DNA of 64,000 bases from Bdellovibrionales bacterium. GTDB lineage: Bacteria > Bdellovibrionota > Bdellovibrionia > Bdellovibrionales > UBA1609. Location of the stretch: contig JAIBAM010000004.1 of the NCBI GenBank assembly GCA_019695175.1, forward strand, positions 1-64,000. The letters are read 5' to 3'. Shown here in pieces: positions 1 through 64,000 of this stretch. The position numbers and the translations under genes were made by a program. Position 1 is the stretch's first letter. Every line of letters starts with the position of its first letter. Under the pieces are notes generated by a model. The model was not told the origin of the DNA. It saw nothing but the letters and a program-made list of their open reading frames with translations, and did no database searches.

Positions 1-137
1 AGACAAAGAGCAATTGCGGCTATTTGCTTTGCCAAATTTAACTTGGCATCTTTATGGTCAATTCCTTTTGCCCTTTGTGATTCATATTTGTCACGAAGCT
101 CGCCATCTAATCTCATCGCATTTTCTGATGATTCCCT
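1..137 (-). pseudogene. Possible C-terminal remnant of an IS110-like transposase, running off the window edge
   Basis: On the minus strand this frame is open from a stop at 138-140 to the window edge. It reads MRLDGELRDKYESQRAKG and continues with a DHKDAK...LAKQIAAIAL-like tail. The pattern of a charged LRxxY segment, a basic RAKG turn and a hydrophobic AK-xIAAI helix resembles the end of IS110/IS116-family transposases. A neighbouring frame just upstream (about 118-175) contains SPKGNHQKMR, reminiscent of the SKRGNxxLR motif of the same family. That suggests a frameshifted relic. The match is by pattern only, and the C-terminus lies outside the window. It could also be the end of an unrelated gene. 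Confidence 0.3.
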
Positions 138-470
138 TTAGGGGATGCTCGCTTTCTTGAACTAAGATTTTTCTTAGATGTGGGTTACTATGACGGCATC
201 TTGATCTTTTTTTTTACCGGCAGACTCGTTGTTTCCAGTGAATACCTATAGAATATCTATAGGCGTAGATTGATTTTTAAACGAAATTTAACTTACTTTC
301 AGAATCGGCCCGCACTCCACGTGGGTGGGAGTTAGTGACTGTTTGTTGCCATCTGGCTTTGAAGAGGTTTTCCTAAAAGTTTAAAAAATAATATATTACC
401 ATTGTGAAACTTATGTTGTAGATTCGTTCTCATTAAAAAAATCGAGCATTTTTAAAAAAAAGAGTTGATA
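138..470. other. Non-coding stretch upstream of the TMEM165-like gene
   Basis: No convincing gene is seen. The stretch contains a perfect 8-3-8 palindrome at 245-263 and, further right, an AT-rich segment before the transporter start that probably holds its promoter. I looked for a manganese (yybP-ykoY) riboswitch because this transporter family is often under one, and could not recognise its conserved core. Confidence 0.5.
245..263. repeat. Perfect inverted repeat CCTATAGA-ATA-TCTATAGG
   Basis: Two perfect 8-base arms are separated by 3 bases. They lie about 210 bases upstream of the transporter start and 110 bases from the transposase-like remnant. The symmetry fits an operator for a dimeric repressor or the end of a vanished element. 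There is no T-run, so it is not a terminator. Confidence 0.45.
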
Positions 471-1025
471 GTGAGTGTCGTACTAAATTCATTTATTCTC
501 GTGTTTCTCAGTGAAATGGGGGACAAAACCCAATTGCTGGCATTGGTGTTAGTCTCTAAATTTCGTAAGCCTGTTCCTATTTTGTTTGGAATTTTTTTGG
601 CCACAGTTTTGAACCACGCTCTTGCAAGTTACTTTGGAAAATTGATTTCAAATTACATTTCACATGATGTTCTCAAGTGGTTTTTAGCAGGAACATTTAT
701 TTTTTTTGGTATATGGCTTTTGAAGTCGGATCAAGAAGATGGTAGTGAAAACCCATTTAGTTGGGGGCCTTTTTGGACCACTGTTGTGACTTTTTTCTTT
801 GCTGAGATGGGTGATAAGACCCAATTAGCCACGGCAGCGATTGCGGCAAAGTATGTTGATCCCCTTTTGGTTACCATAGGGACGACTTTAGGTATGATGG
901 GTGCAGATGGTCTTGCTGTTGTATTTGGAAATAATTTTTTGAAAAAAGTTTCAATAAAACTAGTTAATAAATTGGCTTGTATCCTTTTTATTTTGTTTGG
1001 ACTGGGTATTTTTTTTGGATATTAA
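471..1025 (+). CDS. TMEM165/GDT1 (UPF0016) family cation transporter
   Basis: This is a short, almost wholly hydrophobic inner-membrane protein of about 184 residues. It has the family's diagnostic duplicated motif E-M-G-D-K-T-Q, at about residues 15-21 and 112-118, in two internally homologous three-helix halves. Family members move Mn2+ or Ca2+ in exchange for protons; the acidic residues of the two motifs form the ion site. A TTG at 465 would extend the frame by two codons. I chose GTG 471 because AAGAG at 460-464 then sits at normal ribosome-binding distance. The gene stands alone, convergent with the zinc-ribbon gene. The substrate cannot be told from sequence; Mn2+ is the most likely by analogy. 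Confidence 0.88.
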   Translation: MSVVLNSFILVFLSEMGDKTQLLALVLVSKFRKPVPILFGIFLATVLNHALASYFGKLISNYISHDVLKWFLAGTFIFFGIWLLKSDQEDGSENPFSWGPFWTTVVTFFFAEMGDKTQLATAAIAAKYVDPLLVTIGTTLGMMGADGLAVVFGNNFLKKVSIKLVNKLACILFILFGLGIFFGY

Positions 1026-1032
1026 TTTTCTG

Positions 1033-1047
1033 ACCTTTTTTAAAGGT
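1033..1047. terminator. Weak hairpin between convergent genes
   Basis: ACCTTT and AAAGGT form a 6-bp stem around TTT, 8 bases after the transporter stop and just beyond the stop of the opposing gene. T-rich sequence follows on the plus strand. It is short, so termination is only plausible. Confidence 0.35.
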
Positions 1048-1060
1048 ATTTACTTCAAAC

Positions 1061-1417
1061 TCATATACTAAAATCAATTTGTTTTCGGCATGAGAAACAG
1101 TAGAGTTTTGTGGGTCGATTTGATTTAACGAAAACATCTTTTTCGAGAAGCTTGGCTTGGCAAGAAGGACAATGTACTTTTTCTAAATCTATTTTATATT
1201 TTTCCTGGAATTTGGAATAACTTAGAAAAAAAGCTAAAAAAAGCAGGGTTGGAACCAATACAAAATGGAGAACAGGGATAAATATGGAAAATGAGGCGGC
1301 TGTAACAAAAATAAAAATTGCTTTAATCGATCTTTTTAATCTATTTGGGTAGGTTAAGATCTCTGTTGGAATTTGATGATCCATAATTTGTCCATTTATT
1401 TTAATCGTTGCATTCAT
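1061..1417 (-). CDS. Small membrane protein with C-terminal zinc ribbon
   Basis: This is a 118-residue protein of unknown function. Residues about 31-67 form one or two hydrophobic membrane helices. The C-terminus holds a four-cysteine zinc ribbon, CPSC at 83-86 and CFSC at 107-110, with about 20 residues between the knuckles. AAAGGAG sits 4-5 bases before the ATG. It is the last gene of the leftward run LysR, GT/HAD fusion, ClC antiporter, starting 37 bases after the ClC stop, so it is probably cotranscribed. A membrane-tethered zinc ribbon might sense or stabilise the neighbouring channel, but that is a guess. Confidence 0.7.
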   Translation of the reverse strand: MNATIKINGQIMDHQIPTEILTYPNRLKRSIKAIFIFVTAASFSIFIPVLHFVLVPTLLFLAFFLSYSKFQEKYKIDLEKVHCPSCQAKLLEKDVFVKSNRPTKLYCFSCRKQIDFSI

Positions 1418-1454
1418 AAAACTCCTTTAGTTTATAAATAATTATAAAATAAAA

Positions 1455-2774
1455 TTATTTAATTTCTTCTAAAAATCTGTGGGCAACAAAATCATAGAAT
1501 GATTGGTTAGAAATTATTTTAGAAACTCCATGACCGATAATTGCTGCTAACATAATGGGGAAAATTGAACGGTGGCGATCCGTCATTTCTAAAACAAGAA
1601 TAAATGATGTTAGGGGTGAATGGGTAAGTGCCGACAAGCCTGCAGTCATCCCTATCAGTACAGGAAGGGTTCCCATATCAAAATTAAACCAATGATTTAT
1701 TAATGAACCAAAAGATCCGCCAAGGCTTAGAGTGGGAGCAAAAATACCTCCAGCTCCACCGTTGGCATAGGTCATAAGGCTTCCTATAAAACGAGAGCAA
1801 ACATCAGAAACCTGAGTGTTTGTTGAATCAAATAAAAGTGAATTCAACAAATCTTTTCCTGGACCTAACCCCTTGCTTGATAAAAAAACGACTACCAGTG
1901 CAAAATATAAACCTGCAAGGAGTGCGAAAAGTGATTTTTTAGCTATGGAATCAAGCTGCGAACGCCATTTTACAATCAATTTTAGACACTGGGAAAAACC
2001 GGTAACAATCAGGGCTGAGAAAAGACTTATAATAAGATACTTCCAAATAAAATTGATTTTGAAACTAGGAACCTTAGGATATCCAAAGTAAAGATAGGGT
2101 CCCATGATCATTTGGGAAATAATACCTGCAAAAATAACCGCATGAAGCACCCCTGTTCTAAAGGTACTTAAGTGTGATTTCGCCAATTCTTCAATCACAT
2201 AGACTATTCCACCTAATGGTGTATTAAAAGCAGAAGCTAAACCAGAGGCCGCTCCTGCCATTAAAAAAGCCGATTTATTTTCAATTTCACTCCAGTGCCA
2301 ATGTCGACTTATTAAATGGAAAATAGACCCAGAAATTTGTAAAGTGGGGCCTTCGCGACCCATGGATCCTCCGCCCAATACACCCAAAAGTGAACTTATT
2401 ATTTTAATCAAAATAATTCGAAAATTTAAAAATGAATCGATAAGTTCGGGCTGATTTTTATGGGATAACTCGATTGATGCCATAAGTTGAGGAATGCCAC
2501 TTCCGTTAGATTTGGGGGCTAATCTATCGACAAAAAACCAGGATATAAAAAAAAATATAGGTGGGACAAAAAGAAACCATAGACCTGTGTTGTGATAAAG
2601 TTTTTTTGATAGATCTTCGGCTAATGAAAAAAGATGAGCATAACTGGTGGCAACCAAAGCAGTTATGGATCCTGCAATCCAAAAGGGAAGTAATTTTTCC
2701 ACTTGCTGTTTTATTTCAAAAATCTTTTTTGTTCCTTCTTCATAAATATCTTTTGTATCTATTTTAATTTGCAT
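1455..2774 (-). CDS. clcA: ClC-family Cl-/H+ antiporter
   Basis: This 439-residue polytopic membrane protein has all ClC selectivity-filter signatures: GSGIP at 91-95, GREGP at 139-143 and GGIFAP at 342-347. The gating glutamate (E141 in GREGP) is present. The internal proton glutamate pair (E195/E196 in VIEEL) is also present, which in this family points to a proton-coupled antiporter rather than a channel. No CBS domains follow, as in E. coli ClcA. GGAGGTGA lies 7 bases before the ATG. The gene starts 6 bases after the stop of the GT/HAD fusion, so the two are almost certainly cotranscribed. ClC antiporters help in acid and chloride stress, which fits the proposed role of the operon. Confidence 0.93.
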   Translation of the reverse strand: MQIKIDTKDIYEEGTKKIFEIKQQVEKLLPFWIAGSITALVATSYAHLFSLAEDLSKKLYHNTGLWFLFVPPIFFFISWFFVDRLAPKSNGSGIPQLMASIELSHKNQPELIDSFLNFRIILIKIISSLLGVLGGGSMGREGPTLQISGSIFHLISRHWHWSEIENKSAFLMAGAASGLASAFNTPLGGIVYVIEELAKSHLSTFRTGVLHAVIFAGIISQMIMGPYLYFGYPKVPSFKINFIWKYLIISLFSALIVTGFSQCLKLIVKWRSQLDSIAKKSLFALLAGLYFALVVVFLSSKGLGPGKDLLNSLLFDSTNTQVSDVCSRFIGSLMTYANGGAGGIFAPTLSLGGSFGSLINHWFNFDMGTLPVLIGMTAGLSALTHSPLTSFILVLEMTDRHRSIFPIMLAAIIGHGVSKIISNQSFYDFVAHRFLEEIK

Positions 2775-2780
2775 TTTAAT

Positions 2781-4154
2781 TCACCTCCAGACGTCTAAAA
2801 CTTTAGCGAGTGAGTCTGTAGAATGAGTCGCAGATTTTGACACACGATCCTCTTTGGGATTGATGGCAAAAGAGTTGGGAACTCTTTTAAGAAGGCAAAT
2901 GTCATTTAAGCCATCTCCCGCAAAACGAATATTTTCAGGGATTGATCTTTGAAATTTAAGGAGATGAGCTAATAAATTCATCTTACAGTAGTCATGAATT
3001 TTGCAAAGGTTTGATTGCATCATGGGGGAAATTTCCAATTCACCGGTAAAAAGTCCATGCTTAAAATCTAAAAGATGAGCAATGGAAAAGTCTGCGAAGA
3101 TCCGTTTTTTGATAATCTCCGCTGCGACAAAATAGCTATCGGTTATAATCCCTACAACGTAACCCCTTTTTTTTAATTCTATAACAACATTTTGAGCCTC
3201 TTCTGCTAAAGGGACAATGTGGGCAATTTTTTCGAAATCGGATTTGGTAATGCCGGTTAAAATTTTAGCAATCCTTTTTGTACGATCTGTTGAATTCATC
3301 TCCTGATTATCCAAGAGTTTTTTTAACTGATCACTTCGATTCGCAAAACGCGCGAGTCGTTCAATATAACGACCTTCAATTAAGGTTCCATCCATATCAA
3401 AAAGAGCTAATTTTTTGTTGGGTTGAATGCGATTTAGGATGACCTCCATTTGTAGGAACTGGGTCCTTTGAATTTCAAAAGAGTTTTCTAGGTGCACACT
3501 ATCGAGTTTCTTATAACGAGAAGCGCGTTCTAAAATAACCCTCACAATTTGAGTGGACATGTGACTGAGTTGATGTAAACTCTGTTGGTTGTGTTCTACA
3601 AAACCAATATCGACTTCTTGGATACGACCGCCCAACTGCCAAATATCAATCAGCAAGCCAATATCGACGCCGTAATCAGGTTCAAAGTAAATATTTTTTA
3701 AAAGTTCTTTTTTGGCGGCAATAATACCTCCCAAAGGTTGTTCTATTTTTGCAATTTCTGGAAAAAATGCTTTAAGCATTGGTCTTGCAGTCAATGCAGT
3801 TACTCTACCCGCAGTTCTATGAAACCTACCTTTTACAAAATCACTTTTGTTTTCTAAAATGGGTTGGATCATAAGCTCAATAATATTATTAGAAAAATTG
3901 TAGATATCACCATCCAGATAAAGAATGACATCATTCTGTGCGCGCCATAGGCCATCACGCATGGAGGTCCCTTTACCTAGCATGCTGCTGAGAAAAACCT
4001 TAGCATTATTTTGTTGAGCTTTTTCAACAGTTTTGTCAGTAGAACCATCATCGATAACAATAACTTCATTCACAAGATTTGAAGCTAAACAGAATTGAAC
4101 AATGTCACCAATCCTCTTTTCTTCGTTCAGTGTAGGAATTATTACTGTCGTCAT
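2781..4154 (-). CDS. Fusion: glucosyl-3-phosphoglycerate synthase-like GT (1-220) plus HAD phosphatase (245-457)
   Basis: Residues 1-220 form a GT-A glycosyltransferase: DDGSTDKT at 35-42, metal-binding DGD at 81-83, then GRVTALTARP, QPLGG at 139-143, YGVDIGLLID at 161-170 and HMSTQ near 200. Those later motifs are typical of glucosyl-3-phosphoglycerate synthase (GT81) rather than generic GT2. Residues 245-457 form a SerB-like HAD phosphatase with intact catalytic residues: FDMDGT at 252-257, T338, and GDGLND at 413-418. One polypeptide could therefore make glucosyl-3-phosphoglycerate from 3-phosphoglycerate and NDP-glucose and dephosphorylate it to glucosylglycerate, a compatible solute. Known GpgP phosphatases belong to other superfamilies. 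The ATG overlaps the LysR stop in ATGA. The alternative is a lipid- or sugar-phosphate transferase; the substrate is inferred. Confidence 0.75.
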   Translation of the reverse strand: MTTVIIPTLNEEKRIGDIVQFCLASNLVNEVIVIDDGSTDKTVEKAQQNNAKVFLSSMLGKGTSMRDGLWRAQNDVILYLDGDIYNFSNNIIELMIQPILENKSDFVKGRFHRTAGRVTALTARPMLKAFFPEIAKIEQPLGGIIAAKKELLKNIYFEPDYGVDIGLLIDIWQLGGRIQEVDIGFVEHNQQSLHQLSHMSTQIVRVILERASRYKKLDSVHLENSFEIQRTQFLQMEVILNRIQPNKKLALFDMDGTLIEGRYIERLARFANRSDQLKKLLDNQEMNSTDRTKRIAKILTGITKSDFEKIAHIVPLAEEAQNVVIELKKRGYVVGIITDSYFVAAEIIKKRIFADFSIAHLLDFKHGLFTGELEISPMMQSNLCKIHDYCKMNLLAHLLKFQRSIPENIRFAGDGLNDICLLKRVPNSFAINPKEDRVSKSATHSTDSLAKVLDVWR

Positions 4155-5059
4155 TTGACCCCTTTTTCTACAGAGAATCTTTGGATAATTTGTTTGATCT
4201 CATGATAAATAAATGGATCCACGGATTTGTGTGCCAAAAGGTACAGTTTATGGTTCCAAAAACCCCTGATGGGGCCATAAATAGAAAGATGGCTTTGATG
4301 AATTTCCTCATAGACATATGGGAGAGGGAGAAAGCCACAACCCGCACCACTACGAACTCCTTCAGTAAGGCAGGACAAAATATTGCTTTCCATTAAGATG
4401 GAAGACTTCAATTCTTTTAAATCTAAACTTGAATCCAGTTCTTCTCGAAGTTTTAAACCTGGAGAAGGAAGGATTAATTTTTGACCAAGAGCTAAAATCA
4501 TACTTTCAACATTAAATTTATTTAGTTTATGAAGGGAAAGATCTTTCACTTTAGACACTAGGTTGACTGGAAAGTTAAATTCAGTTTTATGAAGAGGTCC
4601 GATTAAATTTTGGTGAGTGAGAAAAAAGGAAATATTTTTTGAATTTATTTTTTTTCTAAGCTCTGAGTGATTCATCATAGAAACGTAAAACTGATTCTTT
4701 TTAAAAAGGGGGTTTTTTATTAATTCCCCAATAATTTTTGCCATGAAAGGTCTTTCTATTTCATGTGAAAATCCAAAGTACAATGGACCACAAAGTTCAG
4801 GCTGTCTCTTAATATAATTTTCAATGTCTCCGAGAGATTCAAATATTTTTTTTGATTTAAGAAACAGATTTCTACCGTCAGAGGTAAGCTCAAGGGTTCT
4901 ACCATTTCGGTAAAAAAGTTTAAGTCCAATTTCATCTTCAAATGTTTTTATTTTTTGACTTAATGAGGGTTGTGTCATTTGCAATGAATGGGCAGCTTTA
5001 GAAACATTTCCATAAAGGGCACATTGGTAAAACGATCTTAAATGGTTCATATTTAACAT
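4151..5059 (-). CDS. LysR-family regulator, NhaR-like
   Basis: This 302-residue protein has an N-terminal winged helix-turn-helix (about 1-62; SKAAHSLQMTQPSLSQKI is the recognition region). A LysR effector-binding domain follows (about 90-295). The layout of the C-terminal half, with ILPSPG...LREEL followed by GVRSGAGCGFLPLP, recalls NhaR, the sodium-responsive activator of E. coli; that subtype is tentative. Its stop overlaps the start of the fusion gene by four bases, so it heads the operon it presumably controls. LysR regulators usually sit divergent from their target; here regulator and target are translationally coupled. ATG codons at residues 1 and 4 are both possible starts. Confidence 0.85.
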   Translation of the reverse strand: MLNMNHLRSFYQCALYGNVSKAAHSLQMTQPSLSQKIKTFEDEIGLKLFYRNGRTLELTSDGRNLFLKSKKIFESLGDIENYIKRQPELCGPLYFGFSHEIERPFMAKIIGELIKNPLFKKNQFYVSMMNHSELRKKINSKNISFFLTHQNLIGPLHKTEFNFPVNLVSKVKDLSLHKLNKFNVESMILALGQKLILPSPGLKLREELDSSLDLKELKSSILMESNILSCLTEGVRSGAGCGFLPLPYVYEEIHQSHLSIYGPIRGFWNHKLYLLAHKSVDPFIYHEIKQIIQRFSVEKGVK

Positions 5060-5668
5060 TTTAAATAACCTATATTATTGAATCTAATATATGTTTTACT
5101 TATATATAAATAATTGGCAACCTCTGAATAAAAAGTTATGCAAAGCCTCCAAAGTTATTGGTAATAAAAATATTCTCTTTGAGAGGGACTTGTCTGGATA
5201 AGGTAGAGAGGGTGTTGCTCTGATGAAATGAAACTGAGGTTTTTAAAACAATGTTGTTTTAATGTTAGAGAAATAAATTTGCGTTTGATATTTGAATTAC
5301 CACTTTCAATTTCAGAATTTGATATTTGTAGAAATTTTCAGAAAGGAAGAAGTATTCTCTTATGGAGTATAGTAAAATTCTTTTATTTTCATATCTCAAA
5401 ATTTCTTTATTGATCATTTTTTTCAAAAAATATGTGTCAGAGTTGATTTGAAGAATGGAATCTATTAATTGTTTATGTGGTTCAAAAATGGATGTTTTAT
5501 TTATAAAATATTCGACAATTCAGGAATTTTTTGTTTATTTTTTTCTCATAAAAAATGAGTTTGTTAACTTGGTGGTAAATGTGGTTTTGAGGCGAAGGAT
5601 CTCTTTCTTTAGTCTTTCCTGCCAGAAGTTACACCCATACTCTCATAGAAGTATGAGTGTTTTTTGTT
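5060..5668. other. AT-rich intergenic region upstream of the LysR gene and downstream of argH
   Basis: No credible gene is present in about 600 bases. Short open frames here (for example at 5228-5413) lack ribosome sites and have unnatural composition. The left end should carry the promoter of the LysR operon; it is very AT-rich (tatatataaataat at about 5100-5114). The right end holds the hairpin at 5639-5665. A degraded gene cannot be excluded. Confidence 0.4.
5639..5665 (+). terminator. Hairpin with T-run just past argH
   Basis: CTCATA-GAAG-TATGAG (5642-5657), extended beyond one mismatch, is followed on the plus strand by TGTTTTTT. The T-run lies on the side facing argH. It would therefore terminate plus-strand transcription toward argH rather than argH itself, unless the stem alone suffices for argH. 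Confidence 0.4.
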
Positions 5669-7042
5669 TCAGTTATTTAGATGGTGCAAGTAATCTAAAG
5701 ACTTCATCATCGGGGCTAATGCGGTACCGCCTTCTTGCTTTCTTGATTCTGCAGCGACGGCAAAACTGAGTGAATTCCACCACAAGAGATCAATTTGTGG
5801 AGCTAGTTTTTTTAGTTGATCCTGGGGGATTTGTTCAATCGAACAATTCACGCTGTCCGCAAACTCTACCAGAGAAGCAGTGAGGGAATAGGCATCTCGA
5901 AAGTTCAGTCCCCGCAAAGTGAGATGGTTTGCCACTTCGGTGGCTAGAAGATGGCCTCCTTTAAGTAGGTCATCGGCTTTATCCGAATGGACCGCAAGTT
6001 CATTTATAAAAGTTGGGATTAAATCGAGGCAAGATTTGAGCTCACTGAAAGACCTTAGATAAACACTTTTTAGTTCATGAAGATCACTGTCATAACTTGT
6101 GGGTAAGGCCTTCATTAGCATGAAACCATTTGTTTGAGCAGCTAGAATGTGAGCCGATTTGGCGCGAACTAATTCAGGAACATCTGGATTTCTTTTGTTG
6201 GGCATTATGGAACTTCCAGTGGACCAGTTTTTAGGAAGTGCCACTAATCCAACGGGAGTGGAGGCCCAAAAAATTATATCCTCAGCCAAACGACTTAAAT
6301 GAATGGCAATTCCAGAGAAAGCATTTAGGGTGTTCAGAATAAAATCTCGGTCCCCCACAGAATCATATGAATTAAATGGAGGAGCGGTAAATTCTAAACG
6401 CTGCGACAAATCACTGAGGTTGATGGGTAAAGTGGTCCCAGCAAGTGCCGCGGATCCTAGAGGCATATTAGACATTGTTTGTTTAGCAGCATGAATTAAA
6501 TTTTCTTTATCGCGTAAAAAGGACCACCCAAAGGAAGCTAAAATGTGCCCAAAACGAATGGGTTGAGCATGTTGAAGGTGGGTGGATCCAGGGACAATAA
6601 TGGTCGCGGTGTCTTTTGCTTTTACGGTGAGGATATTGATAAGATGAGTGAGTGAACTATGAACTTCATAGATACTATCACGAATAAAAAGTCGTAGTGT
6701 TGTAGCAATTAGGTCATTGCGTGAACGACCTAAGTGCATTTTTTTTCCTAGCTCACCGAGTTTTTCTGTGACAAATCTTTCCAGGTTCATATGGATATCT
6801 TCGTCTTCAATACGCCATTGAAATTTATTTTGTTCAATGAGCTGAAGCGCTTCTTCTAAACACAAGTTAATTTGTTTAGCTTCGCTTTCTGAGAGAATAT
6901 CAATTTGGGTTAATGATTGAACCCACTCTTTTTGCACCTTGATTTCTTGACGGTAGAGCCATCGATCGGCGTTAATTCCATTTGTGAAATCAAATAAAGC
7001 CTTTTTTTCTCCGGGATTTTTAGCTGTTTTTAAAACGCTCAC
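5669..7042 (-). CDS. argH: Argininosuccinate lyase
   Basis: ArgH catalyses the last step of arginine synthesis, splitting argininosuccinate into arginine and fumarate in the cytoplasm. The 457 residues match the usual length of the fumarase/aspartase superfamily. The three conserved regions are visible: GRSRND at 105-110, STHLQHAQPIRFGH at 153-166 (catalytic His155), and the signature GSSIMPNKRNP at 276-286 with the catalytic serine. It starts 3 bases after the argG stop, so argG-argH form one leftward transcript. The start ATG lies directly behind argG and translation is probably coupled. Confidence 0.96.
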   Translation of the reverse strand: MSVLKTAKNPGEKKALFDFTNGINADRWLYRQEIKVQKEWVQSLTQIDILSESEAKQINLCLEEALQLIEQNKFQWRIEDEDIHMNLERFVTEKLGELGKKMHLGRSRNDLIATTLRLFIRDSIYEVHSSLTHLINILTVKAKDTATIIVPGSTHLQHAQPIRFGHILASFGWSFLRDKENLIHAAKQTMSNMPLGSAALAGTTLPINLSDLSQRLEFTAPPFNSYDSVGDRDFILNTLNAFSGIAIHLSRLAEDIIFWASTPVGLVALPKNWSTGSSIMPNKRNPDVPELVRAKSAHILAAQTNGFMLMKALPTSYDSDLHELKSVYLRSFSELKSCLDLIPTFINELAVHSDKADDLLKGGHLLATEVANHLTLRGLNFRDAYSLTASLVEFADSVNCSIEQIPQDQLKKLAPQIDLLWWNSLSFAVAAESRKQEGGTALAPMMKSLDYLHHLNN

Positions 7043-7045
7043 AGG

Positions 7046-8272
7046 TTAGAACTCCATGGGTTTATGGTTGAGACGATCTCTTAAACCAGCCTGACGTTGT
7101 TTAAGAGCTATAATTTTGCAATAACCCTCGGCCAAGTGGTGAATTCCACCTTGATCGGCTTCAAAAGTAACAGAATCCATATCATAAAGCGAAAAAGGTG
7201 ATTTTCGTGAGACAAAACGCATTTGCCCTTTTTCTAATTTAAAAGTCACAGATCCGGTTAATGTTTTTGAAGCTTTCTCAAAAAAGGCTTCAAGGCATTG
7301 ACGGAGATCTGTGTGCCAGAATCCATCATAAACACATTCACCATATTGTTGACCTAAAGTTCGTGCTGTGGAAAGCAGGGTGCGATCCCAGCAAAGATGT
7401 TTTAGGGCTCGAACAGCTGCATGAAGCAGGGTTCCACCTGGAGTTTCGTAGATGCCACGACTTTTGATTCCGTTGGCCCTCTCTTCCACGAGATCTTGCA
7501 CTCCAATGCCGGCTTCCCCTGCTATCTGATTTAGATGACTTAAAAGGGTGGCAGAAGATAAATTTTTATTATTTATTGAAGTGGGAAAGCCATTAGTAAA
7601 GCCGATTTCAACTGTCATACTGTCGGCACTGATTTCAGACAGTGGTTTAACCCAATGATAGATTTGTTTAGGATCAAAATCCTGTCCTGGGTCTTCTAAA
7701 ATTCCTCCTTCACAAGAGCGATGAAAGAGGTTTACATCTTCACTAAACACTTTTTCTTTTGCTGGCAAATCAAAGCCTTTTTCTTTTAGGTAAGCCAAAA
7801 GATCGCTTCGGCCTTTAAAATTCCAAATTCGCCAAGGGGCAATGATTTCCAAATCAGGAACAAGATAAGCCCAAGATCTTTCAAAACGCAATTGGTCGTT
7901 TCCCTTTCCAGTACAACCATGGGAAAGAGCTGTAATTCCAAGTTGTTGGGCGTGATAGGCCATTCGTTCTGCTATTAAGGGTCTTCCTAGGGATGTTCCA
8001 AGGAGGTAATCATCTTGATAAGTGGCTCCAGCCCGGACGGCGGCAAATGCAAAACGTTTGGCAAAATCTTCTTTTAAATCTTCGAATATAAAATGAACTG
8101 CACCCAACTGGTGAGCCCACTTTTTTAGAGCCTCTCCGTTGGGTGAATTGCCCAAGTCAGAACAGTAAGCGGTGACCTCGGCATTATAGGTCTCTTTCAA
8201 CCAAGGAATGAGGGCCGAGGTATCAAGTCCGCCTGAGAATGCCAGTAGAATTTTATTCTTTTGTTGTGCCAT
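7046..8272 (-). CDS. argG: Argininosuccinate synthase
   Basis: ArgG joins citrulline and aspartate using ATP to form argininosuccinate. The protein has the normal type I length (408 residues). The N-terminal ATP pyrophosphatase loop AFSGGLDTS is at about residues 11-19, and the family signature SHGCTGKGNDQLRFE is at about 117-131. AAAGGA lies upstream of the ATG. It is the first gene of the argGH transcript and diverges from argC; the 336-base region between them holds repeated operator-like sites. Confidence 0.96.
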   Translation of the reverse strand: MAQQKNKILLAFSGGLDTSALIPWLKETYNAEVTAYCSDLGNSPNGEALKKWAHQLGAVHFIFEDLKEDFAKRFAFAAVRAGATYQDDYLLGTSLGRPLIAERMAYHAQQLGITALSHGCTGKGNDQLRFERSWAYLVPDLEIIAPWRIWNFKGRSDLLAYLKEKGFDLPAKEKVFSEDVNLFHRSCEGGILEDPGQDFDPKQIYHWVKPLSEISADSMTVEIGFTNGFPTSINNKNLSSATLLSHLNQIAGEAGIGVQDLVEERANGIKSRGIYETPGGTLLHAAVRALKHLCWDRTLLSTARTLGQQYGECVYDGFWHTDLRQCLEAFFEKASKTLTGSVTFKLEKGQMRFVSRKSPFSLYDMDSVTFEADQGGIHHLAEGYCKIIALKQRQAGLRDRLNHKPMEF

Positions 8273-8342
8273 AATGTATTTTTTCCTTTAGCCGCAGGGG
8301 CAGAATGGTTTTATCTTTCATTTTCTGATCAAGCGGATCAAT

Positions 8343-8391
8343 CAAACCCGAGTTTGGCAAACTAGAGTTTGGGCCAACAAACTAAAGTTTA
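8343..8391. repeat. Three short palindromes of the form CAAACT-NN-AGTTTG
   Basis: Near-identical inverted repeats lie at 8343-8356 (CAAACCCGAGTTTG), 8358-8371 (CAAACTAGAGTTTG) and 8378-8391 (CAAACTAAAGTTTA). They begin about 120, 100 and 80 bases upstream of the argG start. Their regular placement fits a protein-binding array at the argG promoter. They differ from the TGCAT sites nearer argC. Confidence 0.55.
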
Positions 8392-8450
8392 AGCTTGAAT
8401 GACTCACTCTCTTTGACAGAGCTGGTTTAAGGGCTTTTGATCCGATCTGG

Positions 8451-8528
8451 ATGCATAAAAACGGCACTTTATGCATAAATTGCCCCAAATTCAAGCATAA
8501 ATATACTTTACAATGCATAAATATGCAC
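8451..8528. promoter_or_regulatory. Array of ArgR-box-like sites
   Basis: TGCATAA half-sites occur at 8452, 8472, 8495 (AGCATAAATAT) and 8514. They are spaced about 20-23 bases apart, close to two helical turns, as for paired ARG boxes bound by an ArgR hexamer. The last is a near-perfect palindrome, TGCATAAATATGCA (8514-8527), matching the ARG-box layout TGNATWWWWATNCA. An argR gene closes the argC operon 4 kb downstream. Confidence 0.7.
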
Positions 8529-8535
8529 ATATATA
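8507..8535 (+). promoter_or_regulatory. Predicted argC promoter, spacer occupied by an ARG box
   Basis: A -35 box TTTACA (8507-8512) is followed 17 bases later by TATATA (8530-8535); an alternative -10, TATAAC, is at 8532-8537. The palindrome 8514-8527 fills the spacer, so ArgR bound there would block RNA polymerase. The leader to the argC ATG would be about 65 bases. Confidence 0.6.
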
Positions 8536-8608
8536 ACTCCATCACTGTTGAGACAAACACCGTTCAAGTTAAAAAAGATGATTTTGTAATGGTTTGCAAT
8601 GGAGTGTC

Positions 8609-9691
8609 ATGCAAAAGAAGAAAGTGGGCATTGTTGGCGTTAATGGTTATTCGGGATTGGAATTGGCCAAGCTTTTGTTGCGTCATCCCCTCGTAGACCT
8701 CCAGGTTTGTTTTGTTCGGGATTCCAATTGGAAACTTACAGATGAGCTCCTGACTGCTGCTGCAGGAGAAGTAAAGTTGGTTTCCCCAGATGATTTACTG
8801 TATTGGTCAGATTCTTTGGATGGTTTGTTTTTAGCTACTCCTGTTTCAGTCTCCATGGATGTGGTTAATAGGCTTTTTGATCATTACGGCAAAGAACAAA
8901 AGCGTCGCTTTCCTGTGATTATAGATGTGAGTGGTGCCTTTCGACTACCGCTTCAAGATTTTAATAAATATTATTTAGAGGAGCACACCTGCAGCTCCAT
9001 GATTGATAGAGCTCACTATGGACTGATCCCTTGGTCATTCGCTCTGAAGAAGCAGGATACTTTTCTTATCTCTAATCCGGGATGTTACGCGACCAGTTGT
9101 CTTATGGCTCTGATACCATTGCTTCGGGATCAGGTTGTTTCACCAGATAACATAGTGATTGATTCCAAATCAGGAACTACGGGAGCTGGAAAAAAGGCTA
9201 AAGAAAATTTATTACATGCGGAAGTTGAAGGAGAGTGTTTGCCCTACAGAGTGGGTTTGCACCAGCATCTACCTGAAATCACAAGATATTGCGAAATTTT
9301 TTCTCAGGTCAAACCTAACAATATGCAGTTCACCACTCACTTGTTGCCAACAAGAAGGGGAATTTTATCAAGCCTCTATTTAAAACCATTTCCTGATTTG
9401 CAGGAACTTAACGATGCCGAGATCATGGAGCGAATAGAACAGAGTTACCAAAAGGCCTACGGTCACTACCCTTTGGTTGTTTATGGAGCAGTGGAGGAAA
9501 AACCGTTTTTATTATCATTAAAAAAAGTAGTTTATTCCGCGCGAACTCATATTAGCTACATCGTGAAGGACAAAAATATTTATGTTTTTGCAACTTTAGA
9601 TAACCTTCTTAAGGGGGCTGCCAGTCAGGCTGTTGAGAATTGGAATTCACTGAATGATTGGCCTGTAACAACAGGTTTAATTGAGAACTAA
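8609..9691 (+). CDS. argC: N-acetyl-gamma-glutamyl-phosphate reductase
   Basis: ArgC reduces N-acetylglutamyl phosphate to the semialdehyde with NADPH. The Rossmann start VGIVGVNGYSG (about residues 6-16) and the catalytic cysteine in SNPGCYAT (Cys159) are present, with GLHQHLPEI further on for the second active-site region. The frame is open from a TTG at 8594. I chose ATG 8609 because GGAG at 8601-8604 precedes it and the protein then starts MQKKKVGIVG as in relatives. It is the first gene of the rightward arg operon. The length, about 360 residues, is slightly above the usual 345. Confidence 0.95.
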   Translation: MQKKKVGIVGVNGYSGLELAKLLLRHPLVDLQVCFVRDSNWKLTDELLTAAAGEVKLVSPDDLLYWSDSLDGLFLATPVSVSMDVVNRLFDHYGKEQKRRFPVIIDVSGAFRLPLQDFNKYYLEEHTCSSMIDRAHYGLIPWSFALKKQDTFLISNPGCYATSCLMALIPLLRDQVVSPDNIVIDSKSGTTGAGKKAKENLLHAEVEGECLPYRVGLHQHLPEITRYCEIFSQVKPNNMQFTTHLLPTRRGILSSLYLKPFPDLQELNDAEIMERIEQSYQKAYGHYPLVVYGAVEEKPFLLSLKKVVYSARTHISYIVKDKNIYVFATLDNLLKGAASQAVENWNSLNDWPVTTGLIEN

Positions 9692-9703
9692 GGGAGATTA
9701 AAA

Positions 9704-10903
9704 ATGGTTCCAGGTCCCGGTATTGCCAGAACACAATTGCCCCCAGGATTTACTTGTAGTGGAATTAATTCAGGAGTGAGACGCTATCGTCCGGATTTGG
9801 GGATCATTATTTCAACTGAGCCTGCTGTGGTGGCGGGAGTTTATACCAAAAATGAATGCAAGGCGGTTCCTATTCGTTACTGCCAAAGACTGCTTCCGGC
9901 TCAAAACATAAAAGCCATTGTAACAAACAGTGGACAAGCAAATGCGGCGACGGGGGCTTTAGGTGAAGAAAACAACTTGAAAATGGCGGAAGCTGTAGCC
10001 AAGAAACTCAATTGCCAAACGAGCCAGGTCTTAACGGCCTCGACCGGGGTTATTGGTATTCAATTGGAAATTGATAAAATTGTTGGGGGAGTAGAAGAAC
10101 TAGTGGAGCGTCAGGGTCACACTGCGGAGCCTTTTGCTTTGGCTATTTTAACCACGGATTTGGTGCCTAAAACAGTTTCAACGGAAGTAGAGCTGAGCGG
10201 AGGCAGAGTTCATATCACTGGAATTTGTAAGGGTTCTGGTATGATTCATCCGAATATGGGCACAATGTTGGGATATTTTTTAACAGATGCGGAACTCTCC
10301 ATTCCTGAAGCGGTTCATCTGCTTACGGAAGCAACAGACAATAGCTTTAATATGGTGAGTGTGGATGGTGAGACCTCTACAAATGATTGTGCCTTTTTGA
10401 TGGCCAACGGTGTGAGTGGAGTTCGTCTCGCCAACCTAAGTGATGAAAAAAAGTTTCTAAAAGCTCTTGAAGATGTGGCTCAAGTGTTAGCTAAAAGTAT
10501 TGCTCGTGATGGTGAGGGTGCTACAAAACTTATTGAAGTGCAAATCTTAAACGCTCCCACATTGCCAATGGCACGACAAGCTGCCCGAGGTTTGGTGATG
10601 AGTTCCTTAGTCAAAACAGCCATTCATGGATGTGATCCTAACTGGGGAAGAATTTTGGCTCGTCTTGGCGCTGATCAGGTAAGTAAAGATTGTTTATCAA
10701 AAATGGAGCTTAGGATTCAGGATATTTTAGTTTATCAAAAGGAAACGCCTCTGTCTGTGGACTTGAGCGGACTTCGGAATCAATTGAAATCAGATACGGT
10801 CCTGATTCAAGTTGATTTTAATTCTGGGGATTTTAACGCCACAGCTTGGGGTTGTGATATGTCAAAAAAATATGTGGAAATTAATGCGGAGTACACAACA
10901 TGA
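9704..10903 (+). CDS. argJ: Bifunctional ornithine acetyltransferase / N-acetylglutamate synthase
   Basis: ArgJ transfers the acetyl group from N-acetylornithine to glutamate, recycling acetate and, in bifunctional forms, also making N-acetylglutamate from acetyl-CoA. This 399-residue precursor should cut itself into alpha and beta chains before the nucleophilic threonine in MIHPNMGTMLGY (Thr187). Relatives usually have Ala-Thr at the cut; here it is Gly-Thr. TNSGQANAATG (74-84) and the oxyanion-hole segment TASTGVIG (111-118) are intact. AGGGAG precedes the ATG. The presence of ArgJ argues for the cyclic pathway, so no argE is needed. argJ overlaps argB by ATGA. Confidence 0.95.
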   Translation: MVPGPGIARTQLPPGFTCSGINSGVRRYRPDLGIIISTEPAVVAGVYTKNECKAVPIRYCQRLLPAQNIKAIVTNSGQANAATGALGEENNLKMAEAVAKKLNCQTSQVLTASTGVIGIQLEIDKIVGGVEELVERQGHTAEPFALAILTTDLVPKTVSTEVELSGGRVHITGICKGSGMIHPNMGTMLGYFLTDAELSIPEAVHLLTEATDNSFNMVSVDGETSTNDCAFLMANGVSGVRLANLSDEKKFLKALEDVAQVLAKSIARDGEGATKLIEVQILNAPTLPMARQAARGLVMSSLVKTAIHGCDPNWGRILARLGADQVSKDCLSKMELRIQDILVYQKETPLSVDLSGLRNQLKSDTVLIQVDFNSGDFNATAWGCDMSKKYVEINAEYTT

Positions 10904-11775
10904 AATTCCAACAAAATCCTCATGGAGATGTTCTAAGTGTCATTGATACTCTTCAATACGTTCGGCGGTTCTCTAATCAAAAATTATTGGTTAAGTTGGG
11001 GGGATCTGCATTAAAAGATTTAAATTTAGTTAAAACTATTTGTGATGATTTGGCACTCATTCGTTCTATTGGTATTTCAGTGGTGCTTGTTCATGGGGGA
11101 GGTCCTTCCATCAGTGATGAGTTGAGTTTACGCGGAATTCATTCTGAGTTTATTGATGGTCAACGGGTGACCACACCTGAGATGATGGATATTATCGAGA
11201 TGGTTTTATGTGGAAAAATGAATCGTCGTATTGTTCGCACACTGAATGCTGCAAAAATAAAGGCTGTTGGTCTCTGTGGTACCGATGCAAACATGATTCA
11301 GTGTCGTCGTGAGGATGAGAGACTACAAAACGTGGGTATTGTGGAGCGGATTGATACTGAAATTCTTAATAAATACCTAGGCAATGAGGACCGGCAGGAC
11401 ATCATTCCTGTGGTCGCTCCCATGGGTGTTGATGAAATGGGCCGCGCGTTAAATGTCAACGCTGATTGGGCCGCCAGTCGGATTGCACAGGCGTTAAATA
11501 TTAAAAAAATGATTTATTTAACCGACCAAGATGGAATTTTAGATAAACAAGGTTCACTTATATCTGAATTAGATGCGGCGGGGTTGGAGGAACTTATGGT
11601 CTCTGGTGTGGTGACGGGGGGTATGTTAGCTAAAACAAGGACTATTCTTCATGCCTTGAGAAACAAGGTCGATGATATTCATATTATTAATTCAAAAAGA
11701 CCCCATTCTTTAATTGAAGAGCTTTTTACAAACCGTGGAATAGGAACTGTCTGCCATATTCGCGCTTGCAGTTAG
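10900..11775 (+). CDS. argB: Acetylglutamate kinase
   Basis: ArgB phosphorylates N-acetylglutamate, the second step of arginine synthesis and usually the feedback-controlled one in the cyclic pathway. The amino-acid-kinase fold is evident: LLVKLGGSALKD near residues 28-39, VHGGGPSISDEL near 65-76, NVNADWAASRIA and a C-terminal TGGMLAK segment. The N-terminal extension before the first strand (about 27 residues, MKFQQNPHGDVLSVIDTLQY) resembles the helix that lets arginine-sensitive enzymes form hexamers, so feedback inhibition by arginine is likely. Its ATG overlaps the argJ stop by four bases. Confidence 0.95.
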   Translation: MKFQQNPHGDVLSVIDTLQYVRRFSNQKLLVKLGGSALKDLNLVKTICDDLALIRSIGISVVLVHGGGPSISDELSLRGIHSEFIDGQRVTTPEMMDIIEMVLCGKMNRRIVRTLNAAKIKAVGLCGTDANMIQCRREDERLQNVGIVERIDTEILNKYLGNEDRQDIIPVVAPMGVDEMGRALNVNADWAASRIAQALNIKKMIYLTDQDGILDKQGSLISELDAAGLEELMVSGVVTGGMLAKTRTILHALRNKVDDIHIINSKRPHSLIEELFTNRGIGTVCHIRACS

Positions 11776-11819
11776 AAGATCGTTTAAAAAATATTTGTTT
11801 TATAGGGAGCTTTAAAAGC

Positions 11820-12755
11820 ATGATTAAGTTTAAGACCAATCACATAAAAACGGGAGAAGAACTTCATCCTAACGAAATTTCTGAACTGATTGATTTTGCA
11901 ATTTTCTTAAAAAAAGAACGTCAGCAAAATAAAAATAAACCTTATTTACTCGGAAAACAAATCGCGCTTCTTTTTAATAAACCCTCCTTGAGAACTCGGT
12001 TTAGTTTTAATGTGGCTGTCAATGAGTTAGGAGGGGCCTGCATCGAGAGTGTGGGAACCACAAGAAAGTACGAAGATCCAGAGGATTTGGCGTTAGTTCT
12101 TGGCGGCTACTGCCATGGGATCATGGTGCGAACCCACGAAGATAAAATTATAGAAAGAATGGCTCAGTTTTCAAAGGTCCCGGTGATTAACGGACTTTCG
12201 CAATTACATCATCCTTGCCAAATTCTTGCCGATTTAATGACCCTTAAAGAGGTTTTTGGTAAATTAGATCAGCTCACGGTTAGTTATATTGGCGATGGGA
12301 ACAATATTCTTCACAGCCTCCTATTGATGGCTCCTCAGATGGGTATTCACATAAAATATTCTTGTCCTAAAGGTTATCAACCCAACTCTTTGGTTTTGCA
12401 AAAAGCTAAGGGAGTGGCTAATGCCTCGGGTTTGGGATCTATAATCCCATGTGTTCAACCTCAAGAAGCTGTAACAAACTCCCATGTTGTTTATACGGAC
12501 GTTTGGACGAGTATGGGATTTGAGGAAGAAGATCGTGTTCGTAATGAGGCTTTTGCAGGATACCAGGTGAATGAGGCCCTCATGGAGTTTGCCTTACCTC
12601 ATGCGAAGGTCATGCATTGTCTGCCCATGGTTAAAGGTAAAGAGATTTCAGAAACGCTGCCTTATGGGGATTCATCAGTTATTTTTCATCAGAGTGAAAA
12701 CCGATTGCATGTGCAAAAAGCTCTTCTTATTGGACTATTGGCAAAAATGGAATAA
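11820..12755 (+). CDS. argF: Ornithine carbamoyltransferase
   Basis: This enzyme makes citrulline from ornithine and carbamoyl phosphate. The carbamoyl-phosphate loop reads SLRTR where many relatives have STRTR. HPCQILADL and HCLPMVKGKEI are the ornithine-side signatures. The SLRTR loop also occurs in acetyl- and succinylornithine carbamoyltransferases, but the HCLP motif and the presence of ArgJ favour plain ornithine. The frame opens at TTG 11766 inside argB; I chose ATG 11820, preceded by GGGAG at 11805-11809, giving 311 residues. It follows argB directly and precedes argR in the operon. Confidence 0.9.
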   Translation: MIKFKTNHIKTGEELHPNEISELIDFAIFLKKERQQNKNKPYLLGKQIALLFNKPSLRTRFSFNVAVNELGGACIESVGTTRKYEDPEDLALVLGGYCHGIMVRTHEDKIIERMAQFSKVPVINGLSQLHHPCQILADLMTLKEVFGKLDQLTVSYIGDGNNILHSLLLMAPQMGIHIKYSCPKGYQPNSLVLQKAKGVANASGLGSIIPCVQPQEAVTNSHVVYTDVWTSMGFEEEDRVRNEAFAGYQVNEALMEFALPHAKVMHCLPMVKGKEISETLPYGDSSVIFHQSENRLHVQKALLIGLLAKME

Positions 12756-12764
12756 ATAAAAATT

Positions 12765-13259
12765 ATGGAAAAAAGGGATTCCACGCTCTACTTTCAAGAA
12801 GAAAAGCCAAGTGTCCTTGAGACCTTACGGGGTATTTTGGCAAAAAAAGGGGCGGGAACTCAGGCTGAGCTGCGGGACGAATTGGAGAAAGTAGGTTTGG
12901 AGGTGACTCAATCGACCATTTCACGTGTTTTAAGAAAACTAGGTGCAGTGAAGTCCTTTGCTGAGAATGGGGCGACCTCTTATCAATTGCCTTTGAATCC
13001 TTTAGTCACAACCTCAGTGGATTCTTCCATTACAGACTTGATTTTAGATATTAAATCTAATGAAAATTTGATTGTGATTCATACAAGCCCTGGTTCTGCT
13101 TCTTTGATTGCTCGTCACCTCGATCGTCTTTCTTCAAAAGAAGTATTGGGGACTCTTGCGGGTGATGACACTGTATTTGTAGCCCCGAGCTCGATTCGCA
13201 ACATTACTGGTGTTACAACCTTTTTGAGAAGACTCTTTGGGTTCACAAAAGAAAACTAA
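12765..13259 (+). CDS. argR: Arginine repressor
   Basis: ArgR binds ARG boxes as an arginine-loaded hexamer and represses arginine synthesis. The N-terminal winged helix (about 18-75) contains GTQAELRDELEKVG and VTQSTISRVLRKLG, the ArgR DNA-recognition pattern. The C-terminal oligomerisation and arginine-binding domain shows GTLAGDDTVFVAP near residues 125-137. It is 164 residues, slightly longer than E. coli ArgR (156), mainly at the N-terminus. As last gene of argCJBFR it would be autoregulated through the array upstream of argC. Confidence 0.95.
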   Translation: MEKRDSTLYFQEEKPSVLETLRGILAKKGAGTQAELRDELEKVGLEVTQSTISRVLRKLGAVKSFAENGATSYQLPLNPLVTTSVDSSITDLILDIKSNENLIVIHTSPGSASLIARHLDRLSSKEVLGTLAGDDTVFVAPSSIRNITGVTTFLRRLFGFTKEN

Positions 13260-13322
13260 AAAGTCGAGTCATTGAAGAAAAAATATGAATAAACATAATT
13301 TATTTTAACGACGGGCCTTAAA

Positions 13323-15260
13323 TTATTTCTTAACGCAATTTTTAAGAGTCCTTTCCATGGCAGAAAATAATTCTTTTCGATTTTCTTCTTTAGAGAAGAA
13401 TTCTCCCTCCTCTTCTTTGAGGAGGTAAGTTAAATCTGAAACTCTCCCTTGAAGGAGCTTGTAGAGTTGCTGGCTTTCTTCAAAAGAAATCATAGGATTA
13501 TTTTTCCCGTGGGCTAGAAAAACAGGGAGGTTAATTTTTTGAGAAATGGAGCTTGGAGAGATTTTTTTTAAATAATCCAGATCTTTTTTGGGGTGACCCA
13601 CAAGGGCGTACCAGCGGTCTTGAAATAATTTTTGATAAGGATTGAGGTTTTTTAAAAATGAGACCCAATTTGTAATCCCAGAAAGACTTAACACACAGGC
13701 ATAGTTTTGTGGTTCTTTAATAGCCGACATCAATGCGAGATATCCTCCAAAGCCTTGCCCCATGAGGGCTACTTTTTTGGGATGGGCTAAACCTTGTTTG
13801 ATGAGCCAATCATAGCCATCGCTGATATCATTTTGAATCCCAGACCCCCATTGTCGGTGGGCCAGGTTGGAGAAACGTTTTCCATAACCAGATGATCCAC
13901 GGTAATTGATCTGCAAAACTCCGTAGCCCAACAAGGTCGCCCACTGTACCACAGGATTGTATTCCCAAGAATCCCGACCCCAAAAAGCTGAATCAGGGGA
14001 AAGTTTTGCATCATGTATAAAAATAATAAAGGGCAGTTGTTGTGGGATGAGTTTGCTTGGCAATGTGACATAGCCATAAAGAGTTCTTCCATCACGGCTT
14101 TGCAGTTGAATCGGGCGGGTTGATGATAGTGAAATATTGTTTAGATTAGGGAATTCTTCTCCTACGAAATTAAAATCGTTGTTTGCATATAGATAGTATT
14201 TAGTTGGTTTTTGATCCGATTGGACAGAAAACAAGAATTGATCCTCTGATTTATTAAAGTTCAACAGTTCAATATGGCTCTGCCCCTCTTTTTCGGACAA
14301 TCTATCAAACAAATTTTCCATTTCAGCATCGAAGAAGGCATATTCGTTTTTCCAATCAATGATATTGATTGCCATTATTTTTTTTTGTTTTGCGGAGTAA
14401 ATAATATTTGGTGTTAAATCTCTGTTCGGATGCTGGTAAATGATCCGAGTAACTTTTTTTCGTCGAGGATCGAATTCAACCATTGTGGCTTTGTCATGAT
14501 CGATTTGACTTAAAGCTAAAATGTTTAAGTTGTCAGGAGTGAACATTAAGGGGATAAACTTTTGCTTTAGATCGTAAGTTAAAATATTTTTAAAAGGCGT
14601 GGATTCTCCAGGTCGATATAAAATTTCGGTATGGTTGGCATGAATTTTCTGTGCCAGGCGCAATCGTCCATTATGGTCCAGTATAAACCCTGAAAGACCC
14701 TCTTTATTATCAAGGATCAATTTTGTTTTTAAAGTTTTAATATTGACACGATAAACATTAAATTGTCCTGAGTTTAAATGATGACTCAAATAAGTGATTT
14801 CGTTACTATGGGCTGAAGCTGAGGGGAAAGGGTTTTTGAGCCAATAAGTTTGACCTTGTGCTTCGGGGGTCAGGTTCACAGTTTCTTTGGAGTGTATATT
14901 GAGTCTATATAAATGATAGAGATGATCGCCATTTTTATCTTGAGAAAATACGATGGTTTCACGATCTTGCCACTCATATTCTTGAATATCTTGATCTGAA
15001 AATGAGGTTAGTGGAATTTCTTCTCCTTGGAGAGGGGCTTTAATAAATAAATTATAATGATCATTAAGCGGTTTAAGAAAAGCTAGGTAGTCACCCTCCG
15101 GTGCTAGTCTGGGTTGTTGTAGGGACGGATTGCTGATTAAGGTAAATTTTACTTTAGCGATCACATTATTCTCAGCACTCCTAGCCCAATCTGGAAAGAC
15201 TAGGAAAAAAAGTAAACAAAAGGCATTAAATTTCAAATGTGAATATTGTATTTTGATCAA
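13323..15260 (-). CDS. Secreted S9-family (prolyl oligopeptidase-like) protein lacking the catalytic triad
   Basis: The 645 residues have a signal peptide (about 1-29, hydrophobic FNAFCLLFFLVFPDWARSA), a beta-propeller-like region (about 45-380) and an alpha/beta hydrolase domain (about 385-640), the S9C architecture. In active relatives the nucleophile lies in GxSxGG; here it is GQGFGG, with Gly503 in place of Ser. The acid position in HGxxD is HGKNN (Asn588), and the histidine position in EGHGF is EGEFF (Glu620). All three catalytic residues are thus replaced while the fold around them is well kept. It is probably a binding or scaffolding pseudo-peptidase in the periplasm or outside the cell. 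The gene stands alone, convergent with argR. Confidence 0.85.
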   Translation of the reverse strand: MIKIQYSHLKFNAFCLLFFLVFPDWARSAENNVIAKVKFTLISNPSLQQPRLAPEGDYLAFLKPLNDHYNLFIKAPLQGEEIPLTSFSDQDIQEYEWQDRETIVFSQDKNGDHLYHLYRLNIHSKETVNLTPEAQGQTYWLKNPFPSASAHSNEITYLSHHLNSGQFNVYRVNIKTLKTKLILDNKEGLSGFILDHNGRLRLAQKIHANHTEILYRPGESTPFKNILTYDLKQKFIPLMFTPDNLNILALSQIDHDKATMVEFDPRRKKVTRIIYQHPNRDLTPNIIYSAKQKKIMAINIIDWKNEYAFFDAEMENLFDRLSEKEGQSHIELLNFNKSEDQFLFSVQSDQKPTKYYLYANNDFNFVGEEFPNLNNISLSSTRPIQLQSRDGRTLYGYVTLPSKLIPQQLPFIIFIHDAKLSPDSAFWGRDSWEYNPVVQWATLLGYGVLQINYRGSSGYGKRFSNLAHRQWGSGIQNDISDGYDWLIKQGLAHPKKVALMGQGFGGYLALMSAIKEPQNYACVLSLSGITNWVSFLKNLNPYQKLFQDRWYALVGHPKKDLDYLKKISPSSISQKINLPVFLAHGKNNPMISFEESQQLYKLLQGRVSDLTYLLKEEEGEFFSKEENRKELFSAMERTLKNCVKK

Positions 15261-15530
15261 AAATGGTCCTTCCTCTGAAAAAAGTTCACTTTTCTTTCTA
15301 TTATTATGAAGTAATTTTGATTAAAAAATAAGCTTTATGACTTGATATTATTGATAAGACTAGTTAATTCCGCGGGCCGCAAAGTTGCCTGTTATTTCGG
15401 CACAATGTCTGCTTTAGAAAGTTCCCAGGAGCTCTTGATGGGTACAAAGAGCTGCCATTTGTTCTAATTACAAGTCTTTCCCATTTTTAGGGAATTTAAA
15501 AAACCAAAATAAAACCTTAAGGAGGTTTAA

Positions 15531-16142
15531 ATGAAAGTATCTAGAGTATTGCCGTTATTGGCGTGCGGATTATTGGTTTCTGCATGTTCCAAAAAGAGCT
15601 CGAATAAGAAAGCTCCTCTTGCACCTGTTGTGTCAGAAGCAAAATCGGATGCGCCAGAAGCAAAATCGGATGCGTGTCCCGAAATTAATGGAATTTTTAC
15701 TGATGATAGTAAGTTACCGTCGGTCTCTATTTCGGTAAATAGATCAGAAAAGGAGTTAACGCTGTATGATGGTAGAAATGATAATGAATGGATAATCAGT
15801 TCTACAAGCGAAAATGTTACCGATAAATCAAAAAGAGAAGAGTTCCCACTAGCTACAGATTATATCGCAAAATGTTTTAGCAAAGACAAAATCTTAATTA
15901 CCTATTACGCATTCCCTGGATCTGATTCAACACAAATGGGGAGAAAACATGTGGATGGATTCCTGTCTGATACGGACAACCGTTTTATTTTAGGAAGTGT
16001 TGAATATTCAATGCAAAAAGATAAAATTATTGTAACTACTAAAGATTCTAATGATGAAGCTCATGTTGTGTTCTTATATCCTAAACTTGATTCTAGTCGT
16101 GTTCAGGGTGGTAATATTCTAGAGAGGACGAATGGTTTCTAA
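15531..16142 (+). CDS. Hypothetical lipoprotein
   Basis: This 203-residue protein has a type II signal sequence; the lipobox LVSAC places the lipidated cysteine near residue 19. A short Ser/Lys-rich and then repeated linker follows (EAKSDAP EAKSDAC, from a 21-bp tandem DNA duplication at 15635-15676). The remaining 150 residues are polar with alternating beta-like strands and no recognised domain. The start is firm: AAGGAGG precedes the ATG by 6 bases. A strong terminator follows, so the gene is probably monocistronic. Function unknown. Confidence 0.75.
   Translation: MKVSRVLPLLACGLLVSACSKKSSNKKAPLAPVVSEAKSDAPEAKSDACPEINGIFTDDSKLPSVSISVNRSEKELTLYDGRNDNEWIISSTSENVTDKSKREEFPLATDYIAKCFSKDKILITYYAFPGSDSTQMGRKHVDGFLSDTDNRFILGSVEYSMQKDKIIVTTKDSNDEAHVVFLYPKLDSSRVQGGNILERTNGF
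15635..15676. repeat. 21-bp tandem duplication inside the lipoprotein gene
   Basis: Two adjacent copies of a 21-base unit beginning AGAAGCAAAATCGGATGCG differ only in the last two bases. Being a multiple of three it keeps the frame and duplicates the peptide EAKSDA-P/C. Confidence 0.85.
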
Positions 16143-16249
16143 TCAACCTGATGCTCTCAGATAGTAGATGGGGCGGACATAAAAGATATTAACTAACCTT
16201 AAAATATAAATAAAAATTTTTTAATTAAAATAATTAAATCAGATGAAGT

Positions 16250-16284
16250 GCCCTCATGATGAAATCATGGGGGCGATTTTTTTT
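16250..16284 (+). terminator. Rho-independent terminator of the lipoprotein gene
   Basis: GCCCTCATGAT and ATCATGGGGGC form an 11-bp stem (one T-G pair) around GAA, followed by GATTTTTTTT. It lies about 110 bases after the stop. Confidence 0.85.
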
Positions 16285-16377
16285 GAGTCCGAATGGATCC
16301 TTGATAATGTAAAATAAGACAGTTAGTTTAAAATAAAAAATGTTTGTTTTTTTGAAGTGTTCTCAATCCAGTCAACT

Positions 16378-16986
16378 TTAAAGGGACGGTTCGCAGTCAC
16401 TACTTTTAATTCTAACTAAATACTTAGTATTTAGTTTTTGGTCTTGGGTGAGGGTGTAAATTTCTAATACGGGAAATAATGAGACCTTTTTTTCTGCGGC
16501 TTGTTTTTTGAGTTGGGGGTAGACTCTCCAGGGAGCAATGGCTGGGGATCCAGAGTATAAGGCCGTGATAAAACATCCAGATTCAATTTGATGAAAATGG
16601 AATTCCTTAGGCAATGATGCAGAGTTAAGAATCAAGTCTTTAAGCGTCGGAGAGTTTGAGTTCTCTGGAATGAGGCAACCTCCTCGACTTTTGAGTCGAT
16701 CTTCTTCGACCTCCCTAGGGTTGTCCAAATATTCACCGAATGTTTGTGAGCAAGGGACTTTGTGTTCCTGGGCCCACTTTTCCACCTCGGTAATAATGTC
16801 ATTCATCTTATGATAGGGACCTAAATGGTTTTTGTAGATAACAAAATGGGTGGGAATATGGGCCAAATTTATGGTTGGAGAAATCCAGCCGCCAAGATAA
16901 TAAAATAAATAACCAGATAAAAATATAAATCCAAGGAGTACGGGCGCCCCAATGAGACGCCAAAAACTTTTAGTAATTTGAGACAT
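16378..16986 (-). CDS. Membrane-anchored GyrI-like domain protein
   Basis: This protein of about 202 residues has one N-terminal membrane helix (about 12-35) and an outward GyrI-like (SOUL/AraC-effector-type) domain. The domain shows IYKNHLGPYHKM, then a W/helix segment, then GEYLDNPREVEEDRLKSRGG. That last motif is the family's YxDDPxxVxxxxLRxxxG signature. Membrane-anchored GyrI-like proteins exist in bacteria and in the eukaryotic reticulophagy receptor TEX264; the bacterial role is unknown but small-ligand binding is likely. The open frame extends upstream into the thioredoxin-like gene; I chose the ATG at 16986 just before the membrane helix. Last gene of the operon that begins with the response regulator. 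Confidence 0.75.
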   Translation of the reverse strand: MSQITKSFWRLIGAPVLLGFIFLSGYLFYYLGGWISPTINLAHIPTHFVIYKNHLGPYHKMNDIITEVEKWAQEHKVPCSQTFGEYLDNPREVEEDRLKSRGGCLIPENSNSPTLKDLILNSASLPKEFHFHQIESGCFITALYSGSPAIAPWRVYPQLKKQAAEKKVSLFPVLEIYTLTQDQKLNTKYLVRIKSSDCEPSL

Positions 16987-17029
16987 AAAACAACCTTTCA
17001 AAAGTAGGGGATGGGGATTTGTCCAGATT

Positions 17030-17599
17030 CTAAAGTGTAAATTTGATGGAGCAGCCCATGGACGGTCGTTGCTGCAAAGGGTCCAAGGAACCGCCTTGCA
17101 GAAGGGTGTCAATGGCTTCTGCCAATTCCTGTTTACGAACTTTTTTGCTGTCTTTCCAGGAGTCATCTAAACGACCACGGTAAACTAATTTTTGTTTTTG
17201 GTCGTAAAGAAAAAAATCTGGGGTGCAAACGGCTCCAAAAGCATGGGCGGCCTTTTGCGTTGGATCGTGCAGATAGGGAAAAGGAAATTTTTTTTGTTGC
17301 CAGTTTTTTCTTAAACTTTCGTAGGAATCCTCTGGGTAGTCCGTTGGATCATTGCTACAGATGGCTAAAAATTGGACCGGGGATTGAGGTACAGAACTAG
17401 AAATATATTTACGAGCTAAAGTCAAAATACGTTCTTCAATGGCTTGAACATAAGGGCAGTGATTGCAGATAAACATCACTAAAAGAGGCTTTTCCATTAA
17501 GAATGATTTTTTGGAATAGTTTTGTCCATCCATACCTAAGAGACTAAATTCAGGTAGAAGAGTTCCGAAGGCGACCTCTGGAGAATAAGTAAGTGACAT
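17030..17599 (-). CDS. Thioredoxin-like (AhpC/TSA-type) redoxin
   Basis: This 189-residue cytoplasmic redoxin belongs to the group with the active site FICNHCPYV (CxxC near residues 45-48) and the closing signature PSMGCSIKF near the C-terminus. Members carry a thioredoxin fold; they are annotated as peroxiredoxin- or thiol-disulfide-type proteins, with biochemical function poorly defined. No signal peptide is seen. The start lies 21 bases after the birA stop, within the same transcript. The N-terminus MSLTYSPEVAFGTLLPEFSL is typical. Confidence 0.85.
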   Translation of the reverse strand: MSLTYSPEVAFGTLLPEFSLLGMDGQNYSKKSFLMEKPLLVMFICNHCPYVQAIEERILTLARKYISSSVPQSPVQFLAICSNDPTDYPEDSYESLRKNWQQKKFPFPYLHDPTQKAAHAFGAVCTPDFFLYDQKQKLVYRGRLDDSWKDSKKVRKQELAEAIDTLLQGGSLDPLQQRPSMGCSIKFTL

Positions 17600-17620
17600 A
17601 TTTGAAATCTCCTCTCAAAT

Positions 17621-18358
17621 TTAAAGCTGGATCCAAGGGGTTATTGACCCATCTTGGTACACTAAATCTCCCTTTTGGGTGAGCGACTTTAGGTTTTGAT
17701 GATAGATATTTTTTTGTAAGGCCTGAAACAAGCTTTGGCATTGGGCGGTATTTAATTCCATGGCGATGGAATCTTGAACGACAGTTAAGAAGTTTTTATG
17801 CAAGTGATGTAAAAAACCCTGCCATTGAACTGGTGTCAATGAGGGTTCATGGTCTCCAAGGCATGTTGCAAGATCAACGTCGACGGGTCGGGCGTTGACG
17901 TTAAAACCCAAGCCAATAAGGAGTCGATTTTCTTCTCCTAGGGAAACACACTCCACAAGCAAACCTCCCACTTTTCCTTTTTGTAAATAAATATCATTTG
18001 GTGCCTTCAAGCTCCAATGGAGGTGGGGCCATAAAGCCTCAGCAGCACGATATAATGCCAAGCCAGCAATAGGTGCCGTGAGTTGCTGAGGGGATAGGTG
18101 AGTAGCTAAAGACCAGGTTATGAGTAGGGCAGCTCCAGGCGGTGGAGAAATCCAACGATGATGGCCCCGTCCCCGTCCCTGACTTTGTTGATCCGCTAAG
18201 TATATTTTAAAGGGAGGGTCTCTGTGGGCATTATTTTTTGCTAATAAATTAGTGCTTTCAGTTAAAGGGTGAGCCTCAAATGGGATGGCATTTTGTTGCA
18301 GCCAAAAGATGGTCGAATTAAAGATGTTGAATTTTTCAAAAGAGGGTGTGGTGGTCAA
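17621..18358 (-). CDS. birA: Biotin--[acetyl-CoA-carboxylase] ligase
   Basis: BirA activates biotin to biotinyl-AMP and attaches it to the carboxyl carrier protein. The biotin-binding loop reads QSQGRGRGHHRWISPPPGAA (about residues 54-73), and the catalytic-domain motif APNDIYLQKGKVGGLLVE is close behind. The protein is 245 residues and lacks the N-terminal helix-turn-helix, so it is a monofunctional ligase, not a repressor. Its ATG overlaps the nadC-like stop by four bases. The pairing of a biotin ligase with an NAD-synthesis-type gene is seen elsewhere too and has no obvious mechanistic reason. Confidence 0.9.
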   Translation of the reverse strand: MTTTPSFEKFNIFNSTIFWLQQNAIPFEAHPLTESTNLLAKNNAHRDPPFKIYLADQQSQGRGRGHHRWISPPPGAALLITWSLATHLSPQQLTAPIAGLALYRAAEALWPHLHWSLKAPNDIYLQKGKVGGLLVECVSLGEENRLLIGLGFNVNARPVDVDLATCLGDHEPSLTPVQWQGFLHHLHKNFLTVVQDSIAMELNTAQCQSLFQALQKNIYHQNLKSLTQKGDLVYQDGSITPWIQL

Positions 18359-19173
18359 ATTTGTAACTCCATGGAGATTTGGGCACTGGGCGCTGAGTCC
18401 ATTATATTGTCAAGGCTAATAAAATCATAACCCATTTCTGCCAACTTTCGAACTTGTTGTAGATCCATGACTCCTTTGACTTCCTTCTTAATATGACGGG
18501 GGATGATATTTAGGGCCTCTTTTAGTTCAGCTTCAGTCATGTTGTCGAGGGATATGCATTTGATCTCTTGAAACTTTACTGCCTCTTGAACGCCATCAAG
18601 TTTTTCACATTCCAAAGACAAGGGGAGAGAAGAGAATTGACGAATTTTTTGCAACGTTGCATGAAGACCTCCACAGGCTTTAACTTGGTGGGGTCGGATC
18701 CACACGGACTCAGGTAAGTGACTGCGAAGATGCCCTCCACCATGAACAAAGGATTCTTGATCCAGTGGACTCCAAAGTGGGAGAGTGTGTCGTGATTCAA
18801 GAATTTTGCATCCAGTGTGTTCGGTTTGTTGGACATAACACCGTGTTAGAGAAGCAATTCCACTGAGTTTTCCTAAAAATGCCAGTGCGGTGGATTCTCC
18901 TTTCATGAGGGAGATCAATGGGCCTTTGAGGTGCGCCAGGATCTGGTCTTTCCAAACCATTTGACCCCTCTTAAAACACCATTTGATTTGAATGTTGGGA
19001 TCCAACTGATTAAACACAGTCTCAAAAGTTTCACTTCCAGACAAAACAATGTCTTCATGGGCTTTGATTCGGGAATGAGCCATCCAGGTGGGATTTAAGT
19101 TTTGTTCTAAAGAGAACCTATTTTTTGAAGATTCTTCTTGGAGAGCCAAGCGAACTAAATCGGAAGGAGTCAT
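18355..19173 (-). CDS. nadC: NadC-like (quinolinate phosphoribosyltransferase family) with altered active site
   Basis: Length (272), fold order and several motifs match nicotinate-nucleotide pyrophosphorylase, which turns quinolinate and PRPP into nicotinate mononucleotide: FLGKLSGIASLT (100-111), GGGH (145-148), SLECEKLDG (186-194, Glu188), ISLDNM (207-212, Asp210) and FISLDN. Several basic ligands are changed. The usual ERxALNF arginine is Ser94, the RKTTPGLR segment is RHTLPLWS (Lys to His129), and the KDNH lysine is Arg160 in IRPHQ. These residues bind PRPP and quinolinate in studied enzymes. It may be a fast-evolving functional enzyme or a paralogue with another role. It starts 3 bases after the response-regulator stop. 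Confidence 0.75.
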   Translation of the reverse strand: MTPSDLVRLALQEESSKNRFSLEQNLNPTWMAHSRIKAHEDIVLSGSETFETVFNQLDPNIQIKWCFKRGQMVWKDQILAHLKGPLISLMKGESTALAFLGKLSGIASLTRCYVQQTEHTGCKILESRHTLPLWSPLDQESFVHGGGHLRSHLPESVWIRPHQVKACGGLHATLQKIRQFSSLPLSLECEKLDGVQEAVKFQEIKCISLDNMTEAELKEALNIIPRHIKKEVKGVMDLQQVRKLAEMGYDFISLDNIMDSAPSAQISMELQI

Positions 19174-19176
19174 GAT

Positions 19177-20274
19177 TTATTCCAAAGATTGTGGTGTAGA
19201 ATCGGAGAGAAGACGACCCAATTCTCTTTCAATAATTTGATTGGCCAAATCCGGAACTACTTTCCAAGCAATACTTTCTAAAATAACTTTGGCTTGTTCT
19301 CGTACTATTTTTTCTAAGGCCGCTTGATCCGGAAAAGCGACCTGGGCGGCATTCGGGACAGAAGCTCCTTTGGGTGACTGATTTTTTTCCGCGAAGGGGG
19401 AGGATTTTTGGTTTGGAGTTTTGGTGAATGTGGCTGAAGGATTGGACCGTGTTGTAGAGACTTCTGGGATGAGGATGTCTTCGTCGACTGAGTCCGGAAG
19501 AATAATGCTCAAATCATCCTCTTCTCCCTTATCAGGGGCGACTTGGAACTTTTGTAAAGGTTTTGCTGTCCACTGGGTGATCTCTTCATCCTCCTCCTCA
19601 TGAGGAAGTTCAGTTAAAGGTTCCGACTTGGGAGGTGGGGGGAGTGGAACTTCTTGGAATTCCTCATTGTGATTGGGGAGGGGAGGCATGGGTTCAAAAC
19701 TATCCATGTTCCATTTTGCGGTCACACTTTTGGCCACATTTTCTGCAATGATATTTCCTCGTGGTGGCAATTCTGCAGTTTGGGAAGGATTAAAAACCAT
19801 TCCATTGTTATCAAGTGTGCTCATGGTCACTGGAGGTGGTGCGGAATCATTTATCATTTCTGGAAGTTTGGGAAAGTTAAGATAGTCCCCGAGTTTTTGG
19901 CTTTTAGTTTTGGGCACGAACTGATTAATCAATCTTCGAAGATCTTGTACATCAAAAGGCTTTTCCAAATGTCCATCGGCTCGAGCGGCTTGCAGTTTGT
20001 CTTCGTCTAACTCCATAAATCCGCTCCACATTAAAATCACGGGAGCTGATTTAATTTGATTGTCGGATTTAAGCTCGGCACAAACTTCGTAACCATTTTT
20101 TTTCTGTAATAAAACATCGCAAAAAACAATATCTGGTTTGAATTGTTTTGCCACTTGGAGGACTTCAGGGCCTAAGCTGACAGAATTGACCTCCACTGCG
20201 TAATCCTGCAGAGATAATTGAAATACTTTTTTGATGGTGGTGCTTTCATCAGCGAGCAAGACGCGCAATGCCAT
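19177..20274 (-). CDS. Response regulator with long linker and C-terminal helical domain
   Basis: The N-terminal receiver domain (1-120) has the acidic residue Asp9, phospho-acceptor Asp53 in IVFCDVLL, Ser84 and Lys105 in EKPF, so it should be phosphorylatable. A Pro- and Glu-rich low-complexity linker (about 135-300) follows. The last 50 residues form a helical segment, IVREQAKVILESIAWKVVPD followed by LANQIIERELGRLL, of a kind found at the ends of deltaproteobacterial regulators. There is no DNA-binding domain, so output is likely through protein contact. It is the first gene of a leftward operon with nadC-like, birA, redoxin and GyrI-like genes. No histidine kinase is nearby. Confidence 0.85.
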   Translation of the reverse strand: MALRVLLADESTTIKKVFQLSLQDYAVEVNSVSLGPEVLQVAKQFKPDIVFCDVLLQKKNGYEVCAELKSDNQIKSAPVILMWSGFMELDEDKLQAARADGHLEKPFDVQDLRRLINQFVPKTKSQKLGDYLNFPKLPEMINDSAPPPVTMSTLDNNGMVFNPSQTAELPPRGNIIAENVAKSVTAKWNMDSFEPMPPLPNHNEEFQEVPLPPPPKSEPLTELPHEEEDEEITQWTAKPLQKFQVAPDKGEEDDLSIILPDSVDEDILIPEVSTTRSNPSATFTKTPNQKSSPFAEKNQSPKGASVPNAAQVAFPDQAALEKIVREQAKVILESIAWKVVPDLANQIIERELGRLLSDSTPQSLE

Positions 20275-20326
20275 ACCCCAAGTAAACGATGGCAGCAGGA
20301 TGGCGTCAATAATTTTTTCTTAAAAC

Positions 20327-20383
20327 ATTAAGTTTAGAACGAAAAAATATTAAGTTTGGAACAAAAAATTAGAACAAAAAAAT
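20327..20383. repeat. 22-bp imperfect tandem repeat upstream of lptG
   Basis: ATTAAGTTTAGAACGAAAAAAT (20327-20348) is followed at once by a copy with a few changes (20349-20370), then a partial third copy, AGAACAAAAAAAT. It lies in the divergent region between the response regulator and lptG, 60-120 bases before the lptG start, so it could affect either promoter. Confidence 0.7.
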
Positions 20384-20444
20384 AGTGTAACTTTGAATCA
20401 GTAAAGAAAGTGCCTTTTTTTATTAAATATGACAGAAAGTAGTT

Positions 20445-21527
20445 ATGTCTATCATTGATAAATATATTGGAAAATTATTTCTACTTTACTTTACTTCTGG
20501 ATTGTTGGTTTTTGTGACTTTATTTGTCACAATCGATGCAATGTCCTTTGCTTCACATCATAGTGCGGCCGGTCCAGTTTTATTAGTTCGATATTATCTT
20601 TATTATTTGCCCTCCATCACCTACCAGATGATGCCAGTGGCCTGTCTTCTTGGAACCGTTTCAACGTTGACTCAATTGAGTCGATCGAATGAGTTGACGG
20701 CTCTCTATAGTCTAGGTGTTGGATTGGTTCGTGTCTGTGCTCCTTTACTGGCATGGGTTTTAGTGATTGCGCTGATCAGTTTTGTTTTGAGTGACCAGGT
20801 ATTGCCTCGAACGGTGCGGAAAAAAAACTACACTGAATATGTTGAAATTAAAAATAGACCCAGTCTTTACTCTACCGTGAACACTAATAAAATATGGTAT
20901 CGGTCGGACAACGTTTTGTTTAATATCAAAACTCTTGATGCTGAAACCTCTGTAGCTCAAGGATTAACTCTTTATTACTTTGATGCGGCTTGGGATTTGG
21001 TGCAGTTGATTACTGCCGAAAAAGTCAAAATTGAGGGCACCAAATGGGAGCTATCAACTGGGGCAGTGACTTTGTTTCCAGAAACCACATCGTTTCCCTT
21101 AACCAAATCTTTTAGTCAAAAAACAGTGCTTATGAATGAGGATATGGCTGATATCAAAGCCACAGCAAGTTCCGCAAGCGTGATGAGTTTGAAGTCTTTG
21201 CGTAAATTTATAGTGCACAATAAAGAGGCAGGATTAGATACTTTGAAATATGAGGTGGATTATTATGCCAAGTTTGGTTTTGCCTCGGCTGCTTTTGCCA
21301 TGTCTTTATTCGGCATTCCTTTTAGTTTAAGAAGACAAAGGGCTGGTGGTAGTCAAATAATGAGTATTGGAGCTTGTTTGGTTTTATCCTTTGCCTATTG
21401 GGTTCTTTACAGTTCGGGACTTACTTTGGGGCAACATGGATCCTTGCCCCCTATGTTGGCGGCTTGGGGCCCGAGTGTGTTGATGATCAGCTTTGGGGTT
21501 TTTCTACTGAAAAGATTGAGGCAGTAG
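20445..21527 (+). CDS. lptG: LptF/LptG-family lipopolysaccharide export permease
   Basis: This 360-residue inner-membrane protein has the YjgP/YjgQ layout. Three helices come first (about 12-35, 60-80, 95-120), then a periplasmic beta-jellyroll (about 130-265), then three helices. With LptB it extracts LPS from the inner membrane and passes it to LptC. The motif KYIGKLFLLYFTSGLL at the start and the segment SLKSLRKFI...YYAKFGFASAAFAMSLFGIPF before the last helices resemble LptG more than LptF. Only one of the two permeases is present here; the partner must lie elsewhere. The ATG follows a weak ribosome site. Confidence 0.9.
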   Translation: MSIIDKYIGKLFLLYFTSGLLVFVTLFVTIDAMSFASHHSAAGPVLLVRYYLYYLPSITYQMMPVACLLGTVSTLTQLSRSNELTALYSLGVGLVRVCAPLLAWVLVIALISFVLSDQVLPRTVRKKNYTEYVEIKNRPSLYSTVNTNKIWYRSDNVLFNIKTLDAETSVAQGLTLYYFDAAWDLVQLITAEKVKIEGTKWELSTGAVTLFPETTSFPLTKSFSQKTVLMNEDMADIKATASSASVMSLKSLRKFIVHNKEAGLDTLKYEVDYYAKFGFASAAFAMSLFGIPFSLRRQRAGGSQIMSIGACLVLSFAYWVLYSSGLTLGQHGSLPPMLAAWGPSVLMISFGVFLLKRLRQ

Positions 21528-21710
21528 AGCTTTGTTTAAGCTACATGTTAGAAATATGTTATAAACAAGATTTGTGCTAGAGCTGAATGAAAGATGAACA
21601 AAAATAGGGATGAATGAAATCTGTTAAAGATAAATGAAAAAAGCTAAATGAAAAAAGAGTGATAAAAAAATCATTGCAAATTTTAAAATGAAAAAAGAGA
21701 GTAATAAGTT

Positions 21711-22316
21711 ATGGCAATACTTGAAATATTAAAATATCCAGATCCAAGATTAAGAAAGAAGTGTGCTCCTGTTAAGGAGGTCACAGCTGAATTAAAGCAA
21801 TTGGCTCAGGACATGCTTGAGACCATGTACCATGCCCGTGGTATTGGCTTGGCTGCGGCCCAAGTTAATAAACAAATTAGGTTGGTAGTTATCGATATTC
21901 GTCCCAAGGAAGAGGGACGATACAAAGTGGATCAGTTGACTGAGTGGGAAAAGCAGACCCCAATGCCTTTGATCGTTTTTAATCCAGAAGTGGTGAAAAG
22001 GGATGGGAAAACTACTTACGATGAGGGCTGTTTGAGTGTTCCTACTTATTTTGAAACGGTGGAGAGAGCCAAAAACATTGAATTAAAGGGTATGGACTTA
22101 ACCGGAAAGGAATTTGTTTTACCCATGGATGGCTTATTAGCCATTTGCGTTCAGCATGAAATTGACCATTTAGATGGTAAGTTGTTCATTGACAGACTTT
22201 CCATGATCAAATCCAATCTTATAAAAGCTAAAATTAAGAAGTTTGGATATCCGGATCCTGAGGATCAGAATTCCGCTTCAGAACAATCTGATGAAGATGA
22301 AGAAGTGAGTTTGTGA
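21711..22316 (+). CDS. def: Peptide deformylase
   Basis: Def removes the formyl group from the N-terminal methionine of new proteins. All three metal and active-site motifs are intact: GIGLAAAQ (44-51), EGCLS (105-109, metal cysteine) and QHEIDH (148-153, metal histidines and catalytic Glu150). The 201 residues include an extra acidic Ser/Glu tail after about residue 180. The stop overlaps the fmt start (TTGTGA), so deformylase and formyltransferase are translationally coupled, a common arrangement. The upstream 180 bases are purine-rich, with AAATGAAAAAAG repeated three times. Confidence 0.96.
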   Translation: MAILEILKYPDPRLRKKCAPVKEVTAELKQLAQDMLETMYHARGIGLAAAQVNKQIRLVVIDIRPKEEGRYKVDQLTEWEKQTPMPLIVFNPEVVKRDGKTTYDEGCLSVPTYFETVERAKNIELKGMDLTGKEFVLPMDGLLAICVQHEIDHLDGKLFIDRLSMIKSNLIKAKIKKFGYPDPEDQNSASEQSDEDEEVSL

Positions 22317-23260
22317 GTCGAATTCGCACTTTATTTTTAGGAACACCAGACTTTGCCAGACACTGCCTCGAAGGGTTGATTCGGGATGATCATTTTGAGG
22401 TTGTAGGTGTGGTTACCCAACCCGACCGACCTTCGGGTCGGCAGCTAAAACTAACACCCTCACCGGTTAAAACCTTAGTTCAACCTTTAGGTATTCCTGT
22501 TCTGTGTCCAGAGAAAATCAATCAAGCGGAGACTTTGGCTGCTATTGCCAGTTTCAGGGCTGAGGTGGCAATTGTGGTTGCCTATGGGCAAATAATGGGT
22601 CAGGATTTTTTAAATTTATTCCCAGGAAAAACTGTTAACATTCATACGAGTTTGTTGCCACGTTGGAGAGGTGCAGCTCCCATTCAAAGGGCTTTAATGG
22701 CGGGTGACGTTGAGACAGGTGTGAGTTTGCAGGTAATGGTGAGGAAATTGGATGCAGGGGGAGTTCTGGGGTGTAGAAAAATATCACTCACTTCACAAAT
22801 GAATGCAATGACACTTCATGAAAGCCTAAAACCCTTGGCCAGCGAATTATTAGCGGTTGATTTAATGGATTACTTACGTGGGAACCTAAGTCCGGTGGCT
22901 CAGGATGAGGCTAAGGTAACCTATGCAGAAAAAATCAATAAGAGTGAAGCCCAAATTCACTGGACCCAAACGGCTGAGCATATTTCCAACTTAGTAAGAG
23001 GTTTGGCCATGGGACCCTTTGCAACTTGTGGGTGGGGGAAAAGTTTTTTAAAAATCCATCGAACTGAAGTGACAACAGAAGCGGATGGATCGAGGGTGAC
23101 GCCAGGAACCATTTTACACCTAAATCATGATTTTTTTGTGGTGTCTTGTGGTCAACATGCTTTAAAAGTCTTTGAGGTGCAACCTGAGTCTCGACCACGA
23201 ATGTCTGTCTCTCAGTTTTTGGCCGGACATAACCTGAAGGCAGGAGAGGTCTTGGCTTAA
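22313..23260 (+). CDS. fmt: Methionyl-tRNA formyltransferase
   Basis: Fmt formylates initiator methionyl-tRNA with 10-formyl-tetrahydrofolate. The 315 residues contain the catalytic set Asn109-x-His111 in NIHTSLLPRWRGAAPIQ and Asp147 in KLDAGG, matching the Asn/His/Asp of the E. coli enzyme. The C-terminal oligonucleotide-binding domain (about 210-310) is present. The start is GTG at 22313, overlapping the def stop by four bases. Confidence 0.95.
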   Translation: MSRIRTLFLGTPDFARHCLEGLIRDDHFEVVGVVTQPDRPSGRQLKLTPSPVKTLVQPLGIPVLCPEKINQAETLAAIASFRAEVAIVVAYGQIMGQDFLNLFPGKTVNIHTSLLPRWRGAAPIQRALMAGDVETGVSLQVMVRKLDAGGVLGCRKISLTSQMNAMTLHESLKPLASELLAVDLMDYLRGNLSPVAQDEAKVTYAEKINKSEAQIHWTQTAEHISNLVRGLAMGPFATCGWGKSFLKIHRTEVTTEADGSRVTPGTILHLNHDFFVVSCGQHALKVFEVQPESRPRMSVSQFLAGHNLKAGEVLA

Positions 23261-23362
23261 TGCAGCATCTCTGAATCAGCTCTTAGATTGACCAGAGTAG
23301 GATTTCCGACCTGGGGTTTAAGTTGCTTTTTTTGCAAACAATAAATTTTCCAAGAAGGTCTC

Positions 23363-24022
23363 ATGTCGGCAAAAGAATTTTTAATTGCTCCCTCTTTGCT
23401 TTCCGCTGACTTTGCTCAACTACATAATGAAATCAAAGCCATCACTGCCGCCGGTGCAGATTGGTTGCATATTGATGTTATGGATGGACGTTTTGTTCCC
23501 AATTTGACATTAGGTCCTCCGATCATAAAGTCCCTTCGGTCTGTAACCTCATTGATTCTTGATGTTCATCTTATGATTGTGGAACCGGAAAAGTTGATGG
23601 ATGATTTTATCGCTGCAGGATCCGATCAAATTACTTTTCATGTGGAAGCCACATCACATCCCGTAGAACTTTTAAAAAAAATTAAATCCCGTGGGGTTAA
23701 GGCTGGAATTAGCCTGAGACCTTCCACTCCAATAGAAACTATTTACCCCCTTTTTCCTTACTTGGATTTAATCTTGGTGATGACTGTGGAACCAGGATTT
23801 GGAGGGCAGTCCTTTTTAATCGAACAAGCCCAGAAAGTGGAAAGATTAAAAGCGGAGCTGCAACGAAAGCCCTTTCCAATTGTCATTGTTGTAGATGGCG
23901 GGATTAACCCGACCACAGCTCAACAGGTCAAAGCAGCTGATGTTTTAGTTGCGGGTAACTATATTTTTAAAAACGATTACAGTGAAGCTATTCGAAATTT
24001 AAAAAAAATCCCAAGAAGTTAG
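23363..24022 (+). CDS. rpe: Ribulose-phosphate 3-epimerase
   Basis: Rpe interconverts ribulose-5-phosphate and xylulose-5-phosphate in the pentose phosphate pathway. The 219-residue TIM barrel shows the metal and catalytic motifs WLHIDVMDGRFVPN (about 34-47), DVHLMI, TVEPGFGGQ (phosphate and active-site loop) and VVDGGI near residue 176. AAGAAGG precedes the ATG. It lies 102 bases after fmt and 50 bases before hutH and may be read through from def-fmt. Confidence 0.95.
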   Translation: MSAKEFLIAPSLLSADFAQLHNEIKAITAAGADWLHIDVMDGRFVPNLTLGPPIIKSLRSVTSLILDVHLMIVEPEKLMDDFIAAGSDQITFHVEATSHPVELLKKIKSRGVKAGISLRPSTPIETIYPLFPYLDLILVMTVEPGFGGQSFLIEQAQKVERLKAELQRKPFPIVIVVDGGINPTTAQQVKAADVLVAGNYIFKNDYSEAIRNLKKIPRS

Positions 24023-24071
24023 GTTCTGTAGGGAAATGATTTCGCAAGAAAAAACAAAAAGGGAAAATAAA

Positions 24072-25616
24072 ATGAAACTGGGTGTATTTAAACTTAACGG
24101 AAATGATGTGGATTTGGACACGGTTTGGAAAGTAGCTCATCGGCAATTTGACCGTATAGAGTTGTCCGATTCTGCGCGAAAAAAAATGCAAAATTCGTTG
24201 CAATATATTTCATCTCGCTTGAAGCAGGGTGAAACAATGTATGGTGTGAATACAGGGTTTGGTGCTTTTAGCAGCGTGAAAATCTCTCCAGAAGAAATTG
24301 TTCAATTGCAAAAAAACCTCATTCGTTCCCATTGTTGTGGAGTGGGCCCGTTGTTTAGTGAAGAACAAACACGAGCGATTCTTTTTTTAAGGGCCAATGC
24401 TTTGGCTCGTGGACACAGTGGGATTCGACATGAAGTGGTCGAGAGTTTGTTAACTTTTTTAAATTTAGATATTTTGCCATGTATTCCACAACAAGGGAGT
24501 GTGGGAGCTAGTGGTGATTTAGCACCTTTATCACATTTAGCTCTAGCTCTCATCGGGGAGGGTGAAGTTCTTTGGCAGGGGAAGCGCTGGCCGGCATTGG
24601 AAGTGATAAATAAAAATAAAATAAGTTTGCTTGAGTTGCAGGCCAAAGAGGGCCTATCGCTCATTAATGGTTGTCAGGTCATGACAGCTGTTGGCTTATT
24701 AGCTGCAGCCCAAACCCGAAGGTTGGTGGGAATCGCTGATTTAGCAGGGGCCATGTCCCTAGAGGCTCTTCGTGGTTCTAGGACAGCCTTTGATCCGCTG
24801 ATCTTTGCCACGCGTCCCCATCCTGGAGAAGCTAAAACAGCAAGAAATTTACTAAAAATTTTAGGACCCACCTCAACCATTGGAAAAAGTCATGAGAATT
24901 GTCATCGGGTTCAGGATGCCTATTCTTTGAGATGCATGCCAGCAGTGCACGGAGCTGTTAAAGATACATTAAAACGTGCTGTGGAAACTTTGGAAGTGGA
25001 GGCGAACTCCAGCACGGATAACCCCCTGGTTTTTACAGAGGAGGAAAAAATTCTTTCTTGTGGTAATTTTCATGGAGAGCCTGTGGCCTTTGTCCTGGAT
25101 TTTTTAGCCATTGCCGTTTCTGCTTTGGCGAGTATTTCCGAATGTCGTATAGAAAAATTAATCAATCCCGCCATGAGTGGATTGCCAGCGTTTTTAGCTC
25201 CTAATGGCGGACTTAATAGTGGATTGATGATTGTTCAGGTGGCGGCGGCAGCTTTGGTCAGTGAAAATAAAATATTAGCTCACCCGGCCTCTGTGGACAG
25301 TATTCCAACCTCTGCAGACAAGGAAGACCATGTGAGTATGGGAACCATTGCCGCTCGTAAATTACAGCAAATTATAACCCACACTGAAAATGTGGTGGCT
25401 ATGGAATTATTGGCCGGGGCTCAAGCTTTGGATTTTTTAAAACCTGATCAACCGGCAGGGGCTGTGGAAGCGGCTTATCATTTCTTACGTCAATATATTC
25501 CATTTGCAAAACAGGATCGGGTGTTCTCCCGTGATGTGGAAGTAATTCATAACCTCATAAAGAACTCAAGTCTGACCCAAGTTTTGGAACAAGCTGTGGG
25601 AGAACTGGAATGGTAG
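24072..25616 (+). CDS. hutH: Histidine ammonia-lyase
   Basis: HutH deaminates histidine to urocanate. The self-forming MIO cofactor comes from Ala146-Ser147-Gly148 in GSVGASGDLAPLSHLAL, which is intact. NSSTDNPL and the EDHVSMG segment of the active site are also present. An upstream ATG at 24036 would add 12 Lys-rich residues; I prefer ATG 24072, preceded by AAAAAGGGAAAATAAA, giving 514 residues as in relatives. hutU follows after 138 bases. hutI and hutG are not in the window. Confidence 0.95.
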   Translation: MKLGVFKLNGNDVDLDTVWKVAHRQFDRIELSDSARKKMQNSLQYISSRLKQGETMYGVNTGFGAFSSVKISPEEIVQLQKNLIRSHCCGVGPLFSEEQTRAILFLRANALARGHSGIRHEVVESLLTFLNLDILPCIPQQGSVGASGDLAPLSHLALALIGEGEVLWQGKRWPALEVINKNKISLLELQAKEGLSLINGCQVMTAVGLLAAAQTRRLVGIADLAGAMSLEALRGSRTAFDPLIFATRPHPGEAKTARNLLKILGPTSTIGKSHENCHRVQDAYSLRCMPAVHGAVKDTLKRAVETLEVEANSSTDNPLVFTEEEKILSCGNFHGEPVAFVLDFLAIAVSALASISECRIEKLINPAMSGLPAFLAPNGGLNSGLMIVQVAAAALVSENKILAHPASVDSIPTSADKEDHVSMGTIAARKLQQIITHTENVVAMELLAGAQALDFLKPDQPAGAVEAAYHFLRQYIPFAKQDRVFSRDVEVIHNLIKNSSLTQVLEQAVGELEW

Positions 25617-25631
25617 TTTTTAAGAGCCTGT

Positions 25632-25665
25632 TTGTTGATGCAGTTTTCTTGTTGATGCAGCTTTC
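25632..25665. repeat. 17-bp tandem duplication between hutH and hutU
   Basis: TTGTTGATGCAGTTTTC is followed directly by TTGTTGATGCAGCTTTC, one mismatch. It starts 15 bases after the hutH stop and is non-coding. Confidence 0.85.
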
Positions 25666-25754
25666 TGATCCACTGGAAACATAAGCAATAGAAGGGGCAA
25701 TAGAAAGATAAGATAAGCATTTAAAGTGAATAATAACAAAAAAGGGAGTGGAGT

Positions 25755-27407
25755 ATGGCTCATAAAATAATTAAATCGCCTGTGGGGACTTCTTTGGTTT
25801 GTAAGGGCTGGTTGCAGGAAGCGGCTTATCGTATGATTCAAAATAATTTGGACCCCTCTGTTGCAGAAGATCCAGACAATTTAATTGTCTATGGAGGTCG
25901 AGGGAAAGCCGCTCGAAATTGGCAGTGCTTTGAACAAATTTTATTTACTTTACGTCATCTCAATAATGACGAAACGCTTTTGATTCAGTCAGGTAAACCG
26001 GTGGGAATCGTAAAAACTCATGTCGATGCACCACGAGTTTTAATTGCCAACTCCAATTTGGTGGGTCGTTGGGCTAATTGGGAAACTTTTGATCTTTTGG
26101 AAAAACAAGGTTTGATGATGTATGGCCAAATGACTGCAGGGTCATGGATTTACATTGGGACGCAGGGGATTATTCAGGGAACGTATGAAACGTTTATGGA
26201 AGCCAGTCGACAACATTTTTCTGGTAATCTTACCGGAAGAGTGATTTTGACGGCAGGCTTAGGGGGTATGGGTGGAGCCCAACCTCTGGCTGGAGTTTTT
26301 GCTGGGGCCGTGGTGTTGGTGGTGGAAGTGGATTCCGAAAGGATCCAGCGCCGTCTTGAGACACGCTATGTGGATGAAGTCGCCCCCAATCTGCAAGAAG
26401 CTTTAGCTCGAGTCTCCAATTACCAGAAAAATGGGGTGGCTAAGTCTATTGCTTTACAGGGGAACATGGCCGAGGTGATCCATGAGTTAAATAAAATGAA
26501 TTTTGTACCTGACTTATTAACAGATCAGACTTCCGCACATGACCCCCTCAATGGATATGTTCCCGAGGGTTTTAATGTGAAGGAAGCTCTTTTGTTGCGA
26601 CAACAAAATCCTCAGGAGTATTTAAAAAAATCAAAAGCTTCCATCGCGAAACATGTTCAAGGGATGCTGGCCTTGCAAAAGAAAGGGTCTATTACCTTTG
26701 ATTACGGTAATAACATCCGCAGTGTGGCGTTAGCGGAGGGGGTGGCTGAGGCCTTTAAAATTCCGGGTTTTGTTCCGGAGTACATCCGTCCTCTCTTTTG
26801 TCGGGGGAGTGGGCCTTTTCGTTGGGTGGCTCTTTCAGGAGATCCCAAAGACATTCATGTAACTGATCAGGCTTTGCGTCAGCTATTCCCACACAAAAAT
26901 AATTTACAGAAATGGCTTACGATGGCTCAAGAACGAATTGCTTTCCAGGGACTTCCCGCGCGAATCTGCTGGCTTGAGTATGGGGAACGGGCCCAGGCCG
27001 GTTTGTTGTTTAATGAACTCGTGGCTTCGGGGAAGGTTCGTGCGCCCCTTGTGATTGGCAGAGATCATTTAGATTGTGGCTCAGTAGCTTCACCTTTTCG
27101 TGAAACGGAGGCGATGAAGGACGGATCCGATATGGTGGCAGATTGGCCCATACTCAATGCTTTAGTAAATACGGCTTGTGGAGCTACCTGGGTGAGCTTT
27201 CATCATGGGGGTGGTGTCGGTATGGGTTATAGTCTTCACGCTGGGCAAGTGATCGTGGCAGATGGCACGACCGCTGCAGCTGCTCGACTAAAAAAAGTTC
27301 TTACGGCAGATCCGGCGATGGGGATTTTTCGACATGTGGATGCAGGCTATGAGGAAGCCAAAAAAGTGGCCCAAGAACGGCAAGTGAGTCTGGTACCGAA
27401 CATATGA
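25755..27407 (+). CDS. hutU: Urocanate hydratase
   Basis: HutU adds water to urocanate using a tightly bound NAD+ to give 4-imidazolone-5-propionate, the second step of histidine breakdown. The 550 residues match the family length. The NAD-binding segment [18 protein letters not shown] is followed by an acidic strand end, VVEVDSERI. The active-site cysteine lies in [15 protein letters not shown], and [12 protein letters not shown] is near the C-terminus. AAAAGGGAGTGGAGT precedes the ATG. Imidazolonepropionase and the remaining hut genes must be elsewhere or missing. Confidence 0.96.
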
Positions 27408-27463
27408 AGAAAGATCATCTCTTTTTGAAGATGAAAGCCGGACTAAAAATAAACTTAATTTAT

Positions 27464-28033
27464 TTATTTTTGTTTTAGTAGATTTAAGATCACGTTGCAG
27501 GAATCCAAAATTAAATTTGGATTTTTTTTAAGACGAGATTGGATTTGCGCTCCCATGGCTTGACTGTAAATTAAAAAAGCCCACTGGCTTGAAGAAAACT
27601 TTGGGGCAATGAGGGCTTGTTTTTGACCTTCCAGAACTCTTGTTTCCAGCCAAAAAATCCATTTATCAATAAACCTCGTCATTTGTTTTTGAATCTTTTG
27701 GGGGAGTGAAGAAAAGTCTGTGGTAAGAGTTAAGATCGGACAAAGTTGACCTTGGTTGAGGCTCAAACCGTGGAAAATTTCAAAAAATGATTCGATTTGG
27801 TCTAGGGGAGATCTGGTATGGATTTCTGCTGCCCATTGTTCAAATTGAGTTTCGTACTCTACCAGGATGGCAATCACTAAATCTGATTTTGAAGCGTAGT
27901 GATCATAAAGACTGGGTTTTTTAATTTTAATTTTGTCTGCAATATTTTGAAAACTAAAACCATGATAACCGTGTGATTGTAATAGGGATTTTCCCTCTTT
28001 CAAAATTCTTATTTTCGTATTCTTTTTTTTCAT
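27464..28033 (-). CDS. TetR-family regulator of the thiolase gene
   Basis: This 189-residue protein has an N-terminal helix-turn-helix (about 8-55; FSFQNIADKIKIKKPSLYDHYASKSDL is the recognition region) and a helical ligand-binding C-terminal domain. It is divergent from the thiolase gene at 28187. Two matching palindromes in the 153-base gap lie 19 and 42 bases before this gene's start and would let it control both itself and the thiolase. The ligand is unknown; an acyl-CoA would be logical for a thiolase regulator. Confidence 0.88.
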   Translation of the reverse strand: MKKKNTKIRILKEGKSLLQSHGYHGFSFQNIADKIKIKKPSLYDHYASKSDLVIAILVEYETQFEQWAAEIHTRSPLDQIESFFEIFHGLSLNQGQLCPILTLTTDFSSLPQKIQKQMTRFIDKWIFWLETRVLEGQKQALIAPKFSSSQWAFLIYSQAMGAQIQSRLKKNPNLILDSCNVILNLLKQK

Positions 28034-28051
28034 AAATTAAAATAAATCTTT

Positions 28052-28090
28052 CCTATCATTAGGTAGGATGTTATCCTATCTTTAGGTAGG
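28052..28090. promoter_or_regulatory. Paired TetR operators (CCTATC-NTTA-GGTAGG)
   Basis: Two copies differ in a single base: CCTATCATTAGGTAGG (28052-28067) and CCTATCTTTAGGTAGG (28075-28090). They are 23 bases apart, so both face the same side of the helix. Each is a near-palindrome with CCTA/TAGG ends. They lie between the TetR gene and the thiolase gene, 97 bases before the thiolase ATG. Confidence 0.8.
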
Positions 28091-28186
28091 AAGTCAATGA
28101 AGGACTAGTTGGGAACCACAATTCTGCAAATATTCAAAAGGAACTATTTTGCGGGTCCAGTCTAGATAAAAATAGTGAGGTGTTAG

Positions 28187-29455
28187 ATGAAGGGCAAAGA
28201 AGTCTATGTTGTTGGGGGGGTCAGAACTCCCTTTGTAAAAAGTTTTACTAAATATTCGAAAATTTCAACTCAAAAACTGATGGAAGCTTCATTAAATGAG
28301 TTGGTGAGTCGGTTTAAATTGAACGGGAAAACAATAGGTGATGTGGCATTAGGTGCGGTGATTTCCAGCTCAAAAAATTGGAATTTGGCTCGAGAGTGTG
28401 TGTTGTCTTCCAATCTTTCCAAGAATACTCCGGCCTATAATGTGCAGCGGGCGTGTGGAACGAGTTTTGAGGCGGTTTACCAAATATTTGCTAAAATGAC
28501 TTTAGGACACATGGATACGGGTATTGCGGGAGGAGTCGATACCAATTCTGATGCGCCTATCGAAGTGAATAAAATATTAAGAAATTTAATTTTTAATCTT
28601 AAGAACTCTAAAACGCTACCAGATAAATTGAAAACCCTCTTGGGTGTTAACTATTTTGGTTTAGGTGTAACGGCCCCAACAGTTGTGGAACCAAGGACAG
28701 GTTTGTCTATGGGCCAGCATTGTGAGTTGATGGTAAAAGAATGGGAGATCACGCAAAAAGAACAGGATGAGGTAGCCCTTTTGAGCCATCAAAAGGCCAG
28801 CAAGGCCTATAACGATGGGTTTTATCAGGACCTTTTGGTCTCCATTGAAAATGTTCATCGTGATGGTTTTGTACGTGAAGATACAACGCTTGAAAAGTTG
28901 CAAAATCTAAAACCTGTTTTTGATAAAGAACATGGGACTTTAACTGCGGGAAATTCAAGTCCCTTAAGTGATGGGTCTAGTGTGGTTTTGTTGGCGACTC
29001 GAGAAGGGGCTCAGGAATTAGGTCTCACTCCTCAAGCCAGATGGGTCGATTTTCAAAGTTCTGCGGTGGATTTCGTGGGGGGTGAGGGTCTTTTGATGGC
29101 ACCAACTTTGGCTGTGGCTAAAATTCTTTCTCGGAATCATTTAAAGCTCCAAGATTTTGATTACTATGAAATTCATGAGGCTTTTGCGGGGCAAGTGCTT
29201 TGCACACTAAGGGCTTGGGAAAATGCTGAATATTGTAAAAACAAACTTCATTTAAATCAGGTTTTGGGAAGTATTGATACCAACAAAATGAATGTCGTAG
29301 GGGGAAGCGTGGCCCTAGGACATCCTTTCGCCGCCACGGGTGGCCGGATAGTAGGGAGTTTGAGCAAACTTCTAGCTGGAACTCGAAAAAAAGCCCTGAT
29401 CTCTATCTGTACTGCCGGTGGGATGGGTATGGCTGGAATAATTGAAGGAGTTTAA
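28187..29455 (+). CDS. Acetyl-CoA acyltransferase (thiolase, FadI-like)
   Basis: This 422-residue thiolase has all catalytic residues: nucleophile Cys90 in RACGTS, His330 in EIHEAF, His379 in GGSVALGHP and Cys408 in ICTAGGMG. It could run fatty-acid beta-oxidation (FadI/FadA type) or acetoacetyl-CoA chemistry; length and the long insertion around residues 125-175 favour the FadI type. No hydratase/dehydrogenase partner (FadJ) is adjacent. The divergent TetR regulator with two operators suggests control by an acyl-CoA or related ligand. Confidence 0.9.
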   Translation: MKGKEVYVVGGVRTPFVKSFTKYSKISTQKLMEASLNELVSRFKLNGKTIGDVALGAVISSSKNWNLARECVLSSNLSKNTPAYNVQRACGTSFEAVYQIFAKMTLGHMDTGIAGGVDTNSDAPIEVNKILRNLIFNLKNSKTLPDKLKTLLGVNYFGLGVTAPTVVEPRTGLSMGQHCELMVKEWEITQKEQDEVALLSHQKASKAYNDGFYQDLLVSIENVHRDGFVREDTTLEKLQNLKPVFDKEHGTLTAGNSSPLSDGSSVVLLATREGAQELGLTPQARWVDFQSSAVDFVGGEGLLMAPTLAVAKILSRNHLKLQDFDYYEIHEAFAGQVLCTLRAWENAEYCKNKLHLNQVLGSIDTNKMNVVGGSVALGHPFAATGGRIVGSLSKLLAGTRKKALISICTAGGMGMAGIIEGV

Positions 29456-30035
29456 AAAATTTGAGAAGCGTTGGAATAGATTTGGTTTCAAATTATGACT
29501 AGAGCAATTATGGATCTACTTCCGTAAATCTTATATGGTTTTATAATGGAACTGAGAAATCATTTTTTTAGGAAAACATCTCTGAAAACATATAAATTAT
29601 TTATATTTTAAAAGGCTCAATCTTATGTGAGTTTTTGAGTTAATTAAAATTATTTGTTTTTTTACTTAAAAATCTTGCGATTCTTCATTGAGGAGTGTTA
29701 AAAGCTCGTCCCTCAACGTGTAAAAATAGAATTTAAAAAACACCACAATCTTTCTGGAGCATGGTGAATCCAAATTCAAACCCTGCTGGCAAACCCTGCT
29801 GGGTGCAAAGTTTTTATGGCGTCGTTGTCAGTCAGAACAGATACTGCTTGGTCAACAGTTTCTCTTCTTTTACGGTCTCGACTTTTAAGAATGTTTGCAA
29901 AGTCTCGTTGAGACGTTGATATAAAGTCTTTCTGACGAGAGCCTAAGGGGCGTAGTTTTCGTCCACTCTTGAGGTAAGAAAGGTTTAATGAATTGGCTTT
30001 GATTTTTTTAAACTTCGTTTTTAAGTGAAGGATGT
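29456..30035. other. Intergenic region of 580 bases without a firm gene
   Basis: AT-rich on the left. A 97-residue minus-strand open frame (29776-30069) has moderately natural composition, rich in Lys, Arg and Ser. It lacks a ribosome site and overlaps the start of the gene at 30036, so I do not call it. A perfect 13-bp tandem duplication (CAAACCCTGCTGG, 29777-29802) sits at its 3' end. A loose inverted repeat, TTGAGG...CCTCAA, lies at about 29690-29717. Confidence 0.4.
29777..29802. repeat. Perfect 13-bp tandem duplication
   Basis: CAAACCCTGCTGG occurs twice in direct succession. It lies in the non-coding region before the secreted protein at 30036. Confidence 0.85.
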
Positions 30036-31595
30036 ATGTTTCAGATTTTAAAACAAAATTTTTTATCATCTAAAATTATTTATATTTCATTAATAGGCTT
30101 ATTAAAGAGTGGAGTCCTTTGTTTTCTGCTAAATTATTCCACCAGATGCTATGGATCTGTCGACGGGAAGGGAGGTGGGAATAGAAAAAATTGTTTAGCT
30201 GTCTTGGGTGGTTCTGATAGCACTCGTGTTGGTGAAATAGAAAGGGTGCAAAAACTGCGCTTAGGGGACTTGAGAATAGATCTAAGGCAACTTGAGAATG
30301 TGGTAACTCTGGTGACTCATAATAGGGGACCGTTTGCAGTTGCTGTTAAAGTGACTCGAGATCTTCTAAACGATCCTGATAAACAAAAAATGATTGAGGA
30401 TCTCGTTGCGAAAATGATTGGTTTGATGGATCAACTCCATGAAGGGAAGACTGAAGGTGAAGCTAGGAATTACCAAGTTTGGAAAAGTTCAGAGGCTTTC
30501 CAAGCTTGGCGGCAAAAAATAAAAAATTATTTAAGTCATTTTTTAACTAACGATCAACCTGAGGTTTTTTTTAATAAAGAAACAGTCCAAAAGAGTATTT
30601 TAGTTAATGTCCCATCCATTTCTATGTCTCGCTATGAGTGGAGCAAAGTTCTGTTCTTACCAACTAAGTTGGTTCTACCTGATTTGACCAAGTTCCAACC
30701 AGTTGAACCTAATCCAAACATGTCAGCTGGTGGTGGAGAAGGGGATCGATCCCCTCCTGCTGTAGCGCCTAGATTCGTAAGAGGAGCAGATCAATCAGGA
30801 GGTCAAGGTACCCCATTGGTAGTTCAAGATGGGCCACAGGGACCCGGTCCAGTTGGGCATACTGTGGTTTTTACAGAAAAAATGAATGGGATTAAAGTTT
30901 CAATCCTTTTGAATGCAGATTTATTATGGTCTCTAATTCGTGAAAATGATTTTCAAGAAAAATTTTCAATGCAACGAACATCGCCAATTAAATTTAACCA
31001 GGTTCTAAATAAATTTATTAGAGAATCAATTTTGAATGATCACTTTCCGATATGGCGATGGTTACAAAATTCATCAAAAGATTCTATGTTTTCTTTCATT
31101 GTTTCAACCCCTGCATTCTTAAGAAGCTTTGGTTTATATATGAGATTAAATTTTGAAATCATAAACCAGAGCAGCCAAGGTATAATGGTAAATTTAGAAA
31201 TTTCGGATTTTATGAGTGATCTACTCATGTTACCTGAAATTTTAGCTGAAGTTCAAAACACTCTTGGATTAGAGTTAACAGTGGTGGGTCAGTCCCTCAT
31301 TCACTCTAAGAACAAAATCATTCGTTTATTTGCACCCACATTTTTTATTGGAGTTTCAGGCTTACTACCAGTTCATTCGAAAATAAGTACTGCACTATTA
31401 GCGTTAATAAATCAACGGCCTCAAATTTTAGAACAATTGCTAAATCTGAACGAAGGCGAGCTTTTGGAAATCAATGCTGCGGCAATAAATGAAGGAACTT
31501 CTGTCCGAAGTAATGCGGCAAACCAGTTTGTTTTTTTAAAAATGAATGGAAAAGTAATTTTGATTGGACTTCATCCTGTTCTTCCTAAACTCTAA
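30036..31595 (+). CDS. Secreted protein of unknown function
   Basis: The 519 residues begin with a membrane or signal segment (about 13-40) followed by SVDGKGGGNRKN, a glycine-rich mature start that recalls other Bdellovibrio secreted proteins. A helical region (about 55-220) leads to a Pro/Gly/Gln-rich linker (about 225-290), then a second folded region (about 295-519) with hydrophobic helices but no recognised motif. The true start could be an internal codon nearer the hydrophobic stretch. It converges on the deacetylase gene. No neighbour explains it. Confidence 0.6.
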   Translation: MFQILKQNFLSSKIIYISLIGLLKSGVLCFLLNYSTRCYGSVDGKGGGNRKNCLAVLGGSDSTRVGEIERVQKLRLGDLRIDLRQLENVVTLVTHNRGPFAVAVKVTRDLLNDPDKQKMIEDLVAKMIGLMDQLHEGKTEGEARNYQVWKSSEAFQAWRQKIKNYLSHFLTNDQPEVFFNKETVQKSILVNVPSISMSRYEWSKVLFLPTKLVLPDLTKFQPVEPNPNMSAGGGEGDRSPPAVAPRFVRGADQSGGQGTPLVVQDGPQGPGPVGHTVVFTEKMNGIKVSILLNADLLWSLIRENDFQEKFSMQRTSPIKFNQVLNKFIRESILNDHFPIWRWLQNSSKDSMFSFIVSTPAFLRSFGLYMRLNFEIINQSSQGIMVNLEISDFMSDLLMLPEILAEVQNTLGLELTVVGQSLIHSKNKIIRLFAPTFFIGVSGLLPVHSKISTALLALINQRPQILEQLLNLNEGELLEINAAAINEGTSVRSNAANQFVFLKMNGKVILIGLHPVLPKL

Positions 31596-31613
31596 ACTCT
31601 TTTTTCAGAGTTT
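31594..31613. terminator. Inverted repeat between convergent genes
   Basis: AAACTCT-TTTTTC-AGAGTTT overlaps the stop of the secreted-protein gene and lies 6 bases before the stop of the opposing gene. A second small hairpin, CCGC-TTTA-GCGG, follows at about 31614. No T-run follows on the plus strand; termination is tentative. Confidence 0.35.
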
Positions 31614-31618
31614 CCGCT

Positions 31619-32833
31619 TTAGCGGCCATGTTTTCTAAAAAAGCGTTGGCGATACCAGGGAGATGTTTTTTTCCAAAGGGCAAAAAATCCATCTTCAGGA
31701 AAAATATTGACGCGAAATAATGAGTGCCTATCATCAGCAAAATGAAAACCCCCTTCATCTGTGTTCACGGCAAATTCATAGCTTTGAGCTGCTAGAGTAG
31801 AAGCTTCCGTTGGACGGTCTCCATAGGGAAATGCAAAACAATTTATACTTACATTAAGTTCTTTTTCTAAATCTTTTTTAGATTGCTCTAGCTGATGGAG
31901 GATAGATTCTTTATTGAGTAAGCCTAAGTGTTTATGATCTAAACCGTGGGAAGCAATTTCAATTAGGGAATGGGAGGAAATTTTTTTTCTTTCAGCGGCA
32001 TTTAAGAGTGGACTAGGTGTCTCGTGGGGATCATTTTGTAAATCCCATTGATTGTTAGCGATCTTTTGGTCCGCCAATAAAAAGAGAGTGGCTTGAAATC
32101 CAAATTGTTCTAATAAGGGTAAGGCGTTGGTCAAAGTGTCCTGATATCCATCATCAAAAGTAATCAGGATAGGTTTTTTGGGTAATTCTTTGTAAGATTT
32201 TTCTAAAAACCAGGCTTGCTTCAACTGTGAAAAATTTGTGCTTTTAAATCCAAGAAGACGAAGTCCTTTCAATTGCCAATGGAATTTACTTTTTTCAACA
32301 AAGATACGATGACGGGAGTTGAGCTTCTTTTCAGGAATTTTATGGTACATCAGAATAGGAATACCCTTGGGGAAAGCTCTTTTACACAACGCCGCCCGGT
32401 AGGTCTCCAAAATAGACTGATTAATTTTTATACCATCGTACTCTTTTTTTATAATGGAAATGATTTCAGGACTCACATGATAATCAGAACAAATGAATCT
32501 TTGAAATTGTTCTCTAATTTTGTCTAAATTCAAATTTTCTGGGTTTTTTAATCGGCCGATATCCCCAAAATTGGAACACAAGTTTTGTTCAATGTTTTCC
32601 AACTCCACCAGACCAGGAGCTGAGTGCTCACCCATGGCAAAGACAGGAGCTTGCATGAGTAAGGCCTCTAAGGCCACTCTCCCAGCGCCCAGTATAAGTC
32701 CTCCAGAGTGGATGACTTCATTTAAGAATCCTTGGTGTCTTTGGATAAAAACTTGTCCACGATTTTGGTACGGAGTTATTTTTTTTAAAAAATCCTCACC
32801 AAATTTTTCTGGAATTGCACAAACAATTTTCAA
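31619..32833 (-). CDS. Downstream fragment: GT C-terminal part plus NodB polysaccharide deacetylase
   Basis: The first 150 residues are the end of a GT-B glycosyltransferase (GAGRVALEALLMQAPVFA is a donor-site-like segment). From about residue 155 a polysaccharide deacetylase domain is complete: ILMYHKIP, metal aspartates in LITFDDGYQDT, HGLDHKHL for the metal histidines, and FAFPYGDRP. Catalytic residues are all intact, so this half could still work if translated. The start shown is a TTG without a good ribosome site, consistent with a truncated reading frame rather than a true gene start. Confidence 0.7.
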   Translation of the reverse strand: MKIVCAIPEKFGEDFLKKITPYQNRGQVFIQRHQGFLNEVIHSGGLILGAGRVALEALLMQAPVFAMGEHSAPGLVELENIEQNLCSNFGDIGRLKNPENLNLDKIREQFQRFICSDYHVSPEIISIIKKEYDGIKINQSILETYRAALCKRAFPKGIPILMYHKIPEKKLNSRHRIFVEKSKFHWQLKGLRLLGFKSTNFSQLKQAWFLEKSYKELPKKPILITFDDGYQDTLTNALPLLEQFGFQATLFLLADQKIANNQWDLQNDPHETPSPLLNAAERKKISSHSLIEIASHGLDHKHLGLLNKESILHQLEQSKKDLEKELNVSINCFAFPYGDRPTEASTLAAQSYEFAVNTDEGGFHFADDRHSLFRVNIFPEDGFFALWKKTSPWYRQRFFRKHGR

Positions 32834-32902
32834 TTTTAGCTCGGGGATTTGATCCAGTAAAGGAGCAATAACCGAATGAAATAGTTGCTTAAAATGCTCC
32901 CC

Positions 32903-32936
32903 TTTAGGACCGGTGGATCTTTAGGACCGGTGGATC
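32903..32936. repeat. Perfect 17-bp tandem duplication that breaks the glycosyltransferase gene
   Basis: TTTAGGACCGGTGGATC occurs twice in direct succession (32903-32919 and 32920-32936). Seventeen bases shift the frame, and the extra copy places TAA in frame with the downstream half. One copy gives GRSTGPKGE, the expected GT4 phosphate-binding loop. Confidence 0.95.
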
Positions 32937-32959
32937 GACCAATATAAGTGATGTGATTT

Positions 32960-33475
32960 CTAAGAGTTATTTGTCGTTTGATCTAAGTAAATAGAAGTTG
33001 CAAAGGGATTACGTAAAACCCTGAGGGAACCTGGCTGTGACTTTAATTCATGTTCAAACTGATATTGAAGGTTTTCACAAATTAAAATTTTGTATTCTCC
33101 ATAGGAATCAAAAAATCTTTTTCCAAGAGAGGAATGTTGACGACCATGAATGGTGGAAATCATGGCTACCTGCAAAGACTTTCGGGTGCTATTTGCAAGC
33201 CTTACCGCTGCTCGAGAGTGGCAGTGAATAACATCAATTTTTTTTTCAATTAAAAATTTTTTTAAATATAATTTATTTCTTTTAAAGACTTGTCGCGACT
33301 TTATGGAAACCGGTAAAGAGTGAAGTGGAATGGGTAGGGGAACATGGATTCGGTCCGAAATAATATAGGGTTCGTGGCCTTGTTCTTTTTGGAATTGAAT
33401 AAGTTGTTGAGCATAGACCTCAGCACCCGTCAGTTCCAATTGTGAAAGTAAATGAAGAACGCGAATTTTTCCCAT
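32960..33475 (-). CDS. Upstream fragment: GT4-type glycosyltransferase N-terminal domain
   Basis: This 171-residue piece starts MGKIRVLHLLSQLELTGAE, the acceptor-domain opening of GT4 enzymes, and contains IDVIHCHSRAA and STIHGRQH. It ends NPFATSIYLDQTTNNS just where the second domain should begin. It stops at a TAG created by a one-base shift. The start lies 6 bases after the dut stop, so it belongs to the pnp-M16-dut transcript. Confidence 0.75.
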   Translation of the reverse strand: MGKIRVLHLLSQLELTGAEVYAQQLIQFQKEQGHEPYIISDRIHVPLPIPLHSLPVSIKSRQVFKRNKLYLKKFLIEKKIDVIHCHSRAAVRLANSTRKSLQVAMISTIHGRQHSSLGKRFFDSYGEYKILICENLQYQFEHELKSQPGSLRVLRNPFATSIYLDQTTNNS

Positions 33476-33481
33476 AGAGTT

Positions 33482-33958
33482 TTATAGGGTAGGGTTTTTT
33501 TGTCCTGAAATTCCAGTGCTTCCAAAACCACCCCTTCCTCTGAGCGTTTCATCTAACTGAGAGACTTCAATGAAATTTGCTTGAAAAATAGGACAGAGCA
33601 CGAGTTGAGCGATGCGATCCTGATCTTTAATTTCTATGGGATTTTGTCCATAATTAATTACAATAATTTTAACTTCTCCACGGTAATCTGCATCAATAGT
33701 TCCAGGGGAATTAACTAATCCAAGACCTTCTTTAATTGCCCATCCGCTGCGAGGTCGGGCCTGCAGTTCATATCCGTGGGGCACGGCAAAGCAAAGTCCC
33801 GTTGGGATCAACGAACGGCTTCCTGGAGTTAACGTTATACTTTCTGAAATCTGGGCGCGAATATCAAAGCCACTGGCTGATTCACTTTGGTAGAGGGGTA
33901 ATTCCCCTTTGAAATGGGGAAGTTTTTTAACTTGTAGGTTCATTTTACTCGTAATCAT
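33482..33958 (-). CDS. dut: dUTP diphosphatase
   Basis: Dut hydrolyses dUTP to dUMP, keeping uracil out of DNA and feeding thymidylate synthesis. The five trimeric-dUTPase motifs are visible: GFDIRA, RPRSGWAIKEG, NSPGTIDADYRGE (catalytic aspartate), RIAQLVL and the C-terminal RGRGGFGSTG arm. Three ATG codons are close; I chose 33958 (MITSKMNLQV), with GAGG six bases upstream, giving 158 residues. It lies just after the M16 peptidase gene. Confidence 0.95.
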   Translation of the reverse strand: MITSKMNLQVKKLPHFKGELPLYQSESASGFDIRAQISESITLTPGSRSLIPTGLCFAVPHGYELQARPRSGWAIKEGLGLVNSPGTIDADYRGEVKIIVINYGQNPIEIKDQDRIAQLVLCPIFQANFIEVSQLDETLRGRGGFGSTGISGQKNPTL

Positions 33959-33978
33959 GGTTGACCTCATGTGAAATG

Positions 33979-35286
33979 TTATTGATTTTGTAGAGATAAA
34001 AATAGGGAGTTCACATTTTCCCTTTCCATATCGCCCATCAACAGAATTCCCTGGGATTTTTCTTTCGGATCAAAATATTTATTTAAATATTCTTGAATAG
34101 AATCTGTAGTCACCTTTTCAATACAATCGATGGCTTCGTCCACAGCTCGATAGATTCCAAAATTCATTTCATTCACAGCAAGGGAATTCATGCGGTTTTC
34201 CACATCATCTGCTCCTAAGAGAATTTGCCCTTTAACTTGAGTTTTAAAAAGATTGAGTTCTTTTTGACTGACTCCCTTGGTGGCTAATTTATAAATTTCC
34301 TGGCGCATGATTTTTAAAACTTGGGGAACATTTTTAGGGGCTGTTGAAGCGTAAAGCAACATCAAGCCACTGTCAGTGAAAGAAATAAGATGGCTGTAAA
34401 TGGAATAAACCAATCCAAGCTTTTCACGCACTTTTTGATAAAGTCGAGAGGTCATTCCACCACCCAAAAGGGTGCTGATGATATAGGACTCAAAACGAAA
34501 AGGGTCTGAAATATCACAAGAGGGACCGCCCAACAGAATATGGACCTGTTCTGAGCTACGGTGAACAAATTTTTGAAAGGGTTGAGTTTTAGGGCTTTTT
34601 CGTTGTTTTTTTGGAGCTTTTCCATTCAGCGAGCCTAGATTCTTTTCAACCATTTGGACTACTTCATCATGATCCACATTTCCGGCAACGCTTACGATAA
34701 GGTTTGAGCCACAATAGTTATTTTTGTAATACTTGTAAGCTGAGGCCTTAGTCATAGCTTTTAAGCTATCTATGGTTCCAAGAATAGGGTTTCCCAAAGG
34801 ATGTCCTTGAAAGCTATTTTCAAAATAAAGATCAAAAATGTATTCTTCTAGATCATCGATAGACATGTCGATTTCTGCTAATACCACATCCCGTTCAGTA
34901 CTGAATTCTTCTGTGGTGCATTGGGCTCGACTAATAAGGTCCACTAAGACATCAAGTGCCAGGGGAAGGTGTTCTCTTAAAGTAGCGGCATGAAAACAGG
35001 TGTATTCTCTCGAAGTATAGGCGTTAAGGTCGCCCCCAACCATTTCCAAACTTTTGGCAATTTCAAAACCAGAACGCTTTCGCGTTCCTTTAAAAACTAA
35101 ATGTTCTAAGAAGTGGGCCACCCCACTCAAAGTGGAGGGTTCGTCACGAGTCCCCAATTCCACATAAATTCCAGCTGAAATGGACCTGGTAAAAGGGTGG
35201 TGTTCTGTAACGATACGAACACCATTCGACAAAGTCGTTTTATTAAAAACCGGATGGTAGTCAAAGGCCTTCACCCGGCGATTCAT
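33979..35286 (-). CDS. M16-family zinc peptidase (processing-peptidase-like)
   Basis: This 435-residue protein has the inverted zinc motif HFLEH (His58, Glu61, His62) and the distal Glu138 in ERDVVLAEI at the family spacing. The non-catalytic second half follows (GGGMTSRLYQKVREKLGLVYS is its typical segment). There is no signal peptide, so it is cytoplasmic. The gene order pnp-M16-dut is conserved in many bacteria, but the substrate is not established. The ATG overlaps the pnp stop by one base (TAATG), implying coupling. Confidence 0.93.
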   Translation of the reverse strand: MNRRVKAFDYHPVFNKTTLSNGVRIVTEHHPFTRSISAGIYVELGTRDEPSTLSGVAHFLEHLVFKGTRKRSGFEIAKSLEMVGGDLNAYTSREYTCFHAATLREHLPLALDVLVDLISRAQCTTEEFSTERDVVLAEIDMSIDDLEEYIFDLYFENSFQGHPLGNPILGTIDSLKAMTKASAYKYYKNNYCGSNLIVSVAGNVDHDEVVQMVEKNLGSLNGKAPKKQRKSPKTQPFQKFVHRSSEQVHILLGGPSCDISDPFRFESYIISTLLGGGMTSRLYQKVREKLGLVYSIYSHLISFTDSGLMLLYASTAPKNVPQVLKIMRQEIYKLATKGVSQKELNLFKTQVKGQILLGADDVENRMNSLAVNEMNFGIYRAVDEAIDCIEKVTTDSIQEYLNKYFDPKEKSQGILLMGDMERENVNSLFLSLQNQ

Positions 35287-37394
35287 TAATTTCCTGGCTC
35301 TTTTTCGAGTAAAACTTTACGGCTTAGTTTGATGCGACCTGCGCGATCTATATCTAGGACTTTTACGTCGATTTCATCACCTTCTTTAAGGACATCAGTG
35401 ACAGAGCGAATTCTTTCGTGGGAAATCTCAGAAATATGCAATAAACCACTGGAGTTGGGTAGAATCTCCACAAAAGCACCAAAGTCAGTGATTTTCATCA
35501 CTTTACCTTTGTAAGTTTTGCCCAATTCTGGCTCAGAACAAATGCCTTCAATAATAGCGATGGCTTCCTCTGCTTTTTTAGGATCATTGGACGCGATATT
35601 GATGGTTCCATCATCTTCGATGTCAATTTTTACACCGGTTTGTTCAATAATGCCCTTAATAACTTTTCCACCGGCGCCAATAACTTCCCGGACTTTTTCG
35701 GGTTTGATTTTGATGGAGACAATTCGAGGGGCGTATGGTGAAATTTCACCTCGAGGCCGAGTGATAGACTTTTCCATTTCATTTAAAATGTGAAGTCGAC
35801 CTTGATGAGCCTGAGTGAGGGCTTTTTCCATAATTTCAAAGCTAATGCTATCAATTTTGATATCCATTTGTAAGGATGTAATACCATCTCTGGTTCCCGC
35901 CACTTTAAAATCCATATCTCCTAAATGATCTTCATCACCTAGAATATCCGACAGGACGGCATAGTTGCTTCCTTCCTTAATAAGACCCATGGCAATACCA
36001 GCCACATTACCTAAAATCGGAACTCCTGCATCTAGAAGTGCTAAGGTTCCTGAACAAACAGTACCCATGGAGCTGGATCCGTTGGACTCTAAAACTTCGC
36101 TGACAATCCTGATGGTGTAAGGGAACTTTTCTTGTTTTGGTAAAACCGCTTTTAAAGCTCTTTCTGCTAGAAAGCCATGTCCCACTTCTCTGCGACTTTG
36201 CGCCGAAGTTCTTCCCGTCTCACCCACGCTGTAGGGGGGAAAATTATAATGTAGCATAAAACTTTTTTTATTTGGTCCTACCAAATCGTCAATGGCCAAT
36301 TCATCATCACCAGTACCTAAGGTGACGGTTCCAAGGACTTGTGTTTCACCTCGAGTGAATAGTCCAGAACCGTGGGCTCGGGGCAATAAAGCCACTTCGC
36401 AACTGATGGGGCGAATGTTTTCAAGTCCTCGACCGTCAATTCTAGATTTGGTTTCAAGAACCATTGCTCGAGCTTCTTTGTACTTAATATCTTCAACAAG
36501 GAAGCTAAGTTCTTTCTCTCTCTGGGCTAATATTTTTTTATCTTCGATTGAAGATAAAAGTTCTTGTGTTGCCAGTTGGGCAGCCTGCGAAAAACCTTCA
36601 TAGCGTTTTAGTTTTTCTCTGATGTTCAACGCAGCCTTAATTTTGCTAGTAATTAATTCTCGTACACTGGATTCAAAACTACTATCCAATTGAGGAGGTG
36701 TGAAGGCTCGTTTGGGTTGAGCTCCCGCTTTTTCCCGTAATTGATCTTGCAAATCAAATATAGGCATCATGGCTTGATGACCGAATTTAAGCGCAGCAAG
36801 GACATCGCTCTCGCTGACAAACTTGCTTTCTCCCTCAACCATGAGAATTCCATTGCGAGTTCCCGCAATAGTGATATCCATGTCTGATTTTTCCAACTCA
36901 AGAAGGGAAGGGTTGGCAATGAATTTACTACCAATTCTTCCCACTTGAATGGAACAGGTGGGACCATTGAAAGGAATGTCACTGATGTGAAGAGCTGCAG
37001 AGGCGCCAATGCTTGCAAGAATATCGATAGGAAATTGTCCATCCACACTTAGTGTCGTGGCAATAACTTGAGTTTCATGGCGATAACCCTCTGGGAAACA
37101 AGGTCGAATAGGGCGGTCAATAAGTCGAGAAGTCAATGTGGCATTCGTTGTGGGGCGACCTTCTCTTTTAAAATACCCACCAGGAATACGACCAGCAGCA
37201 TAATATTTCTCTAGAAATTCTACGGTGAGAGGGAAAAAGTCCGCGCTGGATTCTTCTCGGGAAGAAACGGCAGTGACCAAAACAATGTTGTTACCAGAGG
37301 TTACAAGTACAGATCCATCTGCTTGTTTGGCAAGACGACCCGTTTCTAAGGTGACTGGTTTTCCGCAAAAGTCACCCGTTAATGTTTGCTTCAT
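35286..37394 (-). CDS. pnp: Polyribonucleotide nucleotidyltransferase (PNPase)
   Basis: PNPase degrades RNA from the 3' end by phosphorolysis and works in the degradosome. Two RNase PH domains are present (about 1-225 and 305-545; FPPYSVGETGRTSAQSRREVGHG marks the second and catalytic one). A KH domain follows (about 548-610, VIGAGGKVIKGI), then an S1 domain (about 615-690). An upstream ATG at 37412 exists; I chose 37394 (MKQTLTGDF), five bases after AAGGAG, giving 702 residues. It follows rpsO by 39 bases, the classic rpsO-pnp pair, where E. coli autoregulates through an RNase III hairpin. Confidence 0.96.
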   Translation of the reverse strand: MKQTLTGDFCGKPVTLETGRLAKQADGSVLVTSGNNIVLVTAVSSREESSADFFPLTVEFLEKYYAAGRIPGGYFKREGRPTTNATLTSRLIDRPIRPCFPEGYRHETQVIATTLSVDGQFPIDILASIGASAALHISDIPFNGPTCSIQVGRIGSKFIANPSLLELEKSDMDITIAGTRNGILMVEGESKFVSESDVLAALKFGHQAMMPIFDLQDQLREKAGAQPKRAFTPPQLDSSFESSVRELITSKIKAALNIREKLKRYEGFSQAAQLATQELLSSIEDKKILAQREKELSFLVEDIKYKEARAMVLETKSRIDGRGLENIRPISCEVALLPRAHGSGLFTRGETQVLGTVTLGTGDDELAIDDLVGPNKKSFMLHYNFPPYSVGETGRTSAQSRREVGHGFLAERALKAVLPKQEKFPYTIRIVSEVLESNGSSSMGTVCSGTLALLDAGVPILGNVAGIAMGLIKEGSNYAVLSDILGDEDHLGDMDFKVAGTRDGITSLQMDIKIDSISFEIMEKALTQAHQGRLHILNEMEKSITRPRGEISPYAPRIVSIKIKPEKVREVIGAGGKVIKGIIEQTGVKIDIEDDGTINIASNDPKKAEEAIAIIEGICSEPELGKTYKGKVMKITDFGAFVEILPNSSGLLHISEISHERIRSVTDVLKEGDEIDVKVLDIDRAGRIKLSRKVLLEKEPGN

Positions 37395-37433
37395 TGATAC
37401 TCCTTGATGCATGACGACCTAATTTTATAAATA

Positions 37434-37703
37434 TTATTTTCTTAAGGCGAGTTTAGAAATAATTTGAGTGTAACGATCCGGTGTGGTTCGTTTGAGATAA
37501 TCTAAAAGTTTTCGACGTCGGTTGACCATTTTAACCAATCCACGTTGTCCGTGGACATCGTTTTTATTTCTTTTAAAATGCTCTGTGAGCTCTTGAATGT
37601 TTCGAGTTAAAAGAGCTACTTGCACCTCACAACTTCCGGTATCAAATTCTGATCTTTTGTTGTCCCGTACAATTTCTTCCACTTGAGCTTTAGTTAACGC
37701 CAT
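37434..37703 (-). CDS. rpsO: 30S ribosomal protein S15
   Basis: At 89 residues it has the exact family length. [14 protein letters not shown] and [22 protein letters not shown] are the rRNA-binding helices. S15 binds 16S rRNA early in 30S assembly. It is separated from truB by 228 bases that probably hold its own promoter, and from pnp by 39 bases. Confidence 0.97.
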
Positions 37704-37931
37704 GAGATTCCTCCATAAGAACCCTCAAAAACGTTTTGGCTTTCGTTAACGAGAGTTTTTTCTTTGTTATTGTTTTTTCCAATAATGCCAATAAAGATTT
37801 ATCCGAAGTACATGATTCGACATTAGCTAGGTCTAATGGTTGAGTACAGATTTTGTACAGGATTGGATCCCTGACTTATGTAAACTCAAGTGCTTCGTGT
37901 GTTAGGTGATAACTGGCGTTGCGGACTGCCG

Positions 37932-38879
37932 TCAACTTAAGGTTGAAAATATTCGCTTGATTTTGAGCCCTTGGGAAGGAATAGCTTCTATGAGGCCTAG
38001 AATTCCCCCATTCCCGTCTAAAATTTTGATGCCAACCGGTTTTTGCATTGAAAAAGCAACCTTTTGATCCACCACCAATCGGTTGGCCAGGTTGTGAGCA
38101 ATTTGTCCATGGCGCAAAAGGGTTTCTTCTTTTCCATGGACGGTGTAGCTGGGGAGATGGGGCAAGGCCTCGAGTAATGGAATATAGGAAGGGGATGACT
38201 CCAATTGGGTCAGAGTCTTTTTTTGTGGATTTTCTAGGGAAGTATATGTTTTTAATTTATCAAGGGTTATGGCTTGTTGGACATGGTAGGGTTTGGATTC
38301 CAGACGGCGAAGAGCCGTAACTAAAGCTCCCGTTCCTAATTTCTCCCCCAAAGAGGGAACCCAAGAGCGGATGTATCCACCTTTGTGGCAAGAAACTTCC
38401 ACTACAACTTCTGGAAGCTCCATTTTAATAATTTTTAAGTCATAAAAATGCATGGTACGGGTGGGTAGTTCCACAACTTTATTTTCATGGGCATAGGAGT
38501 AAAGTTTTTTACCACCAATTTTAATTGCGGAAAACTTAGGAACGACTAACTGTAGATCACCTAAATGTTGGGAAAGGGCTTGCAGGACTTGTTCTGTACT
38601 GACTTTTATGGGGGATTCATTGGTGATGGTGCCAGTGACATCACCTGTGTCGGAGGTTTTTCCCAAACAAAATTGGATTTCATATCTTTTGTCTTGGGAT
38701 AAAATGTAGTCAGAAATTTTTGTGGCTTGTCCCAGTAAAAGAACCATAAGCCCTGAGGCAAAAGGATCCAGGGTTCCAGCATGCCCCACAGCCGTCATGC
38801 GAAGCAGATGTCGAACCTTGGCAACTATATCATGACTTGTCGGACCCACAGGTTTGTCGATAAGGAGCAGTCCGTCCAT
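37932..38879 (-). CDS. truB: tRNA pseudouridine-55 synthase
   Basis: TruB converts U55 to pseudouridine in the T-loop of tRNAs. LLLIDKPVGPTSHD opens the protein, and the catalytic Asp38 sits in GHAGTLDPFASG. GGYIRSW and a C-terminal PUA-like segment follow. The protein is 315 residues. Start and rbfA stop overlap by one base. It closes the rimP-nusA-infB-rbfA-truB run. Confidence 0.95.
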   Translation of the reverse strand: MDGLLLIDKPVGPTSHDIVAKVRHLLRMTAVGHAGTLDPFASGLMVLLLGQATKISDYILSQDKRYEIQFCLGKTSDTGDVTGTITNESPIKVSTEQVLQALSQHLGDLQLVVPKFSAIKIGGKKLYSYAHENKVVELPTRTMHFYDLKIIKMELPEVVVEVSCHKGGYIRSWVPSLGEKLGTGALVTALRRLESKPYHVQQAITLDKLKTYTSLENPQKKTLTQLESSPSYIPLLEALPHLPSYTVHGKEETLLRHGQIAHNLANRLVVDQKVAFSMQKPVGIKILDGNGGILGLIEAIPSQGLKIKRIFSTLS

Positions 38880-39208
38880 CAGGGCTTACTTTCTTCTTCA
38901 GATTGAAAAAATGAGGGATCATCGCTGCCACCAACAACAAATCGTAGTGAGGGACAAAATTTTATACGCAAATGAGAGGCAATTTGATTTTGCATCCGTC
39001 GTTTTTCCTGTTGGATGAGTTCTTCTACGAGCTCAAGATCTTCTGGGTCGCTGACTTTAATAAAAACTTTAGCAGAACGTAGGTTTTCACTCACATCCAC
39101 ATGCCATACCGATACCATCGGCGGAAAGGGCGTTTTTCCAGACAAAAAGTAAAACGCCAGGGCCTCACGTATTTCACGGGCAATTTTAAGGCAACGACGA
39201 TGGGTCAT
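38879..39208 (-). CDS. rbfA: Ribosome-binding factor A
   Basis: RbfA is a single KH-type domain protein that helps 30S maturation and cold adaptation. The 109 residues contain VWHVDVSENLRSAKVFIKV and the closing strand region IKFCPSLRFVVGGS, both typical. Its genomic place between infB and truB is the standard one. Confidence 0.92.
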   Translation of the reverse strand: MTHRRCLKIAREIREALAFYFLSGKTPFPPMVSVWHVDVSENLRSAKVFIKVSDPEDLELVEELIQQEKRRMQNQIASHLRIKFCPSLRFVVGGSDDPSFFQSEEESKP

Positions 39209-39224
39209 CTTTGTTCACCATGGG

Positions 39225-42035
39225 TTAAAGTTGAGGAGTCAATTGCTCCATGGCAAAGGCTTCAATGACATCACCTACTTTAATATCATTAAAGTTCTCA
39301 ATTCCAATTCCGCACTCAAACCCGGACGCCACTTCACGTGCATCATCTTTAAATCGCTTTAGAGAACTTAATTTCCCTACATTGATAATTCGACCATCGC
39401 GAAGGAGTCGAACTTGGCAGCCACGAATAATTTTTCCATCCAAAATGAAACTTCCGGCAATCGTTCCAACCTTGGGTACCACAAAGGTGTTGCGGACTTC
39501 GGCTCGGCCCAAAACTTTTTCTTCAAATTTGGGATCTAAAAGACCGGTCATCATTTTTTTAAGATCATCCATGAGTTCATAGATGATAGTGTAGGATCTG
39601 ATTTCGATATTTTTTTCTTTAGCCATTCGTTGAGCTTCACCGTCAGGGCGAACGTTAAAACCAAGGATAATTCCTTTTGCCGTTCCAGCTAGCAAGACGT
39701 CACTTGCCGTGACCCCTCCGATGGCGGAGTGAACAATTTTTGTTTTAACTTCATCTGTAGAAGATTTATCAATCAATGCTTTGACAGCTTCTAAACTCCC
39801 AGCCACATCTGTTTTTAAGATAATGGAGAGCTCTTTTTTCTCTCCTGCTTTGACTTTGGCAAAAAGTTCCTCTAGGGAAGGTTTGCTTGCGTTGAGCTCG
39901 GCTTGGGCAATGACTTTTTTACGTTGATCTGCCACTTGATGGGCCAGGGATTCATCTTGAACCGCATCAAACTGATCACCTGCTTGAGGAGGCTCGGGGA
40001 GTCCCATAATTTCAACTGCAAACCCAGGGCTAACCTCTTTGACCTGCCTGCCTTGGTCGTTGATCATACTACGAATTCTTCCAACAGTACTTCCCACAAC
40101 AAAAGGATCGCCGATGCGAAGGGTTCCATCTTTCACAAGAAGTGTTGCCACGGCACCGCGGCCTTTTTCCATTCGGCTTTCAATAACCAAACCCGTTGCA
40201 TTTCGTTTGGGGTTTGCTTTCAATTCTTGGATTTCTGCAATTAAATGAATATGATTTAGTAATTCTTTAATCCCTTCTTTTTTCAGAGCCGAAACGGGAC
40301 AGTAGGTTGTTGTTCCCCCCCACTCTTCAGGAACCAATTCAAATTCGGTTAATTGCTGCTTAATGCGTTCTGGATTGGCTCCAGGACGATCCATTTTATT
40401 TACGGCTACAATAATGGGAACACCGGCGGCTTTAGCGTGGTTAATGGCTTCAGCAGTTTGAGGCATCATACCGTCATCCGCAGCAACCACGATGATGGCG
40501 ATGTCAGTGGCATTAGCTCCACGAGCCCGCATTGCAGTAAAAGCCTCATGTCCAGGCGTGTCAATAAAGGTTACATAATGTCCGCTTTCTAATTTTACGG
40601 AGTAAGCCCCAATGTGTTGAGTGATACCTCCAGCTTCTTTGGAGGCCACATTCGTTTTACGAATGGAATCTAAAAGAGTTGTTTTTCCATGATCCACGTG
40701 ACCCATGACGGTCACAACTGGTGGGCGAATGATCTCTTCACTGGTTTCATGAGTGTTCTGAACGACAGCATCTTTTAGTAATTCATCGGCTGATTTATGA
40801 GTGTTGACAGCCTCCCATCCAAACTCTGGGACAATAAGAGAAATAGTGTCAAAATCCAAATCAGTGTTAATGGCTGCAACCACACCCTCAGTCATGAGTT
40901 TTTTTATAAGAACAGGGGTTTTAATATTTATTGAAGAAGCCAGGTCTCCCACCTTCATAGAACCATCTACTTTGACAATTCGTTTGGAAGCTTTAGGAGT
41001 GGTGATCAAATTCTTTTTTACATCCCTTGCTGTAATGGGGCGTTTTTTCTTAGGTTGAAAAATCACTTCCCGCTTTCTAAATTCTGTCGCAGTGAAAACC
41101 TGTTCTTCTTCTCGAACTTGAGCGTTGCGCTTTTTTCTTTCCTTTTCTTCCCGTTCCTTTCGTTCAACCTCTGTGTCCACACGCAAATCTTCCATGGGAA
41201 GTGGTGCCACAAATCCGGTTCGTATGCCACGGGGTGCCGAGCGAGGGGGCCTGGAGCCAGCAGTAGTAGCAGTATTTGCCCCAGCGGTTGAAGAATCACT
41301 TCGTTGAGAACGGTTTGAAGGCGAAGAACCTGTAGGAGTTACCACACGACGTAAGTCCATGCGACCAATGATGTTACCACGGGGTCTTCTTGGTTCTTCA
41401 GTCACAACGGGAACGATGGGAACAGTTTGCACTGAAACTGGCTGGGGCTGAGGAGCACTCTTGTTAACTGGTTCACTGACTTCTTCAAAAGCGTTCTCAT
41501 TTATTATGACGGGAGAAGATTCTTCAACAACGGCCTCACGATTTTGAGCAGCAATGGCCTGGGCGATGGCTTCCTGCTCAGCTAATGCCTGCGCGCGAGC
41601 CTCCAATTCTCCGGCTTTTCTTCGAATCACACCCACAGCATTTTTTTTAGTTGAAATAGGAGGTAAAGTCCCCGAAACAGGTGGTTCCGCAATGGTTTCC
41701 TCTACGGTTGCTTTTACTTCAACAGCTCTGGCTACAACAGGTTTTGCTATTGGTTTGGCGGCAGCTTTTTTAACGGCAGCTTTGACAGTCGTCGTAGGAG
41801 CCGCTGTCTTTTTTGTTGTGACTGCTGGGGTGCTTTTGCGTACGGTTTTTTTCTTTTTAGCAGAGCTTGGGCCAGATTCTTTTTCAATACGGGCTTTAAT
41901 CTCTTCAATTAAAGTTGGATTGAGCGGAGCCATATGGCTTTTCACCGGCAGTTTCCATTCCCGGATTTTATCCATCAAGGCTAACGTTTCCATTCCAATC
42001 TCTTTGGCAAACTCAAATACCTTTGGTTGCTCCAC
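39225..42035 (-). CDS. infB: Translation initiation factor IF-2
   Basis: IF-2 is the GTPase that brings formyl-methionyl-tRNA to the 30S subunit. An N-terminal IF2_N motif (about 1-50) is followed by a long Lys/Ala/Pro/Thr-rich linker (about 55-330), a second IF2_N motif (about 345-410) and the G domain. The G domain has GHVDHGKT (445-452), DTPGHEAF and NKMD; domains II-IV follow. The 936 residues are within the usual range. The start is GTG at 42035, preceded by AAAAGGAG. The antisense frames over the repetitive linker are shadows. Confidence 0.97.
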
Positions 42036-42076
42036 TCACACTCCTTTTATTCACAGACTTAAAACAGTTCTATAAT

Positions 42077-43534
42077 TCAATTTGTTTCATCTTGGGAAGA
42101 AGTCTCTTGATTTTTCTGCCCCTCAGCCATTTCACTGGCAGCTTCTTCTGATTTTAGTTGAGCCATTTCCTCTCGTAATCTCTGTTCGGCGGCGGCCTTG
42201 GCACTTTCTTTACCACCACTCTCAACATTGGTTGGTTTGGTTCCCACTGTGGGAAGTTTTTTCCCTTGGGAAACGTAGCTTTGCAGAAGTGTCTTTGCAT
42301 CATCAATAAGTTTTTGGGCTTTTTCTTTTTCTTCGTAACCGGGGATACCCATGATGTCTTCCACATTAGCTTCGGCCAGCATTGCAAAGGAATTAAATCC
42401 GGACTGATATATATTTTGAGCCATGGTCTCGGTCATACCTGGAATCAACATAAGGTTAAGTGTGGACTCTGCATTTTTTTGTGCTGAGGCAGACTCAGAC
42501 ATGATGTCCAAATTCCATGTGGTTAATTTGGCCGCCAAACGGACGTTCTGTCCCTTTTTTCCAATGGCAAGACTGAGCTGTTGATCGGGAACAACGATTT
42601 CCATCTTTTTATTGTTTTCATCAATGAAGACCTTGGAAATTTCTGCTGGAGCGAGGGCATTGCAGACAAAACGAGCGGGATCCTCTTCCCAATTGATAAT
42701 ATCAATTTTTTCCCCTTTTAACTCTTGAACAATGGTTTGCACCCGACTTCCCTTCATACCAACGCAAGCGCCCACAGGATCTACTGTAGGGTCTTTACTG
42801 CGTACGGCAATTTTGGCTCGGAATCCTGGCTCTCGTGAGGCTGAAATGACTTCAACAATTCCGTCGTAAACTTCGGGAACTTCCAATTCAAAAAGTTTAA
42901 TAAGGTAACGGTTGTCGGCTCGAGACATTATAATTTGTGGACCACGGGTTGTTTGACGAACATCGGCAATAAAACCTTGAATGCGGTCCCCAGGTTTGTA
43001 TTGTTCCCCTGGAATTTGCTCTCGCAGGGGTATATGGGCTTCGGTTCTACCCAAATCGACAACAATGGCACCTCTTTCCACTCGACGGGCAATCCCTGAA
43101 GCGATTTCACCTTTGCGTTGCTCAAATTCAGCAAAAATGATATCCCTTTCTGCATCGCGAACTTTTTGAGAAATAATTTGTTTTGCCATTTGAGCTGCGA
43201 TTCGACCCAAGTCCTTAGAATCTAATTTTGCTCCGATGGAGTCATTGAGCTGAGCATCAGGATCCAATTCTTTGGCCTCAGACCACTTAATTTCAACTTC
43301 ATCATCTATAAAATCTTCATCTTTTACGACCTCTTTAAATTCGTAAAGCTCAACCTCTCCGGATTCCTCATTGTACTGGGCCTCAATCTCTCGGTATGTG
43401 CCATACTTTTTTCTTGCGGCGGCAAGCATTCCTTGCACGACAGCATCAATTACCAGATTTTTTTCAATTCCCTTATCTTTTCCAACTTGTTCGATAATTC
43501 GACTGAGATCTGAAAACATATTATCTGTGGTCAT
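42077..43534 (-). CDS. nusA: Transcription elongation/termination factor NusA
   Basis: NusA binds RNA polymerase and modulates pausing and termination. The N-terminal domain, S1 domain and two KH domains are present (KDPTVDPVGACVGMKGSRVQ marks KH1, LSLAIGKKGQNVRLA marks KH2). A C-terminal helix-hairpin segment, GMTETMAQNIYQSGFNSFAM, follows, then a Glu-rich tail. ATG 43585 would add a Lys-rich leader inside rimP; I chose ATG 43534 (MTTDNMFSDL) with AAAGAGG upstream, giving 485 residues. It starts one base after the rimP stop. Confidence 0.96.
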   Translation of the reverse strand: MTTDNMFSDLSRIIEQVGKDKGIEKNLVIDAVVQGMLAAARKKYGTYREIEAQYNEESGEVELYEFKEVVKDEDFIDDEVEIKWSEAKELDPDAQLNDSIGAKLDSKDLGRIAAQMAKQIISQKVRDAERDIIFAEFEQRKGEIASGIARRVERGAIVVDLGRTEAHIPLREQIPGEQYKPGDRIQGFIADVRQTTRGPQIIMSRADNRYLIKLFELEVPEVYDGIVEVISASREPGFRAKIAVRSKDPTVDPVGACVGMKGSRVQTIVQELKGEKIDIINWEEDPARFVCNALAPAEISKVFIDENNKKMEIVVPDQQLSLAIGKKGQNVRLAAKLTTWNLDIMSESASAQKNAESTLNLMLIPGMTETMAQNIYQSGFNSFAMLAEANVEDIMGIPGYEEKEKAQKLIDDAKTLLQSYVSQGKKLPTVGTKPTNVESGGKESAKAAAEQRLREEMAQLKSEEAASEMAEGQKNQETSSQDETN

Positions 43535-43535
43535 T

Positions 43536-44096
43536 TTATTTACCTCTTTTTTTTCCTTTCGGTGGTTGTGGAACTTCGGGTTCAAACCTCACGTGGGCTT
43601 TGTTCACAAGGGCTCGTTCCACCAGCTTTTCAATTAAATTCTCTTGTTTTACTTTTCCAGGGGAAGAATTTGCGATTTGTATATATAAATAAGTATCATC
43701 TATTTTTAAAAGTTTTCCATCAATTAAACCAGGGGTTGCTGGTTTATTTAACTTAATTCTGACGGATTGACCGAGGACTCTTTCAAAATGCCAGGATTCC
43801 ACCAGTTTTCTTTCGATACCAGGGCTCGAAACCTCTAAATCGTAGTGTCCCCCGGGGACAATATCCTCCACATCTAAAAGGAGATTTAAGCCTCGGGAAA
43901 CCTGACTGCAGTGTTCTAAACTTACATCCCCTTGAGGTCGATCAATATAAACTCTTAGGATTCGACCGTTGGGCCCGGAAACGAACTCCACATGATAAAG
44001 TTCACATTCCTCCCGTTCACAAACTTCTCGGGCCAGAGCACGAACTCGAGTTAGAAAATCATCTTGAATGTTATTTGTAATGTCACTCAAAACCAC
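43536..44096 (-). CDS. rimP: Ribosome maturation factor RimP
   Basis: RimP assists 30S assembly. The N-terminal domain contains YHVEFVSGPNGRILRVYIDR and the signature YDLEVSSPGIERKL; a C-terminal SH3-like domain and a basic tail (PPKGKKRGK) follow. The protein is 186 residues. It is the first gene of the nusA-infB operon, so the promoter must lie in 44097-44400. Confidence 0.94.
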   Translation of the reverse strand: MVLSDITNNIQDDFLTRVRALAREVCEREECELYHVEFVSGPNGRILRVYIDRPQGDVSLEHCSQVSRGLNLLLDVEDIVPGGHYDLEVSSPGIERKLVESWHFERVLGQSVRIKLNKPATPGLIDGKLLKIDDTYLYIQIANSSPGKVKQENLIEKLVERALVNKAHVRFEPEVPQPPKGKKRGK

Positions 44097-44400
44097 AGCT
44101 CCTAGAAAAAAAGACCTATTTCAAAGGCTTTTCTAGTATTTATAAGCCATGGAATTAGAATGTGATGGGATTTTTCCACTGCCCAAAAAAACAAAATGGG
44201 CAGGATGCGCCCACTTTAAAAGCCACTTAAAAAGCCTTAGTGAAGATCCACGAATAACAAAAATATTGAGACTAAGCAAGGAGTTATAAAGCGTGGAATG
44301 TGGTTTTGAGTGGTAAAATGTTATTTCCAAATAAGCGCTAGGTAGAAATTGGACCTCCAAACAGCTTAAATGTTTTTGCGAACCTGCCGATCCTTTCCCT
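44097..44400. other. Divergent region between rimP and the transglycosylase gene
   Basis: About 300 bases without a credible gene. It should hold promoters for the rimP-nusA-infB operon (leftward) and the secreted transglycosylase (rightward). A 7-bp inverted repeat, CTGCCCA...TGGGCAG, lies at 44179-44203 around an A-rich loop. A 130-residue minus frame (44133-44525) overlaps the transglycosylase signal peptide and is rejected. Confidence 0.45.
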
Positions 44401-46038
44401 ATGAAAAAATTCAAAGATCTCTCAGCACTCGACTGTTCCAGACCTATCTTTATTTTTATCATTATTGGGTTTTTTAATCTTATTGCATTCGGTGGAGTTC
44501 TAGTGGGGGAGGTGGCCCAGGCCACGGTTGTGCCAGATTTTTATAAGTGCGAAGGTAAAGTTTCTGGTCAGTGGGTTTATGGTCGTGCTCCTTATGCTTG
44601 TAATGCCGATTCTTTTGGTGAGGATCAAACTGTTTTCACTCATTTTGGAAAACTCCTTTTTAATGATCAAAAAACCACAACCGATGAACGAAATCGCTAT
44701 ATGCAGGAATTGTACAGCGTCATTCGTGATGCAGCTCGGTATTATTTGAAAAAAAGAAAGCCCCAGGTCGACGGGGAAGAAATGAAGTGGTGGATTTTAG
44801 GAATTATGGCCACAGCAAGTAACGAAAGTTATTGGAGTCATTATCGTATCGCCGATGATGGACGACTTAAGATGATGAGGGGAGATTATGGTCATGGACA
44901 CGGTTTAATGCAAGTGGATGATCGGGCTCATTTTAATGCAGTGACCACGGGTCTCGCTTGGAACATCATTGGCAACATCACTTACTCCATGGATGAATTT
45001 TATCTTAATTGGGAAAAGGCCCCTTCACAAAAATGTGTCAATGGGGCCAAAGATTACGAATCAAGAGTGCGTTCAGCTTGGAGCGCTTACAATGGAGGGC
45101 CTTCGAAACTTTGTCGTTGGACTAACCCAAATGATAAGTGGGCTCGAAATGATAAGAATTTTTTTAATGCCCTGCGCTCTCTCGCATGGGAAAACTATGT
45201 GGCTGACAAAAATAAAGTGGCTTCTGTAAATGTTCCTTGTTTGGTAGAACAGCAGGAAAATTGTCCTCCTCCCAATTCGGAATTGCCAGGTGAAACATTA
45301 GATCCACGCAAGCTTTATCGTTACGAGGCTACGCCCGGGGGCTTTTGTACATTCCATTTGCAACAGCTTTCTTGTGTGGAAAACTTTAGGGATGCCACTT
45401 GTCTTTTAGCTGTAAACCCTTCAGTTTTATTCAGTAACGAGGAGTCCCTTGAGGTTTTAAAACCAGAAGTCATAAAAGGTGTGGATCTCATTGGTTTAGA
45501 TCGACATCAAATTTGTGTCCAATACGAGCCCCATTTGTTTGCGGTGGGAACGAAAGTGCTGCTTAAAAAATCTATTAATTTACGTCAGACTCCAGGTGGA
45601 GGAGTGCTGGCCGTGGTTCCGAATCAAACAGTGCTTGAAGTTTTAGATTTTGAACTGAGGGATTCCATAAAAAAAGATCGTTATTACCAAGTTCAATATA
45701 AAAATAAAATTGGCTTTATTTTTGGAGGCGATCGTGAAGATTCTAGCTCTTGGCTTGAGCGCAGTATTGCCATTCCAAGTGAAAAGTTTTTTGTAACACC
45801 GGCTCTGAGCTACATTGAAGTCAGCAATACATCAGGGATAAATTTGCGCAAAACTCCACAGGGTGAATGGCTTGTTTCCATCCCTTACAGAACTAAACTT
45901 CAAGTTTTAGATTCCCTAGTACTCGGTGGCAATAACTCACTCTACTACTTGGTCCGTTATCGAGGCTACCAAGGGTATCTGTACTCGGGAAGATTTCTTC
46001 CCACCATCACAGTGGAAGAATGGACTCGGGGACTATAG
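44401..46038 (+). CDS. Secreted lytic transglycosylase-like protein with two SH3 domains
   Basis: The 545 residues start with a hydrophobic export segment (about 13-42). The lysozyme-like SLT fold (about 95-260) shows a candidate catalytic Glu142 in ATASNESYWSHY, GHGHGLMQV (164-172) and SAYNGGPSKLCRW (228-240), the classic SLT triplet. Several cysteines suggest disulfides. Two bacterial SH3 domains (about 390-440 and 475-535; each with INLRxTPxG) would bind the cell wall. A host- or self-directed peptidoglycan role fits a predatory lifestyle. There is no clear ribosome site before ATG 44401. The next genes follow closely on the same strand. Confidence 0.8.
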   Translation: MKKFKDLSALDCSRPIFIFIIIGFFNLIAFGGVLVGEVAQATVVPDFYKCEGKVSGQWVYGRAPYACNADSFGEDQTVFTHFGKLLFNDQKTTTDERNRYMQELYSVIRDAARYYLKKRKPQVDGEEMKWWILGIMATASNESYWSHYRIADDGRLKMMRGDYGHGHGLMQVDDRAHFNAVTTGLAWNIIGNITYSMDEFYLNWEKAPSQKCVNGAKDYESRVRSAWSAYNGGPSKLCRWTNPNDKWARNDKNFFNALRSLAWENYVADKNKVASVNVPCLVEQQENCPPPNSELPGETLDPRKLYRYEATPGGFCTFHLQQLSCVENFRDATCLLAVNPSVLFSNEESLEVLKPEVIKGVDLIGLDRHQICVQYEPHLFAVGTKVLLKKSINLRQTPGGGVLAVVPNQTVLEVLDFELRDSIKKDRYYQVQYKNKIGFIFGGDREDSSSWLERSIAIPSEKFFVTPALSYIEVSNTSGINLRKTPQGEWLVSIPYRTKLQVLDSLVLGGNNSLYYLVRYRGYQGYLYSGRFLPTITVEEWTRGL

Positions 46039-46064
46039 TTAGTGGTTGTTGATAGGAAAATAAA

Positions 46065-46958
46065 ATGAAAAAAAATATTAGGTTTGGGTTTATAAGTGGG
46101 ATGCTTTTTTTGTCTTTGGTCAGCGTTTATTTTTTTAGAGAACCTTTGTCTAGGCACCCGTTGCAAAAACTATTTTCAATTCCAGCTTTAGATCCCCTTT
46201 ATTTTCTGAAGCAAACGGAATTACAAAGACAAGTCAAAAAAAGTAAGGGCGAAATTCGTTTGCAGGGATTTACAAATGGATATCTTCCCAAAAGAGAACT
46301 AAGTTCTTCGGAGTCAAAGCAAAGGGATTTGCATTTTTCTGAACCCAGCAAGCACTCCCAAGATGATTCTAAATTGCAGCCAGTTACCAAAGAAGAACTT
46401 ATGGCTTTGAAACAATGTTATGCGACGCAAACCTGTAATTTTCCCCAAACGGATCCCCGATCCTATGAATTTGCTTTGGGTCGAGCCATTGCCCTTGGTC
46501 TTAAGAATTACTTTGAACAAAATAAAAATAATTTACAATCCCTTGAGGATTTAACTGCATTAGCCCAAGACTTTATTCAAAGTCGGGATGGTTTTGTCCA
46601 AGATCAAGCTCTGGATATATTGGCCTATCTACCACCTTCGGCCGAAAATTTAGAATCGTTAACCCAAGCTTTGAAGGATTCATCAGATGGGGATTTAATT
46701 GAAAAATCATTGGCGGAATGCAAACGTTATTTGAATTCAGAAAATGGGGAAAAAGTGGATCAATTTGTACAGCATATTGTTGAGTCAGGAGGGCATTTTT
46801 CATCCCAAAGGATAGCCTCCCAAATTATTCCATTTATAAATGAAAAAAATTTCCAAAAATATCAGCAGATTTTGGCGCGTTTGCCAAAAGAATCTGTGGC
46901 AGCACGCAATCTAAAAGCCAGTATGGAGGAGTATCTCTTACTTAAGAGGGGATCTTAA
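46065..46958 (+). CDS. Membrane-anchored or secreted protein of unknown function
   Basis: This 297-residue protein has one N-terminal hydrophobic segment (about 6-24) and a polar, largely helical remainder. The second half (about 145-290) has repeated helix pairs that could be HEAT-like, without a clear signature. AGGAAAATAAA precedes the ATG. It lies 26 bases after the transglycosylase stop, so they may be one transcript. No function can be assigned. Confidence 0.65.
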   Translation: MKKNIRFGFISGMLFLSLVSVYFFREPLSRHPLQKLFSIPALDPLYFLKQTELQRQVKKSKGEIRLQGFTNGYLPKRELSSSESKQRDLHFSEPSKHSQDDSKLQPVTKEELMALKQCYATQTCNFPQTDPRSYEFALGRAIALGLKNYFEQNKNNLQSLEDLTALAQDFIQSRDGFVQDQALDILAYLPPSAENLESLTQALKDSSDGDLIEKSLAECKRYLNSENGEKVDQFVQHIVESGGHFSSQRIASQIIPFINEKNFQKYQQILARLPKESVAARNLKASMEEYLLLKRGS

Positions 46959-47017
46959 TGATTGACGCCACTTCTTTGTCCGTGCATCTTTGAATAAAAC
47001 TTGGAAGCAACACAACA

Positions 47018-47695
47018 ATGGAATATTTTAATAGAACTCTAGCTTTAATCTTATGTGTACAACTGTTTTTCTTTGGGGAGATAGTGCTCGCCGGGCCAGC
47101 TCCTCTTATCTCCACATCCGTGGCTCAGGTGGATAAGCATATTGTTACCAGTCGAGAAGTCAAAATAAGCTTTGCCATTGATCAAGTCTTTAATAAAAGT
47201 TTTAATTTTGTTATTCCTGAAGTTCATACCGATGTCTTTTATGCCTTGGTAAATAAACATGTAACGGAGTGGTCCGTTTACTTGGAGGCCTTGAGTCTGC
47301 AAGAAATTAAGCCAGACTCCGTTGAGCTACAAAAGTGGGTGCAAAAAGTTGAGACTCAATTAAAAAAAAATAAATCTTGGCAAGAGCTCCAGGTTTCTCA
47401 AGCTGAATTGAAAGAGTTTTTAACCCAAAAATTAATGTCGCAAAAAATGATTCGCTTTCGTGAGCAGTCCTACGTTACTCCAATCTCTGAATTGGATGTG
47501 CAAAAATACTATGAAACATTTAAGAAAAACTTTGCAAAAATGAGTTTGGATAAGGCGAAAGAAGATATAAAAAAAATTTTGACCAACCAGCAAATACAAA
47601 AAAGAGTCCAGGATTGGTATGAAGTTTTAAGGGCCAAATATCAAGCTCGACAAAATCCCAATGAAAAAACCTCAGAAAAAAATAACAAAAAATGA
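47018..47695 (+). CDS. Periplasmic SurA-N-like protein
   Basis: The 225 residues have a signal peptide (about 1-26, cut after VLAGPA-like residues). A segment VAQVDKHIVTSREVKISFAI matches the opening of SurA-type chaperones, where a short strand is followed by the first chaperone helix. Helical sequence follows, with a highly charged C-terminus. No parvulin prolyl-isomerase domain is present, so it would be a chaperone-only relative. The stop overlaps the next gene in ATGA. Confidence 0.6.
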   Translation: MEYFNRTLALILCVQLFFFGEIVLAGPAPLISTSVAQVDKHIVTSREVKISFAIDQVFNKSFNFVIPEVHTDVFYALVNKHVTEWSVYLEALSLQEIKPDSVELQKWVQKVETQLKKNKSWQELQVSQAELKEFLTQKLMSQKMIRFREQSYVTPISELDVQKYYETFKKNFAKMSLDKAKEDIKKILTNQQIQKRVQDWYEVLRAKYQARQNPNEKTSEKNNKK

Positions 47696-48159
47696 GTTTA
47701 AAACCTCAATCAATTCGTATCGGAAATCTTCAAGAAGCCGATGTGGATTCGGTTTTTTCCATATTGGAACAGGTTTACCAAAAATCTATTTATCCTGTGG
47801 GGGGTGCTTGGAATAGGAGACTGCTTGAATTGCAAATTCAAAATGACCCCAGTTTGGGTTTGTGGAAAAATAAAAAACTTTGTTCATTTTTGTTTTACCG
47901 CGAGATGGACTCTATTTGGGAGATAACTCTTTTAGCTACGGACCTTTCTGAGCAGGAGAAAGGCTATATGAGTGCTTTGTTAAAGCACTTTTTGCAAACT
48001 CTTCCCAAGGGAAATCAAATTTGGCTGGAAGTCCATGAATTAAATCTTTTGGCGCAAAAACTTTACACTAAATTTGGCTTTCGAAAGTCTGGAGTACGAC
48101 CCAAATATTATCGTGATGGAAATAATGCGATTTTATTTACCTACAAAACATTGTCGTAG
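47692..48159 (+). CDS. GNAT-family N-acetyltransferase
   Basis: This 155-residue protein has a compact GNAT layout: IRIGNLQEADVDSVFSILEQVY at the start and WLEVHELNLLAQKLYTKFGFRKSGVRPKYY at the end, the latter typical of RimI-type acetyltransferases. The central acetyl-CoA loop is poorly conserved (SEQEKGYMSALL in place of Q/RxxGxA/G), so the assignment to RimI itself is unsafe. It is coupled to the preceding gene by a four-base overlap. Confidence 0.75.
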   Translation: MSLKPQSIRIGNLQEADVDSVFSILEQVYQKSIYPVGGAWNRRLLELQIQNDPSLGLWKNKKLCSFLFYREMDSIWEITLLATDLSEQEKGYMSALLKHFLQTLPKGNQIWLEVHELNLLAQKLYTKFGFRKSGVRPKYYRDGNNAILFTYKTLS

Positions 48160-48210
48160 TAAAACTAACTTGATTAGGAACTTTTTTTGATTTATTTGCT
48201 CTGTTCGTCA

Positions 48211-48230
48211 CAAACTTGAAATCAAGTTTG
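48211..48230. terminator. Perfect 9-bp inverted repeat between convergent genes
   Basis: CAAACTTGA-AA-TCAAGTTTG directly abuts the stop of the coiled-coil gene (48231) and lies 51 bases after the acetyltransferase stop. A bidirectional terminator is likely from its position, although no strong T-run follows. Confidence 0.45.
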
Positions 48231-50156
48231 CTAATTATTTGAATTTTTAACTCTGGGTTCTTTTAAAATATCTGAATAATATCCTCTGCAAAGTGGTTCT
48301 TCACAACATTGACCAACCATTTGAGCAGTTAAATATAATTTATTTAAAATAATAAGGTTTAATTTCAAATCTGATATCCAATGGATGTTCAGCTCCAATT
48401 CTTGGCAAAATTTTATAGGGTTTATCTCTGAAATTGTTTTGTCTAAGCTGCTTTTGTTTGTTGTACATGATAACACTTTTTTGAGATCAGAATTTAAAGC
48501 GTTAAATCTGTCTATAAAATTTTCTTTATTTTGAGTTTTCAAGATCGATGAAGCGGAAATCGACTGATTGTTTAAAGTTTGTATAAAGTCAGTATAAGAT
48601 TTAGCACTATCTATGATAGTGTTGATTTCTTCTAATTTAGAATCAATATTTAATATTTGAGTCTTAAGTTTTAACTTGCTTGAGGTAAGTGTATCTTTGT
48701 TTTTAGAAATAACATAAAGTTTTGTTTTTATCTCATTTTTGCAGAGGACTTCATTTTTTAAATTGTTTAGGAGATTCATTCTCTGGTGATTTACTAAATT
48801 TTCCAGGGCAGCTATTTGGTAGTTATAATCTTTAAGTGTTAAAGCGAGAGCTTGTTCAAACGCCGACTGAATTTTTGCGGCAGCGGATAACCTCTCGTAC
48901 CAAGGTTTGTTTTTTTGCGCGATGACCTCGTCCATTCTTTCTAAGATAAATTCTGCATTGGCGACTACTTCGATTTGATTCTTATTTGAGATAAGAGAAT
49001 GTAATTTGTTGCCTGTTTCATTATTATTTTTGGCTAAGACAATTCCCCACAGTTTGTTCAAAGTACTATTGATAATTTCATCCAATTTTTTGGCATCTGC
49101 TTCAGGTTTTAAAAGAGTACATCCATATTCTTTATTATTTTCAACTTCAAGTTCAGTCTGATTTAATTCAATTTTTTTATCCAAAATTCCTATTTCATTT
49201 TGAGTATGATTCCTTTGATCTTTTAGATTGCCAGCTATTGCTTTCCATCTTTCGATTTCAGAGTTGTAGAAATCTAATTTGATTTCATTTAAATTATGAG
49301 CGCTTAAGAGTAATTGTATTTGCATGTTAAATTCAGACTCTTTCAATTCGTTGTTTGAACAATTTGAATTAAGACAAAAAGATCCGCGAACATGATCATA
49401 ATTAGATAAAAAAACAGGTTTTCCTATTTCTTTTTGACGCTGAATAGCTTTTGCGATGAAAGAAAAGCTTCCATTTTTAGTTAAAGACATTTCCCTCAAG
49501 GCGCCTTTTGTTTGGGTAAGGGCCAAAATTAGGGTGTCACCTTTAAAGGTCTTTGAAGAAACTCTTACCGTTTTACTTGAACTCTTTTCTTTATAACAGG
49601 TGCTCAATATCAAGTTTGGGTCATGGTCCCTATTCGTTCTGATTTGTTGGAGCCATTTTGAAAATAGTTCTATTTGTTTGTTTTCAAATTCTTTTATTCC
49701 TGAGTTTATTAGACTACGCGCTAGATCGGGGCTTTCACTCCGAACTTCGCTACTGGAACCTACTGCAATATTTATTTGCGCAATTTGTCTTTGCGAATGT
49801 TCTGTGTATAAGCCAAGATACTCTTTTTGAAGTTTAGTATAATGTTCAAAAGTACTATTGAGCTGGTAAAGTTCATCGATCAATAAACTATCATCTGGAT
49901 GGGACTTATCCTTTGGATTTTCAGGTTTTATGAATTCTGAAATTCCAAATCCAGCAATACCTGCGGCTAATATAACAGCAACACTTGTTGCTCCTGTAAG
50001 GGCAGTTGCTTTTCCGAAAGAGTTTATTGTATTTTCAAAAATATTTTTTGTTTTTAAATTTCTTGTATCAAAATGAGGATTAAATAAAGCAAGGGTTAAA
50101 TAAAATAAAACTATCCAAAAAATATTTTTTTTAATCTTATGTTCCACAGTTCCCAC
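48231..50156 (-). CDS. Large coiled-coil envelope protein of unknown function
   Basis: The 641 residues have an N-terminal hydrophobic segment (about 10-25) and a second, glycine/alanine-rich one (about 50-72), then a long, charged, largely helical region (about 90-560) with coiled-coil character. Cysteines cluster at the end (VGQCCEEPLCRGYY), suggesting an oxidising compartment. The gene is more AT-rich than the conserved operons nearby. No relatives or domains are recognised. It stands alone between convergent and divergent neighbours. Confidence 0.65.
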   Translation of the reverse strand: MGTVEHKIKKNIFWIVLFYLTLALFNPHFDTRNLKTKNIFENTINSFGKATALTGATSVAVILAAGIAGFGISEFIKPENPKDKSHPDDSLLIDELYQLNSTFEHYTKLQKEYLGLYTEHSQRQIAQINIAVGSSSEVRSESPDLARSLINSGIKEFENKQIELFSKWLQQIRTNRDHDPNLILSTCYKEKSSSKTVRVSSKTFKGDTLILALTQTKGALREMSLTKNGSFSFIAKAIQRQKEIGKPVFLSNYDHVRGSFCLNSNCSNNELKESEFNMQIQLLLSAHNLNEIKLDFYNSEIERWKAIAGNLKDQRNHTQNEIGILDKKIELNQTELEVENNKEYGCTLLKPEADAKKLDEIINSTLNKLWGIVLAKNNNETGNKLHSLISNKNQIEVVANAEFILERMDEVIAQKNKPWYERLSAAAKIQSAFEQALALTLKDYNYQIAALENLVNHQRMNLLNNLKNEVLCKNEIKTKLYVISKNKDTLTSSKLKLKTQILNIDSKLEEINTIIDSAKSYTDFIQTLNNQSISASSILKTQNKENFIDRFNALNSDLKKVLSCTTNKSSLDKTISEINPIKFCQELELNIHWISDLKLNLIILNKLYLTAQMVGQCCEEPLCRGYYSDILKEPRVKNSNN

Positions 50157-50592
50157 TCTTTATTTTTAAATAATAATTTTTAATAGAATTAACTTAAAAA
50201 AAACAACTGATAGGATCTGTTTATAAATTTTTCACATATATTCGCCAAGGCAAACAGGCTTGCCTGTTCTTGGAATTAATAAGTTTTGTCGAGAACTCTT
50301 TTAAAAACTGATTTGTCTGTGTAAGATATTCACCAACGCAGGGATGGATTTGGTAGTAAAACGGGTTTGGCTTTTCAAATTTAAAAATTTCTGAAAATGG
50401 TTCAAAGATATGAAGTTTTTAAAAAGTATCGACGAGAAGATTAATAGGAAGATCATAAAAAGTGCGCCGGCAGAATTTAAATATTATTATCATTTGATAA
50501 GGGTGGGTCCACAGCAAAGACTACGGAAGCACCTTTTATTAAGGATTGCGCAGAGCTCGCCGTTACTTTTTTGGGGTCTACATCAAAACTTA
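50157..50592. other. Intergenic region between the coiled-coil and barrel genes
   Basis: It contains an inverted repeat, AACAGGC-TT-GCCTGTT (50253-50268). A 69-residue plus frame (50410-50619, beginning MKFLKSIDEKINRK) has natural composition but no ribosome site and overlaps the end of the barrel gene. I leave it uncalled; it may be a gene remnant. Confidence 0.4.
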
Positions 50593-51972
50593 TTAAAAGT
50601 GATACCTGGCGTTTATTAAAAAGGTGGCGTAGCTGGACTCCTCGATGAGCTTAAGATCTTTAGGACGATATTTTTGAGCTAAAGAGTCAGAGTTGGTACG
50701 ATGGATTAAGTTCTTGCTGTAGCGAAACTCGGCTCCGATTGAAAAAGTGTCATTCACCATAAAGTCAGTACCTACAAGTCCAATGATATCAATGGCATGG
50801 GATGTAGCTGTACTGTCAATATTTTCAGATGAATAGTAACTATACCCGTAACCATAGTCTTTATTAAGGTTGGTATATTTGCGGTAGGTATAGTTGGCGC
50901 CAAGACCAAGGTACGGTTTAAAGTTACCTTCACTTTGGGCTAAGAAAGAATATTTTAAGGCACCGATCACATGATATTGGTCCAAGTTCCTATAGAGTGG
51001 TGCGCCAGAGACCCAGTAAATATCATCAATGTCTAAGTTAGTGTAGATAAGTCCAGTTTCAAAAATAAATTTGCTATCTGTTTTAATATCTAACAACAAC
51101 CCAACCGATCCTTTGCTCTCCACATTGTCTCCATCAGGATAAGTTGTCGTACCGAGGGCCACTCCAAAGGAATATTTTTTACTGATTCCAGGAGATGCGT
51201 TGATTCCTGAGTTTTCATCCGCTTCATTTTTGTTTTTTACCGAAGACGATTTGTTATTGTCTGATGAATGGTTTTTATCATCTTTTATGGCGTTAATGAT
51301 TTCTTCTTTTGCACCATTAAGATCCTCTGGGGTTAATTTTTTATCTAATTTATCACTTGGTTCAACGGCTTGTTGTGTTGGAGCGTACAGAATAATTGGC
51401 GTTGCTTGAACCGGGGTTGCTGGTGGCTGGGGTGGTTGTTGAACTTGTGGTGTTGCGGGAACTGTTGGTGGTGTTGTTGGCTCAATATTTGGAACCATTT
51501 TTTCTCCACCACTGTTTTTTCCATTTCCAAATAATCTTTCAGTTCGGGTTCTTTCATCTTCCAATCGTGAACTTTCTAATTTTTCTACGATCTGTTGTTC
51601 GGTTTGGACTTCAATTTCTTGTCTTTTTTTGCGCAATTGTTCGGCCCGAGACTCTGCTAAGGGGGCGGCTTCAACGTAAGTGGCGGGTTGTTTTATAATT
51701 GTAACTGTTGGCTGTGCGATAATAGGAGCATTGTTTCTCTGAGAGATCGAATTGATATTTTCCCTTTGGTTTATATTTTGATTCATATCAATATTCTGAT
51801 TTTGGCGACGTAATGAGCCAGGGTCATTCTTGAGATTCATTTGACTGTCATTTCTTATTTCAGAGTCTGAGATGTAATTTTGTCCATGAACTTGATTGGT
51901 GGCGCACATAGCAATAGCTAAAATGATAACGGTTCTTGATGGGCTAAATAAATTCATGTTTTTATTTCTCAT
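50593..51972 (-). CDS. Outer-membrane beta-barrel protein with disordered N-terminal region
   Basis: The 459 residues have a signal peptide (about 1-30, ending VHGQ). A low-complexity region follows, rich in Asn, Gln, Pro and Glu (about 35-235), including PPTVPATPQVQQPPQPPATP. The C-terminal barrel (about 265-459) has alternating amphipathic strands and the closing phenylalanine of outer-membrane proteins (INARYHF). The barrel resembles small OmpA- or Opa-like porin-type domains of 8 strands. GAGG lies 7 bases before the ATG. The extended N-terminal region could span the periplasm. Function is unknown. Confidence 0.75.
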   Translation of the reverse strand: MRNKNMNLFSPSRTVIILAIAMCATNQVHGQNYISDSEIRNDSQMNLKNDPGSLRRQNQNIDMNQNINQRENINSISQRNNAPIIAQPTVTIIKQPATYVEAAPLAESRAEQLRKKRQEIEVQTEQQIVEKLESSRLEDERTRTERLFGNGKNSGGEKMVPNIEPTTPPTVPATPQVQQPPQPPATPVQATPIILYAPTQQAVEPSDKLDKKLTPEDLNGAKEEIINAIKDDKNHSSDNNKSSSVKNKNEADENSGINASPGISKKYSFGVALGTTTYPDGDNVESKGSVGLLLDIKTDSKFIFETGLIYTNLDIDDIYWVSGAPLYRNLDQYHVIGALKYSFLAQSEGNFKPYLGLGANYTYRKYTNLNKDYGYGYSYYSSENIDSTATSHAIDIIGLVGTDFMVNDTFSIGAEFRYSKNLIHRTNSDSLAQKYRPKDLKLIEESSYATFLINARYHF

Positions 51973-52457
51973 AACAATTCCTCAGGAAATAGTATTTTTG
52001 GAAAGAGACCTCAAGGGAGTTATGAGCAAATTCTATGCCCATAATTTTTGCGGTTTAAATGGATTGGCAAAGTTGGTAAAACCATGCGCCGCAGAGTACG
52101 CAATATAAAGGTGACATAAATTGTTATTGTAGTGACAAACTTTGTTTGTATGAACCTTTAGGTACTAACACAGAAGGTGTAATTTTAGAGGTGCTATAGG
52201 TACTGCAAAGAAGGATGCCGCAAAGTAAGATAAAAGGAGTTATGGAGAGAAAATTAGAAAAAAAGAAGCGTACAGTCTGAATAATTTTTAAAGATCTGGG
52301 TGAAGGATGAGGTAAAGACTCATATCGCATGAATAAGATCGCATAAATAAAATTTTATGAACCAGCTTAGATAAGAAATAAGCTTATATGAGATGAGAAA
52401 TAAGTTTATATGAGATAAGAGTCGCTCACTTTTTGAAATTTTTAACATTTAGATTAT
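51973..52457. other. Intergenic region with tandem repeats downstream of the NupC-type gene
   Basis: No firm gene. A 68-residue minus frame (52124-52330) has a hydrophobic stretch ending in LLCGILLCSTYS, possibly a small lipoprotein, but no ribosome site. Two kinds of tandem repeat lie at 52324-52351 (14-bp, ATCGCATGAATAAG) and 52369-52420 (22-bp). The promoter of the barrel gene should be at the left end. Confidence 0.4.
52369..52420. repeat. 22-bp tandem repeat, 2.4 copies
   Basis: AGATAAGAAATAAGCTTATA with two further bases (52369-52390), then a copy with two changes (52391-52412), then the first 8 bases of a third. A similar 14-bp doublet precedes it at 52324-52351. Confidence 0.85.
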
Positions 52458-53804
52458 TTATATTAAAAAACCAGCCATGGCGGCCATCATAAAAGTGGCT
52501 AAAGTGCCGCCAATAACACTTTTAATTCCCAGTCGCGCCAGGTCGGCTTTGCGTGAGGGGGCCATGCCTCCAATGCCACCTATTTGCACGGCAATGGAAG
52601 AGAAATTAGCAAAACCACAAAGGGCATAGGAAAGAATCACGGCCGTACGATTTGAAAACTGATCACCTTTCTGAGCAAGATGGAAGTAAGCGACAAATTC
52701 GTTGAGCACAGTCTTTTCGCCCAGCAAAGAAGCTGCAGAAAAGCATTCCTTCCAAGGAATTCCCATGAGCCAGGCAAATGGTGCAAAGAACCAACCTAAA
52801 ATAACTTCAAAGCTCAGGGTGGTTGGTGAGATTGCAGTCGGATTTAGGCTGGAGGCGGTCATAATGTGATTTTGTGAAACTAAGCTCTGCCCCCACTCGT
52901 TAAAGTGGATCACATTTCCCACTAAAGCCAGAATTCCATTAATCATGGCGATAAGGGCAATGAACGCGAGAAGCATCCCCGCTACATTCAGGGCTAGCTG
53001 CAGACCTTCGGAGGCTCCTCCGGCGGCGGCTTCTAGCACATTTGTATAGCATTTTTGTTTAGCTTCTTCTGGAATAGAACCCATAGTTTTTGGGCTTTGA
53101 GTTTCGGGAAGAAGGAGTTTGGAAATCACTAAACTTGCCGGTGCAGACATAAAACTTGCGGTAACAAGATGTCCAGCGATGTCAGGGATAAATTGTCTGA
53201 GCATTCCTGTGTAAGCCGCTAGAACGCCCCCAGCCACACTAGCCATTCCCCCCACCATGATGGCGAGGAGTTCTGAATTTGTCATGTTGTTGACGAAGGG
53301 TTTGACGACCAAAGGAGCCTCTGTTTGTCCCACAAAAATATTAGCCGCATTAGAGAGCGATTCGGCTCCGCTGGTTCCCATAAATTTTTGCATGCCCACC
53401 GCTAAAAAATGGATCATCGGTTGCATGACTCCTATTTGATATAGCACCGCCATGAGTGAGGCCATAAAAATGATAGTGGGTAGAACCTGAAGCGCGAAAA
53501 TAAAACCCATTTTATCCACCTCAATCAAACTGCCAAAAATAAATTTACTTCCTTCATTGGTAAAATCTAAAACCTTGAGGACTCCGTTGTTGGCGAAGTC
53601 AAACAACCATCGCATGGGGCCAGGAACCCCGAGGGCGGGAATACCCAAGGCTAAAAGGGCAAAGGCCCATTGTAAAAGGGTGCCATTAATGACTCCACGC
53701 CATCGGATGTGCTGACGATGTGAGGAGAGTACATAAGCTATAAAAATAAATGAAAAAAAACCCAATAAACTTATAAGACGACTGGAAAATAAAAACTCCC
53801 CCAC
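52458..53804 (-). CDS. NupC-type concentrative nucleoside transporter
   Basis: This inner-membrane protein of about 448 residues belongs to the CNT family. The nucleoside-site motif GQTEAPLVVKP is followed by GGMASVAGGVLAAY. Near the C-terminus, CGFANFSSIAVQIGGIGGMAP is the second signature. CNT carriers import nucleosides with Na+ or H+. A TTG at 53828 opens the frame, but I chose GTG 53804 (MGEFLFSS), because AGGGAGG lies at the right distance upstream. Nucleoside uptake suits a predator feeding on host nucleic acids, an inference only. Confidence 0.92.
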   Translation of the reverse strand: MGEFLFSSRLISLLGFFSFIFIAYVLSSHRQHIRWRGVINGTLLQWAFALLALGIPALGVPGPMRWLFDFANNGVLKVLDFTNEGSKFIFGSLIEVDKMGFIFALQVLPTIIFMASLMAVLYQIGVMQPMIHFLAVGMQKFMGTSGAESLSNAANIFVGQTEAPLVVKPFVNNMTNSELLAIMVGGMASVAGGVLAAYTGMLRQFIPDIAGHLVTASFMSAPASLVISKLLLPETQSPKTMGSIPEEAKQKCYTNVLEAAAGGASEGLQLALNVAGMLLAFIALIAMINGILALVGNVIHFNEWGQSLVSQNHIMTASSLNPTAISPTTLSFEVILGWFFAPFAWLMGIPWKECFSAASLLGEKTVLNEFVAYFHLAQKGDQFSNRTAVILSYALCGFANFSSIAVQIGGIGGMAPSRKADLARLGIKSVIGGTLATFMMAAMAGFLI

Positions 53805-53973
53805 AATATTTCCCTCCCTCGGATTCAATTTTAATTTTTTGCTTGACCTTTTTTAGGCGTGGCAAATCTAAATAGGTTTTTAGCGACCCTATTTCTAGTA
53901 TCAGCAGTTCTTAGAGGTGAGTAACATCAATGCGTTGAAATTGAAAGTTCCATCTTTTGTTCAAGATTTTGAT

Positions 53974-54555
53974 TTATGATAAAAACTCTTGCAGCTGTTC
54001 CAGCTCTAGATTTGAATTCCATTGCATTTTTTCAAGAATTTTTCTGGAGGCTAAATGAGCCAAGCCATGGGTTTGGGTCCATTTTTTTAAAAATAACAGG
54101 GAAGTAAGTTCGTGATTTTGTTTTTTTGTTACTTCGTCTTTACTAAAAATCAATCGGGAGATTTCTAAAAACTGATTGGCTGCTATTTTTAGGTTTTCAT
54201 TTCCAAAAGAAAGAAGTTGTGGGGTCCAAATTAAATCAAAGAGTTGAGGGTGCTGCGTGGCAAATTCAATGTAGATTTGGCCACAACGACTGAACGATGA
54301 AACACTGGGGTCTGAAAATTTTAAAGTTAATTCGTTAAAAATTTGTGCCGCTATTTCGGCTAAAAGATCTTCTCGACTGCTAAAGTGTCGGTACAAAGCC
54401 ACATGGGAGACACCTAAATTCTTGGCAATGTTTCTTAGGGACCAACCATTGAGACCTTTTTTCTTTAAAAGACTTTTCCCTTGGGCAATGGATTTAGCGT
54501 GAAGATCACCGTGATGGTAGGGGCGGGGTTTATTTTTGAGGGTTTTCGGGGGCAT
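53974..54555 (-). CDS. TetR-family regulator
   Basis: This 193-residue protein opens with a basic stretch, KTLKNKPRPYHHGDL, followed by a helix-turn-helix (about 30-75; WSLRNIAKNLGVSHVALYRHFSSREDL). The PYHHGDL entry is typical of a TetR subgroup with a C-terminal WHG domain. It is divergent from the lipoprotein at 54690, with two perfectly matching operators between. It presumably represses the lipoprotein and itself. The ligand is unknown. Confidence 0.88.
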   Translation of the reverse strand: MPPKTLKNKPRPYHHGDLHAKSIAQGKSLLKKKGLNGWSLRNIAKNLGVSHVALYRHFSSREDLLAEIAAQIFNELTLKFSDPSVSSFSRCGQIYIEFATQHPQLFDLIWTPQLLSFGNENLKIAANQFLEISRLIFSKDEVTKKQNHELTSLLFLKKWTQTHGLAHLASRKILEKMQWNSNLELEQLQEFLS

Positions 54556-54618
54556 AGAACTCCCTTTCTTTTATTTAGGTTGTGGAAATAATGAACTAAA
54601 CGATTCGGACCACTTTAT

Positions 54619-54676
54619 ATTACCAAAGGTAACATTTTGTTGACAATTGAAATCTTTTAATGTTACCATTGGTAAT
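54619..54676. promoter_or_regulatory. Two inverted TetR operators around a promoter
   Basis: ATTACCAAAGGTAACAT (54619-54635) and its reverse-oriented counterpart ATGTTACCATTGGTAAT (54660-54676) share the ATTACC-NNN-GGTAA pattern in opposite orientation. A TTGACA -35 box (54640-54645) lies between them, so binding at the second site would cover the -10 and start region of the lipoprotein gene. The second site ends 13 bases before the ATG. Confidence 0.8.
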
Positions 54677-54689
54677 ATGGAGGTGCACA

Positions 54690-55385
54690 ATGGATGAAAA
54701 AGTTGCAAATAAAAGTAGTATTGATTCCAATGTTTGGAAAACGAATCAGGTGAAGAAAAAATCACTTCTTTTGAGTTTTTTAACTCTGTTGGGGGTGGGT
54801 TGTTCGGGGAAAACTGTGATCGTGCCCCTTTCTCCTCAGCCCTATGATCCGACTGAATTGACTTTAGTGTGGGTGGGTCGGGGTGAATCTATGATTTATC
54901 TCAATGGAACGTGGAAGAGAACTCCTGAAAGCGATTATGATTTTACCGTGGTACAACGCCGTTATCACAATCATTGGGTGAGTGTAAAAACGGCCCACCG
55001 TCGTCATCCGAATTACAATGGGAAAGCCGGGCCAAGGGATCAGGTAATGAGTTTTCGTGTGGACTTTTCTTCACCCTCTGAAAAATCCTCTAAAAAAGAT
55101 CAGGTTTTGGTTCAGTTGGATTCCAACTTGGGGCAAGGACAGGGTGAGACCGACAGGCAATTTCGTAACACTGTTTTGGAGTTTTCAGCTCAAGGGGTCA
55201 GTCGCTTTGCTCCGTACAATCGATACCGCATCACTCAACACTATCAGTATGAAGTAGGAGCGTTGGAAGAAACAGTGGAGTTATTCAAACAAAACGAGGG
55301 CTCAAAAACCCTTTTTGTACAGATTCATGAAAAGGCCACCCTTTTTGCCCCTCACAAATTTTCCACGCCGCCCACTTCATTTTAA
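54690..55385 (+). CDS. Hypothetical lipoprotein under TetR control
   Basis: About 231 residues from ATG 54690 (GGAGG six bases upstream). The hydrophobic stretch and lipobox LLLSFLTLLGVGC lie about 30 residues from this start, longer than usual; a GTG at 54750 would give a standard lipoprotein leader. The mature part is beta-rich with many aromatic and basic residues (WVGRGESMIYLNGTWKRTPE) and no known domain. Divergent from the TetR gene. Function is unknown; a stress- or ligand-induced envelope protein is likely. Confidence 0.7.
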   Translation: MDEKVANKSSIDSNVWKTNQVKKKSLLLSFLTLLGVGCSGKTVIVPLSPQPYDPTELTLVWVGRGESMIYLNGTWKRTPESDYDFTVVQRRYHNHWVSVKTAHRRHPNYNGKAGPRDQVMSFRVDFSSPSEKSSKKDQVLVQLDSNLGQGQGETDRQFRNTVLEFSAQGVSRFAPYNRYRITQHYQYEVGALEETVELFKQNEGSKTLFVQIHEKATLFAPHKFSTPPTSF

Positions 55386-55600
55386 AAGTATTTTCTCAGG
55401 AGAGGGGGAAGTCCCTCTCCATAAATCTAAAAATATTTAAAAAATTTTTTTTCATTCTCAATTTGAATCATAACAACTTTTATTTATCACAAGAATTCCG
55501 ATGAGTTGCTCATAAAATAAAAAGTACCTGTGTTGGCGCTTATATTTGAGACAAAAAAATGAAATTTTAGGTATAATTGGTTATGGGCGGGGTAAAAAAA

Positions 55601-56944
55601 ATGATTAAAGCTATTTTATTTTTAATTGTGAGTCTTGCCTTCACTAGTCACGCTTGGGGGCAAACAACCTCCGTGCAAACTCCAATATTAAAATCACCAG
55701 AATTAGCGGGGGGCTCTAGTAGATGCGTGCCGGCCGTTAATCAGGCCAATGATTTATGTTTTACTCAGACTGAGAGCGTTCAGGCTAAAGCGGCTGGGGC
55801 AGCGGTATTTGGTGCGTCTTCTGTGCCAAGTGAAATTGTACCAACTTCAATGTTTGCAGTTCAAGGAGCAGATTTAGGAACCACTGCAAATTCTAACGCC
55901 GTCAGCCTGTGCGATCAGGCTTATAAATTGTGTCACAAAGGATGTAATGCAGATCTTCAAAAATTGCAAATTGCACAAAGAGGAGAAGGAACAAGTCATG
56001 CCCAAGCAGATGAAACAGAATTGCGAAAAACAATTCAAGCGTGTAGCCAATTTCAGAAGAGAGCCTTGGCATTTGCTGGGGGTGCGGCTGAAACGGTCAG
56101 AGCAGGTGCACAAGCAGGTGAAGTTAGAGATGCAGCCGCAGCAAGTGGCGCCGGAGGGGAAGGCTTTTTTTCTGAGCACAAAAAGGAAATTGCGGCAGGA
56201 GTTATTGGGTTGGGTTTAGGCTATTTATTAGGTAAGAAGAAGGACAAAGATAAGAAGGAATCAACTTCCACTGAGCCAACAACAACACCAACAACAAATA
56301 CTGCGATTTCGTGTGGAGCCGATGAAGCCTATCAAAACAGCAGTTGTACTGAGCAGCTCATAAAGGAATGCAGTTGTATTGCTTCTATTGGCTCCAACCG
56401 GTGCACTCTTTTTACCAATAATTATTGTGGTTTTAATACACCCACGAATACAGTCAATACAGCGCCTGGGTTAGGTTCTCAGCTTTGTCAAGATGCCATG
56501 GCCCAATCCTATTGCGCCAATGCCGCCCAGGCTGATAATCGTAAAGTTTGCTATAGTTGTAGAAGTTTAACGGATCGAAAGGCCTTGGCCTGTGGTCAGA
56601 GCTTGGGGAAGGAAAGCAGCAATGAGGAAATTCTAAGATACAAAGCCCTTTGTCCCGACGATCCGATCAATGCCACCCCACGATGGGCGAGTGTCACTCC
56701 CGAATCGGAGCGTGACTCCTTGTCAGGTGGGCGGGTTGTGGTTGCAGATAAAAATAGTCCTCAGGCTGTTGTTATAAATAATAATAATTTAAACAGAAGT
56801 TTGGCTTCCACGGATGTGGCCCCAAGATTCGGACCCGGCGTTTTAAGTCGTGCTTCTCAAACGATTCAAGAAATTTGTGACCGTGGCGAAGCCAATTACT
56901 GTGGTCTTCGTCGTGGGATTTCGGATTCAGTAGAGAAAGAGTAA
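55601..56944 (+). CDS. Cysteine-rich secreted protein with internal membrane helix
   Basis: About 447 residues from ATG 55601 (MIKAILFLIVSLAFTSHAWGQ, a clear signal peptide); ATG 55577 upstream is less likely because GGGCGGGG fits the later start. The N-terminal half has cysteine pairs (CDQAYKLCHKGC), then an Ala/Gly/Glu-rich helical stretch. A single membrane helix follows, VIGLGLGYLLGKKKDKDKK (about residue 205). After a Thr/Pro spacer come many regularly spaced cysteines (CSCIASIGSNRC, CYSC). No domain is recognised. It may sit in the inner membrane with a disulfide-rich outer part. Confidence 0.65.
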   Translation: MIKAILFLIVSLAFTSHAWGQTTSVQTPILKSPELAGGSSRCVPAVNQANDLCFTQTESVQAKAAGAAVFGASSVPSEIVPTSMFAVQGADLGTTANSNAVSLCDQAYKLCHKGCNADLQKLQIAQRGEGTSHAQADETELRKTIQACSQFQKRALAFAGGAAETVRAGAQAGEVRDAAAASGAGGEGFFSEHKKEIAAGVIGLGLGYLLGKKKDKDKKESTSTEPTTTPTTNTAISCGADEAYQNSSCTEQLIKECSCIASIGSNRCTLFTNNYCGFNTPTNTVNTAPGLGSQLCQDAMAQSYCANAAQADNRKVCYSCRSLTDRKALACGQSLGKESSNEEILRYKALCPDDPINATPRWASVTPESERDSLSGGRVVVADKNSPQAVVINNNNLNRSLASTDVAPRFGPGVLSRASQTIQEICDRGEANYCGLRRGISDSVEKE

Positions 56945-57006
56945 GACGGGGCTTAACCTGAGTCTTTGGCGGTAATATTTTTTGAACTCGTCGCCAGGAT
57001 TTAGAG

Positions 57007-57945
57007 TCAGTCCGGCCAGGACTTTATGGCCTCAGAAATCAAAGTGACATCTTCACCACGGCAGCCCTCTTGTTTGCAAATGTGTGAGACGGCGCAATTT
57101 TTTTTCATTTCATAGTCAGTTTCACCTCGAACTAAAATTCCTTCCACTTCCCCAGAAGTTGAATTGAAGACAGCAGATCCTGAATTCCCTCCGTAAGTGT
57201 CTAGACTGGCAACCAAAAACCCATTTTCAAGGGAGCGGATAATCCCGTTTTGGGCTATTTTTGTGGGCAATCCGGAGGGATGACCAATAACAGTGAGATC
57301 TTCCCCGGGCTGTGGAACCCCTTGTGACCTTAAAGAAAGGGGGGTGGTGTGGGTCACAGGTCGATCCAAACGGACTATGGCAAAATCGCTTCCCTTAGGC
57401 TCCATGTGGGTCTTAAGAATGGACTGACAGTGAAACACTTTATCTGCGGGCACTTTACGAATTAAAGTGTGTTCGTGGAAAACGGAAAAACCAAAAACAA
57501 AATAAGTATTGTTACAATCAGCGGGAGTGCGAATGCAATGACCTGCGGTCATCATGATATCATTGCCCACTAAAAAACCAGAGCAAAAGGCAAGAGTCTC
57601 TTGCTCGCGGAAAGGCTCTTCTGGACACAGTTGGTATTCTTCTCCGTAGCTTTTCGTTAGAAGCTCTACTTCCTGAGCAGAAAATACCAATTGTCGAGAC
57701 CGCACTAAGGCCGCGGTACTTTGAGCTCGATGGAGCCAAAGGGGGTCTTGAATTTGATATAAATCTTTTCTGTTGTCTTTGCCGTAAATTACTTGAGGCA
57801 AAAAGTGATTTAAAAATAAAAAAGGTATATTTCTAGTGGAGGTCATGGAGGCATTTTCGGGTTCACTGGGAGGGGCAGGCTCTTCTTCTGAGCAGGACAC
57901 ATTGACGAACGATATAACTAAAAAAATTATAAGAATTTTTCGCAC
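57007..57945 (-). CDS. Trypsin-like serine protease lipoprotein
   Basis: About 312 residues starting at GTG 57945, chosen because GGAGGG lies 7 bases upstream and it gives a perfect lipoprotein leader, MRKILIIFLVISFVNVSCSE (lipidated Cys18). The S1-family triad is intact: His in MMTAGHCIR, Asp in GSDFAIVRLD and Ser in YGGNSGSAVFN. The GNSGSAVFN loop and overall style resemble V8/Glu-type secreted proteases. It is probably anchored to the outer membrane and acts in the periplasm or outside. It converges on the cysteine-rich protein gene. Confidence 0.88.
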   Translation of the reverse strand: MRKILIIFLVISFVNVSCSEEEPAPPSEPENASMTSTRNIPFLFLNHFLPQVIYGKDNRKDLYQIQDPLWLHRAQSTAALVRSRQLVFSAQEVELLTKSYGEEYQLCPEEPFREQETLAFCSGFLVGNDIMMTAGHCIRTPADCNNTYFVFGFSVFHEHTLIRKVPADKVFHCQSILKTHMEPKGSDFAIVRLDRPVTHTTPLSLRSQGVPQPGEDLTVIGHPSGLPTKIAQNGIIRSLENGFLVASLDTYGGNSGSAVFNSTSGEVEGILVRGETDYEMKKNCAVSHICKQEGCRGEDVTLISEAIKSWPD

Positions 57946-58362
57946 AACAAAACCCTCCGTTGGTAAGTTGTCGTTTCTAGAAGCCCTATCGGATGGATTT
58001 TTGAGAGAATTCAATAAATTCAAAAAAAGAAAATATAAATATAATGGATAAATAAATAGTAAGTGATGAATCGGTTCGAAATGGGGTTTTTACATTGCAC
58101 GACCAAAAAGGCTCGACCATGATCCTGAGAGTCAGGACTGCAAAAAAAGTAAAGAGGATCATTTTGGTGACGTTTTTTGTCAGCACTGGGGTGATTTTTT
58201 CAAAGACAGATGGGATCAAATCCCGCTTATTTGAATAGATTTCATGGCTCTATTGGCATCAGGCTTGCCTTTAGAACTTGAATGAAAAAGGGTTTTGAAC
58301 AGGAAAACTCTTTAAGGAATTAATAGCAGTTTAATTTTCCTTTTTCAAAGAGGATGGGTTTT
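57946..58362. other. Divergent region between the protease and the TPR protein genes
   Basis: About 415 bases with no credible gene; a 77-residue minus frame (57986-58219) is hydrophobic but lacks a ribosome site. An inverted repeat, TCCTGA-GAG-TCAGGA, lies at 58123-58137. Promoters for both neighbours should be here. Confidence 0.45.
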
Positions 58363-61300
58363 GTGAAAGTAAACTTTTTTCTATTAAATGTAATAAAACA
58401 GGTGGCAGAAGTTTGTCTTATTTTTGTCACAGTTTTTGAGCCACTGGTTTCTTGGTCCAATGGTATGGATCAAAAAACCCATTCATTATTAATTGAAAAA
58501 TTAGAAAATGCGCAAAAAGGAATGTCGAATCAGTCTAAAGAGTGGCAGTCTGTAACTCTGAGACTTGCGGACTTATATGCCGATCGTGCGCGGTTGCAGT
58601 TTATTACAAAAAATGAAAAAAAATGTGACTCATGCCCTGATGGTAAAAAAGATCGTGAACTGGCTGTAAGCTCGTACAGAAAAGTTTTACCTTTTTTGCC
58701 CAACGATCAAAAGGGCGAAACCTTATTAAAAATTTCCCACTTATTGCAAGTTTTAGGTAAAGAGGGTCAGGCCTTAGAGACATTAAATGTGATTTTTTCT
58801 GGCAAAGCTTATTCTGAAGAAATTGTTGCAAGAGCTCACAATCAAGCTGGAGATATTTTTTATAAACAAAATAAATTTGAAATAGCTGAAGATCATTATA
58901 AAATTGCAATTCGATCTGAGGATTTGCCCAATCCGGGGATGACTTGGTATCGCCTGTCTTGGTCTGAATTAAATCAGGATAAAGTGAAAGAAGCTACAAC
59001 TCATTTGATCCATATTTTAACCTCCTCAGAATTATTAGAAATTAAAAATCAGGAGGGAACACAATTTGATAAATCATTTCATGAAGATGTTTCTCGGGAC
59101 CTAGTTATATTTATGGCTCGTGGCGCAACGGTGGATTCGGAAGCCACGGCTAAAAAACAAACGAACCAGCTTGTGGAATTGACTCCAGAAGAGTTACGCC
59201 GAGAAAATTTACGTCTTTTTGCCACGGAATTGGAGCGACTGGGAAAAAAGAAAACAGCATTAACTGCTTGGCGTGTTTATCAGGAACTTGTGATAGCCGA
59301 GTTGCCTGTTGATAAAGCGGATGTGGAAAACTTAGAAGTGCAAATTCATTTGGCCCAGTTGCAATGGGATTTGCGACAAAAAAAGGCCAGCCTAGATGAG
59401 TTCTCCCAAGCCATGGAATTATGGCAAAAAAAGGGGTGTAAATTAGAAAATTGTACGGAGTTGGAAAAACGAAGCAAAAACTTTGTTATTACTTGGCATA
59501 AATTAGAAAAAACCAAACCTTCCTCTGAGGTTTTGCAAGCATATAAGATATATTTACTAGCCTTCAGTCAAGATGGAGATATGACAATTCGAGCCGCCTC
59601 GGTCGCAGAGCAACAAAAAAAATTCAAAGATGCCACCGAGCTTTATGCTCAATCTGCCAACCTATTTCACCAGAGGCTCAAAAAAGGAGAAGCTTCGGCC
59701 CAGTCCATGCTGGAGAACTCATTGTTAAAACAAATCGAAAATGCTGAAGTGACACGTGATAAACAAATTCGTCTTTCATCCTATGATCACTATTTAAATC
59801 TCAACGGACAGGGTAAAAAAGTTGTGGAAGTTCGTTATCAGAAAGGACAAGTGTTAAATGAAATGGGCCAAACCCTTGCTGCCTACGAAATTTTTATAGC
59901 TCTGGCTTTAGAGAACAAATCCGATCATCACGCCTTACGATTGAAATCCGCTGACTTGGCTTTGGATGCCTTGGCACTTCTAAAGGATGATGGATCGATT
60001 TATGAAAAATCAAAACAGCTTTCAGTTTTTTATCCTGAGAGGAAAAAAGAATATCAATTGTTGCAAGTGCAAGCTGCGATTCGTTTGGCCGCCCATGTTT
60101 TAAATTTGAAAGAATCTCCTTCGGACTCGGTTTTGCAAAAAGAGTACGATCGACTCAGTCAACTACCGTTACAGAACGTGTCGCTTGAGAATCGCATTCT
60201 TGTTTATCACAATCGTTTGAGTCTTGCAGAAAGAAGAAGAGATTTAGAGGGTGTGGAACAAACGGCAGAACTCATGCTCCAACTTAAAAAAATAAAAGAC
60301 AAAGATCGGGAGTTTGCATTGGAGCGTTTGGTGTGGGTCGCAGAAATGAAATTGGATTTCCTTGCCGCTTTTCAAGGCGCAAGAAAAATGTCCCAACCTC
60401 AACTCAGTCCCGTTTTACGCTTACTGCGTTTGGCAATGCTCAGTGAGTTGGCTGGCAATGACCCATCACCTTATTATCAAAAAGCTTTAACTCAATCACG
60501 GGATCCGAAGCAAAAATTGCAAATCCGTATGGCTCTGGTCAGAGTTTCGAAAAGACCATGGCAAGAGTTTAAAAATCAAGCTCCTGAGTTGAAAAAAAAT
60601 CGGGATTTGATGGGAAGAATTTTATTCGATGTATACGCTCGTAAGGGACAGGATAAGGAAGCCCTTCAGATTATAAATAAATATAATTTAATAAAATCTC
60701 CTTTAAATATAATCTTAGCTCAGAATGATTTTATTTCCAAATGGAAGAAATCGGAACGACGTTTGAGTCAGCACCAATTGCGCGGACAAAGTGAATCTCT
60801 TATGAAGCAAACGATTCAATCCCGTTTACAACTTATTAGTGAACAAGAAAAGTTTGGCAAACAAGCTGTGCAGCAATCCTATTGGTTAGGTCAATTTGTC
60901 GTTATTTCTACTTTGGCAAGGGAGTATGGTCGTTTAAGTGAAGATTTACTGAATCTTCCCATTCCAAGACGATTGAAAGGGGAAATAAAAATGCAATATC
61001 AGAACATGGTGGCGGCCCAAGCTGAAAAATTTAAACAAGACAGTGAAAGAACTAAAGAAAAATTAAATCAATTTTATAGTAATAGCCAATCGACTGATGA
61101 AATTAAAACAGCTTATCAGGATTCTAACGGTAATGTGCGCAAGCTTTTAGGGGAACAAATTAAAACCTTAATGAAGTTATTTGAAAATCAAAGTGAAGCT
61201 CGAGAGTTGAAAAGGGTTTTAGCTGAAGAAAAGAAAACTCCGCGTTCTGAAGAGTTACTTCGAGTTCGTAATAAATTGCGAAGGAGTCCTTTCGATGAAG

Positions 61301-61410
61301 GACTGATTAAGGAATATAAGGAGTTGGCTGAGCAAAGTGGAAATGTAACCTTGGTTGCCTTTCTAGATCAAAGGTTACAACAGTTTAAATTGACGGGGTT
61401 GAGACCATGA
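58363..61410 (+). CDS. Very long periplasmic TPR-type helical-repeat protein
   Basis: About 1015 residues from GTG 58363; an ATG at 58354 lies too close to AAAGAGG. An N-terminal hydrophobic segment (about 5-27) is followed almost entirely by helix pairs with TPR spacing, for example ARAHNQAGDIFYKQNKFEIAEDHYKIAI near residue 165 and YQKGQVLNEMGQTLAAYEIF near 495. The last 100 residues are coiled-coil-like. It overlaps the next gene by four bases and leads to an AgmX/PglI-like protein, so it is likely a structural part of an envelope-spanning gliding- or transport-type complex. Confidence 0.78.
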   Translation: MKVNFFLLNVIKQVAEVCLIFVTVFEPLVSWSNGMDQKTHSLLIEKLENAQKGMSNQSKEWQSVTLRLADLYADRARLQFITKNEKKCDSCPDGKKDRELAVSSYRKVLPFLPNDQKGETLLKISHLLQVLGKEGQALETLNVIFSGKAYSEEIVARAHNQAGDIFYKQNKFEIAEDHYKIAIRSEDLPNPGMTWYRLSWSELNQDKVKEATTHLIHILTSSELLEIKNQEGTQFDKSFHEDVSRDLVIFMARGATVDSEATAKKQTNQLVELTPEELRRENLRLFATELERLGKKKTALTAWRVYQELVIAELPVDKADVENLEVQIHLAQLQWDLRQKKASLDEFSQAMELWQKKGCKLENCTELEKRSKNFVITWHKLEKTKPSSEVLQAYKIYLLAFSQDGDMTIRAASVAEQQKKFKDATELYAQSANLFHQRLKKGEASAQSMLENSLLKQIENAEVTRDKQIRLSSYDHYLNLNGQGKKVVEVRYQKGQVLNEMGQTLAAYEIFIALALENKSDHHALRLKSADLALDALALLKDDGSIYEKSKQLSVFYPERKKEYQLLQVQAAIRLAAHVLNLKESPSDSVLQKEYDRLSQLPLQNVSLENRILVYHNRLSLAERRRDLEGVEQTAELMLQLKKIKDKDREFALERLVWVAEMKLDFLAAFQGARKMSQPQLSPVLRLLRLAMLSELAGNDPSPYYQKALTQSRDPKQKLQIRMALVRVSKRPWQEFKNQAPELKKNRDLMGRILFDVYARKGQDKEALQIINKYNLIKSPLNIILAQNDFISKWKKSERRLSQHQLRGQSESLMKQTIQSRLQLISEQEKFGKQAVQQSYWLGQFVVISTLAREYGRLSEDLLNLPIPRRLKGEIKMQYQNMVAAQAEKFKQDSERTKEKLNQFYSNSQSTDEIKTAYQDSNGNVRKLLGEQIKTLMKLFENQSEARELKRVLAEEKKTPRSEELLRVRNKLRRSPFDEGLIKEYKELAEQSGNVTLVAFLDQRLQQFKLTGLRP

Positions 61411-61799
61411 CAGAAATAAAGAAACATAATTTTTTAAAGAATCTTAATATTAATAAATTATATTTAATAATATTTTTATTTGCTTGGAGCACTTTTTCTA
61501 TGGAATTTTTTTCTATGGATTTTGCGATGGGGGCTGAGACGTTGCCTCTTGTGAAAGGCAGCAATGTGAAAAGTGGTAAAAAGAAATCCAAATCCACCAG
61601 TGATCGGCCCACAAAAAAATCCATCGGAGGGAGTCATTTACAAACGGACGTTCAGTTCTCCGGACATGAAATTAATGGAAAATATCAGGTTCCTGGCGAG
61701 GCCTCTGCCGTTGTCGAGCAAGAAAAACCTCTTTTGGATCTTATTGAGCCCCGAAGGGACTTTAAGGATCGATTGAATCAACAATTGAGACAGAGATAA
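61407..61799 (+). CDS. Small secreted protein in the AgmX-like operon
   Basis: This 130-residue protein has a hydrophobic export segment (about 17-45). A lysine-rich stretch (KSGKKKSKSTSDRPTKKS) follows, then a conserved-looking end, EKPLLDLIEPRRDFKDRL. No domain is recognised. It is coupled to the TPR gene by an ATGA overlap and is followed 11 bases later by the TonB-like gene. The DLIEPRRDF segment could be a contact site for a partner in the complex. Confidence 0.65.
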   Translation: MTEIKKHNFLKNLNINKLYLIIFLFAWSTFSMEFFSMDFAMGAETLPLVKGSNVKSGKKKSKSTSDRPTKKSIGGSHLQTDVQFSGHEINGKYQVPGEASAVVEQEKPLLDLIEPRRDFKDRLNQQLRQR

Positions 61800-61810
61800 A
61801 GGAGTCACTT

Positions 61811-63022
61811 ATGGAAAATAAAAGCCTACTTGTGCTTGAAAATACGAAGGGTCAAGTGGTCCGGCATTTATTGTGGCCTGTGAACTCCCTTGTGGTGGTG
61901 ATCAATCAAAAAACAGGTCGAGTGGAATTTGTGGAAGATAGTTCTATTTTAGAAAAACAGGAAATTCCTCATGTTGTATTGGCTGAGCTTCGTCGGGATC
62001 AATTATTAAAAAAAGACTTGTTACTTGAAGGTCGAGGACGATTGCGACTGGTTGACCATATTGATCAAGTGGCTGGTTTAGTGGAGCCTGAAATAGAAGA
62101 TCCTAATGATTTGTTTTTTATTGGTAAATGGACTTTGATTTCTCACGGGGTTCTTCTTGTTTTATTGTTGGGTGCTAGTTTTATTTTGAGTCGAATGCAA
62201 AAAGAGAAGGAAGTCACCGTAACAGTTTTTCAGCAACAGGATTTGCCGCAAGCAAAAGTGCAAACTGTAAAAGTAGCTGATAAAAAAATAGAACCCATTA
62301 AACAAAAAGCAAAGGTGGCAAATAAAACCGTTAAAGTAAAAAAAACCACCTCTGTAACTCGACCCAAAACTCTTAAGAAAAATTCTGTCTCCACGCAAAC
62401 CAGTATAAGTGAGGTGGGGGCTTTAGGGGCTTTTGGTGGAATGAACAATGGAAAAAAAGGGAGTGCGGGTTTTAATGTGAACGCCACCAATGCATCCATG
62501 GGTACGGGTCTAAATAAAGTGGGTCAAGGGGGTGCCGGAGGATTTCAACAGGCAGTTCATGGACAAGGTCTCGTGTCCTCACCCGTTGGATCCGGTGGAG
62601 TGACAGGGAATGGAGGTTATGCCACTCGTGGCAAAGGGGGAGGTCGTCCGGGCTACGGTTCGATGTCCATGGTGGGTGGATCCCAGGGCATGACTTTGCC
62701 TTTGGAAGAAGAGGCCTTAGTTGAAGGGGGTTTAGATAAAGATCAAATTGCTGCGGTTATTCAGAGAAATATTGGTCAGATCTTATATTGCTATGAAAAA
62801 GGTTTACAAGTTCAAACCCATTTAACGGGAAGAGTTTCTGTTCGTTTTGTTATTAATCCAAGGGGTCAAGTTGCAACGGCAGGGATCAACAGCAGCAGTT
62901 TAAAATCCTCTTCAGTTGAAGGCTGTATTCTAAATAAACTTCGTGGATGGCAATTTCCAAAGCCTATAGGTGGTGTGAATGTAAAAGTGACCTATCCCTT
63001 CGTTTTAAGAAGAATGAGTTAA
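61811..63022 (+). CDS. AgmX/PglI-like TonB-type protein
   Basis: This 403-residue protein has a cytoplasmic N-terminal domain (about 1-105), a single membrane helix (about 108-125), a Lys-rich then Gly/Asn-rich periplasmic region (about 130-295), and a C-terminal TonB-like domain (about 308-403). The C-terminal domain shows IQRNIGQILYCYEKGL, GRVSVRFVINPRGQV and FPKPIGGVNVKVTYPF, the AgmX/PglI pattern of myxobacteria. There the domain belongs to the proton-driven gliding machine or related energised envelope systems. No TolQ/TolR-type motor genes are in the window; they may lie elsewhere. AAAGGAG precedes the ATG. Confidence 0.82.
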   Translation: MENKSLLVLENTKGQVVRHLLWPVNSLVVVINQKTGRVEFVEDSSILEKQEIPHVVLAELRRDQLLKKDLLLEGRGRLRLVDHIDQVAGLVEPEIEDPNDLFFIGKWTLISHGVLLVLLLGASFILSRMQKEKEVTVTVFQQQDLPQAKVQTVKVADKKIEPIKQKAKVANKTVKVKKTTSVTRPKTLKKNSVSTQTSISEVGALGAFGGMNNGKKGSAGFNVNATNASMGTGLNKVGQGGAGGFQQAVHGQGLVSSPVGSGGVTGNGGYATRGKGGGRPGYGSMSMVGGSQGMTLPLEEEALVEGGLDKDQIAAVIQRNIGQILYCYEKGLQVQTHLTGRVSVRFVINPRGQVATAGINSSSLKSSSVEGCILNKLRGWQFPKPIGGVNVKVTYPFVLRRMS

Positions 63023-63040
63023 GGTAATAAGGAGAGCCGT

Positions 63041-64000
63041 ATGAATGATAAAACACTGAATGTTATTAAAATTTTCTGTAGAAGTTTAGCGACATCTTTG
63101 TTGCGTGGGATTTTACTTGTGGCAGGAATTATGTTGCTCATCGCCTGTGGCAAACCTGGTCAAAGTGATGATCCCACTGCGGAATACGAGGCTTTAAAAA
63201 CAGATGTTCCCCCAGGAACTGCAAAAATGGAGCAATTCTATTTGGGAGCCGGTTTTACAGTGAGTCATTCTGATTCTTCTAGAGTTACCTATAGGTTTAT
63301 TGAAGGGAAGAAAAGCACCCATCAGTTTGTGGTTAACAACTTTACTTCATCAAAAAGTGTACATGTTAAAGTAAACAAAGATACTTTATCATCAGAGCAA
63401 AAAGCTATTGTGAATCAAATTAAATTAAATCAATTAAGTGGAGATGAAAAGAGTCAAAGATGGGAATTAGAATGGACGCCACAGCCGGGATTTATTCCAG
63501 AAAATGCCACTTTCCGTGATTTAGCTATTTCACTTTGGATTGGTTCTGATGATAAAAATTTTATCGAGGAACCACTGGATCTTTTTGTAACCAAGCCAGA
63601 GGATGATTTAATTGTTCACTTTGTGGATCTGAATAATGACACCACTATTCTATGCAATGGTACTGAAATAAATTTTAGTATTGAAGTTTCAAGTCGTTCA
63701 GGCTCTTTGCGTAGATCCCCTCAATTGGAATTTTTATCTCCTCCAGATTCTTCAACCACGAGATCTGAGGAGCGCCCCTTAGATTTAAAAAAATACGTGA
63801 CTCAAAATGGGGCTCCCCAAAGCTCTGATAATGGAATCTATGTTTATAAGTATTCACTAGAAATTAGACAACGCGACACTTTATTAAATGGCAGGAAGGG
63901 TTTTTTGACCGTTCAAGCTTTGGGACCTGGTGTAAGTGGTGTGAGCTTTACGGTTTTACCCAACATAAGTTGTCCTAACGTCGAACCTAAAAAACCTTAA
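63041..64000 (+). CDS. Lipoprotein following the AgmX-like gene
   Basis: The 319-residue protein is complete; its stop codon is the last three bases of the window. The N-terminus MNDKTLNVIKIFCRSLATS leads to a hydrophobic stretch and lipobox LLIAC (Cys about residue 36), a rather long leader. The mature part is beta-rich, possibly two Ig-like domains (about 65-185 and 190-310), with no known signature. AAGGAG precedes the ATG by 6 bases. It lies 18 bases after the TonB-like gene and is very likely a member of the same envelope complex. Confidence 0.72.
   Translation: MNDKTLNVIKIFCRSLATSLLRGILLVAGIMLLIACGKPGQSDDPTAEYEALKTDVPPGTAKMEQFYLGAGFTVSHSDSSRVTYRFIEGKKSTHQFVVNNFTSSKSVHVKVNKDTLSSEQKAIVNQIKLNQLSGDEKSQRWELEWTPQPGFIPENATFRDLAISLWIGSDDKNFIEEPLDLFVTKPEDDLIVHFVDLNNDTTILCNGTEINFSIEVSSRSGSLRRSPQLEFLSPPDSSTTRSEERPLDLKKYVTQNGAPQSSDNGIYVYKYSLEIRQRDTLLNGRKGFLTVQALGPGVSGVSFTVLPNISCPNVEPKKP

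Follow-up and report, generated by a model that had tools for sequence, protein, structure and literature searches.

A predicted S9-family pseudo-peptidase of a Bdellovibrionales bacterium lacks the catalytic triad and the oxyanion-loop motif

The window analysed here, a 64,000-nucleotide stretch of a Bdellovibrionales contig (JAIBAM010000004.1), carries on its minus strand a gene for a putative S9-family pseudo-peptidase of 645 amino acids (13323..15260), which was delimited by its open reading frame, a Pfam match and alignment with homologues. Translation starts at a TTG codon, and a Shine-Dalgarno-like sequence, GAGGAAGGA (15267..15275, minus strand), can be read 6 nt upstream of it. The 645-codon frame contains no stop codons and no frameshifts, and its codon-position G+C is normal and resembles that of the neighbouring genes. 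Since the genome holds only one copy of the region, a mis-assembled duplicate is unlikely. Sequencing or assembly error as the source of the unusual residues described below can be ruled out, as it would have required several separate in-frame changes and an insert in a single-copy region.

The gene is convergent with argR and lies at the end of an arginine gene cluster (5669-13259), which comprises argH-argG on the minus strand and argC-argJ-argB-argF-argR on the plus strand. On its other side it is divergent from an orphan lipoprotein gene (15531-16142, plus strand) that matches no Pfam profile and nothing in 11 genomes from the family. Among the 11 other family genomes tested, argJ was found in one (G035), and the only other genome of the same genus has no matches to either argJ or the lipoprotein gene. 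None of the neighbours of the pseudo-peptidase gene lies near the active orthologues, and none of them represents a partner or an operon that would point to a function. Further along the window, an ORF at 2781-4154 (minus strand) combines a glucosyl-3-phosphoglycerate-synthase-like glycosyltransferase (residues 3-224) with a SerB-like HAD phosphatase (residues 242-452) and is a possible synthase-phosphatase fusion. The 1018-residue product of the ORF at 58354-61410 (plus strand) has no NCBIfam match at 1e-3. Two minus-strand ORFs, 16378-17166 and 17030-17599, overlap by 137 bases, and the true start of the downstream ORF is probably later.

The window protein begins with a signal-peptide-like N-terminus, MIKIQYSHLKFNAFCLLFFLVFPDWARS (residues 1-28; 15177..15260, minus strand), which contains no lipobox; several homologues do possess one. 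On this basis, the protein is predicted to be exported to the periplasm. The signal is followed by an N-terminal β-propeller domain (residues ~45-375; 14136..15128, minus strand), assigned by alignment, a weak match to PF00930 and the strand-rich character of the region in a low-confidence model. The C-terminal α/β-hydrolase domain (residues 380-645; 13326..14123, minus strand) matches the Pfam profile PF00326 (Peptidase_S9) over residues 432-644 with E=5e-32 and 111 bits, against a cut-off of 22.6. Thus both the profile and the two-domain propeller/hydrolase layout, the latter evident in full-length alignment with S9C homologues, place the protein in family S9. The AlphaFold2 model of the C-terminal domain reached a pLDDT of 78 and a pTM of 0.83, and Foldseek searches with it returned S9 structures as the best fold matches, with TM scores of 0.83 to 5l8s and 0.86 to 7c72. 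The best sequence match in the PDB is likewise 5l8s (1e-29). As the full-length AlphaFold2 model is poor (pLDDT 63, pTM 0.49), the triad was located by sequence together with the model of the C-terminal domain.

Comparing the hydrolase domain with its homologues reveals that every catalytic position has been replaced. Gly503 (GGC; 13752..13754, minus strand) occupies the nucleophile position in GQGFGG, Asn588 (AAT; 13497..13499, minus strand) the acid position in HGKNNPMI and Glu620 (GAA; 13401..13403, minus strand) the histidine position in EEGEFF, as established by homologue alignment and a check of the codons. At these columns, every homologue with coverage reads G-x-S-Y-G-G, D (QGAxDPRV) and H (EGHGF). 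A survey within the family and phylum covered 96 distinct S9-type domains, of which 88 carry Ser/Asp/His and seven are gapped, being truncated or unaligned at one or more triad columns rather than substituted; Gly/Asn/Glu occurs in the window protein only. The oxyanion loop is also affected. The HGGP motif, invariant in close homologues, is changed to HDAK with a seven-residue insert (residues 416-426; 13983..14015, minus strand), such that the window protein reads HDAKLSPDSAFWGRDSW where active homologues read HGGPW.RDxW. Gap placement varies between alignments, yet GGP is lost in all of them, and the loop has a pLDDT below 50 in the C-domain model. In that model, position 503 sits in the turn between a strand ending at 502 and a helix starting at 504, 588 follows the next-to-last strand and 620 lies in the stretch joining the final strand to the final helix; in the predicted fold, the three positions therefore occupy the triad sites of an α/β-hydrolase.

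The protein thus possesses neither the Ser-Asp-His triad nor the HGGP motif of active S9 enzymes. Judged from the alignments, the loss of the catalytic apparatus is complete, comprising nucleophile, acid, base and oxyanion-loop GGP, and the protein probably has no hydrolytic activity at all. A preliminary description of the locus had reported an open 645-residue frame in which the triad was replaced by Gly503, Asn588 and Glu620, and had proposed overlaying these residues on a structure prediction. The frame is borne out, with a TTG start and a Shine-Dalgarno site, the residues stand where they were placed, and the overlay puts them in the triad loops; the loss of the HGGP motif is a fourth feature that the description did not include.

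The search for homologues covered 369 genomes of the phylum. The closest are only 30-39% identical to the window protein over most of their length and all of them are of the active type; against full-length members, identity is 29-36%. Active-type members, in contrast, share ~46-61% identity with each other over most of the phylum. The active member L040 shares 48-55% identity with proteins encoded on large replicons of Bacteroidota, Vibrio and Caballeronia, proteins that are 30-34% identical to the window protein. One scan of genome contigs yielded a single match, a distant active homologue, and three scans of viral contigs yielded one useful homologue locus; among the matches listed, none from plasmids or phages is a closer relative. 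The preliminary description had suggested looking for orthologues that share the substitutions. None with Gly/Asn/Glu was found in 47 genomes of the family, 141 of the order, 144 of the class or 369 of the phylum, so this set offers no example of an orthologue that conserves the inactive form. The other genome of the genus, which is 74% complete, contains no match to the window protein. The phylogenetic tree groups the protein with family f8 and not with its own family f1, on a very long, unstarred branch; the gene may have had either a vertical or a horizontal origin. Since the outgroups and all homologues are of the active type, the loss is derived on the lineage of the window protein itself, whatever its position in the tree.

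The acceleration on this branch differs between the two domains. Under LG+G4, the median end branch is 0.34 changes per column and that of the window protein 2.26; a mixture model gives 0.38 and 3.87, respectively. For the hydrolase domain the branch is ~11 times the median (1.75 vs 0.15) and for the propeller ~4 times (1.44 vs 0.33). Whereas the hydrolase domain evolves at about half the rate of the propeller in active members (0.15 vs 0.33), it is the faster of the two in the window protein (1.75 vs 1.44). The fraction of consensus residues kept follows the same trend, with 0.32 in the active-site motifs (0.85 in active members), 0.43 in the rest of the hydrolase domain (0.76) and 0.37 in the propeller (0.57). 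Motifs of the active site, normally kept better than any other part of the protein, are thus the least conserved here. This uneven acceleration fits the pattern that would be expected if catalytic constraint had been removed. Of 100 family-invariant columns, 64 are kept and 36 are lost. The GxxxGG elbow and the NxRGSxGYG and RDxW motifs are retained.

Such a branch could also be that of a decaying gene, in which the enzyme lost its use in the lineage and the gene has drifted since, remaining open by chance. Its occurrence in a single genome, the long branch, the relaxation being strongest in the hydrolase domain and the 36 lost invariant residues all point in this direction, and the enzyme seems dispensable, given that the window protein has no match at E<=1e-3 in 31 of 59 related genomes. 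The reading frame argues against decay. In the absence of constraint, 225 to 387 amino-acid changes, the lower figure counting residues found in no homologue and the higher one the differences from the consensus, should be accompanied by 16-27 nonsense changes; neither a nonsense change nor a frameshift is observed. Substitutions in the hydrophobic core are conservative: in all-hydrophobic columns, 32 of the 50 new residues of the window protein are themselves hydrophobic, compared to 19 of 69 in polar-only columns. The Shine-Dalgarno site is good, and the codon-position composition is like that of the neighbouring genes. The intact frame, the conservative core and the normal composition indicate that the gene still encoded a folded protein along most of the branch. 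The catalytic motifs are absent and the coding sequence is intact and constrained, as in a pseudoenzyme. The inactive form was found in no second genome, and selection is presumed to have continued after the active site was lost; the changes could instead have built up in a still active enzyme that became inactive recently. Overall, the sequence evidence favours a selected pseudo-peptidase, seen in one genome only, over a decaying gene, which we regard as unlikely.

In another reading, the protein would be a repurposed enzyme whose pocket holds a different set of catalytic residues. Migrated catalytic residues are known from some pseudoenzymes (PMC10211241), and the hydrolase domain offers the new residues Ser525, Ser527 and Glu620. 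However, the protein contains no histidine beyond residue 584, so that the canonical order of nucleophile, acid and histidine could not be rebuilt further downstream. In addition, the nucleophile elbow has kept its glycines but not its nucleophile, and the oxyanion loop is disrupted; we therefore hold this reading to be highly improbable. Less credible still is the idea that the protein regulates an active S9 enzyme of its own cell or forms hetero-oligomers with it, despite such roles being known for pseudoenzymes generally (PMC10211241) and the example of the pseudoproteases CspC and CspA, which operate alongside the active protease CspB (PMC6636752). A search of the genome, which is 97% complete, with an active orthologue returned the window gene and one distant S9A-like enzyme (2e-5), and no active S9C paralogue; a missed gene is conceivable but unlikely. 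The two other S9 proteins of the genome are S9A-like enzymes with intact triads, which are distantly related and have no evident signal peptide. Without an active S9C paralogue, inhibition of such an enzyme or hetero-oligomerisation with it is unlikely. Of the interpretation in the preliminary description, the selected pseudo-peptidase is retained, on the strength of four lost active-site features, an intact frame on a long branch and a preserved fold. The search for an active paralogue that it proposed found none of the S9C type in the genome, and its suggestion that the protein might inhibit a real S9 enzyme is not favoured.

The loss of the active-site residues, the active ancestry, the intact frame and the retained fold are established computationally. 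We consider it probable that the window gene encodes an exported protein derived from an active S9C-type ancestor, which has wholly lost catalysis and which selection maintains for a non-catalytic role in binding or as a scaffold. The ancestor would have been an active, acylaminoacyl-peptidase-like periplasmic peptidase that lost its nucleophile, acid, base and oxyanion-loop GGP. Selection would have retained the product as a pseudo-peptidase of the DPP6/DPP10 type, most likely with the propeller-hydrolase shell and its inter-domain cavity binding a peptide or protein partner that stays uncleaved. Analogy with DPP6/DPP10, MamO and CspC suggests a role in the periplasm as a binding protein or scaffold. 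More tentatively, we propose that a stand-alone S9C enzyme, with no active paralogue left, may have been converted into an exported receptor for ligands or peptides, which would parallel DPP6/DPP10 in bacteria, with a fuller loss of the active site. If functional, the protein would be a case of a bacterial S9 scaffold serving a purpose that is not hydrolysis. Since no active S9C copy remains, the enzyme itself would then have been converted, rather than a spare copy having been neofunctionalised beside it. The automatic label 'S9 family peptidase' would be wrong for it.

Pseudoenzymes in general and inactive animal S9 proteins are already well known. A survey of prokaryotic prolyl oligopeptidases described the triad as highly conserved in all subtypes (PMC4522959), and a limited search of open-access papers found none on a bacterial S9C homologue lacking the triad. 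Among bacterial pseudoproteases, MamO of magnetotactic bacteria is a repurposed protease that binds metal and promotes another protease (PMC4794232), and CspC of C. difficile has a signal-sensing task (PMC6636752). MamO has a trypsin-like and CspC/CspA a subtilisin-like fold, whereas the window protein has the S9 fold; furthermore, MamO and CspC/CspA act beside active paralogues, of which the present genome has none for S9C.

The overall layout of propeller and hydrolase is shared with S9C acylaminoacyl peptidases, namely the Sporosarcina psychrophila enzyme (PDB 5l8s), itself among the best fold matches, and the active orthologues of the phylum (L006-L053). Unlike these, the window protein has its triad residues and HGGP replaced and its hydrolase domain strongly diverged. 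In the animal proteins DPP6 and DPP10, both inactive homologues of S9B dipeptidyl peptidases, the S9 fold is kept for a non-catalytic role (PMC4350108). DPP10 is a membrane-anchored channel subunit that retains His and Asp, whereas the window protein is bacterial and S9C-like and has lost all three residues together with the oxyanion loop. At the nucleophile the two are alike, with serine replaced by glycine in both, in GKGYGG of DPP10 and GQGFGG of the window protein (PMC4350108).
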